From Oceaniferula marina (GTDB taxonomy: Bacteria > Verrucomicrobiota > Verrucomicrobiia > Verrucomicrobiales > Akkermansiaceae), in contig NZ_JACBAZ010000008.1 of the NCBI RefSeq assembly GCF_013391475.1, forward strand, positions 124,001-188,000: a stretch of DNA of 64,000 nt, read 5' to 3'. The position numbers and the translations under genes are program-made. The notes beneath the pieces were generated by a model. The model was not told the origin of the DNA and did no database searches. It was given only the letters and a program-made list of their open reading frames with translations. Below, one piece after another: positions 1 through 64,000 of the stretch (position 1 is the first letter of the stretch; each line of letters opens with the position of its first letter).

Positions 1-138
1 AGCATCCGGCTCGCCCTGACAAGATGCGCAGGGGCAGGATTCCCTCAACACGTTCAGCTTGATGTAGCTCTCCTCACCATCACTCCAAGCCAAAGCCAAC
101 TCATCACCAATCACAGTCTGTTGAAGCAAACGAAGCAT
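1..138 (-). CDS. DUF971 family protein, C-terminus cut by window edge
   Basis: Reading the minus strand from ATG at 138 gives 46 residues without a stop before the window edge. They include WSDGEESYIKLNVLRESCPC and a CPCASC cluster, the usual opening of DUF971 proteins (related to the N-terminal domain of gamma-butyrobetaine hydroxylase, often near Fe-S and Mrp/ApbC genes). An in-frame TAA at 145-147 just upstream fixes this start. The gene lies 36 bp downstream of the YggS gene on the same strand, so the two may be cotranscribed. The function of the family is unsettled; the Cys pairs suggest metal or Fe-S binding (inference). Confidence 0.75.
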   Translation of the reverse strand, partial: MLRLLQQTVIGDELALAWSDGEESYIKLNVLRESCPCASCQGEPDA

Positions 139-174
139 AGCAGATTATTCGGTTCTCATGCAGTCAGGACAAGA

Positions 175-870
175 TCAAACTGCGTAATTCCGAGCACCAA
201 AAATCGCCGAGCCTACCCGAACAATGGTGGACCCTTCTTCAATGGCCGCTTCGTAATCGCCACTCATCCCCATACTCAAGCCAGGTAAAGACAAGCCTGA
301 AGTCGACTCCAATTCATCCCTCAACTCACGCAAACGCGCGAACCACGGACGGGCATCCTCAGGGCATGCCACCGCGGGAGGAATACACATCAGACCTAGC
401 ACATTCAAGCCGTCTAATCCGTCAAGCTCCTCCAACTCCCGACGCAAATCATCAGGAGAAAAACCGCTTTTTCGCTCTTCCCCCGCCAGGTTCACCTGCA
501 GATATACATCAGGATGACAACCCAACTCAACAGCGAGATTGGAAGTATACCGGGCCAGTTTAAGCGAGTCGATACCATGCAAAGTGCCAAACAGAGGCAA
601 GGCCTTACGCACTTTATTTCGCTGCAAATGACCAATCAAATGCCAGCGCACCCCCTGCGGCAACGAAGGAATCTTTTCCATCCCCTCCTGCACTTTGTTT
701 TCTCCAAACGCCCGGTGGCCGGCATCAATCACCTCGGCCACCACTTCCGCCGGCCAGGTCTTTGAGACCACCAGCAATTCGCAATCATCCTCACCCCGGC
801 CCGAACGGATCAAGGCCTCAGCAAGCTGCTGCTTTACTTTCGCTAAATTCTCAGCAATCACTCCGGACAT
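175..870 (-). CDS. YggS/PLPBP family pyridoxal phosphate homeostasis protein
   Basis: The 231-residue protein has the family's usual length and single TIM-barrel layout. The PLP lysine is in VVSKT (Lys37). It is followed by FGENKVQE, HLIGHLQRNK and, near the C-terminus, SMGMSGDYEAAIEEGST and VRVGSAIFG, which bind the cofactor phosphate. The family binds PLP without known catalysis and balances free PLP and amino acid pools in the cytosol. The gene sits between the DUF971 gene and the tail-specific protease on the same strand; 61 bp separate it from the protease stop. The assignment is secure at family level. Confidence 0.95.
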   Translation of the reverse strand: MSGVIAENLAKVKQQLAEALIRSGRGEDDCELLVVSKTWPAEVVAEVIDAGHRAFGENKVQEGMEKIPSLPQGVRWHLIGHLQRNKVRKALPLFGTLHGIDSLKLARYTSNLAVELGCHPDVYLQVNLAGEERKSGFSPDDLRRELEELDGLDGLNVLGLMCIPPAVACPEDARPWFARLRELRDELESTSGLSLPGLSMGMSGDYEAAIEEGSTIVRVGSAIFGARNYAV

Positions 871-931
871 AAGTCAACTCCATCCAAGCCCTTCTCCAAC
901 AAATAACACCAGTAAATGCCAGAGTCGCAAC

Positions 932-3187
932 TTAACTGTTATTGTTCTGCAGAGCACCAGCCATACGGGCACGCTCGGTGGATTCAACCAAATCCGCGAG
1001 GATGGAAATAGCCTCCCGTTTGACAGGATCAAGCGAACTTGGCCACTCGGGGGTTTCATCCAAATCGGCCACATTGTCTTTGGCCATGTGCATGTAACTC
1101 TCCTTATCCTTTTTCCGGTCGATCTCAACCAGCTCCTTGTTTTTAAGATCATCCAAGTTCAAACGGAAAAAACGGAACGTCTTTTTATCTTCCTCCGCAA
1201 CCTTGGAGAAACGAAGCTTCCGCTCTTCATTGCGGGTATTGGTGCGCTGCTCTGCCTCATCCAATTCCTTTTTACGCAATTCCTTATTCAGCGACAGTTC
1301 ATTTTTCTCACGGCGCTCGATCATCCGCTTTGCATCTTCAGCGATGTATTTGAAATCCTGGGATGCGGTAACACGGGCCTGACTTTGCGACTTGATCGTC
1401 GGCAAAAACAGATTCCCCCGGTTCAGTTCCCGGAAGCCCGGAGCCCTGCGAATGCTGTCGTGAGCCATTGCATGGTCCAGGTATTTTTCTCCAATCTCAA
1501 AAGCATCCAACAAGGAAGGAAGCACGATATCCGATTCCACCCCTTTGAGCTGCGTGGTGCTTCCCGATACCCGGTAAAATTTTTGGATCGTCGGTTTCAA
1601 CACGCCGGCACGGCGGGCATCCGACATGAAGGGCATCATTCGGCGGATCTCCATCGGCTGCTGCACCGTTCCCTTGCCAAAACTCGAAGTATCCCCCACC
1701 ACGACAGCGCGGTTGTAGTCCTGCAGGGCGCCGGCCAAAATCTCACTGGCTGAGGCACTTGTTTTGTCAATCAAGACAACAATCGGCCCATCATAAATCG
1801 GCTTGGGGTGGGACGAATCTTTAAATTCAACCCGGCCTTGCGTATTTTTCACCTGCACCACGGGACCACTCCCGGTAAAAAAGCCGGTCATCCGGCGAAC
1901 CTCTTCCAGTGAGCCTCCACCATTCCCCCGCAAATCAAGGATGATCCCCTCAGCCTGCTCCTCTTTGAGCCGCAGAACCAGCTCCTCGATATCGATCGAA
2001 CAGCGGGTTTTCCAATCTTTGAAATCCGCATAAAATGAAGGTAAGGAAATCCAACCCAGGCGACGTTTGGCGCCGTCAGGGCGAGCCATTTCAACCAGTT
2101 CAGCCTTGGCCAACTCATCCTTGAGTTCCACCTTCCCTCGCTTGATCACGATAAACTTAATTTCACCAGGAGCTCCAGCTGCCGGTTCTACTTTGAGGCG
2201 GACTTCCGTCCCAGCCTTGCCGCGGATGATATCCACCACATGGTCAAGCTTCGCAAACATGATATCTTCCATTGCCTCGGTGGTCCCCTTGTTCAAGGTG
2301 TCCACACCCACAATCCGGTCATTCAGTTTCAACTCACCTCCCTTGTCAGCGGGACCGCCGACAACGATACCGGTGATCTTCGTTGCCCCATCGTCTTCAG
2401 CTTGAAGCAAGGCTCCGATTCCAACCAGTGAGTTCTGCATGCCGGACATGAATCGCTCCATCTGGGACTTGCTGAAATAATCAGTGTGGGGGTCGTAGCT
2501 CTTGGCCACAGCAGAAAAAAATTGATCGGCAATGTCCTCATCCGTCACATCGTTGATCCCATGCAAAATGCGTTCAAATCGCAGCGAAATCATCTTACCC
2601 GGCGCATCTTTGCCCTTCAAGGGATCTTCCTTACCCTGTTTTTTAGCAAGAGCCGCGATATTCTCACGACGCAGGCTCTCACTGAGCAGCGCCTGCTCCA
2701 CCAAATCATGCCACACTTGCTTGGCGGCAGCTTCATTTTCAGGCCATGGAGCATCTTTGCGGCTCAACATCACCGTCCGATCCCCATCAAACGAAAACTC
2801 TGCTTCATTCTTCAACAACTCCTGAGCATAGCCGATCCGCTGGTTGGCACGCTTCTTGTAAACGGCATAAATCTCTTTTGCCGCCGTCATCGATTGAGCA
2901 TCAATCAACAACTGGTGCATATTGCTCCCATACTTCTTGCGGAACATCTCGACATCAGACTCCAAGAAATACTGTTTGCTAGGGTCGAGATGGGAAAAAT
3001 ACGAATCAAAAAACCGCTTACCCAAATCCTCATCAAAGGCAAAACGCTCGTAATGGCTATTACGCAACATAATAACCATCTGCCTGCCCACCTCATTGAA
3101 GTCGGTTTTTGCCGAAACACAGGAAACGGAGGTCAATGTCATGAGCAGCCCACTGGCCACGATCTTCAAGAGTGATTGCTTCATCAT
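932..3187 (-). CDS. prc: carboxy-terminal processing (tail-specific) protease, S41 family
   Basis: A 751-residue periplasmic serine protease of the Prc/Tsp type. From the chosen ATG (MMKQSLLK) a signal peptide runs to about VSCVSA. A helical N-terminal domain follows, then a PDZ domain near residues 255-340 (VGIGALLQ...GPADKGGELKLNDRI). The S41 core holds GNGGGSLEE, the catalytic Ser481 in SASASEIL and Lys505 in SSFGKGTVQQ. The charged C-terminal tail matches the DUF3340-type extension of long Prc proteins. A GTG 39 bp upstream would also be in frame, but it puts extra residues before the signal peptide. The family trims or degrades envelope proteins from their C-termini. Confidence 0.94.
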   Translation of the reverse strand: MMKQSLLKIVASGLLMTLTSVSCVSAKTDFNEVGRQMVIMLRNSHYERFAFDEDLGKRFFDSYFSHLDPSKQYFLESDVEMFRKKYGSNMHQLLIDAQSMTAAKEIYAVYKKRANQRIGYAQELLKNEAEFSFDGDRTVMLSRKDAPWPENEAAAKQVWHDLVEQALLSESLRRENIAALAKKQGKEDPLKGKDAPGKMISLRFERILHGINDVTDEDIADQFFSAVAKSYDPHTDYFSKSQMERFMSGMQNSLVGIGALLQAEDDGATKITGIVVGGPADKGGELKLNDRIVGVDTLNKGTTEAMEDIMFAKLDHVVDIIRGKAGTEVRLKVEPAAGAPGEIKFIVIKRGKVELKDELAKAELVEMARPDGAKRRLGWISLPSFYADFKDWKTRCSIDIEELVLRLKEEQAEGIILDLRGNGGGSLEEVRRMTGFFTGSGPVVQVKNTQGRVEFKDSSHPKPIYDGPIVVLIDKTSASASEILAGALQDYNRAVVVGDTSSFGKGTVQQPMEIRRMMPFMSDARRAGVLKPTIQKFYRVSGSTTQLKGVESDIVLPSLLDAFEIGEKYLDHAMAHDSIRRAPGFRELNRGNLFLPTIKSQSQARVTASQDFKYIAEDAKRMIERREKNELSLNKELRKKELDEAEQRTNTRNEERKLRFSKVAEEDKKTFRFFRLNLDDLKNKELVEIDRKKDKESYMHMAKDNVADLDETPEWPSSLDPVKREAISILADLVESTERARMAGALQNNNS

Positions 3188-3334
3188 AAAAAATAGCTGT
3201 GTATCAACAGCCTGAAGTAGATTCACCCCAATATGATGGTTTGTCGAACCCTTTCAGCCGATTTTTCGCCGCTGACACAAAAATACTCCTGACCTAGACT
3301 CGACAGCGCGGAGAAAAATGCTACATCCATCCGC

Positions 3335-3805
3335 ATGGAAACACCATCTTCCACTATCAGCTTCGGTCCTCGTGATGATAAAAAAGCACTCGAGGAAAAC
3401 CCGGTCTTCGCACCCAAGTTCGATGCAGACGGTCTGATTCCGGCCATGGCCATCGATGCCGCCACCAAAGAGCCCCTGATGCTCGCATACATGAATGAAG
3501 AGTCATTGAAAATGACCCTCGACCTCGGAGAGGCCGTTTACTACTCCCGCTCCCGCCAAGAAATCTGGCACAAGGGAGCCACCTCCGGCCACGTGCAAAA
3601 AATTCACGAAATCCGGACCGACTGCGATCAGGACGCCCTCATCCTTTACGTCGAACAACTGGGTGCTGGAGCCTGCCACACCGGTCGCTCCACCTGTTTC
3701 TACCGCAAAGTTGCCACGGCCAAGGGCTCCGACCCCGTCGCTCTGGGATTCACAGAAACCGACCTCAGCTTCGACCCCAACGCGGTCTACGGCAAAAAAT
3801 CGTAA
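3335..3805 (+). CDS. hisI: phosphoribosyl-AMP cyclohydrolase
   Basis: The 156-residue protein catalyses the third step of histidine synthesis, hydrolysing phosphoribosyl-AMP to ProFAR. Diagnostic segments are MLAYMNEESL, YYSRSRQEIWHKGATSGH, the metal-binding Asp cluster in IRTDCDQDALIL, and GACHTGRSTCFYR with the zinc cysteines. There is no fused HisE domain. About 30 N-terminal residues precede the conserved core, slightly longer than usual. serB follows 42 bp downstream on the same strand, so an amino-acid biosynthesis transcript is likely. Confidence 0.96.
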   Translation: METPSSTISFGPRDDKKALEENPVFAPKFDADGLIPAMAIDAATKEPLMLAYMNEESLKMTLDLGEAVYYSRSRQEIWHKGATSGHVQKIHEIRTDCDQDALILYVEQLGAGACHTGRSTCFYRKVATAKGSDPVALGFTETDLSFDPNAVYGKKS

Positions 3806-3847
3806 TTCGATTGTCCTCCCTGCGCGTCCACCCTCAGACAGAAGCCC

Positions 3848-4483
3848 ATGGCCAAGCTCATCGTTTTCGACTGCGATTCCACGCTCTCCAAGATCGAAGG
3901 AATTGACGAACTTGCCCGGTGGCGGGGTGAAGCCGCCTACGCCGAAGTTGAGGCCCTGACCCACGCCGCCATGAACGGTGAGGTCCCCATCGATGAAATC
4001 TTCGAACGCCGTCTTGAAATCATCCAACCGGATCTGGAAGCCTGTCAGGCCGTCGGCAAGCTCTACATCGACGAGATCGAACCCACCGCAGCAACAACGC
4101 TGGATCAACTCCGTCAAGACGGTTGGACGATTACCATCATCTCAGGAGGTTTCACGCAAGTCATCGAACCGCTTGCCCAATCACTCGGGATCCAACGCGT
4201 TGATGCCGTCCCTCTGAGGTTCCACCCGGATGGATCCTACGCTGGCTATGACCATAACGCCCCGCCAACCCGGAATGGAGGCAAACCGGAAATCATTGCC
4301 CAACTGAAATCCGAGCTCCACCCAGAACGTGTCATCATGGTCGGCGACGGCATCTCCGACCTCGAAACTCAAAACGAGGTCGACGCCTTCATCGGATTCG
4401 GGCGGTATGCAGCACGGGAAAAAGTTCGCCAACAGGCCGACCACTTTATCTACTCACTGGATGAACTGATCGAGCTCCTTTGA
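3848..4483 (+). CDS. serB: phosphoserine phosphatase, HAD superfamily
   Basis: The 211-residue protein has the class I HAD layout. Motif I is FDCDST (nucleophile Asp8, acid Asp10), motif II is IISGGF, Lys is in NGGKPEI, and motif III is MVGDGISDLE. The helical cap and the GIDELARWRG segment match phosphoserine phosphatase, which releases serine from phosphoserine. The start ATG follows hisI by 42 bp. A related HAD phosphatase with another substrate cannot be excluded without alignment, but the E-G-I-D segment after motif I favours SerB. Confidence 0.88.
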   Translation: MAKLIVFDCDSTLSKIEGIDELARWRGEAAYAEVEALTHAAMNGEVPIDEIFERRLEIIQPDLEACQAVGKLYIDEIEPTAATTLDQLRQDGWTITIISGGFTQVIEPLAQSLGIQRVDAVPLRFHPDGSYAGYDHNAPPTRNGGKPEIIAQLKSELHPERVIMVGDGISDLETQNEVDAFIGFGRYAAREKVRQQADHFIYSLDELIELL

Positions 4484-4503
4484 TCTCAACTCACATTCAA
4501 GCA

Positions 4504-4518
4504 GGAGGTGGAACCTCC
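4504..4518. other. small hairpin between convergent serB and DUF1287 genes
   Basis: GGAGGT, a GGA loop and ACCTCC form a 6-bp stem in the 69-bp convergent gap. There is no T-tract on either side, so a terminator role is only a guess. Confidence 0.3.
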
Positions 4519-4552
4519 ATGGAGGAGCCCTGCCCAGCCTCGAAAGACACAC

Positions 4553-5260
4553 TCATTTAACCCGGTAATGTCCGGTGAGTTCATAGCGGAACAAACAATC
4601 GTTCTGTCCGGTTCCGCCACCCGCATTATGAATGGTCAGCGGGTCTCCTTTCCAACTTTTCTGGTAGCTCACAACCATGATGTGATCACGGCCGGTGTCG
4701 AACCGGCAGGTTACAATATCCCCCGGATGATAGTCGTCAGGATCCCGGGTCAAAGGTAAAGCATACCCGGCTCGCTCAAAAAACACCTGCAGATTAGGAA
4801 CCCGCCGATGATCAATATTGGAATCCGGTCGGTCCAAGCCCCATCGCTGGGGATACAGCTTGAAATGCACAAGCATATCCTCATGCACCCGCTGCTGTAA
4901 ATCAAAGTCCATCGCCTGGCGCAAGGCCCGGATCACAACATCCGTACACACCCCGGTTTCGATAGGCACATCCCCCATCGGGTAGTCCAATTTTACATAA
5001 GCTGGATCATAGCGCACCGTTCGATCAATCTGAGACATCGCAGCACCGGCAATGCGGCCTCCCACGGTGTCGGGAGCATGCTCAGCTGAAGAAAACAGCG
5101 CCCCCTGTTGAAGCCCCTGCCACCAGGAATGAGGAAGCAAGGTAAACAGCGCAGCCCCCAGCAGCAGGAGCCCGGCTAAAAGTCGATATTTCCACCGTCC
5201 TTTCGCGCCTTGTGCTCTCTCCTCGGAGATCATTTCCTCTTTTCCCATACCTCCATCCAT
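4553..5260 (-). CDS. DUF1287 domain-containing protein, membrane anchored
   Basis: A 235-residue protein. After a charged cytosolic start, one hydrophobic segment (about residues 25-45, LLAGLLLLGAALFTLL) anchors it to the membrane or acts as an uncleaved signal. The DUF1287 domain covers the rest: DYPMGDVPIETGVCTDVVIR, a conserved WGLDRPDSNIDHRRVPNL region, YHPGDIVTCRF and HIMVVS. The Cys in GVCTD and the His in DHIMVV fit the papain-like (NlpC/P60-type) fold suggested for this family, so cell-wall amidase activity is possible but unproven. The gene overlaps nothing and ends convergent to serB. Confidence 0.82.
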   Translation of the reverse strand: MDGGMGKEEMISEERAQGAKGRWKYRLLAGLLLLGAALFTLLPHSWWQGLQQGALFSSAEHAPDTVGGRIAGAAMSQIDRTVRYDPAYVKLDYPMGDVPIETGVCTDVVIRALRQAMDFDLQQRVHEDMLVHFKLYPQRWGLDRPDSNIDHRRVPNLQVFFERAGYALPLTRDPDDYHPGDIVTCRFDTGRDHIMVVSYQKSWKGDPLTIHNAGGGTGQNDCLFRYELTGHYRVK

Positions 5261-5278
5261 ACGGCAGCCCCCAACACA

Positions 5279-5992
5279 TTATTGCGCGTAGGGTTTCTCA
5301 TTTTTAGCGCGCCCCTCAGACGAGGCAAAGGAAACATCCACACGCCCCAACAAAGCCAACATCCTTCCAGTACAGCCACGTTCGATCCGATAACTATAAT
5401 AGTGTTCCAGATCCGACCCCGTACACAGCCCGGAATCCGTGAACCGATGCTCAGGCACCCCGGCATCCAATACCTGCTTTCTAATCTGAGAGGCAAAATT
5501 CACTTCGTAGTGTGGTGGGCGAATGCATGGAGCCAAAGCCACCTCGATATCCTCAGGCCGGGACCCGTAATGATTCTGCATCATCGCTATCGCTTTTCCC
5601 GTGATGTTCCCCTCCGTGCCCTTCTTTCCAGAATGCAACAAACCTAACACGCCCTGCTTTTGATCACTAAGATACACCGCCCCACAATCAGCGACATAAA
5701 TCCCCAACAACACTCCGGGGTCGGCCGTCAACAGGCCATCCACTCCCGGCCAGATGCGAACCGGGGACTCACGTTCCACCATCGCAATCTCCGCCCCATG
5801 CACCTGCTCCGCTCGCTGTAATTCAGCCCACTCAAAGCCCAAAGCCTTCACCCTCGCCTCATGCTCCGGCTGAAGCCGGGCCAGCGTGGCCTCACGGTCC
5901 GTATCCACAACAATCCCGGGGATGCGTTCCACAAAATCGGCCCGCACACCGGCCAACCCATTGATCTTTTTTAAATAACAAGGCGCTTGCAT
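5279..5992 (-). CDS. pgeF: PgeF/YfiH family protein (laccase-domain, peptidoglycan editing factor)
   Basis: A 237-residue protein. Family landmarks are QVHGAEI, VDGLLTADPGVLLGIYVADC, GLLHSGKKGTEGNI (where most members have HAGWRG) and ALAPCIRPPHYEV. The His and Cys of these segments form the metal or nucleoside site. Characterised members remove misincorporated serine from peptidoglycan precursors or act on purine nucleosides. The start MQAPCYLKKI is chosen because alignment to the family begins about there; the open frame extends far upstream but covers the marR gene in another frame. The AUG lies inside a strong hairpin in the mRNA (see 5982-6065). Confidence 0.88.
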   Translation of the reverse strand: MQAPCYLKKINGLAGVRADFVERIPGIVVDTDREATLARLQPEHEARVKALGFEWAELQRAEQVHGAEIAMVERESPVRIWPGVDGLLTADPGVLLGIYVADCGAVYLSDQKQGVLGLLHSGKKGTEGNITGKAIAMMQNHYGSRPEDIEVALAPCIRPPHYEVNFASQIRKQVLDAGVPEHRFTDSGLCTGSDLEHYYSYRIERGCTGRMLALLGRVDVSFASSEGRAKNEKPYAQ

Positions 5993-6065
5993 CGTCGACC
6001 TAAGGTCGTAACGCAAGCGCCCTGGCTTGCCAAGCCCCGATCCCCGGCCTCTTGGAGGCGGCCGG
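5982..6065 (-). promoter_or_regulatory. hairpin-rich leader covering the pgeF start codon
   Basis: The 100 bp between the marR stop and the pgeF ATG hold three hairpins. H1 (5982-6021) pairs GGCGCTTGC with GCAAGCGCC (9 bp), with an inner stem CGACC-TAA-GGTCG. H2 (6024-6036) is GGCTT-GCC-AAGCC. H3 (6044-6065) pairs CCGGCC with GGCCGG and can alternatively fold as GCCTC-TTG-GAGGC. On the pgeF mRNA the AUG (5990-5992) touches the base of the H1 stem, so the structure could hold back initiation. Regulation is inference; the pairing is seen directly. Confidence 0.5.
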
Positions 6066-6092
6066 CTTTCGAATCCTGGTTGGGTCTCTATT

Positions 6093-6539
6093 TTAATGTG
6101 ATCGGCCTGTGATAGCACGATTCGCATGGGCGATGATATCGGCTTCCTCTTCATCCATTTCGGACATGACATCCGAGAGGTTGGAAGCGATTTCTCCGCG
6201 CATCCGTGACACAAGCTCGGCTCCCTTCGTGGTGATTCGAACCATGATCTTGCGGCGATCTTCCGCTGCATGCATACGCTCGACATATCCCAACTTCTCC
6301 AGACGATCCACCAAACCGGTTGCGGCTGCAGTGGAATGCCCCATCTTTTTCGCAATATCCGACATCGTCAGATAGTCTTCGCTGGAAAGATAGGCCAGTA
6401 GGAAAAACTGAGGAAAAGAAACATTTCCACGGTTCAACTCACTGGAGAGGTTCAGAATGCAGGAGCGCTGGGTAAACAGCACAAAATCTGCAAGGCGATC
6501 GGTATCGACCAAGCTTGTGTTGGAGGGACTGGTTTTCAT
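6093..6539 (-). CDS. MarR family transcriptional regulator
   Basis: A 148-residue winged-helix regulator. The core reads LTMSDIAKKMGHSTAAATGL (recognition helix) then VDRLEKLGYVERMHAAEDRR, the MarR wing with its conserved Asp-Arg. Start MKTSPSNTS at 6539 is preferred to an upstream ATG at 6626. The upstream choice adds an unconserved 29-residue leader and would place a well-formed inverted repeat (6551-6578) inside the coding region. pgeF lies 100 bp downstream on the same strand and the lipoprotein gene lies upstream. MarR proteins usually repress their own or neighbouring genes and respond to small aromatic ligands or oxidants; the ligand here is unknown. Confidence 0.9.
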   Translation of the reverse strand: MKTSPSNTSLVDTDRLADFVLFTQRSCILNLSSELNRGNVSFPQFFLLAYLSSEDYLTMSDIAKKMGHSTAAATGLVDRLEKLGYVERMHAAEDRRKIMVRITTKGAELVSRMRGEIASNLSDVMSEMDEEEADIIAHANRAITGRSH

Positions 6540-6550
6540 TTTATTTGTGT

Positions 6551-6578
6551 ACATTAGTTGTTTAATTTCGACTAATGT
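6551..6578. promoter_or_regulatory. candidate MarR operator
   Basis: ACATTAGT and ACTAATGT form an 8-bp perfect inverted repeat with 12 bp between the arms. It sits 12 bp upstream of the chosen marR start, in an AT-rich stretch. Arm spacing of about two helical turns suits a dimeric winged-helix protein. Autoregulation is inferred from position. Confidence 0.5.
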
Positions 6579-6729
6579 GAACACCGTTGCGAAATCAGAG
6601 ATACCTAAAATATTAACTTTCCACAAGGTTTATTTTAAAAAAACCAACACACCCTAACATAAGTTTTTACAAAAACACCCCTCCAATCCATTATATATCA
6701 ATAGATAAGCACGACGGCTCACAAATTTT

Positions 6730-7116
6730 TCAGGTATCTTTTTTTTCAATATTTGTTGATGTTTCAGCTTCCTTAGGCATTTCCTTATCAAACAAACGAC
6801 GGATGTATACCGCATCCCCGACCTCTACCTTACCAGATCGGATGTCGGCTGCGACATGCTCACCGAGACGCTCCCCTGTCGGCTGCAAGCTGGCGGTTCT
6901 GCCATCTCCCCGACTTTCCACAACCTCATTGTCCGAGACTCTCCACACCCCGTAGCGGCGAATCAAGACAAAGCGGGAATGCTCATTCACCCGCTGAACT
7001 CTTCCGGCAAGGCGCACGTGATTCTCGGGCTCCGAGCCCATCCGTTGATCTCCTGAAGAGCCACAGGAGCACAAGAACACGGCCAGAGGAAAAAACAGAT
7101 ACGAAGTCTTGGGCAT
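6730..7116 (-). CDS. small predicted lipoprotein, unknown function
   Basis: A 128-residue protein starting MPKTSYLFFPLAVFLCSCGS. The hydrophobic stretch ending in L-C-S-C is a plausible lipobox with Cys18 as the lipidated residue. The middle (HVRLAGRVQRVNEHSRFVLI) looks like a small beta-rich domain, and the acidic and lysine-rich tail is probably disordered. I do not recognise a family. It is transcribed away from trxB and sits 190 bp upstream of marR. Confidence 0.7.
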   Translation of the reverse strand: MPKTSYLFFPLAVFLCSCGSSGDQRMGSEPENHVRLAGRVQRVNEHSRFVLIRRYGVWRVSDNEVVESRGDGRTASLQPTGERLGEHVAADIRSGKVEVGDAVYIRRLFDKEMPKEAETSTNIEKKDT

Positions 7117-7256
7117 ACAGCATCAGTACCCCAGACGGAGGTCGGTGAACAATCCTAATTTTGGAGATCCCGGCCAATGAAGAGCAATCTGTTGGGAAAC
7201 CACTTGCCGAAGAGCATTTTCGGGGCATAATTTCGCTCGTTCATACTCTAAGCAAC

Positions 7257-8186
7257 ATGGAAAACGTTATTATTATCGGAACCGGCCCTGCCGGATACAC
7301 CGCCGCCATTTATACCGCCCGCGCCGACCTCAAGCCATTGGTTCTCACCGGAACTCAGCCGGGAGGCCAGCTGACCACCACCACCGAAGTCGAAAATTTC
7401 CCAGGTTTCCCCGAAGGGATCACCGGCCCGGACCTGATGGTCAACATGCAGCAACAAGCGGAGCGCTTTGGCGCGCGGGTTGAGTTCGCTCAGATCGACT
7501 CCTTGGTCAAAGAAGACGACGGCACCTTCACCCTGAATGCCGGAGCCACCACATATCAGTCGAAAGCCGTCATTATCTGTTCCGGAGCATCCGCCCGCTA
7601 CCTTGGACTTCCGGGTGAGGATGAGCTGGTCAGTGGTGGTCATGGTCTGACTGCATGCGCCACTTGTGACGGAGCTTTCTACCGTGACGTTCCGGTCTGC
7701 GTCATTGGAGGAGGAGACTCCGCCTGTGAAGAAGCCATGTTCCTGACAAAATTCGCCAGTAAGGTGTATCTGATTCACCGTCGGGACGAGCTCCGAGCCT
7801 CCAAAATCATGGCCCAGCGACTGCTCGATCATGAAAAAGTCAGCCCGGTCTGGAACGCAACCATCAAGGAATACCTCACAGACGACAAAGGAGACATCCG
7901 CGCCCTGCTGCTTGAGGACACTCAGGACGGCTCGACTTCCGAACTCGAGGTCAAAGGGGTGTTCATGGCCATTGGCCATACGCCGAACACCGCATTCTTA
8001 GGAGATCTCGTCAATCTCGACGACGGAGGTTACATTCTGCCCGAGCACGGTGCTCGCACCAATGTCGAAGGACTCTACACCGCAGGTGATGTCTCAGATC
8101 AGGAATACCGCCAGGCCATCACCGCCGCCGGAGCAGGCTGTGCAGCGGCCATCGAAGTCGAACGCTGGCTAGCTGAACAGGACTAA
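7257..8186 (+). CDS. trxB: thioredoxin-disulfide reductase
   Basis: A 309-residue FAD enzyme that passes electrons from NADPH to thioredoxin. Landmarks in order: GTGPAG near residue 8 (FAD), redox pair Cys134-Ala-Thr-Cys137 followed by [15 protein letters not shown] (NADPH, about 151-160), HRRDELRAS (2'-phosphate recognition) and the C-terminal [13 protein letters not shown]. The open frame extends upstream to 7161, but the start MENVIIIG is placed by homology. An 11-bp terminator hairpin follows the stop. Confidence 0.97.
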
Positions 8187-8202
8187 TCCTGGAACCTCAA
8201 GC

Positions 8203-8243
8203 TCCGGCCAAGGGATACCATCTGTCGCCTTGGCCGGATTTCC
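8203..8243 (+). terminator. rho-independent-like terminator after trxB
   Basis: TCCGGCCAAGG (8203-8213) pairs perfectly with CCTTGGCCGGA (8228-8238) across a 14-nt loop, followed by TTTCC. The stem is strong and the T-tract short. It lies between the trxB stop and the YdjY gene start. Confidence 0.65.
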
Positions 8244-8295
8244 TCCCATTTTTCCCAAGAAAATTACCCAAGCTGCGTTACTCTTCCTGACGATC

Positions 8296-9084
8296 ATGAG
8301 ATTTCCCACCGTCTACCTCTTCAGTGCTATCCTCAGCCTGCCTGTCATGGCTGAGCCACCAACGGCTGCTGATCAGGCAGCCCCGGCTGATTCCGGTCCG
8401 GAAACGGCAAAAAAAGAAACCAAGCCGATGGTCAAAAAGATCTCGGGCGACACATACCAAATCGGTAAGATCACCTTCAATAAGTCCACTCGTGAAATCC
8501 ATCTGGATACGATGACCAATATCGTGGACCCCGGCACCCCGCTGGAATTTCTTCTCTGCCACAGTAATGGAGAGAAAGTCCACGAATCTCTACTGGTAAC
8601 AGAAGCCGACCCCACCCACCTGAACATCGCCCTGAAGTTGCTCAACTACAAAGAGTCCCAGGAACTCTTCCGTCAGCTCAAGCCGGATCATACCCTTGAA
8701 GACCACTACCCGGTCGTGGCCGATACCATTCGTAAAGCTGCCCGCTTCACCGTGCACCTCACATGGAAGGCTGAGGGCAAAGAAAAAACAGCCCCCATCA
8801 CCCAGTGGCTTCAACACCGAATCACCGAAAAGCCGATGCCAGCCACGCCATGGGTCTATAACGGGTCTTACGTCTGGGAGGGGAAATTCAAAGCCAAACT
8901 CAATGGCAACATTCTGGCTATTTTCCCCAATGAAAGCGCCCTCGCCAACTACCCGGGCGCTGACCGCGAAGACGACACCCTCTGGCTACCCGCAGAACGA
9001 CTCCCCCGGGAAGGCAGCAAGGTCACCGTCATCCTGAAACCATGGGACGGAAAACTTTCACCTCAAGAAACCAAGGTCAAATAA
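8296..9084 (+). CDS. secreted YdjY-domain protein
   Basis: A 262-residue exported protein. Start MRFPTVYLFSAILSLPVMA gives a clean signal peptide; an ATG further upstream only adds unconserved residues. A Pro/Ala/Lys-rich linker follows. Then comes the YdjY domain (about residues 55-125): IGKITFNKSTREIHL, FLLCHSNGEKVHESLLVTEA and HLNIALKLLNYK. This family is common in Planctomycetes and Verrucomicrobia and is functionally uncharacterised. Its stop overlaps the next start (TAATG), so the two are translationally coupled. Confidence 0.75.
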   Translation: MRFPTVYLFSAILSLPVMAEPPTAADQAAPADSGPETAKKETKPMVKKISGDTYQIGKITFNKSTREIHLDTMTNIVDPGTPLEFLLCHSNGEKVHESLLVTEADPTHLNIALKLLNYKESQELFRQLKPDHTLEDHYPVVADTIRKAARFTVHLTWKAEGKEKTAPITQWLQHRITEKPMPATPWVYNGSYVWEGKFKAKLNGNILAIFPNESALANYPGADREDDTLWLPAERLPREGSKVTVILKPWDGKLSPQETKVK

Positions 9085-10247
9085 TGAATACACACACGAT
9101 GCTCAAGCGCCTGGCCATGCCCATGGTCATTTCATGCCTCAGCCTGAATGCCCAGGCCCAGGACAACCCCTACCTCTCGATCAAACTCGAAATGAAACGA
9201 GCGATCGAACGAGGCAACGCCTACCTCAAGACCCAGCAAGACAAAGAGGGATACTGGCGCGAACCCAAGTACCCGGCATACACTGCGCTGGCACTCACAG
9301 CCGCCATGCGCTCCCCGTCGCACGAAAAAGCCGAATATATCGACAAGGGATACGCTTGGCTTGCCAAACAACAAAAAGACGATGGCGGCATCTACGGAAA
9401 AGGTCTGGGAACCTACAACACCTCGACCGCGATTGTCGCTCTCGTTTCCACCGGCGACAAAACGTATCATCCGGCCATCCTCAAAGCCCGCCGCTTCCTC
9501 ATCAACCAGCAAGCAGACTGGGATACCAAGGGCCAGGCCGATAATAAATATGATGGAGGTATTGGATACGGGGGGTCCTACAACCACTCCGATATGTCCA
9601 ACACCTATCTCGCTATCGAGGCTCTGCGGCTCTCACGGAGTATCGCCCAGGATAATGCCGAAGGCAAACAGCCCGAGCTCAATTGGGATGCCGCCATTCA
9701 ATTCATTTCGCGCACGCAGAACCTGAAAGCAACCAATGACCAGCTCGGCATCAGTGATGACGGATCATTCAACTACTTCCCCGGCGATTCCAAAGCCGGA
9801 CACAACACCAACCCGGACGGAACCAAAACCCTGCGCGGGTATGGCTCCATGTCCTATGCCGGACTCCTTTCCATGATTTATGCTGATCTGGATGCATCCG
9901 ACCCCCGTGTTGTTGCCGTTAAAAAATGGGCAGGGAATAACTATTCCGTCAAAGAAAACCCAGGAATGGCAACCAAGGAAGACCCCACCCTCGGACAACA
10001 AGGCTTGTATTATTACTACCATGCCATGGCCAAGGCTCTCGCCGCAGCCAATATCGACAAGCTTCCCTTACAAGGTGGCAAAAAAGCCGACTGGCGCAAG
10101 GACATCGCCAGTGAACTCCTGACCGCCCAACGCGAAGACGGCTCGTGGCTTAATAAGAATTCCCGCTGGTGGGAAAGCGACCCCGTGCTGGTAACGGCCT
10201 ATGCCGTGCTCACACTGGAACAAATCTATCACTCCATCCCGGAGTAA
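9084..10247 (+). CDS. secreted prenyltransferase/squalene-oxidase repeat protein
   Basis: A 387-residue protein with signal peptide MNTHTMLKRLAMPMVIS...AQAQ and an alpha-alpha barrel built from repeats such as GNAYLKTQQDKEGYW, GYAWLAKQQKDDGGIYG and LLTAQREDGSWLN. These Q-x3-DGx-W-like units are typical of terpene cyclase-fold proteins. There is no DxDD or DCTAE catalytic motif, so terpene cyclase activity is unlikely. Secreted relatives in Planctomycetes and Verrucomicrobia have no defined function. The start ATG overlaps the stop of the YdjY gene, implying one operon and a shared task. Confidence 0.8.
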   Translation: MNTHTMLKRLAMPMVISCLSLNAQAQDNPYLSIKLEMKRAIERGNAYLKTQQDKEGYWREPKYPAYTALALTAAMRSPSHEKAEYIDKGYAWLAKQQKDDGGIYGKGLGTYNTSTAIVALVSTGDKTYHPAILKARRFLINQQADWDTKGQADNKYDGGIGYGGSYNHSDMSNTYLAIEALRLSRSIAQDNAEGKQPELNWDAAIQFISRTQNLKATNDQLGISDDGSFNYFPGDSKAGHNTNPDGTKTLRGYGSMSYAGLLSMIYADLDASDPRVVAVKKWAGNNYSVKENPGMATKEDPTLGQQGLYYYYHAMAKALAAANIDKLPLQGGKKADWRKDIASELLTAQREDGSWLNKNSRWWESDPVLVTAYAVLTLEQIYHSIPE

Positions 10248-10269
10248 CCAGTAGTCACAGTCAAACGAG

Positions 10270-10303
10270 GTGGAGGATTGGAATCAATCCTCCACTTTTG
10301 TTT
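10270..10303 (+). terminator. terminator after the squalene-oxidase repeat gene
   Basis: GTGGAGGATTG and CAATCCTCCAC form an 11-bp perfect stem with a GAAT loop, followed by TTTTGTTT. It lies in the 159-bp convergent gap and also suits the end of the YdjY operon. Confidence 0.85.
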
Positions 10304-10406
10304 AGACCTGAAGCTCCTCTCTCTTTCGCCCCCCTTCCGGCCTCGTCCCTTCTCTCAGCATGACTGTGGCGTGGAACCCATGACACAAGGTCTGAGCCAG
10401 ACGCAT

Positions 10407-11840
10407 CTATAATCCGGTGATAGGCTTTTTATCGGCATAATCATTCCCGTTCAAACTATTGATCACGGAATCTTGCCAAGCGTCGATGGCCTTTTTCATT
10501 CTGGCAGCCTCCGGCTTCTTTTCCTCCATCAAGTTGCGAGTTTCCATTGGGTCCTTTTCAAGATCATACAACTCGTATCTCGAAGGTTTCTGTCGATGCC
10601 CGATGACATGGATCTTGTATGGCCAATCCAACAGAGCTGCATGCCCGGGGTAGCCCCCGTTCTCCCCGCGCTGATGAGCTGGGAATACATTGACATTTTT
10701 CAATAGACGCATCGGATACGGGGATGCCCTGTCTCCCTGCTGAGCTTCCATCAGCTGCTTAATGATCCGGTCACTGTGTGTCGGCTGTCCACCGGTAAAC
10801 TGATGCCAGAAGCCTATCATATTCTTACGTTTTGATTGCTTACCTTCGATCAATGGCATCAGATCGACACCATCCAAAAGCGGTTGCTGTTGTTCTTCAC
10901 CACCGGTAAGGGCCAGCAACGTGGGATAGATATCCGAAGTAGATGCCGGTACGGCCACACCTTGAGACGACAATCGGGCCGGCCACTCTAACATGGCAGG
11001 AACACGTATCCCGCCTTCATAAATGGACCCTTTCCGTTCGCGTCCTCCGGACGTTTCTTTGACAAGTCCCCCGTTATCCGAGCAATACCAAACAATGGTA
11101 TTTTTATGAATTCCCATCTTCCGGAGCTCCTTACGCAGGCGGCCAAGCTGTTCATCAATCAGTGAAATTTCCTGAAAATACCCACGATGTTTTTCTCCGG
11201 CATACCTCTCCGGCTGGCTCGAGAGCTCCTTGTGCGGGTCATGCGGTGCGGGGAACCAAACCACGGCAAAAACCGGCTTTTCACCTTTCCGGTGTTTGTC
11301 GACAAAGTCGATGGCCGCATCCATGGTGAGAACCGACCCCTGCCCCTGAAGCTGCTTAAAGCGACCGTTATGGCTCATGTAGGGGTTCTGGTCGAAGAAA
11401 TTCAAGGCCGTCAGCCACTCGTCAAAACCAACCTGCCCCGGACAGGTTGGCGATTCTTTCTGCACCGACCCGATGTGCCACTTCCCGAAATGTCCGGTTA
11501 CATAGCCACGGGATTGGAGAACCTCTGCGATCGTCATCTCATGAGGCCGCAGATAATGCCCGTGATTGAGGACATTGGTCCGCATCGGTGTGCGCCCCGT
11601 CATCACGCTGGCACGTGTGGGCGAACAGACCGGAGCCCCGGCATAAAAGCGTTTAAAAACAACACTCTCTTTCGCCATGGCATCCATGTTCGGTGTCTGA
11701 ACGACGGCGTGACCTGTGTATCCAGCATCGCCATACCCCTGGTCGTCAGCCATCACGAGAATAATGTTCGGTTTCTCCGCCGCACTGAGCGGTGCCACGG
11801 AAAACAAAGCACAAAGAGGAATGAGAATGGATCGTTTCAT
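10407..11840 (-). CDS. secreted sulfatase (formylglycine-dependent)
   Basis: A 477-residue exported sulfatase with signal MKRSILIPLCALFSVAPLSA. The metal-binding Asp pair is in ADDQGYGD. The formylglycine site is C72-S-P-T-R76 in APVCSPTRASVMTG, so maturation needs a formylglycine-generating enzyme, which is not in the window. GHFGKWHIG and WYCSDNGG follow. The C-terminal YDLEKDPMETRNL segment is common in family S1 sulfatases. It lies 5 bp downstream of a second sulfatase gene in one transcript. Sulfated polysaccharide degradation is likely; the precise sugar cannot be read from sequence. Confidence 0.93.
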   Translation of the reverse strand: MKRSILIPLCALFSVAPLSAAEKPNIILVMADDQGYGDAGYTGHAVVQTPNMDAMAKESVVFKRFYAGAPVCSPTRASVMTGRTPMRTNVLNHGHYLRPHEMTIAEVLQSRGYVTGHFGKWHIGSVQKESPTCPGQVGFDEWLTALNFFDQNPYMSHNGRFKQLQGQGSVLTMDAAIDFVDKHRKGEKPVFAVVWFPAPHDPHKELSSQPERYAGEKHRGYFQEISLIDEQLGRLRKELRKMGIHKNTIVWYCSDNGGLVKETSGGRERKGSIYEGGIRVPAMLEWPARLSSQGVAVPASTSDIYPTLLALTGGEEQQQPLLDGVDLMPLIEGKQSKRKNMIGFWHQFTGGQPTHSDRIIKQLMEAQQGDRASPYPMRLLKNVNVFPAHQRGENGGYPGHAALLDWPYKIHVIGHRQKPSRYELYDLEKDPMETRNLMEEKKPEAARMKKAIDAWQDSVINSLNGNDYADKKPITGL

Positions 11841-11845
11841 GAAAT

Positions 11846-13402
11846 TTATTTATGTTGGGACCCGTAGCGCGATTTCTGTTGCTGATAACGCTTTTTCATC
11901 ACCTTCAGCACCTCTGCATACTCCGGGTTGTTATGCTCACTACGCATCTCGTCCGGATCTTTTTGCAAATCAAACAGCTGCCATTCATCACTTTGGGGAA
12001 TATAAAACAACTTGTAACGATCTGTCCGGATTCCATCGTGCCGAGGGACGTTATGGATCCCTGGGTTTTCGTAGTATGCGTAGTACACACTCTGGCGAAA
12101 TTCCTCCGGCTTGACCTCCCCTTTCAGCAAGGACACGAGACTTTGCCCCTGAATGCCGTCGTAATCTTTTGCGCCTGAGACTTCGAGGAATGTCGGAGCG
12201 TAGTCGATGTTTTGAATCAAGGCCGCATTTTTTGACCCTGGTTTGATCACCCCCGGCCAGCGGATTAGGAAGGGCATTTTCATCGAAAGGTCGAACATCC
12301 AGCGTTTATCATACCATCCGTGCTCACCGAGATAAAACCCCTGGTCCGAGGAGTAGATCACGATAGTGTTCTCTGCCAGACCTTCTTTGTCGAGATAATC
12401 CAACAAGCGACCAACGTTTTCATCCACCGCACGGATCACCCTCAGGTAATCCTTGATGTAGCGCTGGTATTTCCACGACAGGATTTCATCATCACTGACC
12501 TTGTTGTCCGCCACCTTGGCTAAGAGCCGGTAGTTCTTCGGGCTGTATGCCTTGTCCCAATCGCGCTTCTGGCGGTCACTCATTCGCGGGTATTCCCCAT
12601 TGGTCCAGGTGCCGGGCATCTTCCCGGGGAACGGGCTGGTGCCGTGAATCTTGAGGTCGTGCTGCCAGTGAAAATGCTTATCGATCGACATCTCGTTTTT
12701 TTTCAACCACTCGGAACGCCCCGAGTAGTCATCGCGCAAGGTCGCAGGTTCAGGGATCTCAACATCATCAAACAATGTCAGGTGGCGCGGTGCTGGTGCC
12801 CAGTTGCGGTGCGGAGCCTTATGCTGGCACATCAGCAGGAACGGCTTGGTTTTGTCACGCTTCTCCAACCACTCGATCGAATGATCCGTAATAAGGTCGG
12901 TGGCATATCCGGGAAAGCGTTTCAGCCCTTTGTTGTCACCCCCCTCCATCACCCGGAAGTCTGGATTGTAATATGACCCTTGGCCGGGAAGCACCTGCCA
13001 GAAATCAAACCCAGTCGGCTTGGTGTGTAGATGCCACTTCCCGATGATTGCCGTCTGGTAGCCCGCATCTTGTAGTTGCTTGGGAAACGTGTTCTGAGAG
13101 CCGTCGAACTTGTCGCCGTTGCGCATGAAACCATTGCGGTGGGAATGCTTTCCGGTCAAAATACAAGCACGGGACGGGCCACAGATCGAGTTGGCGCAAA
13201 ACGAGTTATCGAAAATTGCCCCCTGCTTGGCCAAGCGGTCAATGTTAGGAGTGGGAGCCACATCCTTGAGCCGACCACCATAGGAGGAAATAGCCTGCAG
13301 GGCATGATCATCAGAAAAAATAAACACAATGTTAGGACGCTCGGCGCACAGACCGGAAGTCACCATCGTCAAAGCTAAGGATAATCGATACAGCATTTTC
13401 AT
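11846..13402 (-). CDS. secreted sulfatase, second of a pair
   Basis: A 518-residue sulfatase with a signal peptide starting MKMLYRLSLALTMV. Metal-site FSDDH is followed by the formylglycine motif C74-G-P-S-R78 within NSICGPSRACILTG, then GKWHLH and IYSSDQGFYLGEHGWYDKRW. The longer insert and the YLGEHGWYDKRW segment resemble S1 subfamilies acting on sulfated glycans or choline-sulfate-like substrates, but I cannot assign the subfamily. A TTG 24 bp upstream is in frame; ATG at 13402 fits the signal peptide better. It is the upstream gene of the sulfatase pair. Confidence 0.92.
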   Translation of the reverse strand: MKMLYRLSLALTMVTSGLCAERPNIVFIFSDDHALQAISSYGGRLKDVAPTPNIDRLAKQGAIFDNSFCANSICGPSRACILTGKHSHRNGFMRNGDKFDGSQNTFPKQLQDAGYQTAIIGKWHLHTKPTGFDFWQVLPGQGSYYNPDFRVMEGGDNKGLKRFPGYATDLITDHSIEWLEKRDKTKPFLLMCQHKAPHRNWAPAPRHLTLFDDVEIPEPATLRDDYSGRSEWLKKNEMSIDKHFHWQHDLKIHGTSPFPGKMPGTWTNGEYPRMSDRQKRDWDKAYSPKNYRLLAKVADNKVSDDEILSWKYQRYIKDYLRVIRAVDENVGRLLDYLDKEGLAENTIVIYSSDQGFYLGEHGWYDKRWMFDLSMKMPFLIRWPGVIKPGSKNAALIQNIDYAPTFLEVSGAKDYDGIQGQSLVSLLKGEVKPEEFRQSVYYAYYENPGIHNVPRHDGIRTDRYKLFYIPQSDEWQLFDLQKDPDEMRSEHNNPEYAEVLKVMKKRYQQQKSRYGSQHK

Positions 13403-13682
13403 CTCAGGATTTGTTTGAGTCGACAAAACAAAAGAGTAATTTCATTACCTACGCACTCAAGCGCTATATCACCCCACGTCCTTGTCCGCTTTGGATACAC
13501 CTGCAACCCAAACGCCACGAACGCCAAACCCGGGCAAATCTGTCCCCTAAGGTTACACATAAGAAGACGTATGAATTAAACGAATCCATCGTATATTTGC
13601 CCGTCATTCGCAAGCACCCTTACGGCTGAAGCAAGCGACAATTGAACCAGATACTCCAGAAAAAACCTACTTTATATTTCTC

Positions 13683-14774
13683 ATGCGATACCTCATTCCG
13701 ATTATCACACTCATCCCAGCCCTGGCCACCGCGTCTCCCATTGGAAAAGCCAAGATCAGCAGCAACCTTCCGGCCAAGGACGGCCACGCCCTCGAACTCA
13801 TCACAGATGGCAAACTCGACACCTATTACCAAACCAAGGGAAAAACCAAACCCGGTGACTGGATCCAGCTCAGTTTCCCCGAGGCTCTACCCACTGGTAA
13901 AAACCTGCGTGTTCACACCGGGATCTCAGGTAGCGAAGACTTTTTCAATGGAGCGGTTCTCGAAGCTTCATCCGATGGAAACAGCTGGAAAAAAATAGCA
14001 GTCGAACGCGCTGCGCTCATCGATAGCAAGATCCCGGCCAACACCACTCACCTGCGCTTGCTCGCTACCGAAGCCAACGGTCACCACATCGCGGTCCGTG
14101 AAATCGAATTCACCGATGCCGCCTCCCCCGTCCTGATCCAAAAAGGGACCGCAACTCTGGAAGGCAAAACCTTCCAGCTCTCACTGGCCACCAACCTCGA
14201 AGGCAATGAAGACCTCAAACCTCGCTTTGATGAAATGGCGGCGCTCTACTTTGACCTCTGGCCCCAACTCGTCAGCATTCTTGGTTCACCACTCGATGAC
14301 ACCTATGTCGATGTCGATATCCACTACCGTGCGAGCATGAAGTACCCTGCCTATGCGGATAAAAGCTACATCGTTATCTCCGCGGACCATCTCAGAAAAA
14401 ACAAAGCCGACACCATCGGCGTGTTTGTTCACGAACTCACCCACGTCATCCAACACTACCCGAACTACAAGCCGCACTGGTTCATCGAAGGAGTGGCTGA
14501 TTACACCCGCTACAAACTCAACCCGGTCGAAGACAATTGGAAAAAACGCCACCGCGCAAACATCGATCTCAATAAACCGCTTGGCGCTTACTGGAGCTCG
14601 GCAGCGTTTCTGCTCTACCTGGAAGAAACCTATAAAAAAGAAATCGTCAAACCGGTCTCTATCGAAGTGCGCAACGGCACCTACACCGATGACATCTGGA
14701 AAAAGATCACGGGCAAAGAGCTCAAGCAACTCACCGAAGAGTATAAAAACTCTGGCTGGAAGATCCAATCCTGA
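13683..14774 (+). CDS. secreted peptidase of the basic secretory protein family, with discoidin-like N-domain
   Basis: A 363-residue protein. The signal peptide MRYLIPIITLIPALATA is followed by a discoidin/F5-8C-like beta domain (about 25-150: ELITDGKLDTYY, GDWIQLSF, LEASSDGNSWKKI, AVREIEF). The C-terminal domain is of basic-secretory-protein type with zinc motif H250-ELT-H254 in VHELTHVIQHYPNY, and WFIEGVADYTRY supplying the third ligand region. The layout suggests a carbohydrate- or surface-bound zinc peptidase (inference). It stands alone between the sulfatases and the DUF1501 gene on the opposite strand, with its own terminator. Confidence 0.85.
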   Translation: MRYLIPIITLIPALATASPIGKAKISSNLPAKDGHALELITDGKLDTYYQTKGKTKPGDWIQLSFPEALPTGKNLRVHTGISGSEDFFNGAVLEASSDGNSWKKIAVERAALIDSKIPANTTHLRLLATEANGHHIAVREIEFTDAASPVLIQKGTATLEGKTFQLSLATNLEGNEDLKPRFDEMAALYFDLWPQLVSILGSPLDDTYVDVDIHYRASMKYPAYADKSYIVISADHLRKNKADTIGVFVHELTHVIQHYPNYKPHWFIEGVADYTRYKLNPVEDNWKKRHRANIDLNKPLGAYWSSAAFLLYLEETYKKEIVKPVSIEVRNGTYTDDIWKKITGKELKQLTEEYKNSGWKIQS

Positions 14775-14804
14775 CCACTCAAATCAAAACCTCCGCATCT
14801 TCAA

Positions 14805-14830
14805 GGGCACCCTCGCGGTGCCCTTTTTTT
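14805..14830 (+). terminator. rho-independent terminator after the BSP-family peptidase
   Basis: GGGCACC and GGTGCCC form a 7-bp stem with a CTCGC loop, followed by seven T residues. It is a textbook terminator. Confidence 0.95.
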
Positions 14831-14893
14831 GTCCCTATGGGAAACAGAGACCATGGAAGATCGTTCACCTCCTGGAATCCGTAAAGGCAAACG

Positions 14894-16363
14894 CTAAGTT
14901 AAAATATCACGGACCACCTTGGCCGGCATCACCCCGGTCAAGCGGTTATCCAATCCTTGATATGGGTAAGTCAAGCGCTCGTGATCAATGCCCAATTGGT
15001 GTAGGATCGTTGCATGTAAATCCCGCACATGCACTGCCTGATCAGGAGTGGTGATATTAAATGACATTTCATCGGTTTCACCATAAACCATACCAGGCTT
15101 GATCCCCCCTCCGGCCATCCAGATCGTAAAACACTTCGGGTGGTGGTCCCGCCCGTAATTCTTTTCAGACAACGGCCCCTGACAATACACCGTCCGCCCA
15201 AACTCCCCACCCCAGACAACCAAAGTATCTTCTAACATACCTCGCTGTTTCAAATCCTGAATCAAGGCATAAGCACCTTGATCCACATCTTTGCATTGCT
15301 CAGGTAAATCACGCTGTAATGCACCATGCTGGTCCCACCCCCGGTGAAAAATCTGAACAAAACGAGTCCCGCGCTCGACCAGACGCCTGGCCATCAAACA
15401 AGAATAGGCAAAGGAGCCACGCTTCTTGGCCTCGGAACCATAAAGCTCATAGGTGTGCTCAGACTCCCCTGACATATCCGTAAGCTCGGGAACACTCGCC
15501 TGCATCCGGAAAGCCATTTCGTATTGTTGAATTCTGGTTTGAATTTCAGGATCCCCGACCTGTTCATACGATTTCCGGTTCAGCGTGTTCAAGCCATCTA
15601 ACATCGATCGGCGCATCTCCCTCGAAATGCCGGGCGCATTTTTCAAATACAACACGGGATCACCTTTACCTCGTAATGAGACGCCAGCATGTTCCCCGGG
15701 TAAAAAACCACTCCCCCACAAACCTGAGGAAATCGCCTGCACATTCGACTTCGGGTTCGTGTGGTATGCGTGCAATACGACAAAAGTCGGCAGGTCCTGG
15801 TTCATACTCCCCAGGCCATAAGACAACCAAGAGCCCATCGAGGCTTTCCCCCGAATCATCGATCCGGTGTACATCAAATAGTTGGCGGGCTCATGGTTGA
15901 TGGCATCCGTATGCATCGACTTGATAATGCACAAGTCATCGACCATTTTGGCCGTATGCGGCAGCAACTCACTGACCCAGGCCCCGGATTCCCCGTGCTG
16001 GTTAAATGCAAACCGGGAAGGAGCAACAGGGAAACCTTTCTGCCCTGACGTCATCGTTGTTAGTCTCACACCTGACTCTTTCAAAAATCCAGACAGATCT
16101 TCCTTGAAACGCTTTTCCAATCCCGGCTTGTAGTCGAAAGTTTCCAACTGGCTGGGGGCCCCAATCATCGACATGTAAATCACTCGCTTCGCCTTCGGCG
16201 CAAAATGCGGCAATTGGACATCCCCTGCTCCCGCATGCCCCCCGAGAGCCATCAACTCTTTGGGTAACAACGAAGCCAGGGCCGCGGCCCCTAAGCCGGT
16301 CATATTTTTACGGAAAAACTGTCGGCGATTAACAATGCCATTTAGGTCGAAAAGATCATTCAT
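14894..16363 (-). CDS. DUF1501 domain-containing secreted protein
   Basis: A 489-residue protein of the DUF1501 (sulfatase-like fold) family. The N-terminus [20 protein letters not shown] is a Tat-type signal with twin Arg. Family segments include [61 protein letters not shown] and [10 protein letters not shown]. Such proteins are nearly always paired with DUF1549/DUF1553 proteins, as here, where the stop of that gene lies 22 bp upstream. The role is unknown; an extracytoplasmic enzyme linked to polymer degradation is a common proposal. Confidence 0.93.
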
Positions 16364-16385
16364 TTTAAGTCAGTGGGGTTTAGGT

Positions 16386-19300
16386 TTATTTGGTTTGTGC
16401 CTCGTCGAGATTGAGTATCTGGGTAGTCACCATCGTCCATGCGGCAAACTCAGCAGCAGGTAGCGAAGGGTCCGCTTCGCTGTCTCCAACAGCTAACAAT
16501 TTGGATGCAGCTTCCGGATCGGACTGGTATAGCTGCAACGCTTCGTTCAGTGATTGGGCAACGATTTTTCGTTCATCATCCTTCAACGATCGGGCCAGCA
16601 ATCTTTGGGTAATCAGGTCCAGTCTTTGTTGCTCCCCCTTTCCCTCTTTCATTGCCTTCTCCGCCAACACCCGACAGGCTTCCACCAACTGCTCGTCATT
16701 CATCAAAACAAATGCGGCCAGCGGTGTGTTTGTCCGCTCGCGTCTAACACAAAACGTCTCCCGGGCCGGAGCATTCAATAACTCCATCGCCGGGTGAGGT
16801 GCCGTTCGCTTCCAAATGGTATAAATCGAACGTCGGTATAACTTCTCCCCGCTGTCTTGTTTGTAATGACGGGTATTCGATTGATTCATGGCCACAGCCT
16901 CCCAGATGCCTTCCGGCTGGTAGGGTTTTACAGGAGCCCCCCCCACCTCATCGACCAGCAGATCGGACGCCGACAATGCCATGTCACGGATCTGCTCCCC
17001 ATGCATCCTAAACCTCGGAGCCCGGGTGAATAAGACATTCAACGGATCCTTTTCCAACTTCTCCGGCGATAAACCAGCCGACTGCTGGTAGGTTGACGAA
17101 CCGATGATTGTTCTCAACATGTGTTGCACATCCCACCCCTGCTCGACAAATTCAAGAGCCAACCAATCCAAGAGTTCCGGGTGACTGGGGCGACCACCCA
17201 TGATGCCAAAGTCCTCGGTGGTCTCGACAATGCCACGACCAAACAAGTAATGCCAATAGCGGTTGATCGTAACTCTGGACGTCAAGGGGTTCTCGGTCGA
17301 GACCAGCCATTCAGCCAACCCACGGCGGTTTACCTGCATCTCCTCGGTCATTGCCGGCAACACGGCAGGTGTTCCGGCCGAGACTTTCTCCCCCTTGGAA
17401 GCATAATCGCCTCGTTCAAGAATATAGGCAAAAGGATCGCGGTCCTTTTTTTCCTCCATGACCAACGAGTATGATCCTCGCTTTTTCAATCGCTCGGCTT
17501 CCGCAGTCAGCGCCTTGATTTTTTGATCCTCTTCCGTTGGTTTCGACGGATGAGTCACATCAAATTGTTTTCTCAGAGCTGCGAGCAAAGCTGCATTCCC
17601 TTTTCGCCCTTTCACTTCTTGAAGCTGTCCGGCTTCATCGACCAGTGAATCGAAAAGCATTTTATTAACTTCCTTTGCCGGCATCGGACGGGAAACAATA
17701 CGAAGGTCTTGCACTGCCACCACGCCCTGCAAGGCACTGTCATTCCCCTCCCTCGCACCGAGACGTAAAGGAACCTTGGTATCAATCGCACGCAGCTTGG
17801 TATTATGAGAATAGCTCAGAGCCTCGGCCTTGCCATCGATATAGATCGTCAACGATGACTTCTTTTTACTGGGGTCATACACAACCCAAACATGATGCCA
17901 CTGTTTCGCTGTCAACGCCTTGTTGGCAACTGCTTTCACGGCCCGATCCGGCCACTGGTCGACGATATGGGCGCCAACCTTTCCCCCTTGCAACCAAAGG
18001 TCCCAGCCACGGTGATGATCACTCGAATCCATTCTGGCAAGAATGGCCCCGTTAGGAGAGCCTTCAACATAAACAAAACCTCCAAAGGAAAAACCACGTT
18101 TCCCATCGAAGTCGGCGAGATCACCCAGCTCGATCGATGACTGACCACCCAATGACAAAGCCGGCCCAAAGACTCCGGGACGCGACTTCACATCGACTTT
18201 CCATGACGTCGGATTCCCGGCCGTATAACCAAGTAGCTCTCCGCCACCCGTAACCCTTAGCGGCAACGATACGATCTCTTTATCCACCGTGCGATGCGGC
18301 TGTCCACCGCGATCCGGCAACTGCTTCAGCCAATCTTGAAAGGCCTTCTTTCGTTCTAACTTATATTGAGATTGTTTTGTTCCGGCGACCTCTTGCCAAT
18401 GCTCAATCTCTTTTTCGATTTCCGCCAAACGTGGTCGGTCGCCCGGGCGTGGCACAAACACGCTTGGAGGATGCCGCCCGTTGTTCCGATCCAGAGCTGC
18501 CATCGTTGTATTGCGGAAAAAAGCAGTCAACTGATAGAATTCTTTCTGACTGACAGGATCAAATTTATGGTCGTGGCATTCGGCACATCCCACCGTCAGC
18601 CCCTGCCAGACACCAAAGGTGGTGTTCACCCGGTCGGTTGCATACATGGCATTCACCTCATCCGCGATCGACCCCCCTTCACCTGTCGTCGGCAGACAGC
18701 GGTTAAAGCCCGTTGCAACTTTTTGGTCGAGAGTCGGAGATTCGAGCAAATCGCCCGCCAACTGCTCCACCGTAAACCGATCAAAGGGCATGTTCCGGTT
18801 AAAGGCATCCACCACCCAGTCGCGGTATGGCCAAATCTCACGGAAATTATCGATATGAATACCGTGTGTGTCCGCATACCGCGCGGCATCCAACCACAAG
18901 CGCCCCTGCTGCTCACCGTATGCCGGCATCTGGAACAAGCGGTCGAGCACCTCATTCACCGCTGCGACCGGATCCTCTTGAAATGCTTTTTCGAACTGGT
19001 CCACCTCTTCTGGTTCCGGTGGCAATCCGATGACATCAAAGGTAATCCGCCGCAATAATCGACGCGGGTTTTGTGGGGGGTTCGGCTGCAACCCAGCCTC
19101 TTCCATCTTCGCCAAAACAAACTGGTCGATGGGGTTACGCACCCAACGATCTGCTTTGACCTTGGGAAGCTCAGCTTTTTGAGGGGCCAAAAACGCCCAA
19201 TGCTCCTGGTATTCAGCCCCTTGTTTGATCCACTTTTCGACAAGCGCAATCTCTTCCGGGCTCATCGTTTTGTGACTTTTAGGAGGCGGCATGATTTCCG

Positions 19301-19730
19301 AAACATCCTCCGACTTCATCAAATCCAGCAGCAATGACTCTTCCGGAGCTCCACGGACGATCACCGGCTTCCCATTTTCACGAGGTTCAAAGGCAAAGGA
19401 TTCGCGGTCGATCCGTAAGGGTGCATCCTTCGGCTCGCGAGTCCCCGAGTCCGGACCGTGGCAATGGTAGCATTTTTCCGACAATATCGGCTGGATGTGG
19501 GCATTGAAAGTCACCAACTCAGGTAAACCATCGGATTCCGGGGAGGTCGATGGGGATGTCGATGGGGAAGTCGAAACATGGCTCGCAGAGCGTTCGTCAC
19601 TGCCTGAACCCTGATCCTGATCGCAGGAGAGGAGCAACATGCCGGATGCCAGCGCAAACAATCGAGTGATCATCCGTGAGCTGAGAGCGAGACTTGAGGG
19701 GAGGTTTTGTATTTGATCCTTAGCCACCAT
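16386..19730 (-). CDS. planctomycete-type cytochrome C, DUF1549/DUF1553 (PSD1) lipoprotein with LamG insert
   Basis: A 1114-residue surface protein. A lipobox (LLLSC, Cys36) is followed by a Ser/Thr/Pro linker of TSPS units. Then comes a cytochrome-c-like domain with heme motif C87-YHC-H91 (KCYHCHGPDS), then DUF1549 (RNPIDQFVLAKMEEAGL, RRLLRRITFDVIGLPP, WLDAARYADTHG, HDHKFDPVSQKEFYQ). A LamG/concanavalin-like domain sits near 560-700 (GFVYVEGSPNGAI, KQWHHVWVVYDPS). DUF1553 comes last (GLAEWLVSTENPLTSR, NRYWHYLFGRGIV). The alternative start MITRLFALAS at 19673 also keeps the lipobox. It is cotranscribed with DUF1501. Function is unproven; redox-linked polymer breakdown at the cell surface is inference. 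Confidence 0.93.
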   Translation of the reverse strand: MVAKDQIQNLPSSLALSSRMITRLFALASGMLLLSCDQDQGSGSDERSASHVSTSPSTSPSTSPESDGLPELVTFNAHIQPILSEKCYHCHGPDSGTREPKDAPLRIDRESFAFEPRENGKPVIVRGAPEESLLLDLMKSEDVSEIMPPPKSHKTMSPEEIALVEKWIKQGAEYQEHWAFLAPQKAELPKVKADRWVRNPIDQFVLAKMEEAGLQPNPPQNPRRLLRRITFDVIGLPPEPEEVDQFEKAFQEDPVAAVNEVLDRLFQMPAYGEQQGRLWLDAARYADTHGIHIDNFREIWPYRDWVVDAFNRNMPFDRFTVEQLAGDLLESPTLDQKVATGFNRCLPTTGEGGSIADEVNAMYATDRVNTTFGVWQGLTVGCAECHDHKFDPVSQKEFYQLTAFFRNTTMAALDRNNGRHPPSVFVPRPGDRPRLAEIEKEIEHWQEVAGTKQSQYKLERKKAFQDWLKQLPDRGGQPHRTVDKEIVSLPLRVTGGGELLGYTAGNPTSWKVDVKSRPGVFGPALSLGGQSSIELGDLADFDGKRGFSFGGFVYVEGSPNGAILARMDSSDHHRGWDLWLQGGKVGAHIVDQWPDRAVKAVANKALTAKQWHHVWVVYDPSKKKSSLTIYIDGKAEALSYSHNTKLRAIDTKVPLRLGAREGNDSALQGVVAVQDLRIVSRPMPAKEVNKMLFDSLVDEAGQLQEVKGRKGNAALLAALRKQFDVTHPSKPTEEDQKIKALTAEAERLKKRGSYSLVMEEKKDRDPFAYILERGDYASKGEKVSAGTPAVLPAMTEEMQVNRRGLAEWLVSTENPLTSRVTINRYWHYLFGRGIVETTEDFGIMGGRPSHPELLDWLALEFVEQGWDVQHMLRTIIGSSTYQQSAGLSPEKLEKDPLNVLFTRAPRFRMHGEQIRDMALSASDLLVDEVGGAPVKPYQPEGIWEAVAMNQSNTRHYKQDSGEKLYRRSIYTIWKRTAPHPAMELLNAPARETFCVRRERTNTPLAAFVLMNDEQLVEACRVLAEKAMKEGKGEQQRLDLITQRLLARSLKDDERKIVAQSLNEALQLYQSDPEAASKLLAVGDSEADPSLPAAEFAAWTMVTTQILNLDEAQTK

Positions 19731-19782
19731 CCAGAGCTATACGACAGCCCTCCTGCGCATATTTCACAACGAAACTAAAAAT

Positions 19783-19971
19783 TCACTCTTTCCGTGACTG
19801 CCGAAGTTGCGCTGGTGCCACGGCTTGCTTTCTCCGCTTCGAAACAGCACAACCACACCGCCCGCCACAGCATTTGGCATCATGCGCCTTTTTCCAACGC
19901 CACAAGAACATGCCCAGCGTGATGACAACAATCAGGGGAGCCGCGTAACTCTGCCAGTTCATCCAATCCAT
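19783..19971 (-). CDS. FeoB-associated Cys-rich membrane protein
   Basis: A 62-residue protein with one membrane segment (SYAAPLIVVITLGMFLW) followed by basic residues and the cluster CCGGRCGC. This is the hallmark of the small partner often encoded after feoB. It starts 46 bp downstream of the feoB stop on the same strand. The Cys cluster may handle ferrous iron or stabilise the FeoB complex (inference by analogy with FeoC-type partners). Confidence 0.85.
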   Translation of the reverse strand: MDWMNWQSYAAPLIVVITLGMFLWRWKKAHDAKCCGGRCGCAVSKRRKQAVAPAQLRQSRKE

Positions 19972-20017
19972 GGTTCAAACTACAACATGATTTTAAGAGC
20001 TCAAAGCGAAAGCACAA

Positions 20018-21922
20018 TTACACCAGCAAACTACCAAGCTGGTAAACGGTGAATGCGGCCAACCAGGCAACCAGCGACATCCCTCCCAGCTGGGCCAATG
20101 CCCACTTCCAAGACCCGGATTCCCGCCGGACCACCACCGTGGTCGGCAAACATTGCAGAGCATAGACGAAAAAGACCAACAAGCTCAAGGTCGTGACCGG
20201 CGTGTAAATCTTGCGCCCGTCAGGCCAGGTCGCCTGATCCAACTGGCCACGAAGCCGCTCCAGAAAAGCCTCCTCGTCATCCACTTCTTCAACCGAATAA
20301 GAAATCGCCAAATTGGCATTAAAAACCTCACGCGCTGCAAACGATGCAATCAGGGCCGTTCCCGTTCGCCAATCATAGCCGAGAGGCTTGACCACGGGTT
20401 CGATCGCATGGCCAACCCTCCCCATATAACTTTGTTCTAGAGCCAATGAGGGGTTCTCAGCAGCCGGGGAGCCTTCCTCAGGTTTGGGATACGTCTGAAG
20501 CGCCCAAAGTAAAATACAAAGCCCAAGAATCACCGTGCCCGCATTCCGTATAAAGGCCCAAGCACGCTCAAGTAAATGCCGCCCAATGTATGACCAGTCA
20601 GGCCGACTGTAGACCGGAAGTTCCATCAAAAAATGTGACGCCTCTTCCTCCCCCTTCACCTTGGGCGCCAGCAACCAGGCGGCAAACAAGGCCGTCACCG
20701 TTCCCAGAGCATAGACTCCGGCCAAAACGAGAGCCTGCATCCAAGCCCCCTGTCCGGCCATTAACATGCCAATCAGCAGAGAATACACCGGCAGACGGGC
20801 GGTACAACTCATCCACGGAGCAATCAATATCGTCAGAAGGCGTTGCTTGGCACTATCCATGCTGCGCGTCGCCATAATCCCCGGGATGGCGCAGGCATAA
20901 GAACTCATCAATGGTAAAAACGCCCGACCACTCAAGCCGACCCTCCCCATCAAGCCGTCCATCAGCATCGCCGCCCGTGTCATGTACCCCGTCGTTTCCA
21001 TCAGTCCGATGAAAAACAACAACATCAAAATCTGCGGTAAGAAAATCACCACACTCCCAACTCCGTCAATCACCCCGTTGATCACCAAATCCTTCACGTC
21101 CCCCTCGGACATCCATCCGTCAACAAGCCCTTTGACCGCATCAATCCCGGTCTCCACCCAGCCCATGGGATACGCGGAAACACTGAAAATCGTGTAAAAA
21201 ATCCCCAGCATCAAGCCGATAAAAATGCCCCAACCGGCAAGTGGATGCAACACCACCTGGTCGATTTTGTCACTGATCGTCATGCCTCCCAACTCCAAGC
21301 GCCGCGTCGCGTGTGCACATATTTCCTGCACCCGCGCAGTTCGGGCCTGAGACAGGGCCTCATCACTCACCATGGCCTCACGACTCAAACCATGGCTGGC
21401 CGCTTGTGCCGGGTGAGGGAACGGATGCCGGATCGCGTGCTTGAGATCGATCACTCCCTTCCCCGTATTGGCCTGACATGGCACCACGGGCAAGCCGAGT
21501 TCTTCAGCGAGCATCTCCACATTGATTCTCACCCCCTGGGATTCAGCCAAATCCACTTTATTCAAGGCCACTACCACCGGCAATCCAAGATCCACAACCT
21601 GTAGCGCCAGATAAAGGTGCCGCTCCAGATTGGAGGCATCCACCACACAGACGACAGCTGATGGTTGTGCCTCGCCCTCTTGCGAACCAAAGAGCACATC
21701 CCGGGTAATCTTTTCGTCCGGAGACTTGGGATCCAGCGAGTAACATCCAGGAAGATCGAGCAATTCATACCGATTGCCGTGGGGCGTGCGAAAGGTCCCA
21801 GACACCCGGGTCACCGTAATCCCCGGATAATTACCGGTTTTCTGATTCGCCCCGGTCAGCGAATTAAACAGCGTGGTTTTTCCACAGTTGGGGTTTCCGA
21901 CAAGAGCTATGGTTTCCATCAT
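20018..21922 (-). CDS. feoB: ferrous iron transport protein B
   Basis: A 634-residue GTP-gated Fe(II) transporter. The N-terminal G domain shows G1 GNPNCGKTTLFN, G3 DLPGCYSLDP and G4 NKVD, then a helical regulator domain. Paired Gate motifs follow in the membrane part (FLPQILMLLFFIGLMETTGY, LMSSYACAIPGIMATRS, FAAREVF). About 8-10 membrane helices are visible. It is shorter than E. coli FeoB (773) but normal for the compact type. The gene is preceded by feoA (71 bp) and followed by the Cys-rich companion, forming a feo operon. Confidence 0.97.
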   Translation of the reverse strand: MMETIALVGNPNCGKTTLFNSLTGANQKTGNYPGITVTRVSGTFRTPHGNRYELLDLPGCYSLDPKSPDEKITRDVLFGSQEGEAQPSAVVCVVDASNLERHLYLALQVVDLGLPVVVALNKVDLAESQGVRINVEMLAEELGLPVVPCQANTGKGVIDLKHAIRHPFPHPAQAASHGLSREAMVSDEALSQARTARVQEICAHATRRLELGGMTISDKIDQVVLHPLAGWGIFIGLMLGIFYTIFSVSAYPMGWVETGIDAVKGLVDGWMSEGDVKDLVINGVIDGVGSVVIFLPQILMLLFFIGLMETTGYMTRAAMLMDGLMGRVGLSGRAFLPLMSSYACAIPGIMATRSMDSAKQRLLTILIAPWMSCTARLPVYSLLIGMLMAGQGAWMQALVLAGVYALGTVTALFAAWLLAPKVKGEEEASHFLMELPVYSRPDWSYIGRHLLERAWAFIRNAGTVILGLCILLWALQTYPKPEEGSPAAENPSLALEQSYMGRVGHAIEPVVKPLGYDWRTGTALIASFAAREVFNANLAISYSVEEVDDEEAFLERLRGQLDQATWPDGRKIYTPVTTLSLLVFFVYALQCLPTTVVVRRESGSWKWALAQLGGMSLVAWLAAFTVYQLGSLLV

Positions 21923-21993
21923 TCGTTTGATCAGCTAAATTCTTCACCTGCCGGGCTACCCCGACCGCATCGGCCTTGGACGTACCCCGCGAT

Positions 21994-22308
21994 TCAAGCC
22001 ACCTCAACCATCACCTGCTCACCCAGCTTCCGGCTCACCGCCAGTTTGGTCCCACACATCGAACACAACATGTTACGACCGTTCGACAGCTTGCAAATCT
22101 GCATTTCCTCACACAGACCAATCTCCCGCAAACGGCGACAGCCCTTTCCCTCCAGTTTGCAAATACGCAGCATGCAGCCCGCTTGCGCCTGACTCAAGGT
22201 CATCGCACTGTCCACTTTCAGCTCGCTGGCAATATCGGCAATCATCTCCACGCGCAATAGAGCGCAATTGAGACGCTGTTGCAATAAGTATTTTTCCTTC
22301 GGGGTCAT
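21994..22308 (-). CDS. feoA: FeoA family protein with N-terminal extension
   Basis: A 104-residue protein. Residues 35-104 form an SH3-like FeoA domain (MTLSQAQAGCMLRICKLEG, RRLREIGLCEEMQI, NMLCSMCGTKLAVS). Residues 1-34 are an extra, largely helical extension not typical of stand-alone FeoA (about 75 residues). The domain carries CSMCG and further Cys residues, which are unusual for FeoA. It is first in the feo operon. If the Met at residue 35 were the real start, the protein would have normal length; the extension has a normal ATG and an uninterrupted frame. Confidence 0.85.
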   Translation of the reverse strand: MTPKEKYLLQQRLNCALLRVEMIADIASELKVDSAMTLSQAQAGCMLRICKLEGKGCRRLREIGLCEEMQICKLSNGRNMLCSMCGTKLAVSRKLGEQVMVEVA

Positions 22309-22407
22309 TTTTCACTTCTGGGAATAAGTTCTGATATCCACATATTTCTTCTTTTCAGCTGACTTCACATCCTTTTGAATGTGGCTGGCGAAAAAAGCCT
22401 ACGACTT

Positions 22408-23802
22408 ATGATTACCACACACGCGAAAATCACACCCGTTCTTGACCCGGAATTTGTCCCTGCCGTCCTTTGGAACCGTGCCTTTGAAGCCAAGGTTGCT
22501 GAAGACCCGGGAGCTCACGATGTTGAGGTAGCCCTTGGCCGCACCGACGGCACCGTCTTCCGCCGTTCCGTTCGCATTCTCTCCCATGAAGGTGAAAACA
22601 TGGCCGACAACATCAAATACGTTGAGCGCCTGATCAAATTCATGCTCTGGGGACAGGGTGGAAGCCAGATTTTTATTGCCGGCAACGATGCTGTTGCAGC
22701 AGCACTGGCCGAGATGTATTCAGAAAACGGCTCCCGTAAATTCGATTGGGACATCGTCGGTAAAGGGATGTTTGGCGAATACATCAACGTGACAGCCACC
22801 ACCGCCGATGCCATTCCAGCAGAAAACAGCCCGGTAGCACCACTCGGCCGCCACTTGGAAGGATGCCGGATCGGCTTCGACCTTGGGGGATCGGACCGCA
22901 AATGCGCTGCGGTCATCGATGGCAAGGTGGTCTTCTCCGAGGAAGTCCCATGGGACCCTTATTTCAAGGAGGACCCAAGCTACCAATACGACGGAATTAT
23001 TCACTCCTTGAAGCTGGCTGCCGAGCATCTGCCACGCGTCGATGCCATCGGAGGATCTTCCGCTGGTGTTTACATCAACAACGAAGTCCGTATCGCTTCG
23101 CTTTTCCGAGGAATCAAGGACCCGGAGGTATTTGATACCGTCGTTCGCCCAATCTTCAAAAATATCTCTGAAAAAGAATACCCAGGTATCCCCTTCGACG
23201 TCATCAACGACGGTGAGGTCACCGCATTGGCGGGATCCATTTCGCTCGACACCAACTCCGTGCTCGGAGTCGCCATGGGAACCTCCGAAGCCGTGGGTTA
23301 TGTCGATCCTCAAGGCAATGTCACCACCCAGATCAACGAACTCGCCTTTGCTCCGGTGGATTACCGCGAAAACGGGCCGGTTGATGAGTGGTCCGGCGAC
23401 GAAGGATGCGGCGTCCAGTTCTTCTGCCAGCAAGGGGTTGCCCGCCTCGCACCAGCCGCTGGATTTGACTTCGGCGACATGCCCTTCCCCGAGCAACTGA
23501 TCAAAGTGCAGGAGGCCATGGCCGAAGGTGACGAAAATGCTGCCAAGATCTACCAAACGATTGGAACATGCTTCGGTTACGCCATCGCCCACTATGCGGA
23601 CTTCTACGAAATTGGCACCCTGATCATCATGGGCCGCGCCACTTCCGGACCCGGAGGCCAAATCATGATCGATGCAGCCAAGGAGGTGCTCGAGGCCGAG
23701 TTCCCTGAGCTCGCTGAGCAAATCACCATCACCCAGCCGGACGAAAAAATGAAGCGTCACGGCCAGGCGGTTGCCGCAGCATCCCTGCCGGCACTTGCTT
23801 AA
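22408..23802 (+). CDS. ROK-family-like sugar kinase/regulator with extra N-terminal domain
   Basis: A 464-residue ASKHA-fold protein. The phosphate-1 motif FDLGGSDRKCAAVID begins at residue 157, not near residue 5 as in ordinary ROK kinases. It is followed by VDAIGGSSAGVYINNE, FDVINDGEVTALAGS, GVAMGTSEAVGYVD and the C-terminal GTLIIMGRATSGPGG. No winged-helix HTH is visible in the first 150 residues, and no CxCGxxGC-type ROK zinc motif is seen. Glucokinase-like activity is possible but unproven. The gene is 99 bp from feoA, divergent. Confidence 0.75.
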   Translation: MITTHAKITPVLDPEFVPAVLWNRAFEAKVAEDPGAHDVEVALGRTDGTVFRRSVRILSHEGENMADNIKYVERLIKFMLWGQGGSQIFIAGNDAVAAALAEMYSENGSRKFDWDIVGKGMFGEYINVTATTADAIPAENSPVAPLGRHLEGCRIGFDLGGSDRKCAAVIDGKVVFSEEVPWDPYFKEDPSYQYDGIIHSLKLAAEHLPRVDAIGGSSAGVYINNEVRIASLFRGIKDPEVFDTVVRPIFKNISEKEYPGIPFDVINDGEVTALAGSISLDTNSVLGVAMGTSEAVGYVDPQGNVTTQINELAFAPVDYRENGPVDEWSGDEGCGVQFFCQQGVARLAPAAGFDFGDMPFPEQLIKVQEAMAEGDENAAKIYQTIGTCFGYAIAHYADFYEIGTLIIMGRATSGPGGQIMIDAAKEVLEAEFPELAEQITITQPDEKMKRHGQAVAAASLPALA

Positions 23803-23862
23803 ACTCAAACCGAGGGAAGGAGGAGGCCGCCTGTGCGCCTCCCCGCCCCTCTCTTCCGGCAG

Positions 23863-24357
23863 ATGCCCCCCCCCATCAAAGCCCGAATCATCTTTGACGA
23901 AAGGTCCCACCATGGGGCCTTTCGTTTACATCGCTGGCACCGCTATCGATATTGGATGTGGCTCCGGAGCGCCATCGGCATCGGAGTTTTTCCATTGGCC
24001 ATCTGGCTCATTTTCAGCGAAGGCTGGACACCATGGCCCATGCTTCTAATGCTGGTCGGCACCCTGGTGATGCTGCGCCCCATCATCTGGAACATGATGC
24101 AGGTCCGCTCATTGCACAAACTCCCGGGCTACGGCCAGGAAGTCTGTTACACAATCACCCCCGAGGCTTTACACATCGACGGAGAAAGTAAATCCGCCCG
24201 TCTCGACTCCCACCAAATCGTCGAGTGCGTACCGACCACACAGGGCATCCTGATCTACCATAGTAAAACATCTTACACTTGGCTGCCCCACTCTGCCTTT
24301 GATTCCACTACCGACTATCACCAGGCTGGAACATGGCTGAGCCAAATGGCTCAATAA
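23863..24357 (+). CDS. YcxB family membrane protein
   Basis: A 164-residue protein. Start MPPPIKARIIFDER is preferred to a GTG 30 bp upstream. Two adjacent membrane segments (IGIGVFPLAIWLIF and MLLMLVGTLVMLRPIIW) split a soluble domain. The C-terminal part TITPEALHIDGESKSARLDS and YHSKTSYTWLPHSAF matches the PH-like YcxB domain. Function is unknown. It lies 60 bp after the ROK-like gene and is probably cotranscribed. Confidence 0.7.
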   Translation: MPPPIKARIIFDERSHHGAFRLHRWHRYRYWMWLRSAIGIGVFPLAIWLIFSEGWTPWPMLLMLVGTLVMLRPIIWNMMQVRSLHKLPGYGQEVCYTITPEALHIDGESKSARLDSHQIVECVPTTQGILIYHSKTSYTWLPHSAFDSTTDYHQAGTWLSQMAQ

Positions 24358-24382
24358 ACAAACGTACCCGGCAGACGGGCCA

Positions 24383-25837
24383 TTATTTCATCCCGGTTCC
24401 TGGCCGAGAACCGACATAAAGCGCCTGGATCCCATCCAGATACTCCTGAATCGAATCCGACTCCCTGGGCTTGATCGACTCACGCTTCAACGCCCGGCTC
24501 AAATCGATGTATTGCTTGAAGCTACCGCTGACCTCGTCGGCCTGAGTAATATAATACCAATCCAGATAATCACGCACCCTGGTTCCCGCTTCCTGATACT
24601 TCATTCGAACATCGGCCAGCTTGTTTAGGCGCATCTGAATATCCTTGTCCTTGCCCAGGACAATTTCCCGCAGAATGATTTCATACTCGGCAATCAACGG
24701 TCGGTAATTGGGAAAACAACGGTAACTGATGCGTTCCAACTCCGCACTGGCGCCTGCCACAGCCGCTCTCCGGTCTTCAGGCTCCAAGGATAAAATTTCA
24801 CGGTATCCATCCATCCCAAGCGTCACCGACGCTTCATTTTCATCGCGGTAACGCAGCTTGAGTATACTCTCCAATCGTTTCTCGGTTTCCAGCAGGGAAT
24901 AGATCTGCGACACCGTAGCGGTCCCGAGTTCCGCCATTTCCAAATCCACCCATTTTTCCAAGCTGTTCTTTGATTTGTTCATGCTCGGAAAGTGTTTTCG
25001 CATCAGGTTTTCCTCTTCCCCCTTGAAGGTCGCCACATCAGAAAGGTAACCTTCCATTCCCCGCCGACCATCCGGTTGACGGAACAAGGCACTGACCATC
25101 GCCCCTGAAATGGCACGGAATGCCAAGGGGCGTCGCCCGTCTAATGCCTTCCACTCGGTTTCGGTCGACTCAAACACCTGCTGTAAGGGGAGAATCTCAA
25201 AATAAGGAACCCCCGCCTGATAAATCTTCCGGTTCGCCCTGCCGTATTTGAGGTCCAAGGCCTCCAACATCCCGACCACCAACCATGGCCGCACCAAGAC
25301 ATCCTCGCCTTCAGCAACCCGCTGTCCATCGCACAAGCCTCGCTCGTATAAAAGCAACTCCATCACGTGATATCGAAGCCGCTGATGGTCCACCCCCTTG
25401 GCTAAATGAAGATGCAGTTTTAAAAACGTCTTTCCCTGGATTTGTTCAATCTCGCGAACCAAGCTGCGTTTCTGCTCCCGGTCCCCCTCTTGGCCGTAGA
25501 GATAAATAATGATGGGAAGCTTCAGCTGGCGGCCTTTGTTTCCGGTCATTTCCGCCAATTCACCTCCTAACTTGCCAGCCAGAGATGCAATACCACCTCG
25601 AACACGCTGATGACTCCCGACCACGGTGAAACCTTCAAAGGTAGTCACCTGCTCGATCCCATCGCCAGCCTCTTCTGGAACCTTGCTTTCTTCTTCCACG
25701 GGAACCGCAGCCGGCGGTTGCCTGTCGAGACCATCCTCCGCGTCAAGCTGCGCATCCAACCATCCCGCACCTAGAAAAAAAAACCAGCCAGCCAGAACGG
25801 CAAGCTTTGTTTTTACGGGAAACAAAGAACAACTCAT
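24383..25837 (-). CDS. secreted protein of unknown function
   Basis: I do not recognise this 484-residue protein. The N-terminus KTKLAVLAGWFFFLGAGWLDA is a signal peptide, followed by an acidic, Pro-rich linker. The body is mostly helical and charged: LPIIIYLYGQEGDREQKRS, LHLHLAKGVDHQRLRYHVME and a region around 180-300 that resembles degenerate peptidase-like helical domains but lacks HExxH. Its start overlaps or abuts the stop of the preceding membrane-protein gene (TAGTGATG), so the two are translationally coupled. A GTG directly before the ATG is an alternative start. Confidence 0.65.
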   Translation of the reverse strand: MSCSLFPVKTKLAVLAGWFFFLGAGWLDAQLDAEDGLDRQPPAAVPVEEESKVPEEAGDGIEQVTTFEGFTVVGSHQRVRGGIASLAGKLGGELAEMTGNKGRQLKLPIIIYLYGQEGDREQKRSLVREIEQIQGKTFLKLHLHLAKGVDHQRLRYHVMELLLYERGLCDGQRVAEGEDVLVRPWLVVGMLEALDLKYGRANRKIYQAGVPYFEILPLQQVFESTETEWKALDGRRPLAFRAISGAMVSALFRQPDGRRGMEGYLSDVATFKGEEENLMRKHFPSMNKSKNSLEKWVDLEMAELGTATVSQIYSLLETEKRLESILKLRYRDENEASVTLGMDGYREILSLEPEDRRAAVAGASAELERISYRCFPNYRPLIAEYEIILREIVLGKDKDIQMRLNKLADVRMKYQEAGTRVRDYLDWYYITQADEVSGSFKQYIDLSRALKRESIKPRESDSIQEYLDGIQALYVGSRPGTGMK

Positions 25838-25839
25838 CA

Positions 25840-26625
25840 CTACCTCGCGGGCTGATTACTCAATCGGGGGTCCAGAGTGATCCGCCCGTGTTCGACGACC
25901 ACATCATGAATTTGAAGCGCTTTCTCAGCCCCCTTGGACTCATCGCGGTAAAGCTTAAGCTCTTCAGCCAGTTCTTCGGCCATCGCACTGAATGCCGGCA
26001 TCACAAGACGCGCAAATCCGCCAGGCAACTTCACTTGGCCCACTTGGGAAGCATGCCGATGAATACTGAAGCCATTGTCGATGGGTTCGAAGCGCATGAA
26101 TATCGATGTCACATGGCGAATTCCCTTCGGAAGCTCCCTTTCAATCGCAAACTCAATCTCGCCAGGCTTGAAATTCACCCAGGTTCCAACCACCGACAAC
26201 TCCTTTTCCAACAGCCCGCCCTGCTTCACTTGCAGCCGCTTTCTCAGCCAGGCGTTCACCTCCCGCTCGTGAAAACTCACCGGCTCATTGCGCTCAATCG
26301 CCGTCTTCAATCGCTGCGGCAAGGGTGACACCGGCAAGCGCGTTCCGTTTAAAAGTTCGCGACGACCATCAATTTCATCCACATCATAACTTTTGATGGC
26401 AGGAAAGACCTTCACTCCGGAAAGCTCCAAATCCATCACTTGCTGGTTGAATTTTTCAGGTTTGCCCACCGGCTGCCAGATAAAATAGACGTGAAACCCA
26501 AGGTAAGCCATCACCAGAAACAATCCCAATAACAACAATCGCTTGAAGAAACCTCCCTTTCTGACCTTCGCTGGGGACTGAGCCTCTGCTTTCTTGGGTC
26601 TGTCGCTCTGTTTTTGGTCTGCCAT
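25840..26625 (-). CDS. single-pass membrane protein of unknown function
   Basis: A 261-residue protein. The basic N-terminus (KKAEAQSPAKVRKGGFFKR) precedes one membrane helix (LLLLGLFLVMAYLGFHVYFI), leaving about 210 residues outside the cytosol. The periplasmic part has FHEREVNAWLRKRLQ, FKPGEIEFAIERELPKG and C-terminal VVEHGRITLDPRL. Such segments recur in verrucomicrobial envelope proteins, but I cannot name a family. It is divergent from the ECF sigma gene, with 150 bp between starts, and coupled to the secreted protein downstream. Confidence 0.65.
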   Translation of the reverse strand: MADQKQSDRPKKAEAQSPAKVRKGGFFKRLLLLGLFLVMAYLGFHVYFIWQPVGKPEKFNQQVMDLELSGVKVFPAIKSYDVDEIDGRRELLNGTRLPVSPLPQRLKTAIERNEPVSFHEREVNAWLRKRLQVKQGGLLEKELSVVGTWVNFKPGEIEFAIERELPKGIRHVTSIFMRFEPIDNGFSIHRHASQVGQVKLPGGFARLVMPAFSAMAEELAEELKLYRDESKGAEKALQIHDVVVEHGRITLDPRLSNQPAR

Positions 26626-26775
26626 AATCGCGACGAGGGGTAACAAATTCCGATTCGCATGGAAAGCACAGATTCTCGAAGGCAAGCAAATCAACAAATC
26701 ACCTTGCCAGAGAGGCAAGAGAATGGAAAATATGAGCAACCTTTGCCAGTCTCCGGGGTTGAACGAGTCATAACC

Positions 26776-27468
26776 ATGACCAGCGCATCCGCCACCATCA
26801 AGCTCCCGCAGGCTGCCATCGAAGCAACACCTATGCCCGACCCCCGCGCCAGCAGTCCAGCCTCCACGGACGATGTCAGCCCTTCCGCCAGCCACCTCAG
26901 TGAGGATGACACGGACGTCGAGCTGATGCAGCGTGTCGCCAAACAGGACGAAGCAGCCTTTGAGCAGCTGATTGAGCGCCACCAACATGCGGTGATCGGA
27001 ACCGTGGCAAAAATGCTGGGCAACCCGTCTGACGCCGAAGACATTGCCCAACAAGTATTCATCCGAATCTGGAAGAGCGCCCCCCGCTACAAGCCTACCG
27101 CCAAATTTACGACCTTCCTCTTCACCATCGCACGCAACCTCGTCTTCAATGAAAGCCGGAGACGCAGCCGCAAAAAAGAATACTCGATGGACGAGCGGGA
27201 GGATGATTTTCACCTCCAGACACCTGACCCCCAACAAGCGAGGCCGGATCAAGACGTTCTGCACGCAGAACTCCAACACGCTGTTGACCAAGCAATTGCC
27301 TCGCTACCCGAAAAGCAACGGATGGCTGTCATTCTCCGCCGTTACGAAGGGATGCCATACGACGAAATCTCCGAGGTCCTCGGGCTTTCAATCTCAGCGG
27401 TCAAAAGCCAACTCTTCCGGGCCAGAACCACCCTGAGGGAAACCCTGCAACAATACCTCAATCAGTAG
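26776..27468 (+). CDS. ECF-type RNA polymerase sigma factor
   Basis: A 230-residue sigma-70 family protein. Region 2 is FEQLIERHQHAVIGTVAKML to DAEDIAQQVFIRIWKSAPRY and FTTFLFTIARNLVFNESRR. Region 4 is LPEKQRMAVILRRYEGMPYD to EVLGLSISAVKSQLFRART. There is no region 3, which defines ECF. A Pro/Ser/Ala-rich leader of about 50 residues precedes region 2. The start at 26776 leaves 150 bp for a divergent promoter; an ATG at 26659 would leave only 33 bp. No anti-sigma gene adjoins on this strand. The divergent membrane and secreted pair could take that role (inference). Confidence 0.92.
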   Translation: MTSASATIKLPQAAIEATPMPDPRASSPASTDDVSPSASHLSEDDTDVELMQRVAKQDEAAFEQLIERHQHAVIGTVAKMLGNPSDAEDIAQQVFIRIWKSAPRYKPTAKFTTFLFTIARNLVFNESRRRSRKKEYSMDEREDDFHLQTPDPQQARPDQDVLHAELQHAVDQAIASLPEKQRMAVILRRYEGMPYDEISEVLGLSISAVKSQLFRARTTLRETLQQYLNQ

Positions 27469-27533
27469 AGGCTCCCAGCGCGGGTGAAGATGGCGTATTT
27501 CTGCCTTTCCAGCGATGCTCGGCACGGCCTAGG

Positions 27534-28697
27534 ATGCATCTTATGCATTACCTCCGACTCACCCTGATGTGGATAGCCTCCGCATTTTACCTGCATGCCG
27601 GCGTCACCACCACGCTGGTCACGGATGAATTAAAACTCCCCGTATGGGCCAGCGCCCCTGAAGGAACGTCCCAGTTGCTGTGGATTGTCGAAAAAAAGGG
27701 AACCATCCAGATTCTCGACCGAAAATCGGGAAAGAAGCAGCTGTTTCTCGACATCGTTTCGCGAGTCGGTTCCAAGGGCAACGAAGAAGGGCTGCTCGGA
27801 CTCGCCTTTGAAAAAGATTACCTTAAATCCGGAAGATTCTACGTCAATCTGACCAACCCGAAAGGCTTCACCGAAATCATTCGCTTCACCGCTCACGGCA
27901 AAGACAAACGTCAATGCAAACCAGAATCCGCTGAAGTCCTGCTCACCTACAAACAAGACTACCGCAACCACAACGGTGGATGGATCGGCATCGGGCCGGA
28001 CGGCTATCTTTACATCGGCAACGGAGACGGAGGGTCAGCCAACGACCCCAAAGACCGGGCTCAGGACCTCAGTTCCCACCTTGGAAAACTTCTTCGCATC
28101 GACGTGTCCCCAGAAAAAGGCTACCGCATTCCCAAGGACAATCCGTTTAAAAACAATTCAAAGGCCAAAGCCGAAATCTACGCCTACGGACTCCGCAATC
28201 CCTGGCGCTGTTCATGGGACCGCAAAACCAAGGATTTTTACATCGCAGATGTCGGCCAAAACGCATGGGAAGAAATCAACTATGTCCCCGCAGGCAAAGG
28301 CAAAGGAGCAAACTACGGCTGGAGACTAAGAGAAGGCATGATCGCCACCCCCAAGAAAAAAGTGGGCGGAGACAAACCCAGAGCTGCCATCGACCCGGTC
28401 TACGTCTACCGCCACGGCAGCGGCCCCGATCAAGGAGTCTCGGTCACTGGCGGCTACGTCTACCGCGGCCCCATCCAATCACTTCAAGGGAAGTACTTCT
28501 TCGCAGACTACGCCAACCCGAGAATCTGGTCGTTCGAAATAAAAAATGGCAAGATGCACAACTTTGAAGACTGGACCGATACCTTCAAATACAAAGGAAA
28601 GTCCATCAAATCGATTTCTTCCTTTGGAGAAGACCCGGAAGGCAACCTCCTGATTATTTCCTACAAAGGAAGTATCTATCAGGTGGTCGAGCAATAA
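27534..28697 (+). CDS. secreted PQQ-type sugar dehydrogenase (six-bladed beta-propeller)
   Basis: A 387-residue exported protein of the soluble glucose/aldose dehydrogenase-like family. The signal peptide is MHYLRLTLMWIASAFYLHAG. Propeller landmarks are GSKGNEEGLLGLAF, NHNGGWIGIGPDGYLYIGNG, GKLLRIDV, YAYGLRNPWRCSWD, FYIADVGQNAWEEINYV and VTGGYVYRG. The conserved His and Arg-Asn-Pro match the PQQ/catalytic site of YliI-type enzymes. It sits 65 bp after the ECF sigma gene, so coexpression is plausible. Substrate is unknown. Confidence 0.9.
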   Translation: MHLMHYLRLTLMWIASAFYLHAGVTTTLVTDELKLPVWASAPEGTSQLLWIVEKKGTIQILDRKSGKKQLFLDIVSRVGSKGNEEGLLGLAFEKDYLKSGRFYVNLTNPKGFTEIIRFTAHGKDKRQCKPESAEVLLTYKQDYRNHNGGWIGIGPDGYLYIGNGDGGSANDPKDRAQDLSSHLGKLLRIDVSPEKGYRIPKDNPFKNNSKAKAEIYAYGLRNPWRCSWDRKTKDFYIADVGQNAWEEINYVPAGKGKGANYGWRLREGMIATPKKKVGGDKPRAAIDPVYVYRHGSGPDQGVSVTGGYVYRGPIQSLQGKYFFADYANPRIWSFEIKNGKMHNFEDWTDTFKYKGKSIKSISSFGEDPEGNLLIISYKGSIYQVVEQ

Positions 28698-28794
28698 TGC
28701 TTTTTCAGGGCGTAATGGCTAAACCATATCCACAGCTCCCTTGAGGTCTTTCTCTTTTAGGCCTTTCTCTTTTGCATCACGCCCTAGATTCAAC

Positions 28795-29946
28795 ATGCCC
28801 CCATCCCTCCGCTCCCTCTGCTGCCTGATCACCCTGCTTTCGTCAGTCTTCACATGCCGGGGGCACGTCGTAGAACAGCTCTTTTTCATTTTAGAAAAAG
28901 CAGGCCCCCAATGGGAGGTCACAAGCGCATTCGACGCCGGATACGCACTGCCGAAATTCCGCGACGACGCCTCATCACCGCAACCTCCTCGCTCGTGGCT
29001 AACAGGACTAAGCGAGAAAGAGCATCAGGCGCTACGCACTGAAGCCGAAACCTACCTGCGCGAGTCCATGCTCTTCAGCTATGGAGATCAAACCGCCGAT
29101 TTCACCGTCAGCTTTCCCGACTTTGCAAACCGACCACCCAGCTTCCCAACCATGCTGAACGGAGGTGCTTATTTCAACATCAGCCTCCGCGGCAACATTG
29201 AAATCCAGCAAGGTCAAGCGCTCAAACTCACGATTGCACAGGGAGATCGGCCCAACTTCATCATCGCCAGTGGCCCCCAAAGCAAGCGCCAATACCGGAT
29301 CCTCAAACCGGGAGAATCGGTCGAACTGTTCACGCTTGACCCAAGCGGCAACGAGCACATCCCCCAACACACGGGCAATCTCGATTGGATCCGTCTCGGC
29401 TACCAACACGTCCTGCCCGATGGATGGGATCACGCCCTGTTCATTCTTGCGCTTTTCCTCATGGCTCGCCGCTGGCAAGCGCTACTCGCCCAATCCCTGT
29501 GTTTCACCATCGCCCACTGCATCACGCTCGGACTGGCCAGCAGCCACGCAATGGCCATTCAACAATGGCCGGGAGCCTGGCTAATCGAACCGCTGATAGC
29601 ACTCAGTATTGCGGCCGTCGCGATAGAAAACCTGTTCACGGATCAACAAAGCAAGAGACGACTCGTTACCGTGTTTCTCTTTGGACTCATCCACGGATTA
29701 GGATTTGCAGGGAGCCTTGGCACCTTGCTCAACCCCTCCGGCGAAAACGGCATTCGCTCCCTGGTATTAGCCAACATCGGCGTCGAACTTGCCCAAGTCA
29801 CCCTGCTACTGATAGCATGGATCCTAACGACCTCCTGGCACACCTCGAAGATCTACCCCCGATTCAGAGCCATCGCGTCCGCCGGCATCAGCCTAATCGC
29901 TCTGTTCTGGTTTGTTGACCGACTTTGGTCCAGCCACCCGTTCTAA
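28795..29946 (+). CDS. HupE/UreJ-like membrane protein with large N-terminal domain
   Basis: A 383-residue protein. The signal-like N-terminus MPPSLRSLCCLITLLSSVFT is followed by about 190 extracytoplasmic residues. A C-terminal HupE/UreJ-like membrane domain follows with roughly six helices: GYQHVLPDGWDHALFILALF, FTIAHCITLGLASS, FLFGLIHGLGFAGSL and NIGVELAQVTLLL. The His-rich helices suggest metal handling (Ni or Co in characterised HupE). No hydrogenase or urease gene is nearby. Its stop overlaps the stop of the convergent metalloprotease gene (29943-29946). Confidence 0.8.
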   Translation: MPPSLRSLCCLITLLSSVFTCRGHVVEQLFFILEKAGPQWEVTSAFDAGYALPKFRDDASSPQPPRSWLTGLSEKEHQALRTEAETYLRESMLFSYGDQTADFTVSFPDFANRPPSFPTMLNGGAYFNISLRGNIEIQQGQALKLTIAQGDRPNFIIASGPQSKRQYRILKPGESVELFTLDPSGNEHIPQHTGNLDWIRLGYQHVLPDGWDHALFILALFLMARRWQALLAQSLCFTIAHCITLGLASSHAMAIQQWPGAWLIEPLIALSIAAVAIENLFTDQQSKRRLVTVFLFGLIHGLGFAGSLGTLLNPSGENGIRSLVLANIGVELAQVTLLLIAWILTTSWHTSKIYPRFRAIASAGISLIALFWFVDRLWSSHPF

Positions 29947-31217
29947 CGGAAGGTGATTTTTATTCCTCTGGAACGCCAGGCCTTACTGATCGCATCCTGC
30001 ATTTCTTCCCAGGACCTGCCGGCCAAAAGCACATTCAAAGCATCCTCTCCACTTTTGCCCTCTTTCAAGGCTTTGAGAAAAGCATTGATGTTCGCTCGGT
30101 CCTTATTGCCATCCCAATGGAAATAATAATAGGTAAGCAATAAGCCGACCCCGTAATTCAGGTTTCCGTTGGCAGTAAAACTCGAATACGGCTGCAACAT
30201 ATAACGCTTCAATGGAGGAAGGGCAATTTCATCCCCCAGATTACGACCTCCTACCCCACCCTTACCGTATTCCATCACGTAGTCTTTGATGGCGCTCAAA
30301 TTGGTTTTCACCATAAATTTACCGGAACGGTATGGTGTAACAGCCACATACTCGGCCAGGCCTTCGGAAAACCATCCGCGGGCCCCGGATTCAAAATAGG
30401 CATTATCCGTAAGTTGGTGAGCCAATTCATGAGGCAGGGTTTTATTACTTCCCTTGTGGTCATACATATAACCACTACCCACCTTTTTAACCCCCAATCC
30501 TTCCAAGGGAGCCATCACCACTCCCTTTCCTCCACGGGACATAAAGACCCCGGCCGATGATGGAGGACCACCATTCGAAATGTAGCTATCCCTTGTCTCA
30601 AACAGCAGAATTTTGTGGCGAAACTGCGCACCTGGAATGTGCGCTTTCATCGAAGCAATCGGCAATTCCCTACAATATTCACGCGTCGCCTCAAACATGG
30701 CGGCAAATTTTTTCACCACACTCTTATTCAGCCTGACATCTGATACGAACTCATAATTCGGGCTGTGATAGACATACTCATTATTCGTATCATCCTCCTT
30801 CACAATGGCAATCTCGACATCAAACCCGGAATCAATCCGGTCAGGCCACTCCGCATCAAAGTTGTCCTTCAAGCCATACTGTTTTTTTAAAGCAGCCGCT
30901 GAAAACCCACCGCGTGAAACACGCTTCGTATCCCCCGAAGATTCATTTTCCTTGGGTTTTTCTTCTGCCTCCTCCTGCTTTTTCTCCTGCCACTCTTTGA
31001 TGTAATCGACATCTTCCTTCGAAAGTTTTTCAAACGGCACTTGGTAGGTTTTCCCATTTTTTTGGAGTTTCAACTCCACCTTACCTTCCATCACCTGGAC
31101 AATGTTGGCTTCAATTTTTCGCCCCTGAACATCGGTGAACGTCCGTCCCATCGCCGGGATCGCACATGCTACCAGCCAGGCTGCGCCACAGCATACAATT
31201 CGTTTGTTTTTCATCAT
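29943..31217 (-). CDS. secreted metalloprotease-like protein with SHD1 domain
   Basis: A 424-residue exported protein. After a signal (MMKNKRIVCCGAAWLVACAI..AMG) comes an SHD1-type beta domain (RTFTDVQGRKIEA, VELKLQKNGKTYQVPFEKLS). This domain is frequent in Planctomycetes and Verrucomicrobia. A Lys/Glu-rich coiled linker follows. The C-terminal domain has zinc motif HELAH in TLPHELAHQLTDNAYF, with WFSEGLAEYVAV giving the third ligand. Proteolysis is probable from the motif; the substrate is unknown. The MFS permease stop lies 47 bp upstream of this start. Confidence 0.8.
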   Translation of the reverse strand: MMKNKRIVCCGAAWLVACAIPAMGRTFTDVQGRKIEANIVQVMEGKVELKLQKNGKTYQVPFEKLSKEDVDYIKEWQEKKQEEAEEKPKENESSGDTKRVSRGGFSAAALKKQYGLKDNFDAEWPDRIDSGFDVEIAIVKEDDTNNEYVYHSPNYEFVSDVRLNKSVVKKFAAMFEATREYCRELPIASMKAHIPGAQFRHKILLFETRDSYISNGGPPSSAGVFMSRGGKGVVMAPLEGLGVKKVGSGYMYDHKGSNKTLPHELAHQLTDNAYFESGARGWFSEGLAEYVAVTPYRSGKFMVKTNLSAIKDYVMEYGKGGVGGRNLGDEIALPPLKRYMLQPYSSFTANGNLNYGVGLLLTYYYFHWDGNKDRANINAFLKALKEGKSGEDALNVLLAGRSWEEMQDAISKAWRSRGIKITFR

Positions 31218-31264
31218 TTCAGTATGTCTATTGGTATAACGTCTCAAAAGGAGGAATAGTTCAA

Positions 31265-32506
31265 TCATTTGCCACTTTTTCCATGCACAGCTCCCGGTTC
31301 ACTGCCCGATCCCGACCGTTGGCTGCGGTATCCTGATAAGAAAAACAGCACACAAGCCAAAACAACCATCGAAAGACCCAACCAGAAAAACGACCACCCT
31401 CCGGGCATGCCGATACAGGCTCCATAATACCAACCACACAACAAACTGCCACTGCAGGCTCCCATACCGCTGGACAAGGTGCCCAACAAAGCTTGGGCCT
31501 GATTCCGCATCCCCGGTTCGACCCGTCGATTCACCAGCATCTGCCCGGTAACATAATAAAACGTGTAGCAAGGGCCATGCATCGCGATGCCCAGCCAGAC
31601 CCACCACAAACTGCCGGACCATCCTGCAAAGGCAAACAACAAGTAACGCAACAATGCAAAGGCCAAGGCAGCAACCAAAACCCACTTCACCCTGCCTCGC
31701 GCAAGAAAGCCCCCGAGTAACAACAAAGCCACCACTTCAGTCACCTGCCCAAGTGTCATCGATGCCGCCGGGTGCCCGTCCCCCAGATCACGCAGCAAAA
31801 TCGGCGTATACATGTAAAATGCAGCCAATGGGATCGAGAGCAGAACCGTTGTTATCAAAAACACCCGCATCGATGGCTCCTTAAATAAATGGATAGCATC
31901 CATGCCAAAGTAACGCCTCCAGCTAAGCTGCTGCCCCGGCGTCCCTTGTGGTGGGGTATCCGGCATCATAAAACAGGCCAAGCCCAATAAAATTCTGGCA
32001 CCCATCGCAGCCATGCCAGCCATCGGCGAACTATCCCAGGCCAGAAAACTGACCACTAAACCCGCAGCAATCCAACCAAAGGTTCCCCACAACCGATACA
32101 AGGGGAAGCGTTTCTCCGGCTCATCCAGATGCGTCAGAGCGACGGTCGAGAGCAGGGCCATCATCGGAGCGGCAATCAAGGCATTGAGCCATTGAAATCC
32201 AAGGTAGGCCCAAGGTCCCCACCCCCACTCAATCGAAGCGAAGGCCAAGCCGAGGAAGACCGCCCCAGCCAAGGAGAGTGTCCCCATCAACTTTTGAGCC
32301 GAAAACCGATAGTCGGCCAGCGAACCGAAAATCAAAGGGGAAAACAATGAGGCCAGCGGCCCGGCGGCAAACGCGTATGGAATCACCCATTCCAAGCCCC
32401 GGGTGGACAAAATATTGGGCAGCGCCGGCGTCCATAAACCAGGCGCGACAAAAAGCAGGAAAAAGGCGACCGAAATCCACCAAAACCCACCACGCCCAAA
32501 CTTCAT
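31265..32506 (-). CDS. MFS permease, nucleoside:H+ symporter-like
   Basis: A 413-residue transporter with about 12 membrane helices. The layout and segments such as YAFAAGPLASLFSPLIFGSL, RFPLYRLWGTFGWIAAG, YMYTPILLRDLG and MHGPCYTFYYVTGQMLVN resemble the NupG/XapB nucleoside symporter branch, in which YRLWGxxG and a Cys-Tyr-rich helix recur. The substrate remains inferred. A GTG-type extension upstream exists; start MKFGRGGFWW is preferred. Confidence 0.8.
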   Translation of the reverse strand: MKFGRGGFWWISVAFFLLFVAPGLWTPALPNILSTRGLEWVIPYAFAAGPLASLFSPLIFGSLADYRFSAQKLMGTLSLAGAVFLGLAFASIEWGWGPWAYLGFQWLNALIAAPMMALLSTVALTHLDEPEKRFPLYRLWGTFGWIAAGLVVSFLAWDSSPMAGMAAMGARILLGLACFMMPDTPPQGTPGQQLSWRRYFGMDAIHLFKEPSMRVFLITTVLLSIPLAAFYMYTPILLRDLGDGHPAASMTLGQVTEVVALLLLGGFLARGRVKWVLVAALAFALLRYLLFAFAGWSGSLWWVWLGIAMHGPCYTFYYVTGQMLVNRRVEPGMRNQAQALLGTLSSGMGACSGSLLCGWYYGACIGMPGGWSFFWLGLSMVVLACVLFFLSGYRSQRSGSGSEPGAVHGKSGK

Positions 32507-32594
32507 CTGTAAACCACCCAGCACAAACACAAGCTACCGACTATCCCCCGCAGGTAAATACGAAAGTCCACAGCAGCACAACCGCCCCCCGGAA

Positions 32595-33257
32595 TCAAAC
32601 CGATAACAAAACGTCCAGCACCTGGTCGCTCTGAAGATCTTCAAACAAATGATCCGGCTGATAGAGCTCCAATTGCTCAGAGCTAAAACCACCCGTGGCC
32701 ACGGCCAGCGTCACCGCTCCGATCGCTTTACCACAAGCAATATCCTTCGGTGTATCTCCAATCACCACTGTTTTTTCAGCTGAAAATTCGTTACCGTAAT
32801 GAGCCGACGCCCGTTCGAGAGCCACAGGCCCCAAGCGGTTGCGATCATGGTGGTCGTCACCAAATGCGCCGAAGGCAAAATAATCATGCAAGCCGTAATG
32901 GCGCAGCTTTTCCCAAGCTCCCTCGGCAATATTTCCCGTCAACAAGCCGACGGCCACATCCTCCCGGACCAGTGAATCCAACAAGGGAACCACACCGGGA
33001 AGCACGCTACCCGTGAATTGAGCGAGGTTGGGCGACAAGTAATTCAAATACACCTCGTAAAACGTCTCGTGTGCGAGGTCGCGGGAAAAGTGATCCAACA
33101 TCCCCATCACGATCCCGGCATCCGTACTGCCAGCCAAATCCAACTCCGGACCATCAGCACCGAAGAGTTCACAAGCCGCCTGTTTCAGGGCTGCCATCCC
33201 AGCACCACCGGTATCAATCAGTGTGCAATCAATATCAAATAACAATAGACGCGACAT
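32595..33257 (-). CDS. HAD family phosphatase, phosphoglycolate phosphatase-like
   Basis: A 220-residue HAD hydrolase. Motif I is LLFDIDCTLIDTGG (Asp8, Asp10), a helical cap follows, motif II is GLLTGN, and motif III is VVIGDTPKDIACG. The FDIDCTLI..TGGAG start resembles Gph/PgmB-type enzymes. The substrate cannot be assigned. It lies after the infC terminator and has its own start 59 bp beyond that hairpin. Confidence 0.87.
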   Translation of the reverse strand: MSRLLLFDIDCTLIDTGGAGMAALKQAACELFGADGPELDLAGSTDAGIVMGMLDHFSRDLAHETFYEVYLNYLSPNLAQFTGSVLPGVVPLLDSLVREDVAVGLLTGNIAEGAWEKLRHYGLHDYFAFGAFGDDHHDRNRLGPVALERASAHYGNEFSAEKTVVIGDTPKDIACGKAIGAVTLAVATGGFSSEQLELYQPDHLFEDLQSDQVLDVLLSV

Positions 33258-33280
33258 GGATTCTCTTTCTCGTGATCGGT

Positions 33281-33325
33281 AAAAACAAAAACCGGAACCT
33301 CGGAAATAGATCCGGATTCCGGTTT
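33281..33325 (-). terminator. rho-independent terminator after infC
   Basis: On the minus strand a 9-bp stem AAACCGGAA/TTCCGGTTT (33317-33325 with 33289-33297) is followed by a T-rich run TTTTGTTTTT (33281-33290). It ends the thrS-infC transcript; rpmI and rplT do not follow here. Confidence 0.9.
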
Positions 33326-33350
33326 CTCAAGTTATCCGTAAAGAGGATGT

Positions 33351-33992
33351 TTACTCTTCACCCTCATCGAAATCATCGTCATCCAGATGCTCATCACCCT
33401 GGTCATTAGGATCAACCAGATTTCCGTGACTGAGCAGAAAATGACGAACCTGCTGCTCCTTCGGAAGAGGAGACAAGAGCATGGTCACCGCGCGTCCGGC
33501 CAGTCGGGCTGGCAGGTCAACGTTTGCAATCTGCTTGAGATCCTCAGCCACCTTGGTGAGCACCTCAAAGCCGATCTCCCGGTGAGCATTCTCACGGCCG
33601 CGGAACTGCAGGCGCACACGCACCTTGTTCCCCTGCTCGAGAAACTGCTCACAACGGGCAAGCTTGATATTGTAATCGTGAGTATCGGTTCCAACCCGGA
33701 GCTTGATCTCCTTGATTTTCACCGTTGCCTTGGCCTTGTTTTTCTTCAGCTTCGACTGCTCATACTTGTATTTCCCGTAATCACAAACCCGGCAAACCGG
33801 AGGTTTGGCATTTGGTGCTACTTCTACCAAATCCAATCCTACGCCCTTCGCCTTTTCAACCGCTTCACGTGAACTCATCACGCCTAGCTGCTGGTCTTCA
33901 TAAACAACGCGCACTTTCGGGGCACGGATTCGCTCATTGACACGGGTCTGGTCACGACGACCACGGTACGGTTTCTTTTTCGGTTTAGCTAT
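33351..33992 (-). CDS. infC: translation initiation factor IF-3, AUA start codon
   Basis: A 213-residue IF-3. The N-domain holds RVNERIRAPKVRVV, a linker of Lys-rich residues, and the C-domain has IKLRVGTDTHDYNIKLA and KVRVRLQFRGRE. The coding frame extends upstream of the first GTG (33914). It must do so, because RVNERIRAPKV is conserved in all IF-3. Between the in-frame TAA (34011-34013) and that GTG there is no ATG, GTG or TTG. The only well-placed start is ATA at 33990-33992, six bases after AAGGAG. Rare start codons on infC let IF-3 limit its own synthesis. The tail is acidic (DDDDFDEGEE). Confidence 0.96.
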   Translation of the reverse strand: MAKPKKKPYRGRRDQTRVNERIRAPKVRVVYEDQQLGVMSSREAVEKAKGVGLDLVEVAPNAKPPVCRVCDYGKYKYEQSKLKKNKAKATVKIKEIKLRVGTDTHDYNIKLARCEQFLEQGNKVRVRLQFRGRENAHREIGFEVLTKVAEDLKQIANVDLPARLAGRAVTMLLSPLPKEQQVRHFLLSHGNLVDPNDQGDEHLDDDDFDEGEE

Positions 33993-33998
33993 GGTGTT

Positions 33999-34004
33999 CT
34001 CCTT
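33999..34004 (-). promoter_or_regulatory. Shine-Dalgarno of infC
   Basis: AAGGAG on the minus strand, six nucleotides upstream of the AUA start. It is much stronger than the ribosome sites of most neighbours and decides the infC start. Confidence 0.85.
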
Positions 34005-34055
34005 TGTTGGTTAGTTGTGGGAAATGAAATATCGGCCAATAGGCACGCAATTTTT

Positions 34056-34072
34056 AGAATCGTGTCGATTCT
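34056..34072 (-). promoter_or_regulatory. hairpin in thrS-infC intergenic leader
   Basis: AGAATCG-TGT-CGATTCT is a perfect 7-bp hairpin in the 164-bp gap between thrS and infC. It has no T-tract in the direction of transcription. It may be a processing or attenuation element; this is a weak call. Confidence 0.3.
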
Positions 34073-34156
34073 GAAAGGGTGTCGATTTTGTTACCATCAA
34101 GCTTTCCATGCACATCAGCGGGGGGCAATCACAGGACACAAACATCGACAGCCGGC

Positions 34157-36040
34157 TCACAATGCCCGGCTGGCAATTTCCTGTTGGATGGTTTGAACAA
34201 ATTCATCGATCGACATCGCACCAAGATCATCTCGATCCCGGTGACGCACAGAGACGCTGCCACTCTCGGCCTCGCGTGCTCCGATAACCAACATGTAAGG
34301 CACCCTGTCCAATCTGGCAAGACGAATTTTCGCCCCCACCTTATCGGCATTCCGATCGGCTGAGACCCGGACTCCGGCATCCGCCAACTTCTTCACGGCG
34401 ACATCCGCCGCCTCGTTGAATTTTTCCGAGATCGGAAGCACCCGCACCTGCTCTGGTGAGAGCCAAGTCGGGAATTTCCCTTCAAAATGCTCAATCAGCA
34501 AACCAGTAAAGCGCTCCAAGGAACCAAACGGCGCGCGGTGAATCATCACCGGACGATGCGGCTTGTTGTCCGACCCGATATACGTCAGATCAAAACGCTC
34601 AGGCAAGTTGTAGTCGACTTGCACCGTTCCAAGCTGCCAGTCGCGACCAATCACATCCTTGACGACAAAGTCGATCTTCGGCCCGTAGAATGCAGCCTCC
34701 CCTTCTTCCTCAATGTAATCGACCCCCAAGGTCTGCACGGCCTGCCGCAAAGCATCTTCCGCTTTGTCCCAATTTTCGGGGTCCCCCACATACTTGGTGC
34801 TGTCAGGGTCGCGCAACGAAAGGCGCACACTGTAATCCTCCATTCCGAGCGTCTGCAGCACGGTTTTCACCAGGCCAAGACACTTCTGGACTTCTTCCGC
34901 CACCTGATCAGGCGTGCAAAAAAGGTGGGCGTCATCCTGGGTAAAACCACGCACACGGGTCATGCCGCCCAGCTCACCGGACTGCTCCCAGCGGTAAACC
35001 GTACCAAACTCAGCAAGGCGAACCGGAAGGTCACGGTAGCTGTGGTGCTCACTGGCATAAACTTTGATATGATGCGGACAGTTCATCGGACGCAACATGT
35101 ATCCCTCGATAGTCCCTGTATTCAGGCCATTGGTCAGCGTCGCGCAGGTGGCGCCCTCATCCGATAGCTTTTCGAGCGCATCCCTCTCAGGAATCGCTGC
35201 AAACTGGCTCTCCTGATAATATGGGAAGTGTCCGCTCGTCCGATACAAATCCAGCTTCCCGATGTGCGGAGTAAACACCTGGGAGTATCCCTGTTTGTCC
35301 AACTCACCGGTAATAAAATCCTGGAGGGCACGGCGGATCAGGCCGCCTTTGGGTTTCCAGAGGATCAAGCCCTGACCAACCGCTTCATCGATATGAAAAA
35401 TCCCCAATTCCTTACCGAGGCGGCGGTGGTCTCGCTTTTTGGCCTCTTCAAGTTTTTCCAAATGCTCGTTGAGCATGGTTTTATTTTTAAAGCAGGTCCC
35501 GTAGACCCGTTGCAACTGAGGTCGGGTGTTGTCGCCTTTGTAAAAGGCAGACGCCACACTCATCACCTTAAACGCTTTGCAATTGCCGGTCCGGCCCACG
35601 TGTGGTCCGGCACAGAGGTCCCAGAACTCTCCATTTTTATAAATCGAAATTTCCTCCCCTTCCGGAATGTCATTCAGAAGATCCACCTTGAATTGGCTCA
35701 CCGCATCGCGCTCGGACAACCCACCCAAGCGACCGCTCTCAGCGAGTGCCAAAGCTTCCTCACGGCTGACCACCACCTTCTCAAAGGTTTCATTGGCCTT
35801 CACCACCTTCTTCATTTCAGCCTCAATCCGCTCAAAGTCCGTCGTTGAAATCGCATGATCCAGCTCCACATCGTAATAGAAGCCGCTATCCACCGGAGGA
35901 CCACCCGCTAACTGGGCATTCGGCCAAATCCGCAGAATGGCGGTCGCCAGAACGTGGGCACAAGAATGCCGCAGGCGCTCCAGATCACTCATTTGATGAC
36001 GCTGTTCCAGCGTCTTACGTTCGTTTTTTGCTTCGGACAT
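34157..36040 (-). CDS. thrS: threonyl-tRNA synthetase lacking the TGS domain
   Basis: A 627-residue class II synthetase. After only about 20 unconserved residues it enters the editing/SAD region (RHSCAHVLATAILRIWP, GPPVDSGFYYD), then motif 1, LRPMNCPHH (zinc Cys), YRWEQSGELGGMTRVRGFTQ (motif 2) and APFGSLERF (motif 3). The anticodon-binding domain closes the protein. An in-frame TAG at 36059-36061 shows that no N-terminal TGS domain is encoded upstream. infC follows on the same strand, the classic order. Confidence 0.96.
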   Translation of the reverse strand: MSEAKNERKTLEQRHQMSDLERLRHSCAHVLATAILRIWPNAQLAGGPPVDSGFYYDVELDHAISTTDFERIEAEMKKVVKANETFEKVVVSREEALALAESGRLGGLSERDAVSQFKVDLLNDIPEGEEISIYKNGEFWDLCAGPHVGRTGNCKAFKVMSVASAFYKGDNTRPQLQRVYGTCFKNKTMLNEHLEKLEEAKKRDHRRLGKELGIFHIDEAVGQGLILWKPKGGLIRRALQDFITGELDKQGYSQVFTPHIGKLDLYRTSGHFPYYQESQFAAIPERDALEKLSDEGATCATLTNGLNTGTIEGYMLRPMNCPHHIKVYASEHHSYRDLPVRLAEFGTVYRWEQSGELGGMTRVRGFTQDDAHLFCTPDQVAEEVQKCLGLVKTVLQTLGMEDYSVRLSLRDPDSTKYVGDPENWDKAEDALRQAVQTLGVDYIEEEGEAAFYGPKIDFVVKDVIGRDWQLGTVQVDYNLPERFDLTYIGSDNKPHRPVMIHRAPFGSLERFTGLLIEHFEGKFPTWLSPEQVRVLPISEKFNEAADVAVKKLADAGVRVSADRNADKVGAKIRLARLDRVPYMLVIGAREAESGSVSVRHRDRDDLGAMSIDEFVQTIQQEIASRAL

Positions 36041-36084
36041 GTTGCAGCGAAAAAGCCACTACCGGAAGGGATTTGCAACCTTTT

Positions 36085-36115
36085 TTAACCACAGAAGACA
36101 CGGAAAACACAGAAG
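36085..36115. repeat. ACCACAGA-type intergenic repeat remnant
   Basis: TTAACCACAGAAGACACGG followed by AAAACACAGAAG resembles the ACCACAGAGGACACAGAG-type repeat common between genes in many environmental bacteria. In one frame it reads TTEDTENTE, a known false-protein signature. It is a single degenerate copy, upstream of thrS. Confidence 0.5.
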
Positions 36116-36230
36116 TTGGCCGGGGAGAAGCGCCCAAAGCTCTCCCATTTGCTGAAGCAGCTCTTCCATCCTGCTGAAATCAGCTTTCTTCTTTCTCCGA
36201 AGTGAAGCTTATGTTAGCCATCTACTTACC

Positions 36231-37964
36231 ATGAATGCCCGCTGCATGCTCATTCTAATCTTTGCTCTTTTCTTCAGCCCGTGGCTGCACGCCGAAGAAG
36301 AACCGGCAAAAGCAGACAAACCCCCTCAGTCCGGAAAATATGTATTCGGATACATTTCGACTCCACTCAACCTGCTGAACATGCTTCAAAAAGATGAAGA
36401 AGAGAGTTCAGAAGATGACCCCTTTGCTGCACAGGAGCCCGAAACAAAGCTTAAGCCTAGAAAAACACTATCTGAGTTTGCTCCCTTACTCGATCCTAGC
36501 AGCATACCACTGTGCCTTCCTCAACAAGCCCGCTACCGCGACCTTTCAAAAGCAGTCTCGCAATATGGATTATATATAAAAAATCCAGAGTGGATACTCC
36601 TCTCAACAGGCCCGAATGCAGATCATCGAATCTACTTTTGCTCCACATCCCATAATGCCGACATCATTGACCAAATTTTCATGGTCATGTGCGTGGGCAT
36701 GCCCAAGTCCTTTATCACCCACGTAGATCTGGTTTCACTGAAGATGACCAACCATGCCCCCCCAATCAAAACATGGAAGAACCTGCAAGAGCTCAATCCC
36801 ATTCCACGCATGCACTTGGGAGCAGTCACTATCAGTGGCGAAAGAAGCAGACTACATCTCAAATCACCCCGCCATTCAGGCTCCCTCGATTTCGAACTCA
36901 CTATCGGAGAAAACAACCTTTATTACGACGGACAAATCCATTTTACATGCCAAATCCCAGACACTGACATTTTCATTCAACAACAAACAGCCTACACCGG
37001 ACAACTTGACACACCCTTCATCATTGATTGCGGCACCTATGGAAATGAGAATGAAACTTTCCTACTCATCATTCATCAACAGGATATCACCCCTCCCCAC
37101 TCCGATGCAGGCATCAAAATTCTCAAACGCATGGACAAAATCGAGGGCATCTATGCAAAACGCCCAACTAACAAAACTGAAACAGAACAAAAAAATATCA
37201 TACGACACTATCATGCGAATTCATCGCTGCTCGATTTTCTCAATGAATACACAGAGGTCAAAGCCCAACCTCTAATTCGGACACAACAACAAAATGGCAA
37301 AGCTTACCCGCCGGACCAGCATGTCTTCGATATCACACCATGTCTCCGTGCTATTGGCTATAGCTTCAAAGCTCAACAATGGGTACACTACAACAAAAGC
37401 ACGCAAAAAATCATCATTTACAGCCCTGATTATCAAGGCCACGAGATCATGACCATCATAGACGATCTTTTACCTCAAATCGTCATGGTGAATATGAAAA
37501 TCACATTCTACGAAATCTCAAATAACCCTGACACAAATCCAATTTGGAAGCTTGATCAAATAAAAGATAACAACGCTCTGTTGCTCAAATCATATGCAAC
37601 CGTTACCCGGAGTGGTGAAAAATCCATTTTCGGGGAGTATACCAGCAAGCCTCTAGCCCTACCGAACAAAGCAGCCCAGAAAGAACTCAGATATAAACCG
37701 TGCTGCGAAATCGAAACCACCATCAGTGATTATAAGCAAGTCCTCAATATGCGAGTGCATCTGGAAATACCTCCATTAGGAAGTAACAAAACCACAACCA
37801 AACTGAATTCTAATTTTGTCATGACAGACGGCGTCCCCACCATCGTCGAACTAGGACACCCTGACAGCGGCAAACGCACCATCGTTCTTGTTCTTCAAGC
37901 CGATGTCATCTCTCCGGACGGTTCACTTTATCGCGACCGACTAAAGCCCCTGCCTGTAGAATGA
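36231..37964 (+). CDS. secreted secretin-like orphan protein, AT-richer
   Basis: A 577-residue exported protein (signal MNARCMLILIFALFFSPWLHA). The C-terminal half resembles secretin-type beta domains. An N-like repeat (QKIIIYSPDYQGHEIMTIID) leads into VMVNMKITFYEIS, then VLNMRVHLEIPPLGSN, then VPTIVELGHPDSGKRTIVLV. The earlier segment QARYRDLSKAVSQYGLYIKN may be another repeat. No type II/IV secretion or pilus genes are near. Base composition is visibly AT-richer than neighbours, with many AAA, ATT and CAA codons, which hints at transfer or low expression. Function is unknown; the secretin relation is moderate. Confidence 0.6.
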   Translation: MNARCMLILIFALFFSPWLHAEEEPAKADKPPQSGKYVFGYISTPLNLLNMLQKDEEESSEDDPFAAQEPETKLKPRKTLSEFAPLLDPSSIPLCLPQQARYRDLSKAVSQYGLYIKNPEWILLSTGPNADHRIYFCSTSHNADIIDQIFMVMCVGMPKSFITHVDLVSLKMTNHAPPIKTWKNLQELNPIPRMHLGAVTISGERSRLHLKSPRHSGSLDFELTIGENNLYYDGQIHFTCQIPDTDIFIQQQTAYTGQLDTPFIIDCGTYGNENETFLLIIHQQDITPPHSDAGIKILKRMDKIEGIYAKRPTNKTETEQKNIIRHYHANSSLLDFLNEYTEVKAQPLIRTQQQNGKAYPPDQHVFDITPCLRAIGYSFKAQQWVHYNKSTQKIIIYSPDYQGHEIMTIIDDLLPQIVMVNMKITFYEISNNPDTNPIWKLDQIKDNNALLLKSYATVTRSGEKSIFGEYTSKPLALPNKAAQKELRYKPCCEIETTISDYKQVLNMRVHLEIPPLGSNKTTTKLNSNFVMTDGVPTIVELGHPDSGKRTIVLVLQADVISPDGSLYRDRLKPLPVE

Positions 37965-38150
37965 TTTGGGTATAGGTCACAATTGATGTCCGAGAATCAG
38001 ACCCGCACCCCGCATATCTTGCTCATCGCTACACCTTACTTGCCCCAGCACACGTTTTAGTTTGTCATATAGATCAATAGTTGAAATCTAAATTCCAACA
38101 ATGCTTGTGATTCATTTTTCACAAGCTGGAACCACTAAGACAAACCAACG

Positions 38151-38690
38151 ATGAAAGACTTCCTCAAATTCGCGCCACACGCCCTGATCATTGCCCTGCT
38201 TGCCGGGTTGATGCAACTCCTCGACCTTCAATCCGGAGGCTACTTTTTTGCCTGGGTCGGCTTCGCAGCCTGGGCCTGTTACTTTCTTGCAGGATGCACG
38301 CCCAAGGGAGGAGTCAAAGTGATCTCGTGCTGGGTCACCGGAGTCATCGCCTCGGTTGCCATCATCGAACTGGGTCTCAAACTAACCGAAGCGTCCGGCA
38401 ATGCCTCTGTGGGGTTCCCGATTGCCGTTGGTTTTATCGCCTTTTTTGTGATTCTCTTTGAAAAAGTTCCGGGGCTCGATTTCATCCCGGCTTGGTTTGT
38501 CGGGGCTGCCTGTTTCTTTGGGGCCAACAACTTGCTCGGAGGCGACTACTCCAAATCGATTCCCGTCATCTTGATTTCCTGCGTTGTCGGGCAAATCTTC
38601 GGGGTGGTTACTGTCGCCCTGAGAACCAAGTATGGGGCCATGGTCGATGCCGAAGGTGAACAAGAAGCCGCTTCAGGAGAGGCCGCCTAA
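38151..38690 (+). CDS. DUF1097 family membrane protein
   Basis: A 179-residue protein with about five membrane helices (HALIIALLAGLMQLL, FFAWVGFAAWACYFLAG, VISCWVTGVIASVAII, FPIAVGFIAFFVILF, IPVILISCVVGQIFGVV) and a short acidic tail. Repeated Gly/Ala-rich pairs and the LxGCTPKG-like turn match DUF1097 (YcdZ-type). Function is unknown. Two terminators follow. Confidence 0.8.
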   Translation: MKDFLKFAPHALIIALLAGLMQLLDLQSGGYFFAWVGFAAWACYFLAGCTPKGGVKVISCWVTGVIASVAIIELGLKLTEASGNASVGFPIAVGFIAFFVILFEKVPGLDFIPAWFVGAACFFGANNLLGGDYSKSIPVILISCVVGQIFGVVTVALRTKYGAMVDAEGEQEAASGEAA

Positions 38691-38694
38691 ATAC

Positions 38695-38726
38695 AAAAAA
38701 GCATGGGCTCCAAACCCATGCTTTTT
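38695..38726 (+). terminator. terminator after DUF1097 gene
   Basis: AAAAAAGCATGGG, loop CTCCAAA, then CCCATGC followed by five T residues. The A-run before and T-run after make it a likely bidirectional terminator. Confidence 0.92.
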
Positions 38727-38753
38727 ACTTTCAAATTTTAGCTTCTACCATCA

Positions 38754-38783
38754 GCCCCACCCTCACAGGACGGGGCTTTTTTT
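38754..38783 (+). terminator. second terminator-like hairpin
   Basis: GCCCC and GGGGC with a 13-nt loop are followed by seven T residues, 27 bp beyond the first terminator. It also shields the region from readthrough into the repeat element downstream. Confidence 0.75.
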
Positions 38784-38798
38784 ATCCTTTCTTCAAAG

Positions 38799-39103
38799 CC
38801 TTATACCAAGTAGTAAACAGACGGGACGATAGCCGAGATGAATGAGTTCTTTGGTAAGGCACGACGAAGGAATGGTGCGGGCACCATGACTCAAACCATT
38901 CTCCCAGTTAAATTGGCAGAATGGTTTGAGTTTAAGATGATGAGTCAGTCAGCAAGCTGAACGGCAAGGAGGCACTGAATCTTTTAGATTTTACCGTTGT
39001 TGCGCGTCGGTTGCATAGCCCGCTATGCGCCTTCCTTGCGCCTAGTTAAAATCGAAAACCTTCAGTGCCATTCAGCCAATTTAACGGATCAAATGGTATA
39101 AGG
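38799..39103. repeat. structured non-coding repeat, compound copy (family also at 45357)
   Basis: A 305-bp block bounded by a perfect 10-bp inverted pair, CCTTATACCA and TGGTATAAGG. It is made of two parts. Part C (38799-38890, plus orientation) carries AAGGC.CGACGAAGGA and hub hairpin ATGGTGC-GG-GCACCAT. Part B (38892-39100, minus orientation) is a full copy: outer arms GTTAAATTGGC (38907-38917) with GCCAATTTAAC (39075-39085), long arms 38971-38993 with 39047-39069 (19 of 23 paired), and hub GCATAGC-CC-GCTATGC (39013-39028). A 14-bp perfect arm pair (38889-38902, 38918-38931) marks the junction. No open frame of note is present; the rest of the 521-bp gap is featureless. Confidence 0.7.
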
Positions 39104-39211
39104 AGAAACAAAGCCAAAGGAGTCATTCATACGGAACGCTCATGGATCACGCAGTGCTTTTCCAAATACCTCAACAACGATCAATCGTCTCGTCTGCTTT
39201 GCGGAGTGGTA

Positions 39212-40048
39212 TTATGGCACACGCGGGAACTTCGAGAAGTCAGGTTGACGTTTTTCGACAAAGGCATTTTTACCCTCCTTACCCTCTTCGCTCATGTAGT
39301 AAAGCATGGTGGCATTTCCAGCCAAATCAAGAAGTCCCATCTGGCCGTCGCAATCCGCATTGAGGGCAGCCTTCAGACAGCGGAGAGCGATCGGCGAGTG
39401 CTCAAGCATTTCACGGCACCACTGCACCGTTTCGGTTTCAAGTTCGGCCAGTGGCACCACGGTATTCACCAGCCCCATCTCAAGCGCCTGCTCCGCGTTG
39501 TATTGGCGACACAAGTACCAGATCTCACGAGCCTTTTTCTGTCCGACGATCCGTGACAGGTAACTCGAGCCCAATCCTCCGTCAAAGGACCCGACCTTCG
39601 GCCCGGTCTGGCCAAAGATGGCATTGTCGGCAGCAATCGACAAATCGCAGACCACATGCAAGACATGTCCACCTCCGATGGCATAACCAGCGACCATCGC
39701 GACCACGGGTTTCGGTAGGTTGCGAATCTTGCGTTGCACATCCAGAATATTCAGCCGAGGCACTCCGTCACCACCAATGTATCCGGCATGACCACGAACT
39801 TTTTGATCCCCTCCGGAACAAAACGCCTTGTCTCCCGCTCCCGTCAGGATGATCACACCCACTTCGGGGTCTTCGTGGGCGAGATCGAGCGATTTCAACA
39901 ACTCTTGGGTGGTCTCAGGGCGGAATGCATTACGCACCTCCGGCCGGTTGATTGTGATTTTGGCAATTTGGCCGTCTTCACTCTTTTCGTAAAGAACATC
40001 GGTAAAGTCATCAGGTTGGGCAGATTTCCACATGCCGAAATCATCCAT
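39212..40048 (-). CDS. menB: 1,4-dihydroxy-2-naphthoyl-CoA synthase
   Basis: A 278-residue crotonase-fold enzyme that closes the ring of o-succinylbenzoyl-CoA in menaquinone synthesis. Landmarks: [73 protein letters not shown] and [16 protein letters not shown]. These are specific to MenB within the crotonases. Start MDDFGMWKS is chosen; MWKSAQ at 40033 is also possible. menH lies 67 bp upstream on the same strand. Confidence 0.96.
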
Positions 40049-40115
40049 ACATCCATGGAAGCGTGCAACCGCTAAAAAAGCAAAATTCTCAGCCGGGCTC
40101 TGGTATGTCCCGGGG

Positions 40116-40850
40116 TCACTTCTCTGCAAGCGCTTCGAGCCATTGCACACAGACACCGGCAAAGGCTTCCGATTTTTCCCAGGGAACCCGGTGCCCGCAA
40201 TCCTCAAGCACCTGGTGGCTCGCATTCTGGAAGAATGGGACAACCTCCTCAGCCAATGCAGTGAATTTCTCATCCCTGGCACCACTTAACCACAGAACCG
40301 GACAGCTCACCGCCCTCAATTGTGGTCGAAGGTCCTGCTGAGCCCCCAGTGACCAGTCAACAAAGGAACGAGCCACCGACGTCCGCCGATCTTTGAGCTG
40401 CATCCGGTCCGGCATCGCTGGACCATCAGCCAGAACCGACTGAGCTTGCCACTGCTCTAAAAACTCCCGCCAGTCCCCCTTCAACGCCCGAGCCGACCAG
40501 ATCGCATCCTGAGCCCTCCTTACAGCCCGCTCCGATTCCTCCTGCAGCCCGGGATGAGCCGAGATAATGACGGCAGCCTTCCAGAGCTCGGGACGGGCGA
40601 TCAGGGCATGGAGCGCCAATCGTCCACCCATCGAATAGGCAATCAGAATCGGCTCATCATCAACCCGTGCAATCTCAGAAGCCAGAGTGTCACCAAACTG
40701 GCTCAAGGGCATCGGACAGCAATCAAGAAAACGCCACAGGTCCAGACGCCGAACTTCCCCTCTTAAGGGAAGCCCGTGGGCGCGTAAGGCGTCGGACAAA
40801 CCCAACCAGTCGGCCGGGCGTCCAACGGCTCCATGCAATGCCCATATCAT
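40116..40850 (-). CDS. alpha/beta hydrolase, probable MenH
   Basis: A 244-residue alpha/beta hydrolase. The N-terminus [15 protein letters not shown] supplies the oxyanion region, nucleophile Ser is in [15 protein letters not shown], the acid is near LSGARDEKF, and His is in [12 protein letters not shown]. The GRxALH pattern and position directly before menB favour 2-succinyl-6-hydroxy-2,4-cyclohexadiene-1-carboxylate synthase of menaquinone synthesis. Start at 40850 leaves 17 bp after the peroxiredoxin stop. The other men genes are not in the window, so the specific role is inferred from context. Confidence 0.72.
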
Positions 40851-40867
40851 GGGGCTAGCACTAAAGA

Positions 40868-41359
40868 TTAGAGCGCTTTCAAACAAGCCTGAATCGCATC
40901 AAAGTCAGGCATATCATGTGGATTGTCGAGCACTTCGGCATAACGAACCACTCCTCCCTTATCGACGACAAAAGCCGAACGCTTGGAAACACCTCCCATA
41001 ATCAAATTGGCCTCGGGAATGAAACTTTCATACGCCACGCCATAGGCCTCGGAGACTTCGTGTTCGTAGTCGCTGAGTAAGGTCAGGCCAATCCCCTCTT
41101 TTTTCGCCCAAGCTTCCTGAGCAAAGGGATTGTCTCCGGAAATTCCAACAACCTTGGCATCCAAAGCGGTGTAAGCATCCAGGCTCTTGGTAATCGAACA
41201 AAATTCAGCAGTGCAACCACCGGTAAATGCCATCGGCACAAACAAAAGCAACACATGGGAATCAGCCGTTAGATCGGACAAGGCAATGACTTGGGGGCCA
41301 TCGGCAGTTTGAGAGACAAGGGAGAAATCAGGGGCTTGGTCGCCAATTTGAATAGACAT
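40868..41359 (-). CDS. peroxiredoxin, AhpE/Bcp-like
   Basis: A 163-residue thiol peroxidase. The active-site segment is FVPMAFTGGCTAEFC, with peroxidatic Cys49 and a nearby Cys54. It is followed by VVGISGDNPFAQEAWAKKEG and GVSKRSAFVVDKGGVVRYAE. It reduces hydroperoxides using a thiol donor, plausibly thioredoxin kept reduced by the trxB product at 7257. Start MSIQIGDQAPDF is chosen; the frame extends 57 bp upstream. menH follows closely downstream. Confidence 0.92.
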   Translation of the reverse strand: MSIQIGDQAPDFSLVSQTADGPQVIALSDLTADSHVLLLFVPMAFTGGCTAEFCSITKSLDAYTALDAKVVGISGDNPFAQEAWAKKEGIGLTLLSDYEHEVSEAYGVAYESFIPEANLIMGGVSKRSAFVVDKGGVVRYAEVLDNPHDMPDFDAIQACLKAL

Positions 41360-41562
41360 GGTAGTTTGGTGGTTAATGGTGGTTTGATCGATAGTATCTA
41401 AGTCAGGTTGAATCAATCTTGGAGCCCATCAGGAGATCCGTTAGACCGATCAGTATCTCACGTTCAAGCCTGAGAATTTCCCATGGACCGTCGTAAGAAC
41501 TCCGGACACTAAGCCACGTTATTGCAGCATGGCAAGTATGATCTTGAACACTCTCTGACATC

Positions 41563-42288
41563 TCACCCACGCGGCGGCGGGCCTTCGCGTTGTGCCCGTT
41601 CGTCCTGCAGCTGCTGCAAGGTCGGAGGAGACGTCAACAAACGTCTGACACACCACCACCCCGCAACCGATCCGCCGAAGTGGCATGCGTGACTGATTTC
41701 AAACAATCCGCCTCCGGCCCACCCCGCGACAAGCCCTCCCATCTGGGACAAACCGGGCAAACCCAGCCCCGGATGCATCAACCACATACCGAGCTCTGCC
41801 AGGATCAAACCCATCCCCAAATGTTTACCACTCACAGGGACCGGCCACATTCGAACCTCGGGAGACAAGGACACCAAAGCCAGCAGCAGAGCGAAACAGG
41901 CGCCGGAGATCCCGACCAAATAAAGTTCGTCATGTCCGGTCCAGGCAAAAACCAACCCGGTCAAGGCATGCAAAACACCTCCAAATAATACACCGTAAAA
42001 GATAATCTCCATACACTTCCGCCACCCCAGAATGTGCATCACCCGGCCACCGACCATCCACAACATCAACACATTCACCCAAAGGTGCAGCCAGTTCCCA
42101 TGCAGCACACCATAACTCAACAACTGCCACACCCGCCCCTTGGACAATCCGTCCCACGACAAGCCAAACCACACAAATGGCTCAGGCCACCGCTCAACAC
42201 CACCGCCCACGGCAAGCAAGGCATAAACCGCAATCAACGATACCGTCAAAAGAGTCAACGGCTCCAGCCCCGGTCGATGCAACTGCAC
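41563..42288 (-). CDS. rhomboid family intramembrane serine protease
   Basis: A 241-residue protein with about six membrane helices. The catalytic Ser is in LVGISGACFALL (GxSG) and the catalytic His in SHACHFGGSVAGWW. The N-terminal HGNWLHLWVNVLMLWMVG loop matches the WR/HxxxHxxxN region of rhomboids. The start is GTG at 42288; no ATG is available before an in-frame stop at 42337-42339. The gene ends 129 bp before the GT4/LpxH-like fusion. Confidence 0.9.
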   Translation of the reverse strand: MQLHRPGLEPLTLLTVSLIAVYALLAVGGGVERWPEPFVWFGLSWDGLSKGRVWQLLSYGVLHGNWLHLWVNVLMLWMVGGRVMHILGWRKCMEIIFYGVLFGGVLHALTGLVFAWTGHDELYLVGISGACFALLLALVSLSPEVRMWPVPVSGKHLGMGLILAELGMWLMHPGLGLPGLSQMGGLVAGWAGGGLFEISHACHFGGSVAGWWCVRRLLTSPPTLQQLQDERAQREGPPPRG

Positions 42289-42421
42289 TCGGGGAAGGCA
42301 CTTCAGCTTTGAAAATCGGGAGGTGATTTTGCAATCTTACCGAATTCATCCGCATATGGCACGCAGAAAAGTAGGGCATACCTCAGCCCGCACCGACGCT
42401 TCATTCCCGACAAGCGAAAAG

Positions 42422-44434
42422 CTAACTAAACAGCCCCATTTTCTCATCTTCCTCGATCCGGTCGCGATCAAACAGGCCTCCGGAAACCTCCCATTCTTGC
42501 TCGGGCAACTTCTGCTCGATGACATCAATTTCCGGATCTTGATTTTTCCGGGTGCGTTCAAGAAAGTCGTGATAATACAGCACTTCCATCCGACCATCGT
42601 GATGTTCCACCACACAGCTAAGGGTCTCCACCCAGTCGCCACTGTTCAGATAGTGAACGCCATCGATCACCTCATCCGCCGGGGTATGAATATGGCCGCA
42701 GATGATGCCGTCGCAATTTCGCTTCACCGCCAGTTCGACAAGTTTTTCTTCGTATTTGCCCACAAAGTTCACCGCTGATTTCACCCTACCTTTAATCGCC
42801 TTACTTACGGAGTAATACTCCTTCCCTCTCCAGCTTCGGTACCGGTTATAAACACGGTTGAAGCGCAACAAGGCATCGTAACCAAAAGAACCTAACACCG
42901 CCATCCATTTGAAATCCGTGGATACCGCATCAAAGCCATCTCCGTGAAGCACGAGAAACTTGCGTCCGTCAGCAGCCACATGAACGATTTCATTCCGGCA
43001 ACGCAAGCGACCTAACTCCATTGCCAGAAATTGCTGAAGAAAATCATCGTGATTGCCACGCAAATACACCACTTCCGATTCCTCTTTTTCCATTTTCTTG
43101 AGCAGCATTCGAACCACCCGGGTGTGGATCTTTTTCCACTTGCTCCCGCGCTTCAGCGCCCAACCATCGATAATATCACCATTGAGCACCACCTTCTCGC
43201 ATCGGGTATGCTTGAGAACGTCAACCACCTCCCGGGCCTTGCTGTCGTGTGACCCCAAATGCAGGTCCGATAAAAATAGAGTCCTCACATTCATCGGCTT
43301 TCTGGTTTTGCTCGACTGCTTCCCTCTACCATTTTGCCGGATGACCTCTTGCAGATGGGATTCAAACTGACGAGTGATTTCATTCCACCCTAATTTTTGC
43401 GTATCACGGCAAGCACGTTGCCGCAAATGATTCAAGCCTCTCAAATCCACCGCTTGTTCGGCTTTTTGCAAGAACTCAAACGCATCCCCCTTGGTTGCGA
43501 CCAAACCGTTGACACCATCCACGACATGCTGCCTGGCCGCTGCATAGTTGTAGGAAACAGTAACCATGCCACTCGCCATCCCTTCCAACAAAACATTGCC
43601 AAAGGTTTCGGTTTCACTCGGAAAGAGCAAAATATCCGCCGAGGCGTAATGAGTCGCCAAAGCCGTCCCCTGCTGCACACCTACAAAATGCACATGCCGA
43701 TGTTCCTGTTTCAGCCGATCACGCATCGGGCCTCCGCCAACAACAACAAACTGCATATCGGGCACTTTCTGCCGCATCATCCGAAACGCCTCCATTGCCA
43801 ACTCCAGATTCTTTTCCGGAGCCAGACGCCCCACCACCATGGCAACCGGTGTCGAAGGTCTCGCCCCCCAACGCATACGCAACTCTGCAGACCGTTTGTC
43901 CGGCGAAAACAAGGTGGTATCCACCCCTCTCCCCATGAGCTTGATATTGTTAAAACCATCACGCTCCAACATCGACTTCACATCCTCCGAGGGAACCAAG
44001 GTGCAGTTCGCCATGTCATGCACCCGCCGCAAGTATGCCAGTGCGGCATTCTGCATCTTTCCTAGATGATATTGCTTCATGTAGTGGTGAAAATTGGTGT
44101 GAAACCCAGCAATGGTGGGGATCCCCAAACGACGGGCCACCTTCATGGCCGAAAAGCCAAGCAGACTCTCAGTCGCCACATACAGGGCATCCGGACGTTT
44201 TTTCTGCCATCGCTTGAGCAATTTGCCCTTTTTGGGAAACCCGAACCGAACTTCGGGATAGCCGAGCAGAGGCAATGACTGCAGCTTCACTTCCCCTTGC
44301 CCCTCTTCAGGGGCTGTATGCAGCACGTAGACCAGGTGGCCTCTGGCACGTAATCCATCCACCAATTTCCCCAGCGTCATGGCCACTCCGTTCACGTCCG
44401 GTCGATATGTATCCGTTACAATTTCAATTCTCAT
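42422..44434 (-). CDS. fusion of GT4 glycosyltransferase and LpxH-like metallophosphoesterase
   Basis: A 670-residue two-domain protein. Residues 1-370 are a GT-B glycosyltransferase of family 4 (TDTYRPDVNGVAMTL, GFHTNFHHYMKQYHLGKMQ, GRLAPEKNLELAMEAF, LFPSETETFGNVLLEGMASG), close to mannosyltransferases and sulfoquinovosyl transferases. From residue 381 a metallophosphoesterase begins (MNVRTLFLSDLHLGSHDSK, NGDIIDGWAL, RGNHDD, VLHGDGFD, CGHIHTPADEVIDGVHYLNS) of UDP-2,3-diacylglucosamine pyrophosphatase type. An internal ATG at 43294 could start the second domain alone. No stop or frameshift separates them. It probably acts in lipid A or glycolipid assembly (inference). Confidence 0.92.
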   Translation of the reverse strand: MRIEIVTDTYRPDVNGVAMTLGKLVDGLRARGHLVYVLHTAPEEGQGEVKLQSLPLLGYPEVRFGFPKKGKLLKRWQKKRPDALYVATESLLGFSAMKVARRLGIPTIAGFHTNFHHYMKQYHLGKMQNAALAYLRRVHDMANCTLVPSEDVKSMLERDGFNNIKLMGRGVDTTLFSPDKRSAELRMRWGARPSTPVAMVVGRLAPEKNLELAMEAFRMMRQKVPDMQFVVVGGGPMRDRLKQEHRHVHFVGVQQGTALATHYASADILLFPSETETFGNVLLEGMASGMVTVSYNYAAARQHVVDGVNGLVATKGDAFEFLQKAEQAVDLRGLNHLRQRACRDTQKLGWNEITRQFESHLQEVIRQNGRGKQSSKTRKPMNVRTLFLSDLHLGSHDSKAREVVDVLKHTRCEKVVLNGDIIDGWALKRGSKWKKIHTRVVRMLLKKMEKEESEVVYLRGNHDDFLQQFLAMELGRLRCRNEIVHVAADGRKFLVLHGDGFDAVSTDFKWMAVLGSFGYDALLRFNRVYNRYRSWRGKEYYSVSKAIKGRVKSAVNFVGKYEEKLVELAVKRNCDGIICGHIHTPADEVIDGVHYLNSGDWVETLSCVVEHHDGRMEVLYYHDFLERTRKNQDPEIDVIEQKLPEQEWEVSGGLFDRDRIEEDEKMGLFS

Positions 44435-44520
44435 CTTCTTTTTCTAATATTCCGCAGCTATTAAGCCACAGTCCGACATTGACGACGCATGTGACAGTGT
44501 ATCAGTTTCGCCACACAACG

Positions 44521-44883
44521 ATGAACCAAGACCCTGAACATCAACATACTGCTGCCGAGTCGATGAACTACGGCATCCTCGGTGATGACAAACAAAGCAC
44601 GCCGGAGCGACTCGAGAAGTATACCGGAACGGTCGACTGGGAGTATTTACAGCCTCATTTTGATTCAGGTGCCCTCATCTACGTCGACCCCTCGCTCAGC
44701 CTGACCGAGGTGGGACAGGCACTGGCAGACGACAACAAAGCAGCGGTCGAAACATGGCTCAAATCGGGAGATCTAGTTAAGCCATCCGAATTACATGTCG
44801 AATGGTGGAAGAAAAACCCCGAAACCTTCAACGCCCTCGTCGTATCCCCATTTGTCTTGATGCAGCCGGTTCAAAAGACGTAA
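44521..44883 (+). CDS. DUF2288 family protein
   Basis: A 120-residue cytosolic protein. YTGTVDWEYLQPHFDSGALI, the acidic PSLSLTEVGQALADDN, WLKSGDLVKPS and ELHVEWWKKNPETFNALVVS are typical of DUF2288. The frame opens further upstream, but ATG at 44521 begins the conserved part. The family has no known function. It is divergent from the fusion gene with 86 bp between starts, and rlpA follows. Confidence 0.88.
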   Translation: MNQDPEHQHTAAESMNYGILGDDKQSTPERLEKYTGTVDWEYLQPHFDSGALIYVDPSLSLTEVGQALADDNKAAVETWLKSGDLVKPSELHVEWWKKNPETFNALVVSPFVLMQPVQKT

Positions 44884-44949
44884 AAAGTTCTTTTTTTTCG
44901 GGAGTCGTCCTTGACATGCAGCGACTTAGCGTCGATAGGCCCCTCCGCC

Positions 44950-45357
44950 ATGAAGAAACTTCCATTACTTCTCAGCACCGCCTCCTTGATGTTTTTGACG
45001 CCCAGCGTCGCTAAAACAAACAAGACCGCACCTGATAAAGACAAAGAAGCCAAAGTGCTCAAGACCGAGCACGGCAAGGCATCTTGGTATGAAATCAAGT
45101 GCAACGGAGGGACCCATACCGCGAGTGGCATTCCTCTCAAGGACCATGCCATGACAGCGGCCCACAAAACCCTGCCCATGGGCACCAAAGTGCGCGTCAC
45201 CAATAAGCGTAACGGCAAGTCCGTTGTGGTTAAAATCACCGACCGCGGGCCATACATCAAGGGCCGAGTCATTGACGTCACCAAAGGGGCCGCCAAAAAA
45301 CTCGATTTCATCAGAACCGGCGTAGTCCACTGCAAAGTCGAAGTCCTCGAAGACTAA
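44950..45357 (+). CDS. RlpA-like septal ring lytic transglycosylase
   Basis: A 135-residue exported protein (signal MKKLPLLLSTASLMFLTPSV). The double-psi beta-barrel domain reads GKASWYEIKCNGGTHTASGI, AAHKTLPMGTKVRVTN and KITDRGPYIKGRVIDV, with conserved Asp and His. It cleaves glycan strands that lack stem peptides in characterised members. There is no SPOR domain and no clear lipobox, so it is the minimal form. The stop codon's last base is the first base of the repeat element at 45357. Confidence 0.87.
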   Translation: MKKLPLLLSTASLMFLTPSVAKTNKTAPDKDKEAKVLKTEHGKASWYEIKCNGGTHTASGIPLKDHAMTAAHKTLPMGTKVRVTNKRNGKSVVVKITDRGPYIKGRVIDVTKGAAKKLDFIRTGVVHCKVEVLED

Positions 45358-45574
45358 TACCATTTGAGTGGTTCGTTTGTCGGAATGGCGGTGTTCGTTT
45401 GGCCTTGAGTTCAAGGCGTGACAAAGGAATGTAGCGAGCTACATGACTGAGGAAAAACGCCGAAATCAAGCCAAAGAAATACCGCTTTTCATTCCCATCA
45501 GCTACGCTGACTAGCTTCCACCTCAAGCTCTTCACTATTTGTCCATTCCGATAAAATAACCGGGAGAATGGTAT
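45357..45574. repeat. structured non-coding repeat, full copy (family also at 38799)
   Basis: A 218-bp imperfect palindrome in plus orientation. Ends are ATACCATT (45357-45364) and AATGGTAT (45567-45574). Subterminal arms are CGGAATGG (45381-45388) and CCATTCCG (45543-45550). A long inner arm pair lies at 45388-45408 with 45466-45485. The central hub is ATGTAGC-GA-GCTACAT (45429-45444). Block order, end sequences, CAGC..GCTGACT and GGGAGAATGGT match part B at 38892-39100 while the inner stem bases differ. The remaining 190 bp to sixA hold a GACGGG-TT-CCCGTC hairpin at 45579-45592 and nothing else that I recognise. Confidence 0.75.
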
Positions 45575-45765
45575 AAACGACGGGTTCCCGTCTTGCGCAT
45601 AAGATCAGCAAAACAGACGGGAATGCTTGAGCCTGATGCTGTTGCATCTCGGCAAAGCAGCCATCTCTCGACTAAGCCCAGGCAGACGTGTCGACACACT
45701 GATCGCCTGCCTACCGACAGCCTAAAAGTTGTCTTAGGGCTCGTCGCTCTGCTGCGTGCACGCGC

Positions 45766-46248
45766 TTATTCGGATACCGCTCGGTGCACCTTGGCTGGGA
45801 CCAGCATCTGCAGGTAGCCGCCTTGAGATGGCGGGCGAACATCGCTGATCTGAATCACCGAGGCCTTGCGAACGTGTATGCCACCGGCTTCGCAACCCAG
45901 CAACCATTCGGCGAGATAGGAAAAATCCGGCTCGTGCCCAACGATCGCCACACGCTCGAACTCAGCGTAGGCCTTCAGTTCAGCCGCGGCTCGGTTGGGA
46001 CGCATCCCACAGGCCAACCACGGTTCGATCACCGGTGCGTCCAAGCCGCAAACATCACAAAAAATCTCAGCGGTCTGCTTTGCCCGGATCAGCGGGCTGG
46101 CCAGCGTCACCTCCGGAAGCAGTTTATTTTTTTTGAGAAACTCCCCCACACTGCGGGCTTGGAGTTCTCCCTTTTCCGTCAAGACCCGAGCAGCATCGTC
46201 AAAACGATGGGACTCAGCCTGAGCGTGGCGTATCAATAGTAGTTCCAT
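45766..46248 (-). CDS. sixA: SixA-type phosphohistidine phosphatase
   Basis: A 160-residue member of the histidine phosphatase superfamily. The catalytic signature is LLIRHAQAES (RHG-type with Ala for Gly), then SPLIRAKQTAEIF and VGHEPDFSYLAEWLLG with the second His. SixA removes phosphate from phosphohistidine on HPt or PTS proteins. The N-terminal ARVLTEKG segment is typical. The target here is unknown because no phosphorelay gene is nearby. Start MELLLIRHA is taken in place of an upstream in-frame codon. Confidence 0.88.
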   Translation of the reverse strand: MELLLIRHAQAESHRFDDAARVLTEKGELQARSVGEFLKKNKLLPEVTLASPLIRAKQTAEIFCDVCGLDAPVIEPWLACGMRPNRAAAELKAYAEFERVAIVGHEPDFSYLAEWLLGCEAGGIHVRKASVIQISDVRPPSQGGYLQMLVPAKVHRAVSE

Positions 46249-46282
46249 GATTGCATTATTTAAGTTCAATGGGTGATGCAGA

Positions 46283-46338
46283 CCTTGGTGGATGTTTCAC
46301 CAAGGCCCATGCTACCATGTTTCGCCCGACGAGTCGGG
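46283..46338. other. two hairpins between fabG and sixA
   Basis: CCTTGGTG pairs with CACCAAGG (46283-46305, 8 bp, 7-nt loop), and CCCGAC pairs with GTCGGG (46325-46338). Neither has a T-tract on the minus strand, so a terminator role is uncertain. Confidence 0.4.
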
Positions 46339-46353
46339 TCGCCCAAGCAGATC

Positions 46354-47100
46354 TTACATGGTCATCCCGCCGTCACTGGCGATCACCTGGCCGGTAATAT
46401 AACGAGCCTCAGCACTTGCGAGGAAGAGCGTTAATGTGGCAATATCTTCAGGTTGCCCCATCTCCTTGAGAGGAATGTTCCCCACGATGCCCTCTTTCTG
46501 AGCATCATTCAATTCATCCGTCATGTCGGTGACAATAAAGCCGGGAGCAATCGCGTTGCAGGTCACTTTGCGCCCTGCGAGTTCACGAGCCACGGATTTG
46601 GTGAAACCAATGAGGCCCGCTTTACTCGCGGCATAATTGGCTTGGCCCGCATTCCCCATCAGGCCAATCACGGAACTGATGTTGATAATCCGCGGATCTG
46701 CAGCCTTCATCAAGGGCCGTTGAAAGGCTTTCACCGTGTTAAAGGCCCCTTTGAGGTTGGTGTTGAGCACCAAATCCCAATCGCTATCCTTCATCCGCAT
46801 CAGCAACCCGTCACGGGTCACTCCGGCATTGTTAACGATAATATTGACTCCTCCAAAATCGGCGATCACCTGCTTGCCAAGCTCCTGCACAGCATCATAA
46901 TCCGCAACATCCACCGCATAAGCCTTGGCTGCTCCGGGAGTCTCCGCATTGATCGCCTCTGCGGCGGCACCACAACTACTCTCACTCCGGCTCACTACCG
47001 CCACCTTGCCACCTTCAGCGACAAAGGCCTTGGCAATTTCCAATCCAATTCCCCGGCCTGCGCCGGTCACGACTGCAACTTTATCTGTAAAACGTGCCAT
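46354..47100 (-). CDS. fabG: 3-oxoacyl-ACP reductase
   Basis: A 248-residue SDR enzyme that reduces 3-oxoacyl-ACP with NADPH in fatty acid synthesis. Landmarks are the cofactor motif VTGAGRGIGLEIAK, NNAGVTRDGLLMRMKDSDWD, catalytic Ser in NISSVIGLMGNAGQ with YAASKAG, and C-terminal GQVIASDGGMTM. The N-T-R-D-G-L-L-M-R-M segment is specific for FabG. The start at 47100 follows family alignment. No other fab genes or acpP are adjacent. Confidence 0.93.
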   Translation of the reverse strand: MARFTDKVAVVTGAGRGIGLEIAKAFVAEGGKVAVVSRSESSCGAAAEAINAETPGAAKAYAVDVADYDAVQELGKQVIADFGGVNIIVNNAGVTRDGLLMRMKDSDWDLVLNTNLKGAFNTVKAFQRPLMKAADPRIINISSVIGLMGNAGQANYAASKAGLIGFTKSVARELAGRKVTCNAIAPGFIVTDMTDELNDAQKEGIVGNIPLKEMGQPEDIATLTLFLASAEARYITGQVIASDGGMTM

Positions 47101-47240
47101 GCGCGCATCCTGCCCGCGAATACCCGCCCTGCCAACTGAAAACAATGTCCTAAGCCAATTATTAAGTTTACCTGACGGCAATAATTCCACATAACTCGTC
47201 TCCGCACGATCTTACGCTGCATCAAACCCTATATTGAACC

Positions 47241-47612
47241 ATGTCCAAATTCGAAATCTACCGTCTCCTCCACTTCGCAGGCATTTTCACCCTGTTGTAT
47301 GCCTTTGGCTCTCTTTTCATTGGCAAAAACTACAACAAGGGAGCCGCCATGCTACACGGCGTCGGGCTACTGTTGATTCTCGTCAGCGGATTTGGCATGC
47401 AAGCCGTCATGAACCATGGTTTTCCGATCTGGATCATCCTCAAACTACTCATCTGGGTTGCCTTCGGAGGATTCCTCGTGCTGGCTAAAAAGAGTGTCAT
47501 CAACGGCTTCACCGCATGGGTTCTCATCCTGACCCTCGGGCTCTGCTCTGTCTATCTGGCGAAACACCGCCCCACGTTCAGCGTCAAAGCCAAGGTGACT
47601 GAAACGAAATAA
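47241..47612 (+). CDS. small four-helix membrane protein, unknown function
   Basis: A 123-residue protein with four membrane helices (LHFAGIFTLLYAFGSLFI, GVGLLLILVSGFGM, IILKLLIWVAFGGFLVL, WVLILTLGLCSVYL). LxxGAAMLHGVGL and the L-K-L-xxW-V-A-F-G-G motif recur in conserved small membrane proteins of Verrucomicrobia and Bacteroidota, but I cannot name a family. The mnmH start is 26 bp downstream of the stop. Confidence 0.72.
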   Translation: MSKFEIYRLLHFAGIFTLLYAFGSLFIGKNYNKGAAMLHGVGLLLILVSGFGMQAVMNHGFPIWIILKLLIWVAFGGFLVLAKKSVINGFTAWVLILTLGLCSVYLAKHRPTFSVKAKVTETK

Positions 47613-47638
47613 ACCGACCCTTCACCCCGCCGGGGTTC

Positions 47639-48703
47639 ATGCACCACGTCGAAACCATCAAACTTCCCCACGATCTCCGTGAATTCACCGAGATCATCGA
47701 CGTACGCTCCCCGTCGGAGTTTTCAGAAGACCATCTCCCGGGAGCCATCAATCTTCCGGTCCTCAACGACGACGAACGGCGCAAGATTGGAACGCTGCAC
47801 AAAACCAGCCCCTTTGCAGCCCGCAGACTGGGCGCAGGGCTGATCTCTGCCAATATTGCCCGCCACCTGTCCGATCACCTCGCCGAAAAAGATAAATCCT
47901 ACGCCCCTCTGGTTCATTGCTGGCGAGGAGGCATGAGGTCGAACTCTCTGGCACACGTCATGCGCTCGATCGGCTGGAGGGCTCGCGTGCTCGAAGGCGG
48001 CTACAAGGCATTCCGAACATTCTCCAGTCGAGAACTCGAACACATCCTGGAACACCCGGAACTCCAACTCACCGTGCTCGCAGGACCCACCGGCGTGGCC
48101 AAAACCCGCCTGCTCAAAACCCTGCAAGCCCGTGGCGCCCAGGTGCTCGACCTCGAGGGACTCGCCAAACATAAAGGGTCCATCCTCGGCCTCCCCCCGG
48201 ACACCTACCAACCCAGCCAAAAACACTTCGAAACCAAACTCTGGAAAACACTCTCGGAGTTCGACCCCTCACAGCCGATCTTCACCGAATCCGAGAGCAA
48301 TCGCATCGGCAAGCTGCATTGCCCTCCGGCACTCTGGAAAAAACTGGCGCAAAGCCAGGTCGTCAGCATCAGCCTACCACTCAAGCACCGTGCGGCATTC
48401 CTACTCGATGATTACCCGTATTTCACCCGCTCCCCGCAAGACCTGAAGTCCCTGCTCGATAAACTCATCAAGCTTAGAGGTCACGACCAAATCCGCGAAT
48501 GGCAAGAGCAAATCGATAAGCAACAATGGCCCGACTTCGTCGCCTCCATTCTGGTCAACCACTACGACCTCGCCTACCGTCAGGCAGGTGAGGAAAAATC
48601 AAACTACCCGGCACCCTCGGCCGAGATTGAACTACCGGATTTTTCACATACCTCCCTGCAGAGTGCCGCAGACGAATTGGTCCAAGTGGCAACAAGGCGT
48701 TGA
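47639..48703 (+). CDS. mnmH: tRNA 2-selenouridine synthase
   Basis: A 354-residue protein. The N-terminal rhodanese domain has IIDVRSPSEFSEDHLPGA and active Cys in LVHCWRGGMRSNSLAHVM. A P-loop domain follows with LAGPTGVAKTRLL; Ala replaces the usual Gly before Lys-Thr. The enzyme exchanges sulfur for selenium in the wobble 2-thiouridine of tRNA, with geranylation as intermediate in E. coli. It normally needs SelD, which is not in the window. The tatD-like gene follows 26 bp downstream. Confidence 0.92.
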   Translation: MHHVETIKLPHDLREFTEIIDVRSPSEFSEDHLPGAINLPVLNDDERRKIGTLHKTSPFAARRLGAGLISANIARHLSDHLAEKDKSYAPLVHCWRGGMRSNSLAHVMRSIGWRARVLEGGYKAFRTFSSRELEHILEHPELQLTVLAGPTGVAKTRLLKTLQARGAQVLDLEGLAKHKGSILGLPPDTYQPSQKHFETKLWKTLSEFDPSQPIFTESESNRIGKLHCPPALWKKLAQSQVVSISLPLKHRAAFLLDDYPYFTRSPQDLKSLLDKLIKLRGHDQIREWQEQIDKQQWPDFVASILVNHYDLAYRQAGEEKSNYPAPSAEIELPDFSHTSLQSAADELVQVATRR

Positions 48704-48729
48704 AGCCACAGGACACTTAGCGGATCGCC

Positions 48730-49494
48730 ATGTTCGATAGCCACAACCACCTGCAAAGCCAACGCTTCGGAGAGCTCCGCAGCCGAGTGATTGAGGAAAT
48801 GTTTCAGGCCGGCGTCACCCGTGCTGTTATCAATGGAACCAGCCCCAACGACTGGGGATACGTCAGCGAACTCTCCCGCCAGCACCCACAACAACTCATA
48901 CCAAGCTTTGGACTGCACCCATGGTATGTGGATGAGGCACCAGCCGACTGGTCGGACCAACTCGTCCGCATGCTCGACCTGCACCCGACGGCCGGCATCG
49001 GCGAATGCGGCCTGGACCGAGCCCGCCATCGCTCCCATTTCCAGCTTCAACTATCGACCTTCACCCATCAGTTACAGTTGGCAGAGGCGAGAAACTTGCC
49101 ACTTTCAATCCACTGCGTCCGCGCCTGGGGAGCCATGGTCGACATCTTGGAATCCCAGAAACTCCCCCAACGCGGGTTCCTGATGCACTCATACGGAGGC
49201 TCCGCCGAACTCATCCCACGACTGACCAAACTGGGAGCCTATTTTTCCTGCCCGCTGACCATCCTGCACCCCGGCAAAGAGAAATCACGCCAGATTTTCC
49301 AGCAGGTGCCAGCGGACCGACTCCTGATCGAATCCGACGCTCCGGATATGTCCCCACCAAGCATCTGGACAAGCCATCCTCTTCCCGGAGGCCTCAACCA
49401 CCCTGCCAATCTGGCCTATGCCATGTCAGGAATCTCAGAATTCCTTGATACCTCACAGTGTATGGAAAATTTCCAACGATTCTTTCTCGGTTGA
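48730..49494 (+). CDS. TatD family metal-dependent hydrolase
   Basis: A 254-residue TIM-barrel hydrolase. MFDSHNHLQ gives the first metal His pair, followed by IPSFGLHPWYVD, GIGECGLDRA (bridging Glu), LSIHCVRAWG, FLMHSYGG and LLIESDAPDM with the last Asp. It belongs to TatD-like nucleases/hydrolases, whose members act as DNases or D-aminoacyl-tRNA deacylases. The short C-terminus is normal. It is in line with mnmH and probably in the same transcript. Confidence 0.9.
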   Translation: MFDSHNHLQSQRFGELRSRVIEEMFQAGVTRAVINGTSPNDWGYVSELSRQHPQQLIPSFGLHPWYVDEAPADWSDQLVRMLDLHPTAGIGECGLDRARHRSHFQLQLSTFTHQLQLAEARNLPLSIHCVRAWGAMVDILESQKLPQRGFLMHSYGGSAELIPRLTKLGAYFSCPLTILHPGKEKSRQIFQQVPADRLLIESDAPDMSPPSIWTSHPLPGGLNHPANLAYAMSGISEFLDTSQCMENFQRFFLG

Positions 49495-49541
49495 TTTTAT
49501 CCGAGCCACGGTGATCTTCTATCACCCCCATCATTACGACC

Positions 49542-49784
49542 ATGAACTTAGACACCCTGACTCAATTCTTCATGTGGTCCACCGTCATTCACGGAGGCAT
49601 TTTAGTCTACAGCACCCTGATGATCCTCTTTGCGCCTAACCTGATTTTCCGCGTGCACAGCAAGATGTTTTCCATCTCACGCGAACAGCTCAGCGCCGTC
49701 CTCTATGGATTTCTAGGACTGTATAAAATCATCTTCCTTACGTTTGCTCTGGTCCCCTGGCTGGTATTATTGATCATCCAATAA
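49542..49784 (+). CDS. small DUF6868-like membrane protein
   Basis: An 80-residue protein with two membrane segments (FFMWSTVIHGGILVYSTLMI and LYKIIFLTFALVPWLVLLII) separated by FRVHSKMFSISREQLSAV. The FxxW.TxxxG..L...HxxxF.(L/I)SREx pattern matches small DUF6868-type proteins. Function is unknown. Confidence 0.68.
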   Translation: MNLDTLTQFFMWSTVIHGGILVYSTLMILFAPNLIFRVHSKMFSISREQLSAVLYGFLGLYKIIFLTFALVPWLVLLIIQ

Positions 49785-49830
49785 GGCACCTCGCCACGAG
49801 TCCGCCGCAGCGAGACCTGCGGCCAGACCT

Positions 49831-50895
49831 CTACGAACTTGCGCCCTTGTCCCTACGGTATCCCACCCGCTGGTCCAATTCCTGACGCAGTCCTTCAAGC
49901 CCCTCCTCAGTGTCAGCTGACAGAGGCACAATCGTCAGTTGGGGAAAGCGCTGTCGGAAAACCTCAAGGTTCTCCTCTGCCCCCTCAAGATCCATTTTAT
50001 TAGCGACCACCAACCACTCAAACTTGGACACGTCCTCGTCATACATCTTGATCTCAGTACGCAAGGTTTGAAGATCCTCAATGGGGTCCCGCCCTTCACT
50101 GCCTGCCATATCAATGACAAACAAAAGCAGACGGCAACGCGTGATATGCCGCAAAAACTCATGGCCAAGCCCTCGGTTTTCGTGGGCACCTTCAATCAAA
50201 CCCGGGATGTCCGCCACCGTGCATCGACGAAATTTGGGAAACTCGACCACTCCCACCATCGGGTTCAAGGTCGTGAACGGGTAATTGGCAATCTTGGGAG
50301 AGGCTGCGGACAGCTTGCTGACCAGCGTCGATTTCCCGGCATTCGGGAATCCAACCATACCGGCATCCGCAATCCGTCGGAGCTCTAAATAAAACACACC
50401 GAGCTCGGCTTCCGTGCCCAGGGTATGCTCTTCAGGGGCTTGGTTCGTCGAGGTTTTATAGTGCCAGTTGCCCTTGCCTCCTTTTCCACCGGCGCACAGG
50501 ACAAACTCCTCACCATACTCGGTCAAGTCGGCAATCGGTTCGAGGTCAATCCCCTCCTCACTGCGCTCCAGCTCAACCGCCTCGGCCACCGTTGTGGCAT
50601 TGCTTCGGTAGACCACGGTTCCGGGAGGAACCTTGCCAATTTTATCCTTGGAACTACGGCCATGTTTACGATTTCCTCCGCCGTGCTCACCGCGCTTGGC
50701 GATCAGCTTCGGATCATAAGAATACGCCTTCAGGTTATCCACCGCCGGATCCACCCTGAGAATGACCGATCCTCCGTTCCCGCCATCGCCACCATCGGGT
50801 CCTCCCTTTGGCTTAAATTTCTCCCTGCGAAAATGAACAACTCCATTTCCACCGTCTCCTGCAGCGGCAACTATCCTGATATGATCAATAAACAT
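49831..50895 (-). CDS. obg: GTPase Obg/CgtA
   Basis: A 354-residue ribosome-associated GTPase. The glycine-rich Obg fold (1-160: AAGDGGNGVVHFRREKFKPK, GPDGGDGGNGGSVIL) precedes a G domain with G1 GFPNAGKSTL, G3 DIPGLIEGAHENRGLG and G4 NKMDL. The C-terminal OCT domain is absent or very short. It acts in 50S assembly and stress signalling. It is divergent from rpsP with 153 bp between starts, shared by the two promoters. Confidence 0.97.
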   Translation of the reverse strand: MFIDHIRIVAAAGDGGNGVVHFRREKFKPKGGPDGGDGGNGGSVILRVDPAVDNLKAYSYDPKLIAKRGEHGGGNRKHGRSSKDKIGKVPPGTVVYRSNATTVAEAVELERSEEGIDLEPIADLTEYGEEFVLCAGGKGGKGNWHYKTSTNQAPEEHTLGTEAELGVFYLELRRIADAGMVGFPNAGKSTLVSKLSAASPKIANYPFTTLNPMVGVVEFPKFRRCTVADIPGLIEGAHENRGLGHEFLRHITRCRLLLFVIDMAGSEGRDPIEDLQTLRTEIKMYDEDVSKFEWLVVANKMDLEGAEENLEVFRQRFPQLTIVPLSADTEEGLEGLRQELDQRVGYRRDKGASS

Positions 50896-51048
50896 ACGTG
50901 TCTGCCCATCCGGGCTGGACGGATTTCATAGCAGCAATTCTCACGATGGAAATACGAAATCGATAAAAAAAGGCGATTTTTCGCTTGGCAAACCGGCGTT
51001 CATCGTACAATTTCCCGCCCCGCCGCACAGGCTTAACCCATTTTTACC

Positions 51049-51306
51049 ATGCTTACTCTCAGACTCAACCGCCAAGGCACCAAGGATCGCCCGTTCTACA
51101 AGATCGTTGCCGTTGACAGCCGCAAGCGCCGTGACGGCCGCTATATCGAGCAAATCGGATCCTACAACCCCATGGAGGATGGCGTCAACTTCACCCTCGA
51201 TGTCGAAAAAGCCGATAACTGGATCTCCAAAGGAGCCCAGCCAAGCGACACCGTTCGCGACATCATCAAAAAGGCACGCAAGGCAGCCATGCAGGCCGAA
51301 GCCTAA
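51049..51306 (+). CDS. rpsP: 30S ribosomal protein S16
   Basis: An 85-residue S16: [39 protein letters not shown] and [19 protein letters not shown]. Length and motifs are standard. rimM, trmD and rplS, its usual partners, do not follow; a strong terminator lies 41 bp after the stop, so it is transcribed alone. Confidence 0.97.
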
Positions 51307-51346
51307 GCTTTCTTTTCTTGTGCGTTATTCATAACGCGTTTGTTTC

Positions 51347-51377
51347 CGCGCCGACTTTCCTGAAGTCGGCGCGTTTT
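51347..51377 (+). terminator. terminator after rpsP
   Basis: CGCGCCGACTT and AAGTCGGCGCG form an 11-bp stem with a TCCTG loop, followed by TTTT. Confidence 0.95.
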
Positions 51378-51537
51378 CTATGTACCCCCCCTTCCCGCCT
51401 CGGAAGCCAGTCGGTGGAGAGGATTCGGCAAGAGCACACGCCCAACTTACCCCTCCCGAATGGACGGTTGCCCCCCCCATTCAAAATGACATCAAGAAAG
51501 CCTGTTCATTTTTAAAAATCTGACGCAAAATCCGTGT

Positions 51538-52125
51538 ATGGATTTTCTGTTTGATATCGGCAATGTCATCGTGGGTGTTGATTTTATCCCCTCCCTCAAA
51601 CGCCTCATCCCGGACCATATCGCCAACCCCGAAACCCGCCTCAACGAGCTACTCGAACGCAAGGACGAATTCGAAGCCGGCCGCATCAATGCCGACGAAT
51701 ATTTTCCTTGGGCCGCAGAAACCCTCGGCATCCCCGAGGAATTGGACTCCTTCATGCAGGCATGGACCGACATTTTCAGCCCGAACGAGGCCATGTGGGC
51801 AAGCATTGACGCTCTTCACGCCAGCGGCCACCGACTGCTTCTTTTTTCCAACATCCAGAGTGCCCACCTCGACCACCTCCGCCTCCACTACCCGATCTTC
51901 AACAAGTTTTCAGGCGGAATCTACTCCTACCAAACCGGACATATCAAACCCGAACCCGAAATCTACAAACTTGCCATCGAAACCTATGGGCTGACACCAG
52001 GGAAAACCGCCTATATCGATGACCTCCCGGCCAACACCGAAGGAGGTAAACAAGCCGGCCTGCTCTGCCACACATACCGAGCTGATCAGCACCAGGCATT
52101 TCTGACGTGGCTGGATACACTCTAA
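51538..52125 (+). CDS. HAD family phosphatase, YihX-like
   Basis: A 195-residue HAD protein. Motif I reads FDIGNVIVGVDF (first Asp, then DxGNV instead of DxDGT, as in YihX-type enzymes). The cap holds ERKDEFEAGRINADEYF, motif II is LLLFSNIQ, Lys is in HIKPEPEIYKLA, and motif III is YIDDLPANTEGG. The substrate is probably a sugar phosphate such as glucose-1-phosphate (family knowledge). It lies between rpsP and mgtE. Confidence 0.87.
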   Translation: MDFLFDIGNVIVGVDFIPSLKRLIPDHIANPETRLNELLERKDEFEAGRINADEYFPWAAETLGIPEELDSFMQAWTDIFSPNEAMWASIDALHASGHRLLLFSNIQSAHLDHLRLHYPIFNKFSGGIYSYQTGHIKPEPEIYKLAIETYGLTPGKTAYIDDLPANTEGGKQAGLLCHTYRADQHQAFLTWLDTL

Positions 52126-52188
52126 TCGCCCCAAACAATTTCTGAGTTTCGAGGTTGGTTTTTCCATTTTGACGAGTAAAAGATAATC

Positions 52189-53583
52189 ATGCCGGAAGAT
52201 AGCATCATACTGGATATCGAAGCGCTGGAAGCCGCAGTGGAGTCCCGTAACGTCGAGGGCTTCCTCAAAGCGGCCGAAGAACTCCACTACGCCGACCTTG
52301 CCGCCGTCTTCGAAAACCTGGATGACGAAGAACGCTCGTTCTTCACCGCACATATCAGCATCGATCGCTTTCCCGAGATTCTCGCCGAGCTGCCCGACAC
52401 CTTAATCGAGGAAACCCTCGAACGCTTCGACGCCAAAGCTCAACAAGATATCCTCGGCCAACTCCTCGATGACGACCGGGCCGACATCCTTCAAGACGTC
52501 AGCGCCGAAGCCAGACAGCGCTACCTCGCGCTGCTCCAGCCCGAAGACATGGAGGCCACGCGCAGCCTGATGCGCTACGACGAAGACACCGCCGGTGGGC
52601 GCATGACCACCCAGGTCGCCCGAATCACCTCGGACATGACCGTCAAGCAGGTGCTCGAGGTCCTGCGCGATGACATCAACTCCACCGAATCCCTCGCCCG
52701 GATCTACGTAGTCGATGATCAAGGTCACTTGATGGGCAAAGTCCGCCTGCGCCACCTGACATTCAGCCCTTGGGACACCCCGATCACCGAGATCATGCAG
52801 GAGGTGGATATCACCATTCTCGCCACCGCCGACCAGGAAGAAGCCGCCCAGATGTTCTCTAAATACGACATGACGGTGCTGCCTGTCGTTGACGAATTCA
52901 ACCACCTGCTCGGTATCATCACCCACGATGACGTATTGGAAATTCTGGAAGAGGAGTCCACCGAGGACATTGAAAAAATGTCGGGTATTGCCGGCGAGAC
53001 ATCGGAAGAGACCTACCTCAACACCTCCATCGGCACCCATTTCAAACGCCGCTTTCCATGGTTGTTCGTTCTGGCCGTCCTGGCGATCTCCTCTGGGTAT
53101 GTCATGCTCAGGTTTGAACATGTGCTAAGCAGTATCTTCCTGCTGGCTCTCTACCTTCCAATGGTGGTCGCCGCAGGGGGAAACACCGGAGGTCAAGCAG
53201 CCACCATGGTCATCCGCGCCATGTCCTTGGGTGAACTTGAACCCGGATCAACGTTCAAAGTCATCCTCAAGGAACTGAGCCTCGGACTCCTACTCGGACT
53301 GATCATGGGGGCCAGCATAGCAGCAATTACGATCTTCATCCTGCCGGCATTCAACCCTCAACTCCCTGAAGGAATCTCCTACACCATCTTCGCCCTCGCG
53401 GTGTCGGTCTCTTTGGCCGTTCAGATTGCCGTTTCCACCCTGTCAGGTGCATTATTACCCATCGGAGCACGAGCCATCAAACTGGACCCCGCCGTGGTTG
53501 CGGCCCCGGCCATCACCACCCTGGTCGACATTTTTGGCATGGTGATCTACTTCACCGCGGCCCGAACCATCCTCGGGCTTTAA
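52189..53583 (+). CDS. mgtE: magnesium transporter MgtE
   Basis: A 464-residue Mg2+ channel. The N domain of helical repeats (LDDDRADILQDVSAEARQRY) is followed by two CBS domains (about 135-255, with MRYDEDTAGGRMTT and LPVVDEFNHLLGIITHDDV). Five membrane helices start near residue 285, carrying VAAGGNTGGQAATMVIRA, the ion-pathway signature. The cytosolic acidic domains gate the channel by Mg2+ binding. It stands alone and faces sucCD convergently. Confidence 0.96.
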   Translation: MPEDSIILDIEALEAAVESRNVEGFLKAAEELHYADLAAVFENLDDEERSFFTAHISIDRFPEILAELPDTLIEETLERFDAKAQQDILGQLLDDDRADILQDVSAEARQRYLALLQPEDMEATRSLMRYDEDTAGGRMTTQVARITSDMTVKQVLEVLRDDINSTESLARIYVVDDQGHLMGKVRLRHLTFSPWDTPITEIMQEVDITILATADQEEAAQMFSKYDMTVLPVVDEFNHLLGIITHDDVLEILEEESTEDIEKMSGIAGETSEETYLNTSIGTHFKRRFPWLFVLAVLAISSGYVMLRFEHVLSSIFLLALYLPMVVAAGGNTGGQAATMVIRAMSLGELEPGSTFKVILKELSLGLLLGLIMGASIAAITIFILPAFNPQLPEGISYTIFALAVSVSLAVQIAVSTLSGALLPIGARAIKLDPAVVAAPAITTLVDIFGMVIYFTAARTILGL

Positions 53584-53591
53584 TCAATGGT

Positions 53592-53614
53592 GGTCCTATA
53601 GCCTTTATAGGACC
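53592..53614. terminator. hairpin between convergent mgtE and sucD
   Basis: GGTCCTATA-GCCTT-TATAGGACC is a perfect 9-bp hairpin in the 57-bp gap. It could stop transcription from both sides, although no long T-tract follows. Confidence 0.55.
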
Positions 53615-53640
53615 TATGATACTCCATCGGGGTTGGGGGT

Positions 53641-54531
53641 TTAGAGCATCCCAACCAAGGTCTTACCCATATCCGACGGCGTCTCCGACACCGCAATACC
53701 ACACTCCCTGAGGATTGCCTTTTTCGCTTCCGCGGTATCATCGGCACCACCGACAATGGCTCCGGCATGCCCCATGCGGCGTCCAGGAGGAGCTGTAGCC
53801 CCGGCAATAAAGCCGGCAATAGGTTTGGAGCAATGTTCCTTGGCCCAGCGTGCAGCTTCAGCCTCGGCATTACCGCCAATCTCACCAATCATGATAATAG
53901 CCTCCGTCTCCGGATCCTCATTAAACATCTTCAGCACATCGAGATGTGAGGTACCATTGATCGGGTCTCCTCCGATACCCACACAGGTGCTCTGTCCGTA
54001 TCCAAGCTCCGTCAGCTGATAAACCGCTTCATAGGTCAAGGTTCCGGAGCGTGAAACCACTCCGACATTTCCCCGTTTGTGAATGTATCCCGGAGCAATG
54101 CCAATCCGACACCCACCGTGGGAGCCCTCGCCGCGCCCTGGAGTCACCACGCCCGGACAGTTCGGCCCGATCAAGCGGGTCTTACCACCGCGCATCACTT
54201 CCTTGACCCGCATCATGTCGGCAACGGGAATCCCCTCAGTGATACAAACCACGAGATCCAGATCCGCATCAACCGCTTCAAGAATCGCATCCGCAGCAAA
54301 TGGAGGTGGGACAAAAATAGCAGAAACCGTCGCTCCGGTTTCATTTACGGCCTCGGATACCGTATCAAATACCGGCGTTTTTTCGCCGAATACCTGCCCC
54401 CCTTTTCCAGGAGTTACCCCGGCAACGATCTGAGTTCCGTAATCGAGACTCAACTGGGCGTGTTTTCCGCCAAAACCTCCGGTGATCCCCTGAACAAGGA
54501 CCTTGGTGTTTTCATCAACTAAAATAGACAT
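53641..54531 (-). CDS. sucD: succinate-CoA ligase subunit alpha
   Basis: A 296-residue alpha subunit. It has the CoA-binding fold [64 protein letters not shown]-type loop and active His in GHAGAIVGG. It works with SucC in the TCA cycle, making ATP or GTP from succinyl-CoA. The start is 36 bp after the sucC stop. No sucAB adjoins. Confidence 0.97.
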
Positions 54532-54567
54532 CTTAAAATTTGTAGTTAGTAATGGGTAAAAAGATGA

Positions 54568-55752
54568 TTAGGCAGAAACTGCAGCAACAGCCTTCTGCGC
54601 GGCATCGTTGAGGCTTTCAGCCGGAATCACATCGAGGTCAGACTCGGCAATAATCTTGCGGCCAAGTTCAACATTGGTGCCCTCAAGGCGGACAACAAGC
54701 GGAATGCTCAAGCCGGTTTCCTGGGCCGCGGCAAGAATGCCTTCGGCAATGATATCGCACTGCATAATCCCACCGAAAATATTCACAAGAATCGCCTTCA
54801 CGTTGGGGTCACCTAAAATAATCTTAAAGGCTGCGCATACCTGCTCTTTACTCGCCCCACCTCCAACATCGAGGAAATTGGCGGGCTCTCCTCCGCAATG
54901 TTTGATGATATCCATCGTTGCCATTGCCAAACCGGCACCATTCACCAAACAAGCAATGTCTCCATCAAGGCCGATGTAATTCAAATCATGCTTGGCAGCC
55001 TCCACTTCACGTGGGTCCTCCTCATCCGTGTCACGATAGGCCACAACTTCGGGATGACGATACAAGGCGTTGTCATCAAACCCAAACTTGGCATCCAGAG
55101 CCATAATCCGACCATCTGTCGTCACCACCAACGGGTTGATCTCAACCATCGAACAGTCGCATTGAATAAACAACTTGTATAGGTTGGCTAACAACTTACC
55201 AAACAACTTCGCCTGATTCCCCTCCAAGGCCAAACCCTTGGCCAACTTGCGCACATCGTATGGCTGCAAGCCCGCCAGAGGATGAATAAACTGACGAACG
55301 ATTTTTTCCGGAGTGCTCTCAGCCACATCCTCGATATCCATCCCACCTTCCGTACTAGCAACCACCACTGGGCGGCAACTTTCACGATCCATCAAAATGG
55401 CCAAATACAACTCGCGATCATACGCAATGGCTTCTCCCACCATCACCTTGCCGACCAGCTTACCAGCGTCCCCCGTCTGCTTGGTCACCAAAGTTTGACC
55501 AATCATCTTACCGGCCACATCCGCTGCCTCTTCCGGAGAGTTCACCAAATGAACTCCACCTTGAAATCCGTTTTTAAATGTCCCTTTCCCTCGACCTCCT
55601 GCATGGACCTGAGATTTAACAACCACCTTCCCTCCTCCGAGAGCTCGTGCTGCTGATTCCGCTTCTTCTGCTGTCGCAGCTACCTGCCCGTCAGGGCTGG
55701 CAACACCAAATTGATCGAACAGCTCCTTCGCCTGATATTCATGGATATTCAT
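54568..55752 (-). CDS. sucC: succinate-CoA ligase subunit beta
   Basis: A 394-residue ATP-grasp subunit. [17 protein letters not shown] opens it, then [38 protein letters not shown] and [16 protein letters not shown] near the C-terminus. ATG at 55752 matches the family start; an ATG three codons upstream is also in frame. It is the upstream gene of the sucCD pair. Confidence 0.97.
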
Positions 55753-55920
55753 AGGACTCATACGCCATCTGGCGCGAACGTGGGGAAACTAGAGATCCAC
55801 TATCACGAGGTCAAGATGAAAACATGTCAACTGTCTACATTTAAACCCTTTGTCTATATTTGAAACAACCCGCTATATCCCATCCTATATTTCCATCCGA
55901 ATGGGTTACATTAGAAAAAA

Positions 55921-56628
55921 CTACACTCCGAGATCATTCCCTCGCAATGTGGTTAGAAGCACACGGTTATTTCCACATGCCACCTGCATCTTTTCCATGA
56001 ACTCGGCAATTTTGCGGGAATCACTCAAGGTCACGCCATACCGTAATTCCGTCATCATGCCAGCCTGGGATGATTCCACACTGCGCAAGCTAACATCTTC
56101 GGTATACTGGGCGAAAATCGGAGCAAAAACCTCGTCATAATTAATGTCGTTGGTGACCCGGACCCGGAGATTATGGCTCACTCGTGTAGGGGCAAACAAA
56201 TCCCCTTTGGCCAAAAGAACCACCGCAAGACCAACAATAGCCAACAGAACCACAGCCAACCAAAGCTGACTTAACGGCAAGGCGCCCACGGATAAACCGG
56301 TTGCCATGGAGACAAAGATAAAGGCAAGGTCCCTCGCCTGATTCATATTTCTCCTGAACCGGATAATGGAAAAGGCGGCAAACATACCAAATGCAATCTG
56401 ACCTCCCCCTTCACCTCGGACAATCAGAATGATAATGGTAACCACCGTCCCGATGATCACCAGCGTATGAGCATAATCCTGAGAATAGCTTTTCCCACGG
56501 TAGGTACTTTTGTAGAGCAAGGCCACTAAGAGGTTCAGCACCAGACTGACAGAGACAGCGATGATGATTTCTATAGCACTTGGAGCGGAAGGATTATCAG
56601 TAAAAAAAGAATCGAGGAAAGCGAGCAT
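55921..56628 (-). CDS. DUF4956 membrane protein
   Basis: A 235-residue protein with four N-terminal helices (IEIIIAVSVSLVLNLLVALL, TLVIIGTVVTIIILIV, RDLAFIFVSMATGLSVGA, AVVLLAIVGLAVVLLA). The hallmark GMFAAFSIIRFRRNMN loop sits between helices, and a soluble ferredoxin-like C-terminal domain follows. DUF4956 proteins are commonly encoded with VTC-domain proteins, as here. Function is not established; a link to polyphosphate or exopolymer synthesis is inferred. Confidence 0.88.
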   Translation of the reverse strand: MLAFLDSFFTDNPSAPSAIEIIIAVSVSLVLNLLVALLYKSTYRGKSYSQDYAHTLVIIGTVVTIIILIVRGEGGGQIAFGMFAAFSIIRFRRNMNQARDLAFIFVSMATGLSVGALPLSQLWLAVVLLAIVGLAVVLLAKGDLFAPTRVSHNLRVRVTNDINYDEVFAPIFAQYTEDVSLRSVESSQAGMMTELRYGVTLSDSRKIAEFMEKMQVACGNNRVLLTTLRGNDLGV

Positions 56629-56744
56629 TGTGAATGGTAGGATTGGAATCTGCAGGGTGTGTAGGTGATGAATAAAATCAACGGAGAAGAACTATCAAAT
56701 AAAGATAAAGATGCCAGCATTTTCATCTGCACGATGACCTCATA

Positions 56745-57605
56745 TTATATTTGAGCAATCACACTGGCAGACTGAATCTCATCATTATAAGCAACGGGTC
56801 GACGCCGCCCTTTGATGGGGTGATCGGCTGGAAACGGGACCGTATTGGGGCCGTAACAGGCTTCCCGGATGACAGGATCATGGTGCTCAAGCGCGGTACA
56901 AAACTTACTAAATCCACGGCGGACAAGAGCCTTCGCTCCGATCAACTCCCGGAGCCATGACGGAACCACGGAACAAGTCTTCACCTCCATGATGCAATGA
57001 TCATCCGGTAAAAGGTAATGTTGAAAGCGCTGATCATCCGCCTGCAAATCCAATTGTTCAAAGCGACAGGCAATCCCGGTATCAAAGGTCACACGCAAAT
57101 CAGGAGCATCCTCCCCCCCGACAAATGCCTGACGGTCATAACGCATCGTGCACAAAAACTTAAATTGCCGCTGCTCGACCAACCCCAGAATTTCATTCAC
57201 CACCATCCGCTCATAGCGAGACATCCTACCCCCGTCGACCAGCATCTTCTCCACTTTACCCTCAGCCAAATCCAAGGCGTCCTCCATCGGCAACCTGAGC
57301 CTCCGCTTCACGCCGCGGCCATCGCACTTATGCTTCACCTCAATAAATGTCGTGGGCGGCATCTCCCCGGCATTCGAACCATACACCCGGATCCTCAACT
57401 TCCTCCTGCTTTTTTGCCCCCTCTGCTTCTCCCAATAACAGTCGCGGAAGGCATTATCGTAATACTGGCTGATAATCGGATATTGGGAACTCCCCCCAGC
57501 CTCCTCGTCATAGCCCGTATGCTGCTCAACCACATTAATCACTTCATCTCTGACAGACAAAGGGATCAGAAACTTGAATTCAGTTCTATCTACGCGTGGA
57601 AACAC
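56745..57605 (-). CDS. VTC domain (polyphosphate polymerase-type) protein
   Basis: A 286-residue protein of the triphosphate-tunnel fold. RTEFKFLIPLSVRDEVI, YPIISQYYDNAFRDCYW, RRKLRIRVYG, FIEVKHKCDGRGVKRR and CIMEVKTCSVVPSWL provide the paired basic and acidic strands that line the tunnel in VTC domains. The start is GTG at 57605. Together with DUF4956 (116 bp downstream) this forms a two-gene unit. Bacterial VTC proteins have not all been shown to make polyphosphate, so the product is inferred. Confidence 0.87.
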   Translation of the reverse strand: MFPRVDRTEFKFLIPLSVRDEVINVVEQHTGYDEEAGGSSQYPIISQYYDNAFRDCYWEKQRGQKSRRKLRIRVYGSNAGEMPPTTFIEVKHKCDGRGVKRRLRLPMEDALDLAEGKVEKMLVDGGRMSRYERMVVNEILGLVEQRQFKFLCTMRYDRQAFVGGEDAPDLRVTFDTGIACRFEQLDLQADDQRFQHYLLPDDHCIMEVKTCSVVPSWLRELIGAKALVRRGFSKFCTALEHHDPVIREACYGPNTVPFPADHPIKGRRRPVAYNDEIQSASVIAQI

Positions 57606-57659
57606 AGGTCAATGTAAGAGTTATTCAGGGTGAATCGAAGAATGTTTATTAGAGCTCGT

Positions 57660-57726
57660 CCCCTTGCTCTATAAAAATCCCATAGCCAGCCGCGAAGCGA
57701 GCCAAGCCGCCTAAGGAAGGGGTTTT
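57660..57726 (+). promoter_or_regulatory. long hairpin upstream of the M16 peptidase gene
   Basis: CCCCTT (57660-57665) and AAGGGG (57717-57722) close a structured stretch containing CGCGAAGCG and are followed by TTTT. The fold would fit an attenuator or the end of a small RNA starting in the 241-bp gap. It is a weak call with no second line of evidence. Confidence 0.35.
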
Positions 57727-57846
57727 ATGCAACAAAATCGTCACATATCCTGAAACTTTTCAAAAAAAGTGTAACTATTTGTGCAGATACGACAATAAAA
57801 AAAAATCAAACAATCACCTTGGCGATCATCGCTAAGCAGTCACATT

Positions 57847-60738
57847 ATGAAGATGAACCGAACCCTACTCTCCTCACTTCAAGCTCTCGCCATCCTGGCG
57901 GTCCCGGCACTCCCCCAAAACGCCAAGGCCAATTCCCAAGACCAAACGGTCTGGGCTCAGGATAAAAGCGATATCACACCGGACGCAAACGTCACTTACG
58001 GCAAACTCCCCAACGGCATGAAGTATATCCTCATGCCAAACCAAGACCCTCCGGGCCGGGTCAGTATGAGACTACACATTGCAGCAGGCTCCCTGATGGA
58101 GCGGGAGGACCAGCGTGGCGTCGCCCACTTCCTTGAGCACATGGTGTTCAACGGATCCAAGCACTTCCCGGACTCATCCCAACTCATCCCGAAAATGCAA
58201 CGCCTGGGAATCGCCTTCGGAGCCCACGCCAATGCTTACACGTCCTTTGACGAAACCGTCTACATGCTCGACCTCCCCAATAACGAGGAAGACACCTTGC
58301 AGCTCGGCTTCGACGTCATGCGCGACTTCGGCGATGGTGCATTCCTCCGCAATGAGGAGATCGAAAAAGAACGAGGCGTGATTCTCGCTGAGAAAACCTC
58401 ACGGGACTCCGTCCAAATGCGCCTCATGGAGCAACAATTCAACTCCCTGCTCCCCGATGCCAAACTGGCAAAGCGCTTCCCCATCGGAACAGAAGAAATC
58501 ATCAAATCAGCCCCTCGCAGCGCCTTCACCGATTTCTACGAGCAATTCTATGTGCCGGAGCGGATGACCTTCATCTACGTTGGTGATTTCGATGTCAAAA
58601 AAGCCGAGCAGCGCATCATCAAAAACTTCGGAAGTATGAAACAGCCAGCAAAAGCAGGCAAATCTCCCGACCTCGGCAAGGTATCCAAAAACCATGGATT
58701 TCGCACCCTCGTCCTCGGAGACAAGGAAGTCGCAACCACCGACATCACTCTGCTGGCGCTGAAACCCTTCACCGCAAAACCGGACACCGTGACGACCCGC
58801 GGAGAAAAACTTCCCTTTGCCCTCGCCAATGCCATCATCGACCGCCGGTTCTCCCTACTGGCAAAAAAAGAAAAGGCCACCATCTCCAAAGGGGGCTCGT
58901 TCAAAGAAAGCCTCTTCGACTTCGTTGAAATGGGAGGCCTTTCAGTGGATGCAAAAAACCACCAGTGGCAAGCCGCCCTCCCCGTCCTCGAACAAGAATT
59001 CCGACGCGCAATGGAACACGGGTTCACCGAAAGCGAACTCGCTGAAGCCAAAGCCAATTTGGTAAACTATTACGAGCGTCAGGTCAAAGCAGCGCCAAGC
59101 CGTAAAACCCCCACACTAGCATCATCGCTCGCCAAACACGTTCACAAAAACGCTGTCTTTTCGACCCCGGAAGATGACCTGAAAATCCTCAACGCCAACT
59201 TGGAAAAGATTACCCCGGAAACATGCCACGAAGCATTCAAATCCTTCTGGAGCACCCAGGATGTCACTCTCGTCCTTACGACCAATACCAAGCCAGAAAA
59301 AGAAGACATCGAAATGCTCAAGCTCTACGAAAAGAGTCAAAACGTTGCGGTCAAAGCACCGGAGAAAAAAGCCAGTGTCAGCTTCGGCTACACCGACTTC
59401 GGCCCTACTGGAACCATCGAAAAACAAACACATGTCAAGGACCTCGACATCACCCAACTTCACTTCCACAACGGCTGCCGGTGCAACCTGAAAAAAACCG
59501 ACTTCACCAAGAACTCCGTCAGTATGACCGCCCGCGTGGGGCCAGGAAAGCTCACCATGCCCCGCGATCAATCCGGGCTCGACATGTTTGCCTCGGCCAC
59601 CCTGATCGCCGGAGGGTTGGGCAAACACAGCAGCGATGACCTCCGCAGCATCCTCGCAGGAAAAAATGCCGGCGTCTCGTTCTCTGTAACCGACGATGCC
59701 TTTGTTCTCTCGGGAGCAACCACACCGGATGATTTGGAACTCCAACTCCAACTTCTCTGTGCCTACCTCACCGACCCCGGCCTCCGACCGGAAGCAGAGC
59801 GTCTGTTCAAAGCGCAACTTCCCAAGCTCTACTCCCAATTGAAGCACACACAGGCCGGAGCTCAGCAAAAAATCGACGCCTACCTCCACGGCAACGATCC
59901 AAGGTTTGTGATCCCCACCGAAGACAAAGCCCGGAAACTCAGCCTCGATGACGTCAAACAGTGGGTCCTCCCCTCACTGAAACAAGACCCGCTGGAACTC
60001 TCGATCATCGGTGACTTCGATCAGGAAACCCTGATCCCCATTCTTTCCCGAACCATCGGAGCCCTACCTCAACGCAAAGTCGATAAGCCGGCATACGATA
60101 AGGAACGGACGCTGGACAAGCGCCCCGAACCGCCAACCACCAAACGCTACACCTTCGAGAGCCGGATCCCGACCGGAGCTGCCATGGTCGTATGGAAAGG
60201 CCCGGGGCTCGGCAGCGGCGACATCAAAGCCACCCGCCGAATGGGCGTCCTGAGCTCCATCCTCTCAAACCGCATGCGGGAAAAAATCCGGGAGGAACTG
60301 GGTGAAGCCTACAGTCCTTACTCAGGCTTCCAAAGCGAGGCTGCCTACAAGGACCTGGGTTACCTACTCGCCGTCAGCCCCGGAAAACCGGAACAATCAG
60401 AACGCGTAGGGAAAATCATTCTCGAGATCGGCCAAAAACTCGCCAGTAAAGGGGCCACCGAGGACGAACTCAACCGCGCACTCACACCAAAACTCAGCAT
60501 GCTGAAGAAAACCCTGCGAGAAAACAGCTACTGGCTCGGAACCGTCATGTCACAGTCCCAAGAACAACCCTACCGACTCGATTGGGCGCGTCAACGAGAC
60601 CAGGACTACGCCAGCATCACCCTTGAGGAAATCAATGCCCTGGCAAAGAAATACCTCAGTGAAACCAATGCCTACCGCTTCGAAATCATCCCCGAAAACC
60701 CGGGCCAAAACCCGGGCCAAAGCCCGGAAAAACCATAG
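57847..60738 (+). CDS. M16 family zinc metallopeptidase
   Basis: A 963-residue exported insulinase-type peptidase. Signal SLQALAILAVPALPQNAKA precedes the first catalytic half with the inverted zinc motif H94-FLE-H98 in GVAHFLEHMVFNG and the distal Glu in EEIEKERGVILAEKT. Repeated M16_C domains follow, ending with REKIREELGEAYSPYSGF, the substrate-binding R/Y signature. The C-terminus ends in a Pro-Gly-Gln repeat (NPGQNPGQSPEKP). It resembles PqqL-like periplasmic proteases. A strong terminator follows. Confidence 0.94.
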   Translation: MKMNRTLLSSLQALAILAVPALPQNAKANSQDQTVWAQDKSDITPDANVTYGKLPNGMKYILMPNQDPPGRVSMRLHIAAGSLMEREDQRGVAHFLEHMVFNGSKHFPDSSQLIPKMQRLGIAFGAHANAYTSFDETVYMLDLPNNEEDTLQLGFDVMRDFGDGAFLRNEEIEKERGVILAEKTSRDSVQMRLMEQQFNSLLPDAKLAKRFPIGTEEIIKSAPRSAFTDFYEQFYVPERMTFIYVGDFDVKKAEQRIIKNFGSMKQPAKAGKSPDLGKVSKNHGFRTLVLGDKEVATTDITLLALKPFTAKPDTVTTRGEKLPFALANAIIDRRFSLLAKKEKATISKGGSFKESLFDFVEMGGLSVDAKNHQWQAALPVLEQEFRRAMEHGFTESELAEAKANLVNYYERQVKAAPSRKTPTLASSLAKHVHKNAVFSTPEDDLKILNANLEKITPETCHEAFKSFWSTQDVTLVLTTNTKPEKEDIEMLKLYEKSQNVAVKAPEKKASVSFGYTDFGPTGTIEKQTHVKDLDITQLHFHNGCRCNLKKTDFTKNSVSMTARVGPGKLTMPRDQSGLDMFASATLIAGGLGKHSSDDLRSILAGKNAGVSFSVTDDAFVLSGATTPDDLELQLQLLCAYLTDPGLRPEAERLFKAQLPKLYSQLKHTQAGAQQKIDAYLHGNDPRFVIPTEDKARKLSLDDVKQWVLPSLKQDPLELSIIGDFDQETLIPILSRTIGALPQRKVDKPAYDKERTLDKRPEPPTTKRYTFESRIPTGAAMVVWKGPGLGSGDIKATRRMGVLSSILSNRMREKIREELGEAYSPYSGFQSEAAYKDLGYLLAVSPGKPEQSERVGKIILEIGQKLASKGATEDELNRALTPKLSMLKKTLRENSYWLGTVMSQSQEQPYRLDWARQRDQDYASITLEEINALAKKYLSETNAYRFEIIPENPGQNPGQSPEKP

Positions 60739-60803
60739 GTATTGATAGATCCCCATCTGGCATTCATTGCCCCGGGCCCACCCCAGCCCGGACAAAACTC
60801 AAA

Positions 60804-60830
60804 AAACCCGCGGATTCCCGCGGGTTTAGT
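60804..60830 (+). terminator. terminator after the M16 peptidase
   Basis: AAACCCGCG and CGCGGGTTT form a 9-bp stem around GATTC, extended by one G-C pair, with the TTT of the right arm and AGT after it. Confidence 0.85.
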
Positions 60831-60914
60831 ATTGCTACGCGGCCAATCTCTCCCTAAGTTCCCGCGCCTGCCTGTTCATTTTCAGGCACCCCTGACCATT
60901 CCATTTTTTTTGCT

Positions 60915-62732
60915 ATGATCGAAAATATGCGCAAATACACCGGCCTGATGGCCGTCGTCTTCGTCCTGCTTGGAGCTGGATTCCTCTTCACCATGAACGA
61001 CATCGGAGGTTCCAGTGGTGGCGGTGGAGGAAGCGGCCCGACCATGCTCGAGGTCTATGGCGAATCCTATAACCACAACGACTATCAGCGAATGGGAGGA
61101 ACCACCTTGCAACTGGCCAACGAAATGGGTCTGCACAACTACATCAACCTTCTGATGGCACCGGATGCCGAGGCGCTGCAACAAGCCATGCAACTCGGCA
61201 TGTATGGCATGAACTACTACACCATCTCACAACGCAACCTCGGCAACCAGGATCTAAACCGTTTCATCGCCAACCGCGTCATTCTGCAACACGCCATGAA
61301 TGACATGGGGATCCATGCCGATGAAGACGAAGTAAGTGACGCACTCAAAACGTCCCCCATCTTCACCACCCGTGAAGGCAATTACAACGAAACCGCCTAC
61401 GCTCAGTTCGTTGATAAACGTCTCGGACGCCTCGGCATGACAGAGAAAGACATGCGCAGCATCATTCGTGAAAGCCTCTGCCTGAATAAACTCGTTGCCA
61501 TCGTCGGTGGTGGACTCACTCCGCTGCGCTCAGCTGCCCAAGACCAGTTCGAAGCCCAGAACCAAACCGTCACGCTGGCAAAAATCACCTTCAATCGCGA
61601 CGACTTTGTCGAAAAGGAAAACCCGAGCGAGGAAGAAATCAAAGCCTACTGGGAGTCTCATCAGGACGCCTATAAAACCGACGAGCAACGTCAAATTTCC
61701 TACATCATGATCGACCTTTCCGATGAGGTCAAAGAGGCAACCAAGGAAGACAAACCCGAGGAAAAACCAGAAGAGCCAAAGGATGAGTCCAAGATGACCG
61801 AGGCCGAGAAAGAGGCTGACAAAACCAAAAAAGAAGCCGAAGCCAAAGAAAAGGCCGAAAAGGCTGAACAACTCCGGATCGCTAGCCGTGACCTGGCCAA
61901 AGAAATCAAGGAGTCCCACCAGGACATCCTCGACAGCGAGTCCGCCAAACGCCCGCTGGATTTCAAAGCCCTGATGGCAAAGCGTGAGCATTCCGTGGTT
62001 GAAACCGAGCTCTTCACCCGCTCTACCCTCCCCAAGGAGCTCAAGGGACTCACCCTTCGTGGACGCTCAAACAAAAACATGCCCATCGAGGAAGTCATCT
62101 TCAGCATGAGGAAATCCGACAACAACTATGACCACGTCTCGGATCCTCTTCCCGTTGGAGAATCCGCCCACGTCATCTTTGTTCTCAAAAAAGTCGTCGA
62201 GCCGGTCCTACTGACCTACGAAACGGCCCGCAACAAGGCCCGCGCAAATCTGATCGGTGAAAACGCCACCAAAAAAGTCAAGCAAGCTGCCAAGGATCAG
62301 CGCAACGCCATCGTTGAACTGATGAAGTCCGGAAAATCCTTTGACGAATCAGCCAAAGAAAAAGGCCTGACTCCTGTTCAGGTTGGCCCGTTCTCACTCT
62401 CAGGCACCCCTCCCAAGGATGAACTGGCCTACCAGTATCTGCATGAAGTGGCCCAGGGGCTCAATCCCGGTGAGGTCTCGGAAACCATTGACTCCGACAC
62501 CCAGTTCGCAAACCCACAGCAAGCCCAGCGCTTTAAGCGTCTCTTCAACGACCGCGCCATCTTCTTCTACGTCGATAAACGTGAACTCGAAGACACCGAA
62601 CAAAACAAACTGCAACTCGACCGCGCCGTACAGGGAGGCAAAGCTGACTTCATGATCAGAACCTACCTCAACTGGATGCACCACCAGTATGCCAAAGCCG
62701 AAGTCAAGGGACCTGCCACCGAGCAACAATAA
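60915..62732 (+). CDS. SurA/PpiD-like periplasmic folding factor
   Basis: A 605-residue protein anchored by one N-terminal helix (MRKYTGLMAVVFVLLGAGFLF), then a Gly/Ser linker. Helical SurA_N-type segments follow (NRFIANRVILQHAMNDMGIH, DEVSDALKTSPIF, LGMTEKDMRSIIRESLCLNK). A Glu/Lys-rich coiled region lies near 275-320, and the C-terminal LNPGEVSETIDSDTQFAN region is parvulin-like. This is the PpiD layout; the rotamase site itself is degenerate, so chaperone activity is more likely than prolyl isomerisation (inference). Confidence 0.82.
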   Translation: MIENMRKYTGLMAVVFVLLGAGFLFTMNDIGGSSGGGGGSGPTMLEVYGESYNHNDYQRMGGTTLQLANEMGLHNYINLLMAPDAEALQQAMQLGMYGMNYYTISQRNLGNQDLNRFIANRVILQHAMNDMGIHADEDEVSDALKTSPIFTTREGNYNETAYAQFVDKRLGRLGMTEKDMRSIIRESLCLNKLVAIVGGGLTPLRSAAQDQFEAQNQTVTLAKITFNRDDFVEKENPSEEEIKAYWESHQDAYKTDEQRQISYIMIDLSDEVKEATKEDKPEEKPEEPKDESKMTEAEKEADKTKKEAEAKEKAEKAEQLRIASRDLAKEIKESHQDILDSESAKRPLDFKALMAKREHSVVETELFTRSTLPKELKGLTLRGRSNKNMPIEEVIFSMRKSDNNYDHVSDPLPVGESAHVIFVLKKVVEPVLLTYETARNKARANLIGENATKKVKQAAKDQRNAIVELMKSGKSFDESAKEKGLTPVQVGPFSLSGTPPKDELAYQYLHEVAQGLNPGEVSETIDSDTQFANPQQAQRFKRLFNDRAIFFYVDKRELEDTEQNKLQLDRAVQGGKADFMIRTYLNWMHHQYAKAEVKGPATEQQ

Positions 62733-62804
62733 CCTCACCCGACGCTTCTGAACGAGCAACCTTCGAGAAATCTCATCCCCCACTCACACGGCCCAGACTC
62801 TGCC

Positions 62805-64000
62805 ATGTTTTACATCACCACCGCAATCGATTACACCAACGGAGCCCCCCACATTGGCCACGCCTACGAAAAGGTTCTCGCCGATGTCATCACCCGTTAC
62901 CGCCGACTGGCTGGTGAAGAGGCCTACTACCTCACCGGTGTGGACCAACATGGGCAAAAGGTCCAGCAGACGGCCGAAAAAGAAGGCGTCAACCCCGCGA
63001 CCTTCGCCCAACGTAACACAAAAAAATTCATCAAACTCTGGGAGAAACTCGGCGTTGATTACGATGGCTGGGCCGAAACGGTCGACCCGCGCCACAAAGC
63101 CTGTGTGCAAAACATTCTGACCCGACTCCATGACGAGGGACAGATCTACAAAAAACAATACAAAGGATTCTACTCCGTCCGACAGGAACAATTCCTGACC
63201 GACAAAGAGCGTGACGAACATGGCAACTTCGGACCCGAATGGGGAGAAGTCGAAGAACGGGACGAGGAAAACTACTACTTCAAACTCAGCGAGCACGCCG
63301 ACTGGTTACGCTCTTACGTCGAATCCCACGATGACTTTGTCATCCCCGGCTTCCGCACCCCCGAGGTCCTCAACGCAATCGACCGGGCGGCCGACACCGA
63401 CCTCTGCATCTCACGCCCGAAAGAACGCCTCCGCTGGGGAATCGAACTTCCCTTCGATACCGATTACGTCACCTACGTTTGGTTCGATGCTCTGATCAAT
63501 TACATTTCCTTCGCTGGCTACCTCGCCGATGATGACAGCGGCCTCCCAGACTTCGATTCGCTCTGGCCAGCCAACATCCACGTGCTGGGAAAAGACATTC
63601 TCGTGCCATCCCACTCGATTTATTGGCCAGCCATGCTGCACGCCATCGGGTTCTCCGACGAACAAATGCCCTCCCTGCTCGTCCATGGATGGTGGAATAT
63701 CAAGGGAGAAAAAATGTCCAAATCGATTGGTAACGTCATCGACCCCGATGCTCTCGCTGAGCAGTTCGGTCCCGAAACCCTGCGCTACTACCTGGTGCGT
63801 GACATCACCACCGGTAAAGATGCCGATTTCGATGCCGACCGACTCGTCATGCTCTACAATACCGAGCTGGCCAACGACCTCGGCAACCTCTGCAACCGCG
63901 CACTCAACATGAGCAAACGCTTCCTCGGAGGAACCATGCAAGTCTCCACCTCGGACGATGAAGATGCCAGCGCCCTGCGTCAGTCACTCAGCGATGCGAC
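62805..64000 (+). CDS. metG: methionyl-tRNA synthetase, 3' end beyond window
   Basis: About 398 residues of a class I synthetase are visible with no stop. HIGH is in GAPHIGHAYEKV (residues 16-19), KMSKS at 303-307 in GEKMSKSIGN, and LTGVDQHGQK and YVTYVWFDALINYISFAGYL mark the Met pocket. The region after the HIGH domain (FYSVRQEQFLTDKERDE to PEWGEVEERDEENYYFKL) has none of the zinc-knuckle Cys, so this is a zinc-free form. It follows the PpiD-like gene by 72 bp. Confidence 0.97.
   Translation, partial: MFYITTAIDYTNGAPHIGHAYEKVLADVITRYRRLAGEEAYYLTGVDQHGQKVQQTAEKEGVNPATFAQRNTKKFIKLWEKLGVDYDGWAETVDPRHKACVQNILTRLHDEGQIYKKQYKGFYSVRQEQFLTDKERDEHGNFGPEWGEVEERDEENYYFKLSEHADWLRSYVESHDDFVIPGFRTPEVLNAIDRAADTDLCISRPKERLRWGIELPFDTDYVTYVWFDALINYISFAGYLADDDSGLPDFDSLWPANIHVLGKDILVPSHSIYWPAMLHAIGFSDEQMPSLLVHGWWNIKGEKMSKSIGNVIDPDALAEQFGPETLRYYLVRDITTGKDADFDADRLVMLYNTELANDLGNLCNRALNMSKRFLGGTMQVSTSDDEDASALRQSLSDA

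Follow-up and report, generated by a model that had tools for sequence, protein, structure and literature searches.

The window analysed here is a stretch of 64,000 nt from the genome of Oceaniferula marina. At 45358–45573, on the forward strand, it carries a full copy of a MITE-like element, 216 bp in length and 99.5 % identical to the consensus of its family (family A) over positions 1–216. The element is bounded by terminal inverted repeats of 31 bp (45358–45388 on the forward strand and 45543–45573 on the reverse), each matching the end pattern with 0 mismatches. Outside these repeats lies a target-site duplication, TAA, at 45355–45357 on the left and, as indicated by the sequence and by comparison of flanks, at 45574–45576 on the right. 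A repeat of 218 bp had been described at this position in an initial annotation; that element is real, with proper limits at 45358–45573 and the TAA duplication outside them. The left TAA is also the stop codon of an upstream ORF (44911–45357, RlpA-like as judged by eye), whose frame end is kept.

The 5′ side of the inner arm (45388–45408, forward strand) pairs with 45466–45485, as was evident from the fold and as the initial annotation had located it. The hub, or core, of the element has the form GGCGTGACAAAGGA-hairpin-GACTGAGGAAAAACGCC (45407–45468, forward strand) and was matched by model R1 (C8:169407–169468) and also by model R2; its hairpin, ATGTAGC-GA-GCTACAT, occupies 45429–45444 (forward strand) in both sequence and fold. 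A small side hairpin, CAGC-TAC-GCTG (45499–45509, forward strand), is situated in an asymmetric 3′ loop and is similar in family B; the box of which it forms part, CAGCTACGCTGACT (45499–45512), has a counterpart in B that reads CAGCTTGCTGACT. The only ORF of at least 20 aa wholly within the element encodes 23 aa (45443–45514), longer ORFs crossing the element's edge, which bears out the earlier statement that no coding frame lies inside. The ends, the CAGC..GCTGACT box, the pairing inner arms and the three hub hairpins described at that time were likewise all present on reading of the sequences and folds.

Comparison of the 218 bp stretch with the host genome by blastn yielded 45 matches, nine of which, the query included, were near full length with 94–100 % identity. 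The A element gave 13 further matches, full or partial, at E≤1.2e–35. It is apparent that at least four related families (A–D) of non-coding elements of about 200 bp are present in this genome, with consensus lengths of 216 (A), 205 (B), 201 (C) and 201 bp (D), all starting with TACC and ending with GGTA. Model R1, which covers a core of 62 nt and was built from ten core sequences of the four families, produced 120 matches at E≤1, of which 115 reached E≤1.7e–06 (150 of 3635 candidates were scored). Two loci only had been named in advance as the outcome that would speak against a maintained fold; 115 strong core matches were found. Assigned by core letters, these comprise 61 D, 32 B, 10 C and 9 A elements and 3 others; assigned by halves, 55 D, 30 B, 12 A and 11 C elements and 7 that are mixed or nested. 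Both ends were located for 91 of the 115. The pattern for A and B ends matched 103 times, as against once for a reversed-pattern control. Six contigs (C2, C4, C12, C13, C16 and C21) terminate within A or B copies, and the copy numbers obtained from this draft are therefore probably underestimates.

Copies of one family differ from their own consensus by 0.5–2.9 % per site (82 copies near consensus length). The suggestion that copies keep the fold while changing the bases is thus true of families A, B, C and D compared with one another and of different species, but not of copies within one family. Four of the 115 core matches are chimeras in which halves of different families meet in the hub hairpin: one D|B, one E|D and two E|A (C6:213824, C4:768834, C2:603215 and C7:100073), E being a fifth family; they represent either recombination or misassembly at the hub. 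Very short forms were also observed, with paired A/B ends 82–106 bp apart and no room for a whole core and arms (C5:77655–77736, C2:721232–721313 and C8:69820–69925).

A second locus in the window, the block at 38799–39103, had been regarded as containing a related element as its part B. A related element, B, is indeed present there; the block proves to be a copy of family D with the B copy inside it, and extends to 39214. The left part of D, with most of its hub (ATGGTGC-GG-GCACCAT), lies at 38804–38891 (forward strand, 97.8 % identity to D consensus 1–89), and the right part at 39099–39211 (forward strand, 97.3 % to D consensus 89–201), mostly beyond the block as first drawn, which omits most of D's right half. 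Comparison of flanks identified a TTA duplication around D at 38801–38803 and 39212–39214. The B element, 205 bp in length and 98.5 % identical to its consensus, occupies 38894–39098 on the reverse strand, with TCA and TAA as its 3 bp flanks; its hub (GCATAGC-GG-GCTATGC) lies at 38989–39050 on the same strand (model R1 match, C8:162989–163050). The ATGGTGC hub belongs to D and not to B. The point of entry of B was a TAA of D, where intact D hubs read GACTAAGG. A second copy of this nested pair was found at C10:54193–54479. The block as a whole gave 101 matches in the host genome, many of them over one part of about 205 bp at 95–99 % identity.

The flanks of the bounded copies were examined for target-site duplications. 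Identical 3 bp flanks were observed in 70 of the 91 copies, compared with 30.7 expected when right flanks were shuffled among copies, and only 0–2 agreed when triplets were taken 1–7 bp further out. The duplicated triplets in the host genome are TAA, TTA, TCA and TGA, i.e. of the type TNA, and tandem D copies share a TTA junction (C3:313975 and C3:314179). Comparable results were obtained in other taxa: in the Verrucomicrobium strains, 20 of 25 copies had identical 3 bp flanks (6.6 expected), and in three groups of Saprospiraceae the figures were 9 of 10 (5.0 expected), 9 of 9 (4.6) and 5 of 6 (1.8; TAT in one case among the five). In a group with TGTRG ends, the identical flanks were of 4 bp, CTAG or CAAG, in 12 of 18 rows, some of which are repeated. 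Presence among relatives is patchy, with from 0 to 87 R1 matches within one genus under strict filters (genomes G022 and G034). Because identical TNA flanks occur so far above expectation, these sequences are mobile, MITE-like elements, and this reading is solid. Family A is accordingly a small, non-coding, MITE-like piece of mobile DNA with about 100 copies in the genome. All of the MITE features that were examined were found: the elements are short and non-coding (201–216 bp, with only the 23 aa ORF wholly inside A), have terminal inverted repeats (31 bp here, and script-found at many loci elsewhere) and duplicate their target sites both here and in other taxa; no autonomous partner was found in the searches described below. 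Mobility with target-site duplication, the nesting of one element in another and the fact that the bases change between families had all been missed in the initial annotation.

On one strand, the hub reads CAAGGCGCGANGARGGA-hairpin-GACYGANGAGCAACGC and forms a continuous helix in which three tandem G–A steps alternate with Watson–Crick pairs. From the hairpin outwards, the pairs are A–G, G–A, G–C, R–Y, A–G, G–A, N–N′, A–G, G–A, C–G and G–C. The seventh of these (p7, N–N′) was left free by the scan pattern and uses all four Watson–Crick types; among 46 cluster representatives it is CG in 16, GC in 13, AT in 7, TA in 1 and something else in 9, and it is Watson–Crick in 62 of the 70 rows that were recovered with models and not with the pattern. 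The first step shows a coupled non-canonical change, being A–G in 28 of the 46 and C–A in 16. Pairs p2, p5 and p6 are G–A in 44, 42 and 44 of the 46 clusters, respectively; most of the G–A letters were fixed by the scan pattern, so this constancy is partly built in for pattern-found loci. In the 70 model-found rows, G–A was present in 55–65 per pair for p2, p5, p6, p8 and p9 (61, 65 and 62 for the first three), the models also rewarding G–A, and the G–C pair adjoining the first step becomes C–G in 7 rows and T–A in 3. A standard kink-turn was considered and rejected, as two Watson–Crick pairs part the 3 nt bulge from the G–A steps.

An absence of covarying pairs had been named as the second outcome that would count against selection on a fold. 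For 38 rows (the 46 cluster representatives after removal of 8 by eye), pairing was present in 88.6 % of cells, compared with 64.3 % after shuffling, and the covariation score was 0.678 as against 0.215, a value reached in 0 of 500 shuffles; controls in which the alignment was slid gave at most 0.152. An alignment of 91 model-aligned rows, in which the structure is favoured and a few of the rows are weak or truncated, gave 0.697 as against 0.198, with slid controls of at most 0.127.

The distribution of the hub was determined by scanning one genome per species, from 84,980 species, with the hub pattern. At least 119 stretches were matched, and among the 80 matches listed were records from Verrucomicrobiales, Akkermansiaceae, Verrucomicrobium, Saprospiraceae and Chitinophagales, as well as from Nannocystineae, Polyangia and Labilithrix (Myxococcota), one Acidobacteria MAG and Massilia. 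Many of these records are MAGs, in which misbinning is possible; two Verrucomicrobium strains and the Massilia bear isolate-style strain names, and several MAGs carry the hub on many contigs. The hub, of about 50 nt, recurs, while the ends and arms around it vary from group to group; total lengths elsewhere are mostly near 155–170 bp or 203–242 bp, where the end-finding script worked. R1 matches were obtained in 22 of 58 genomes of relatives, the host's own included. Under strict filters, and with 18 candidates scored in each genome, R2 matched 20 of the 288 genomes searched in the phylum; the weakest of these matches, at an E value of about 1e–04, is perhaps due to chance. R2 also matched, at E≤0.001, 26 of 100 genomes from the family of one Saprospiraceae MAG, the MAG included, some with one weak match. 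A genome of the same order as the host (G052) shares an element family with Verrucomicrobium sp. BvORR034. In one small genome (G215), weak core-like hairpins were seen at two loci (L291 and L306), the first of which was also matched weakly on the opposite strand; they are either a diverged branch or chance resemblances.

No exact match to the hub pattern was found in viral contigs, and one Massilia copy had no match among plasmids. A search of the window against Rfam 15 gave no match at gathering scores, and a permissive search (E≤1) of six loci gave none over any hub. A sub-threshold match to the TPP riboswitch was noted at a locus of the Acidobacteria MAG (L177, 2097–2194; 50.6 bits, gathering score 54.3). 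No description of the hub was present in the titles, abstracts and passages of the open-access literature covered.

It was of interest to determine on which strand the fold is read. The G–A steps occur on one strand only; the opposite strand would show T–C mismatches. Mismatches in the inner arms were G–T in 35 cases and A–C in 5 (38 elements), and those in the ends were G–T in 24 and A–C in 2 (23 elements). With one element taken per cluster (25 clusters), the counts were 34 and 8, with 15 clusters for, 3 against and 7 even; outside the core, 37 loci from later searches gave 80 and 43. At the base of the hub stem, G–T occurs more often than any other pair (40 of 90) and A–C is absent. No G–T excess was seen in stem pairs s2–s6 (7 vs 11), and the other hub pairs gave only 12 vs 7. 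Strand-biased mutation was considered as the cause of the excess and rejected, C>T and G>A changes within families numbering 47 and 44, respectively, on the strand carrying the G–A steps. At paired sites within the host's own families there were 39 G–T and 26 A–C mismatches; relative to this polymorphism, the family-level ratio of 34 to 8 is a modest excess (Fisher P=0.033). The G–T excess is thus not mutational, and is a property more of families than of single copies. Since the opposite strand has T–C in place of G–A, and since G–T exceeds A–C outside the hub, the fold appears to be read on one strand. These data favour a fold formed by a single strand and required by source elements, without deciding between RNA and DNA. 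The proposal in the initial annotation that selection acts on a fold, in RNA or in single-stranded DNA, is supported by the strong covariation across taxa together with these strand-specific features.

The same data must be weighed against another possibility, namely that these are ordinary MITEs whose hub has been inherited passively, its pairing restored by template switching at quasi-palindromes without any selection on the fold. In its favour, template switching is known to improve palindromes, some of the core matches (4 of 115) are half-element chimeras with their junction at the hub, stem s2–s6 lacks a G–T excess, and copies depart from their consensus without strand bias. The tandem G–A steps, however, are non-palindromic and would be erased by template switching, yet p2, p5 and p6 persist; moreover, the hub is common to several phyla while the ends and arms are not, and p7 shows all four Watson–Crick types. 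Passive inheritance is judged to be unlikely.

The genomic placement of the copies bears on a possible role for the host. With neighbouring genes called crudely as ORFs, 47 of 87 copies fell in convergent intervals and 12 in divergent ones, and those in tandem settings comprise 15 sense and 13 antisense; 5 of the 31 gaps in the window itself are convergent on similar calls. This placement is consistent with promoters being avoided, and nothing in it points to a sense-strand role in the host. The elements might nonetheless be RNA elements that serve the host in 3′ regions, as terminators, RNase III sites or stabilizers of mRNA, and that are mobile only incidentally, in the manner of Correia/NEMIS. 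The excess between convergent genes would agree with this, as would the action of RNase III on Neisseria MITE transcripts described in passages of PMC2229807, but avoidance of promoters explains that excess equally well. Tandem settings show no preference for sense or antisense, copies within families differ without clear sign that the strand of the fold is kept (the 39 and 26 mismatches given above), and presence is patchy within genera. A host-serving role of this kind is considered quite improbable.

A further question concerns the enzyme that might mobilize these elements. In the host genome, a C-terminal remnant of an IS5-family transposase was found (66 aa; NCBIfam NF033580, E=2.8e–13, positions 197–256 of 258), a match that, being to a fragment, falls below the cut-off; PF13340 had no match there. 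Of 14 other genomes that bear hubs, 4 had PF13340 matches. The transposases concerned, at six loci in the 14 genomes, were rejected as candidates, none having a matching pair among the ends tried. One IS5-like element (L245, in genome G058) has ends of similar type and different sequence. No insertion sequence with the elements' own ends was seen by eye among the 103 A/B end-pattern matches listed for the host, nor in the Massilia genome, where there were 36 end matches and 15 in the control. Among 66 end pairs 0.5–2.6 kb apart, in draft genomes, no autonomous element was seen as far as inspection went; the one case examined in detail, a region with A ends 1.4 kb apart (L004), was set aside, as the ORFs between the ends were not transposase-like by eye. 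An IS4-like element (transposase of 430 aa; L061 1047–2451, contig C1), with 25 bp ends starting TCATTGGCG, was rejected as the mobilizer, as its ends are different and it sits inside a D copy. It abuts the same point in the ends of three C/D copies, the one in L061 and those at C14:28418 and C15:236; in L061, a duplication of the CTACTTGA type can be seen.

The target sites themselves are of the kind that IS5 derivatives (the IS1031, IS427 and IS5 groups) use, 3 nt or YTAR/CTAG: TNA in the host genome and in other taxa, and CTAG or CAAG in one further group. Parts of two published accounts point the same way, in that the targets duplicated by MITEPsy1, a mobile MITE that probably derives from IS5, are CTAG or YTAA (PMC3189936) and an IS5 element resembling IS427 and IS1031 has a 3 nt target site (PMC2516522). 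The mobilizer may thus be an IS5-type transposase acting in trans.

Mobilization of a single-stranded DNA hairpin by a Y1 (HUH) transposase, in a system like REP/RAYT or TIRYT, was also considered. Y1_Tnp matches were present in all five hub-bearing genomes tested, a single-strand fold would suit an enzyme that works on single strands, and Y1 transposases with long inverted repeats alongside have been described, in a portion of PMC3733652. Against this, no hub was detected (R2, E≤5) in any of the 30 loci searched, out of 34 Y1 matches in the five genomes, with flanks of about 1.5 kb, and a check of 17 of these loci revealed no matching ends; on these results Y1/RAYT was rejected as the mobilizer. 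The elements also have clear target-site duplications. To our knowledge, Y1 transposition makes none. We regard this system as very improbable.

The explanation that we favour, and hold to be probable on balance, is that these sequences are non-autonomous, MITE-like transposons moved in trans by an IS5-type transposase, with the hub kept as a strand-specific fold that source copies need. An element of about 155–240 bp, whose long terminal inverted repeats are not the same in all groups of genomes, inserts at TNA (in other taxa also at CTAG or CAAG) and duplicates its target, as the flanks show. An IS5-family DDE transposase would act on the ends in trans; in the host genome, only the C-terminal remnant of one was seen. 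The hub of about 50 nt, common to all families found, other phyla included, and covarying at its Watson–Crick positions, would present a fold that is probably read on one strand. It may be kept since a source element needs it in order to spread, perhaps bound by a putative factor, and may act as RNA (somewhat more likely) or as single-stranded DNA; single inserted copies appear to drift. We would also put forward, as a possibility on the improbable side, that these are transposon parasites that cross phyla, their ends adapted to whichever IS5-type transposase is available and their spread driven by the folded hub as RNA or single-stranded DNA. If so, transposition would include a step that involves the element's own structured RNA or hairpin; likewise, if the core is needed in cis, there would be small bacterial transposons that depend on a structured RNA or a single-stranded hairpin. 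From the point of view of annotation, this is a common repeat without an Rfam family, occurring as it does in about a quarter of the genomes from the Saprospiraceae family mentioned above (26 of 100), and a covariance model would be of help.

Among the known systems, integron attC sites are R′/R″ core sites next to cassettes and IntI; the duplicated targets and dispersed copies seen here argue against them. The elements resemble Rfam families in being structured, with covarying pairs, and match none of them, in the window at gathering scores and at six loci at E≤1. The GTAG/CGTC REPs and the repeats of RAYT and TIRYT systems are likewise dispersed palindromes, found in many phyla and mainly downstream of genes; according to the sections of PMC3733652 that treat them, however, REPs are of 20–40 bp with an unpaired GTAG or CGTC tag at one end, whereas the present elements are of about 200 bp and have duplicated targets. 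The GTAG of family A is inside the hub stem and is not an end tag, and the Y1 loci searched had no hub nearby; thus neither an end-tagged repeat of 20–40 bp nor a Y1 gene flanked by the repeats was seen.

Closer likenesses exist with the Correia/NEMIS, ERIC, RUP and YPAL repeats. As described in parts of PMC2229807, these are of 100–200 bp, mostly with inverted ends, their transcripts are predicted to form long stems with A–G and U–U mispairs, and they have TA termini like the families of the host genome; they are described there per genus or group, while the present core crosses phyla. The TA termini are present in the host genome (TACC..GGTA), and the ends in other taxa mostly differ, lacking the initial TA. 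Correia, ERIC and RUP elements duplicate 2 bp, TA; the duplication observed here is instead of 3 bp, TNA (TCA and TGA included), or of 4 bp, CTAG.

The nearest comparison is with MITEPsy1 and other IS5-type MITEs, which, in the passages of PMC3189936 that concern them, are also short and non-coding, have inverted ends, are thought to be moved in trans and duplicate CTAG or YTAA. MITEPsy1 is of 100 nt and has nearly the ends of a resident insertion sequence, ISPsy2, whereas no resident insertion sequence with the same ends was found for the present elements. These have, in addition, an internal folded core common to several phyla. The conserved folded middle, with ends that differ, is the unusual feature of these elements: in a MITE, the ends would be expected to persist and the middle to be lost, and here it is the middle that lasts across bacterial phyla.
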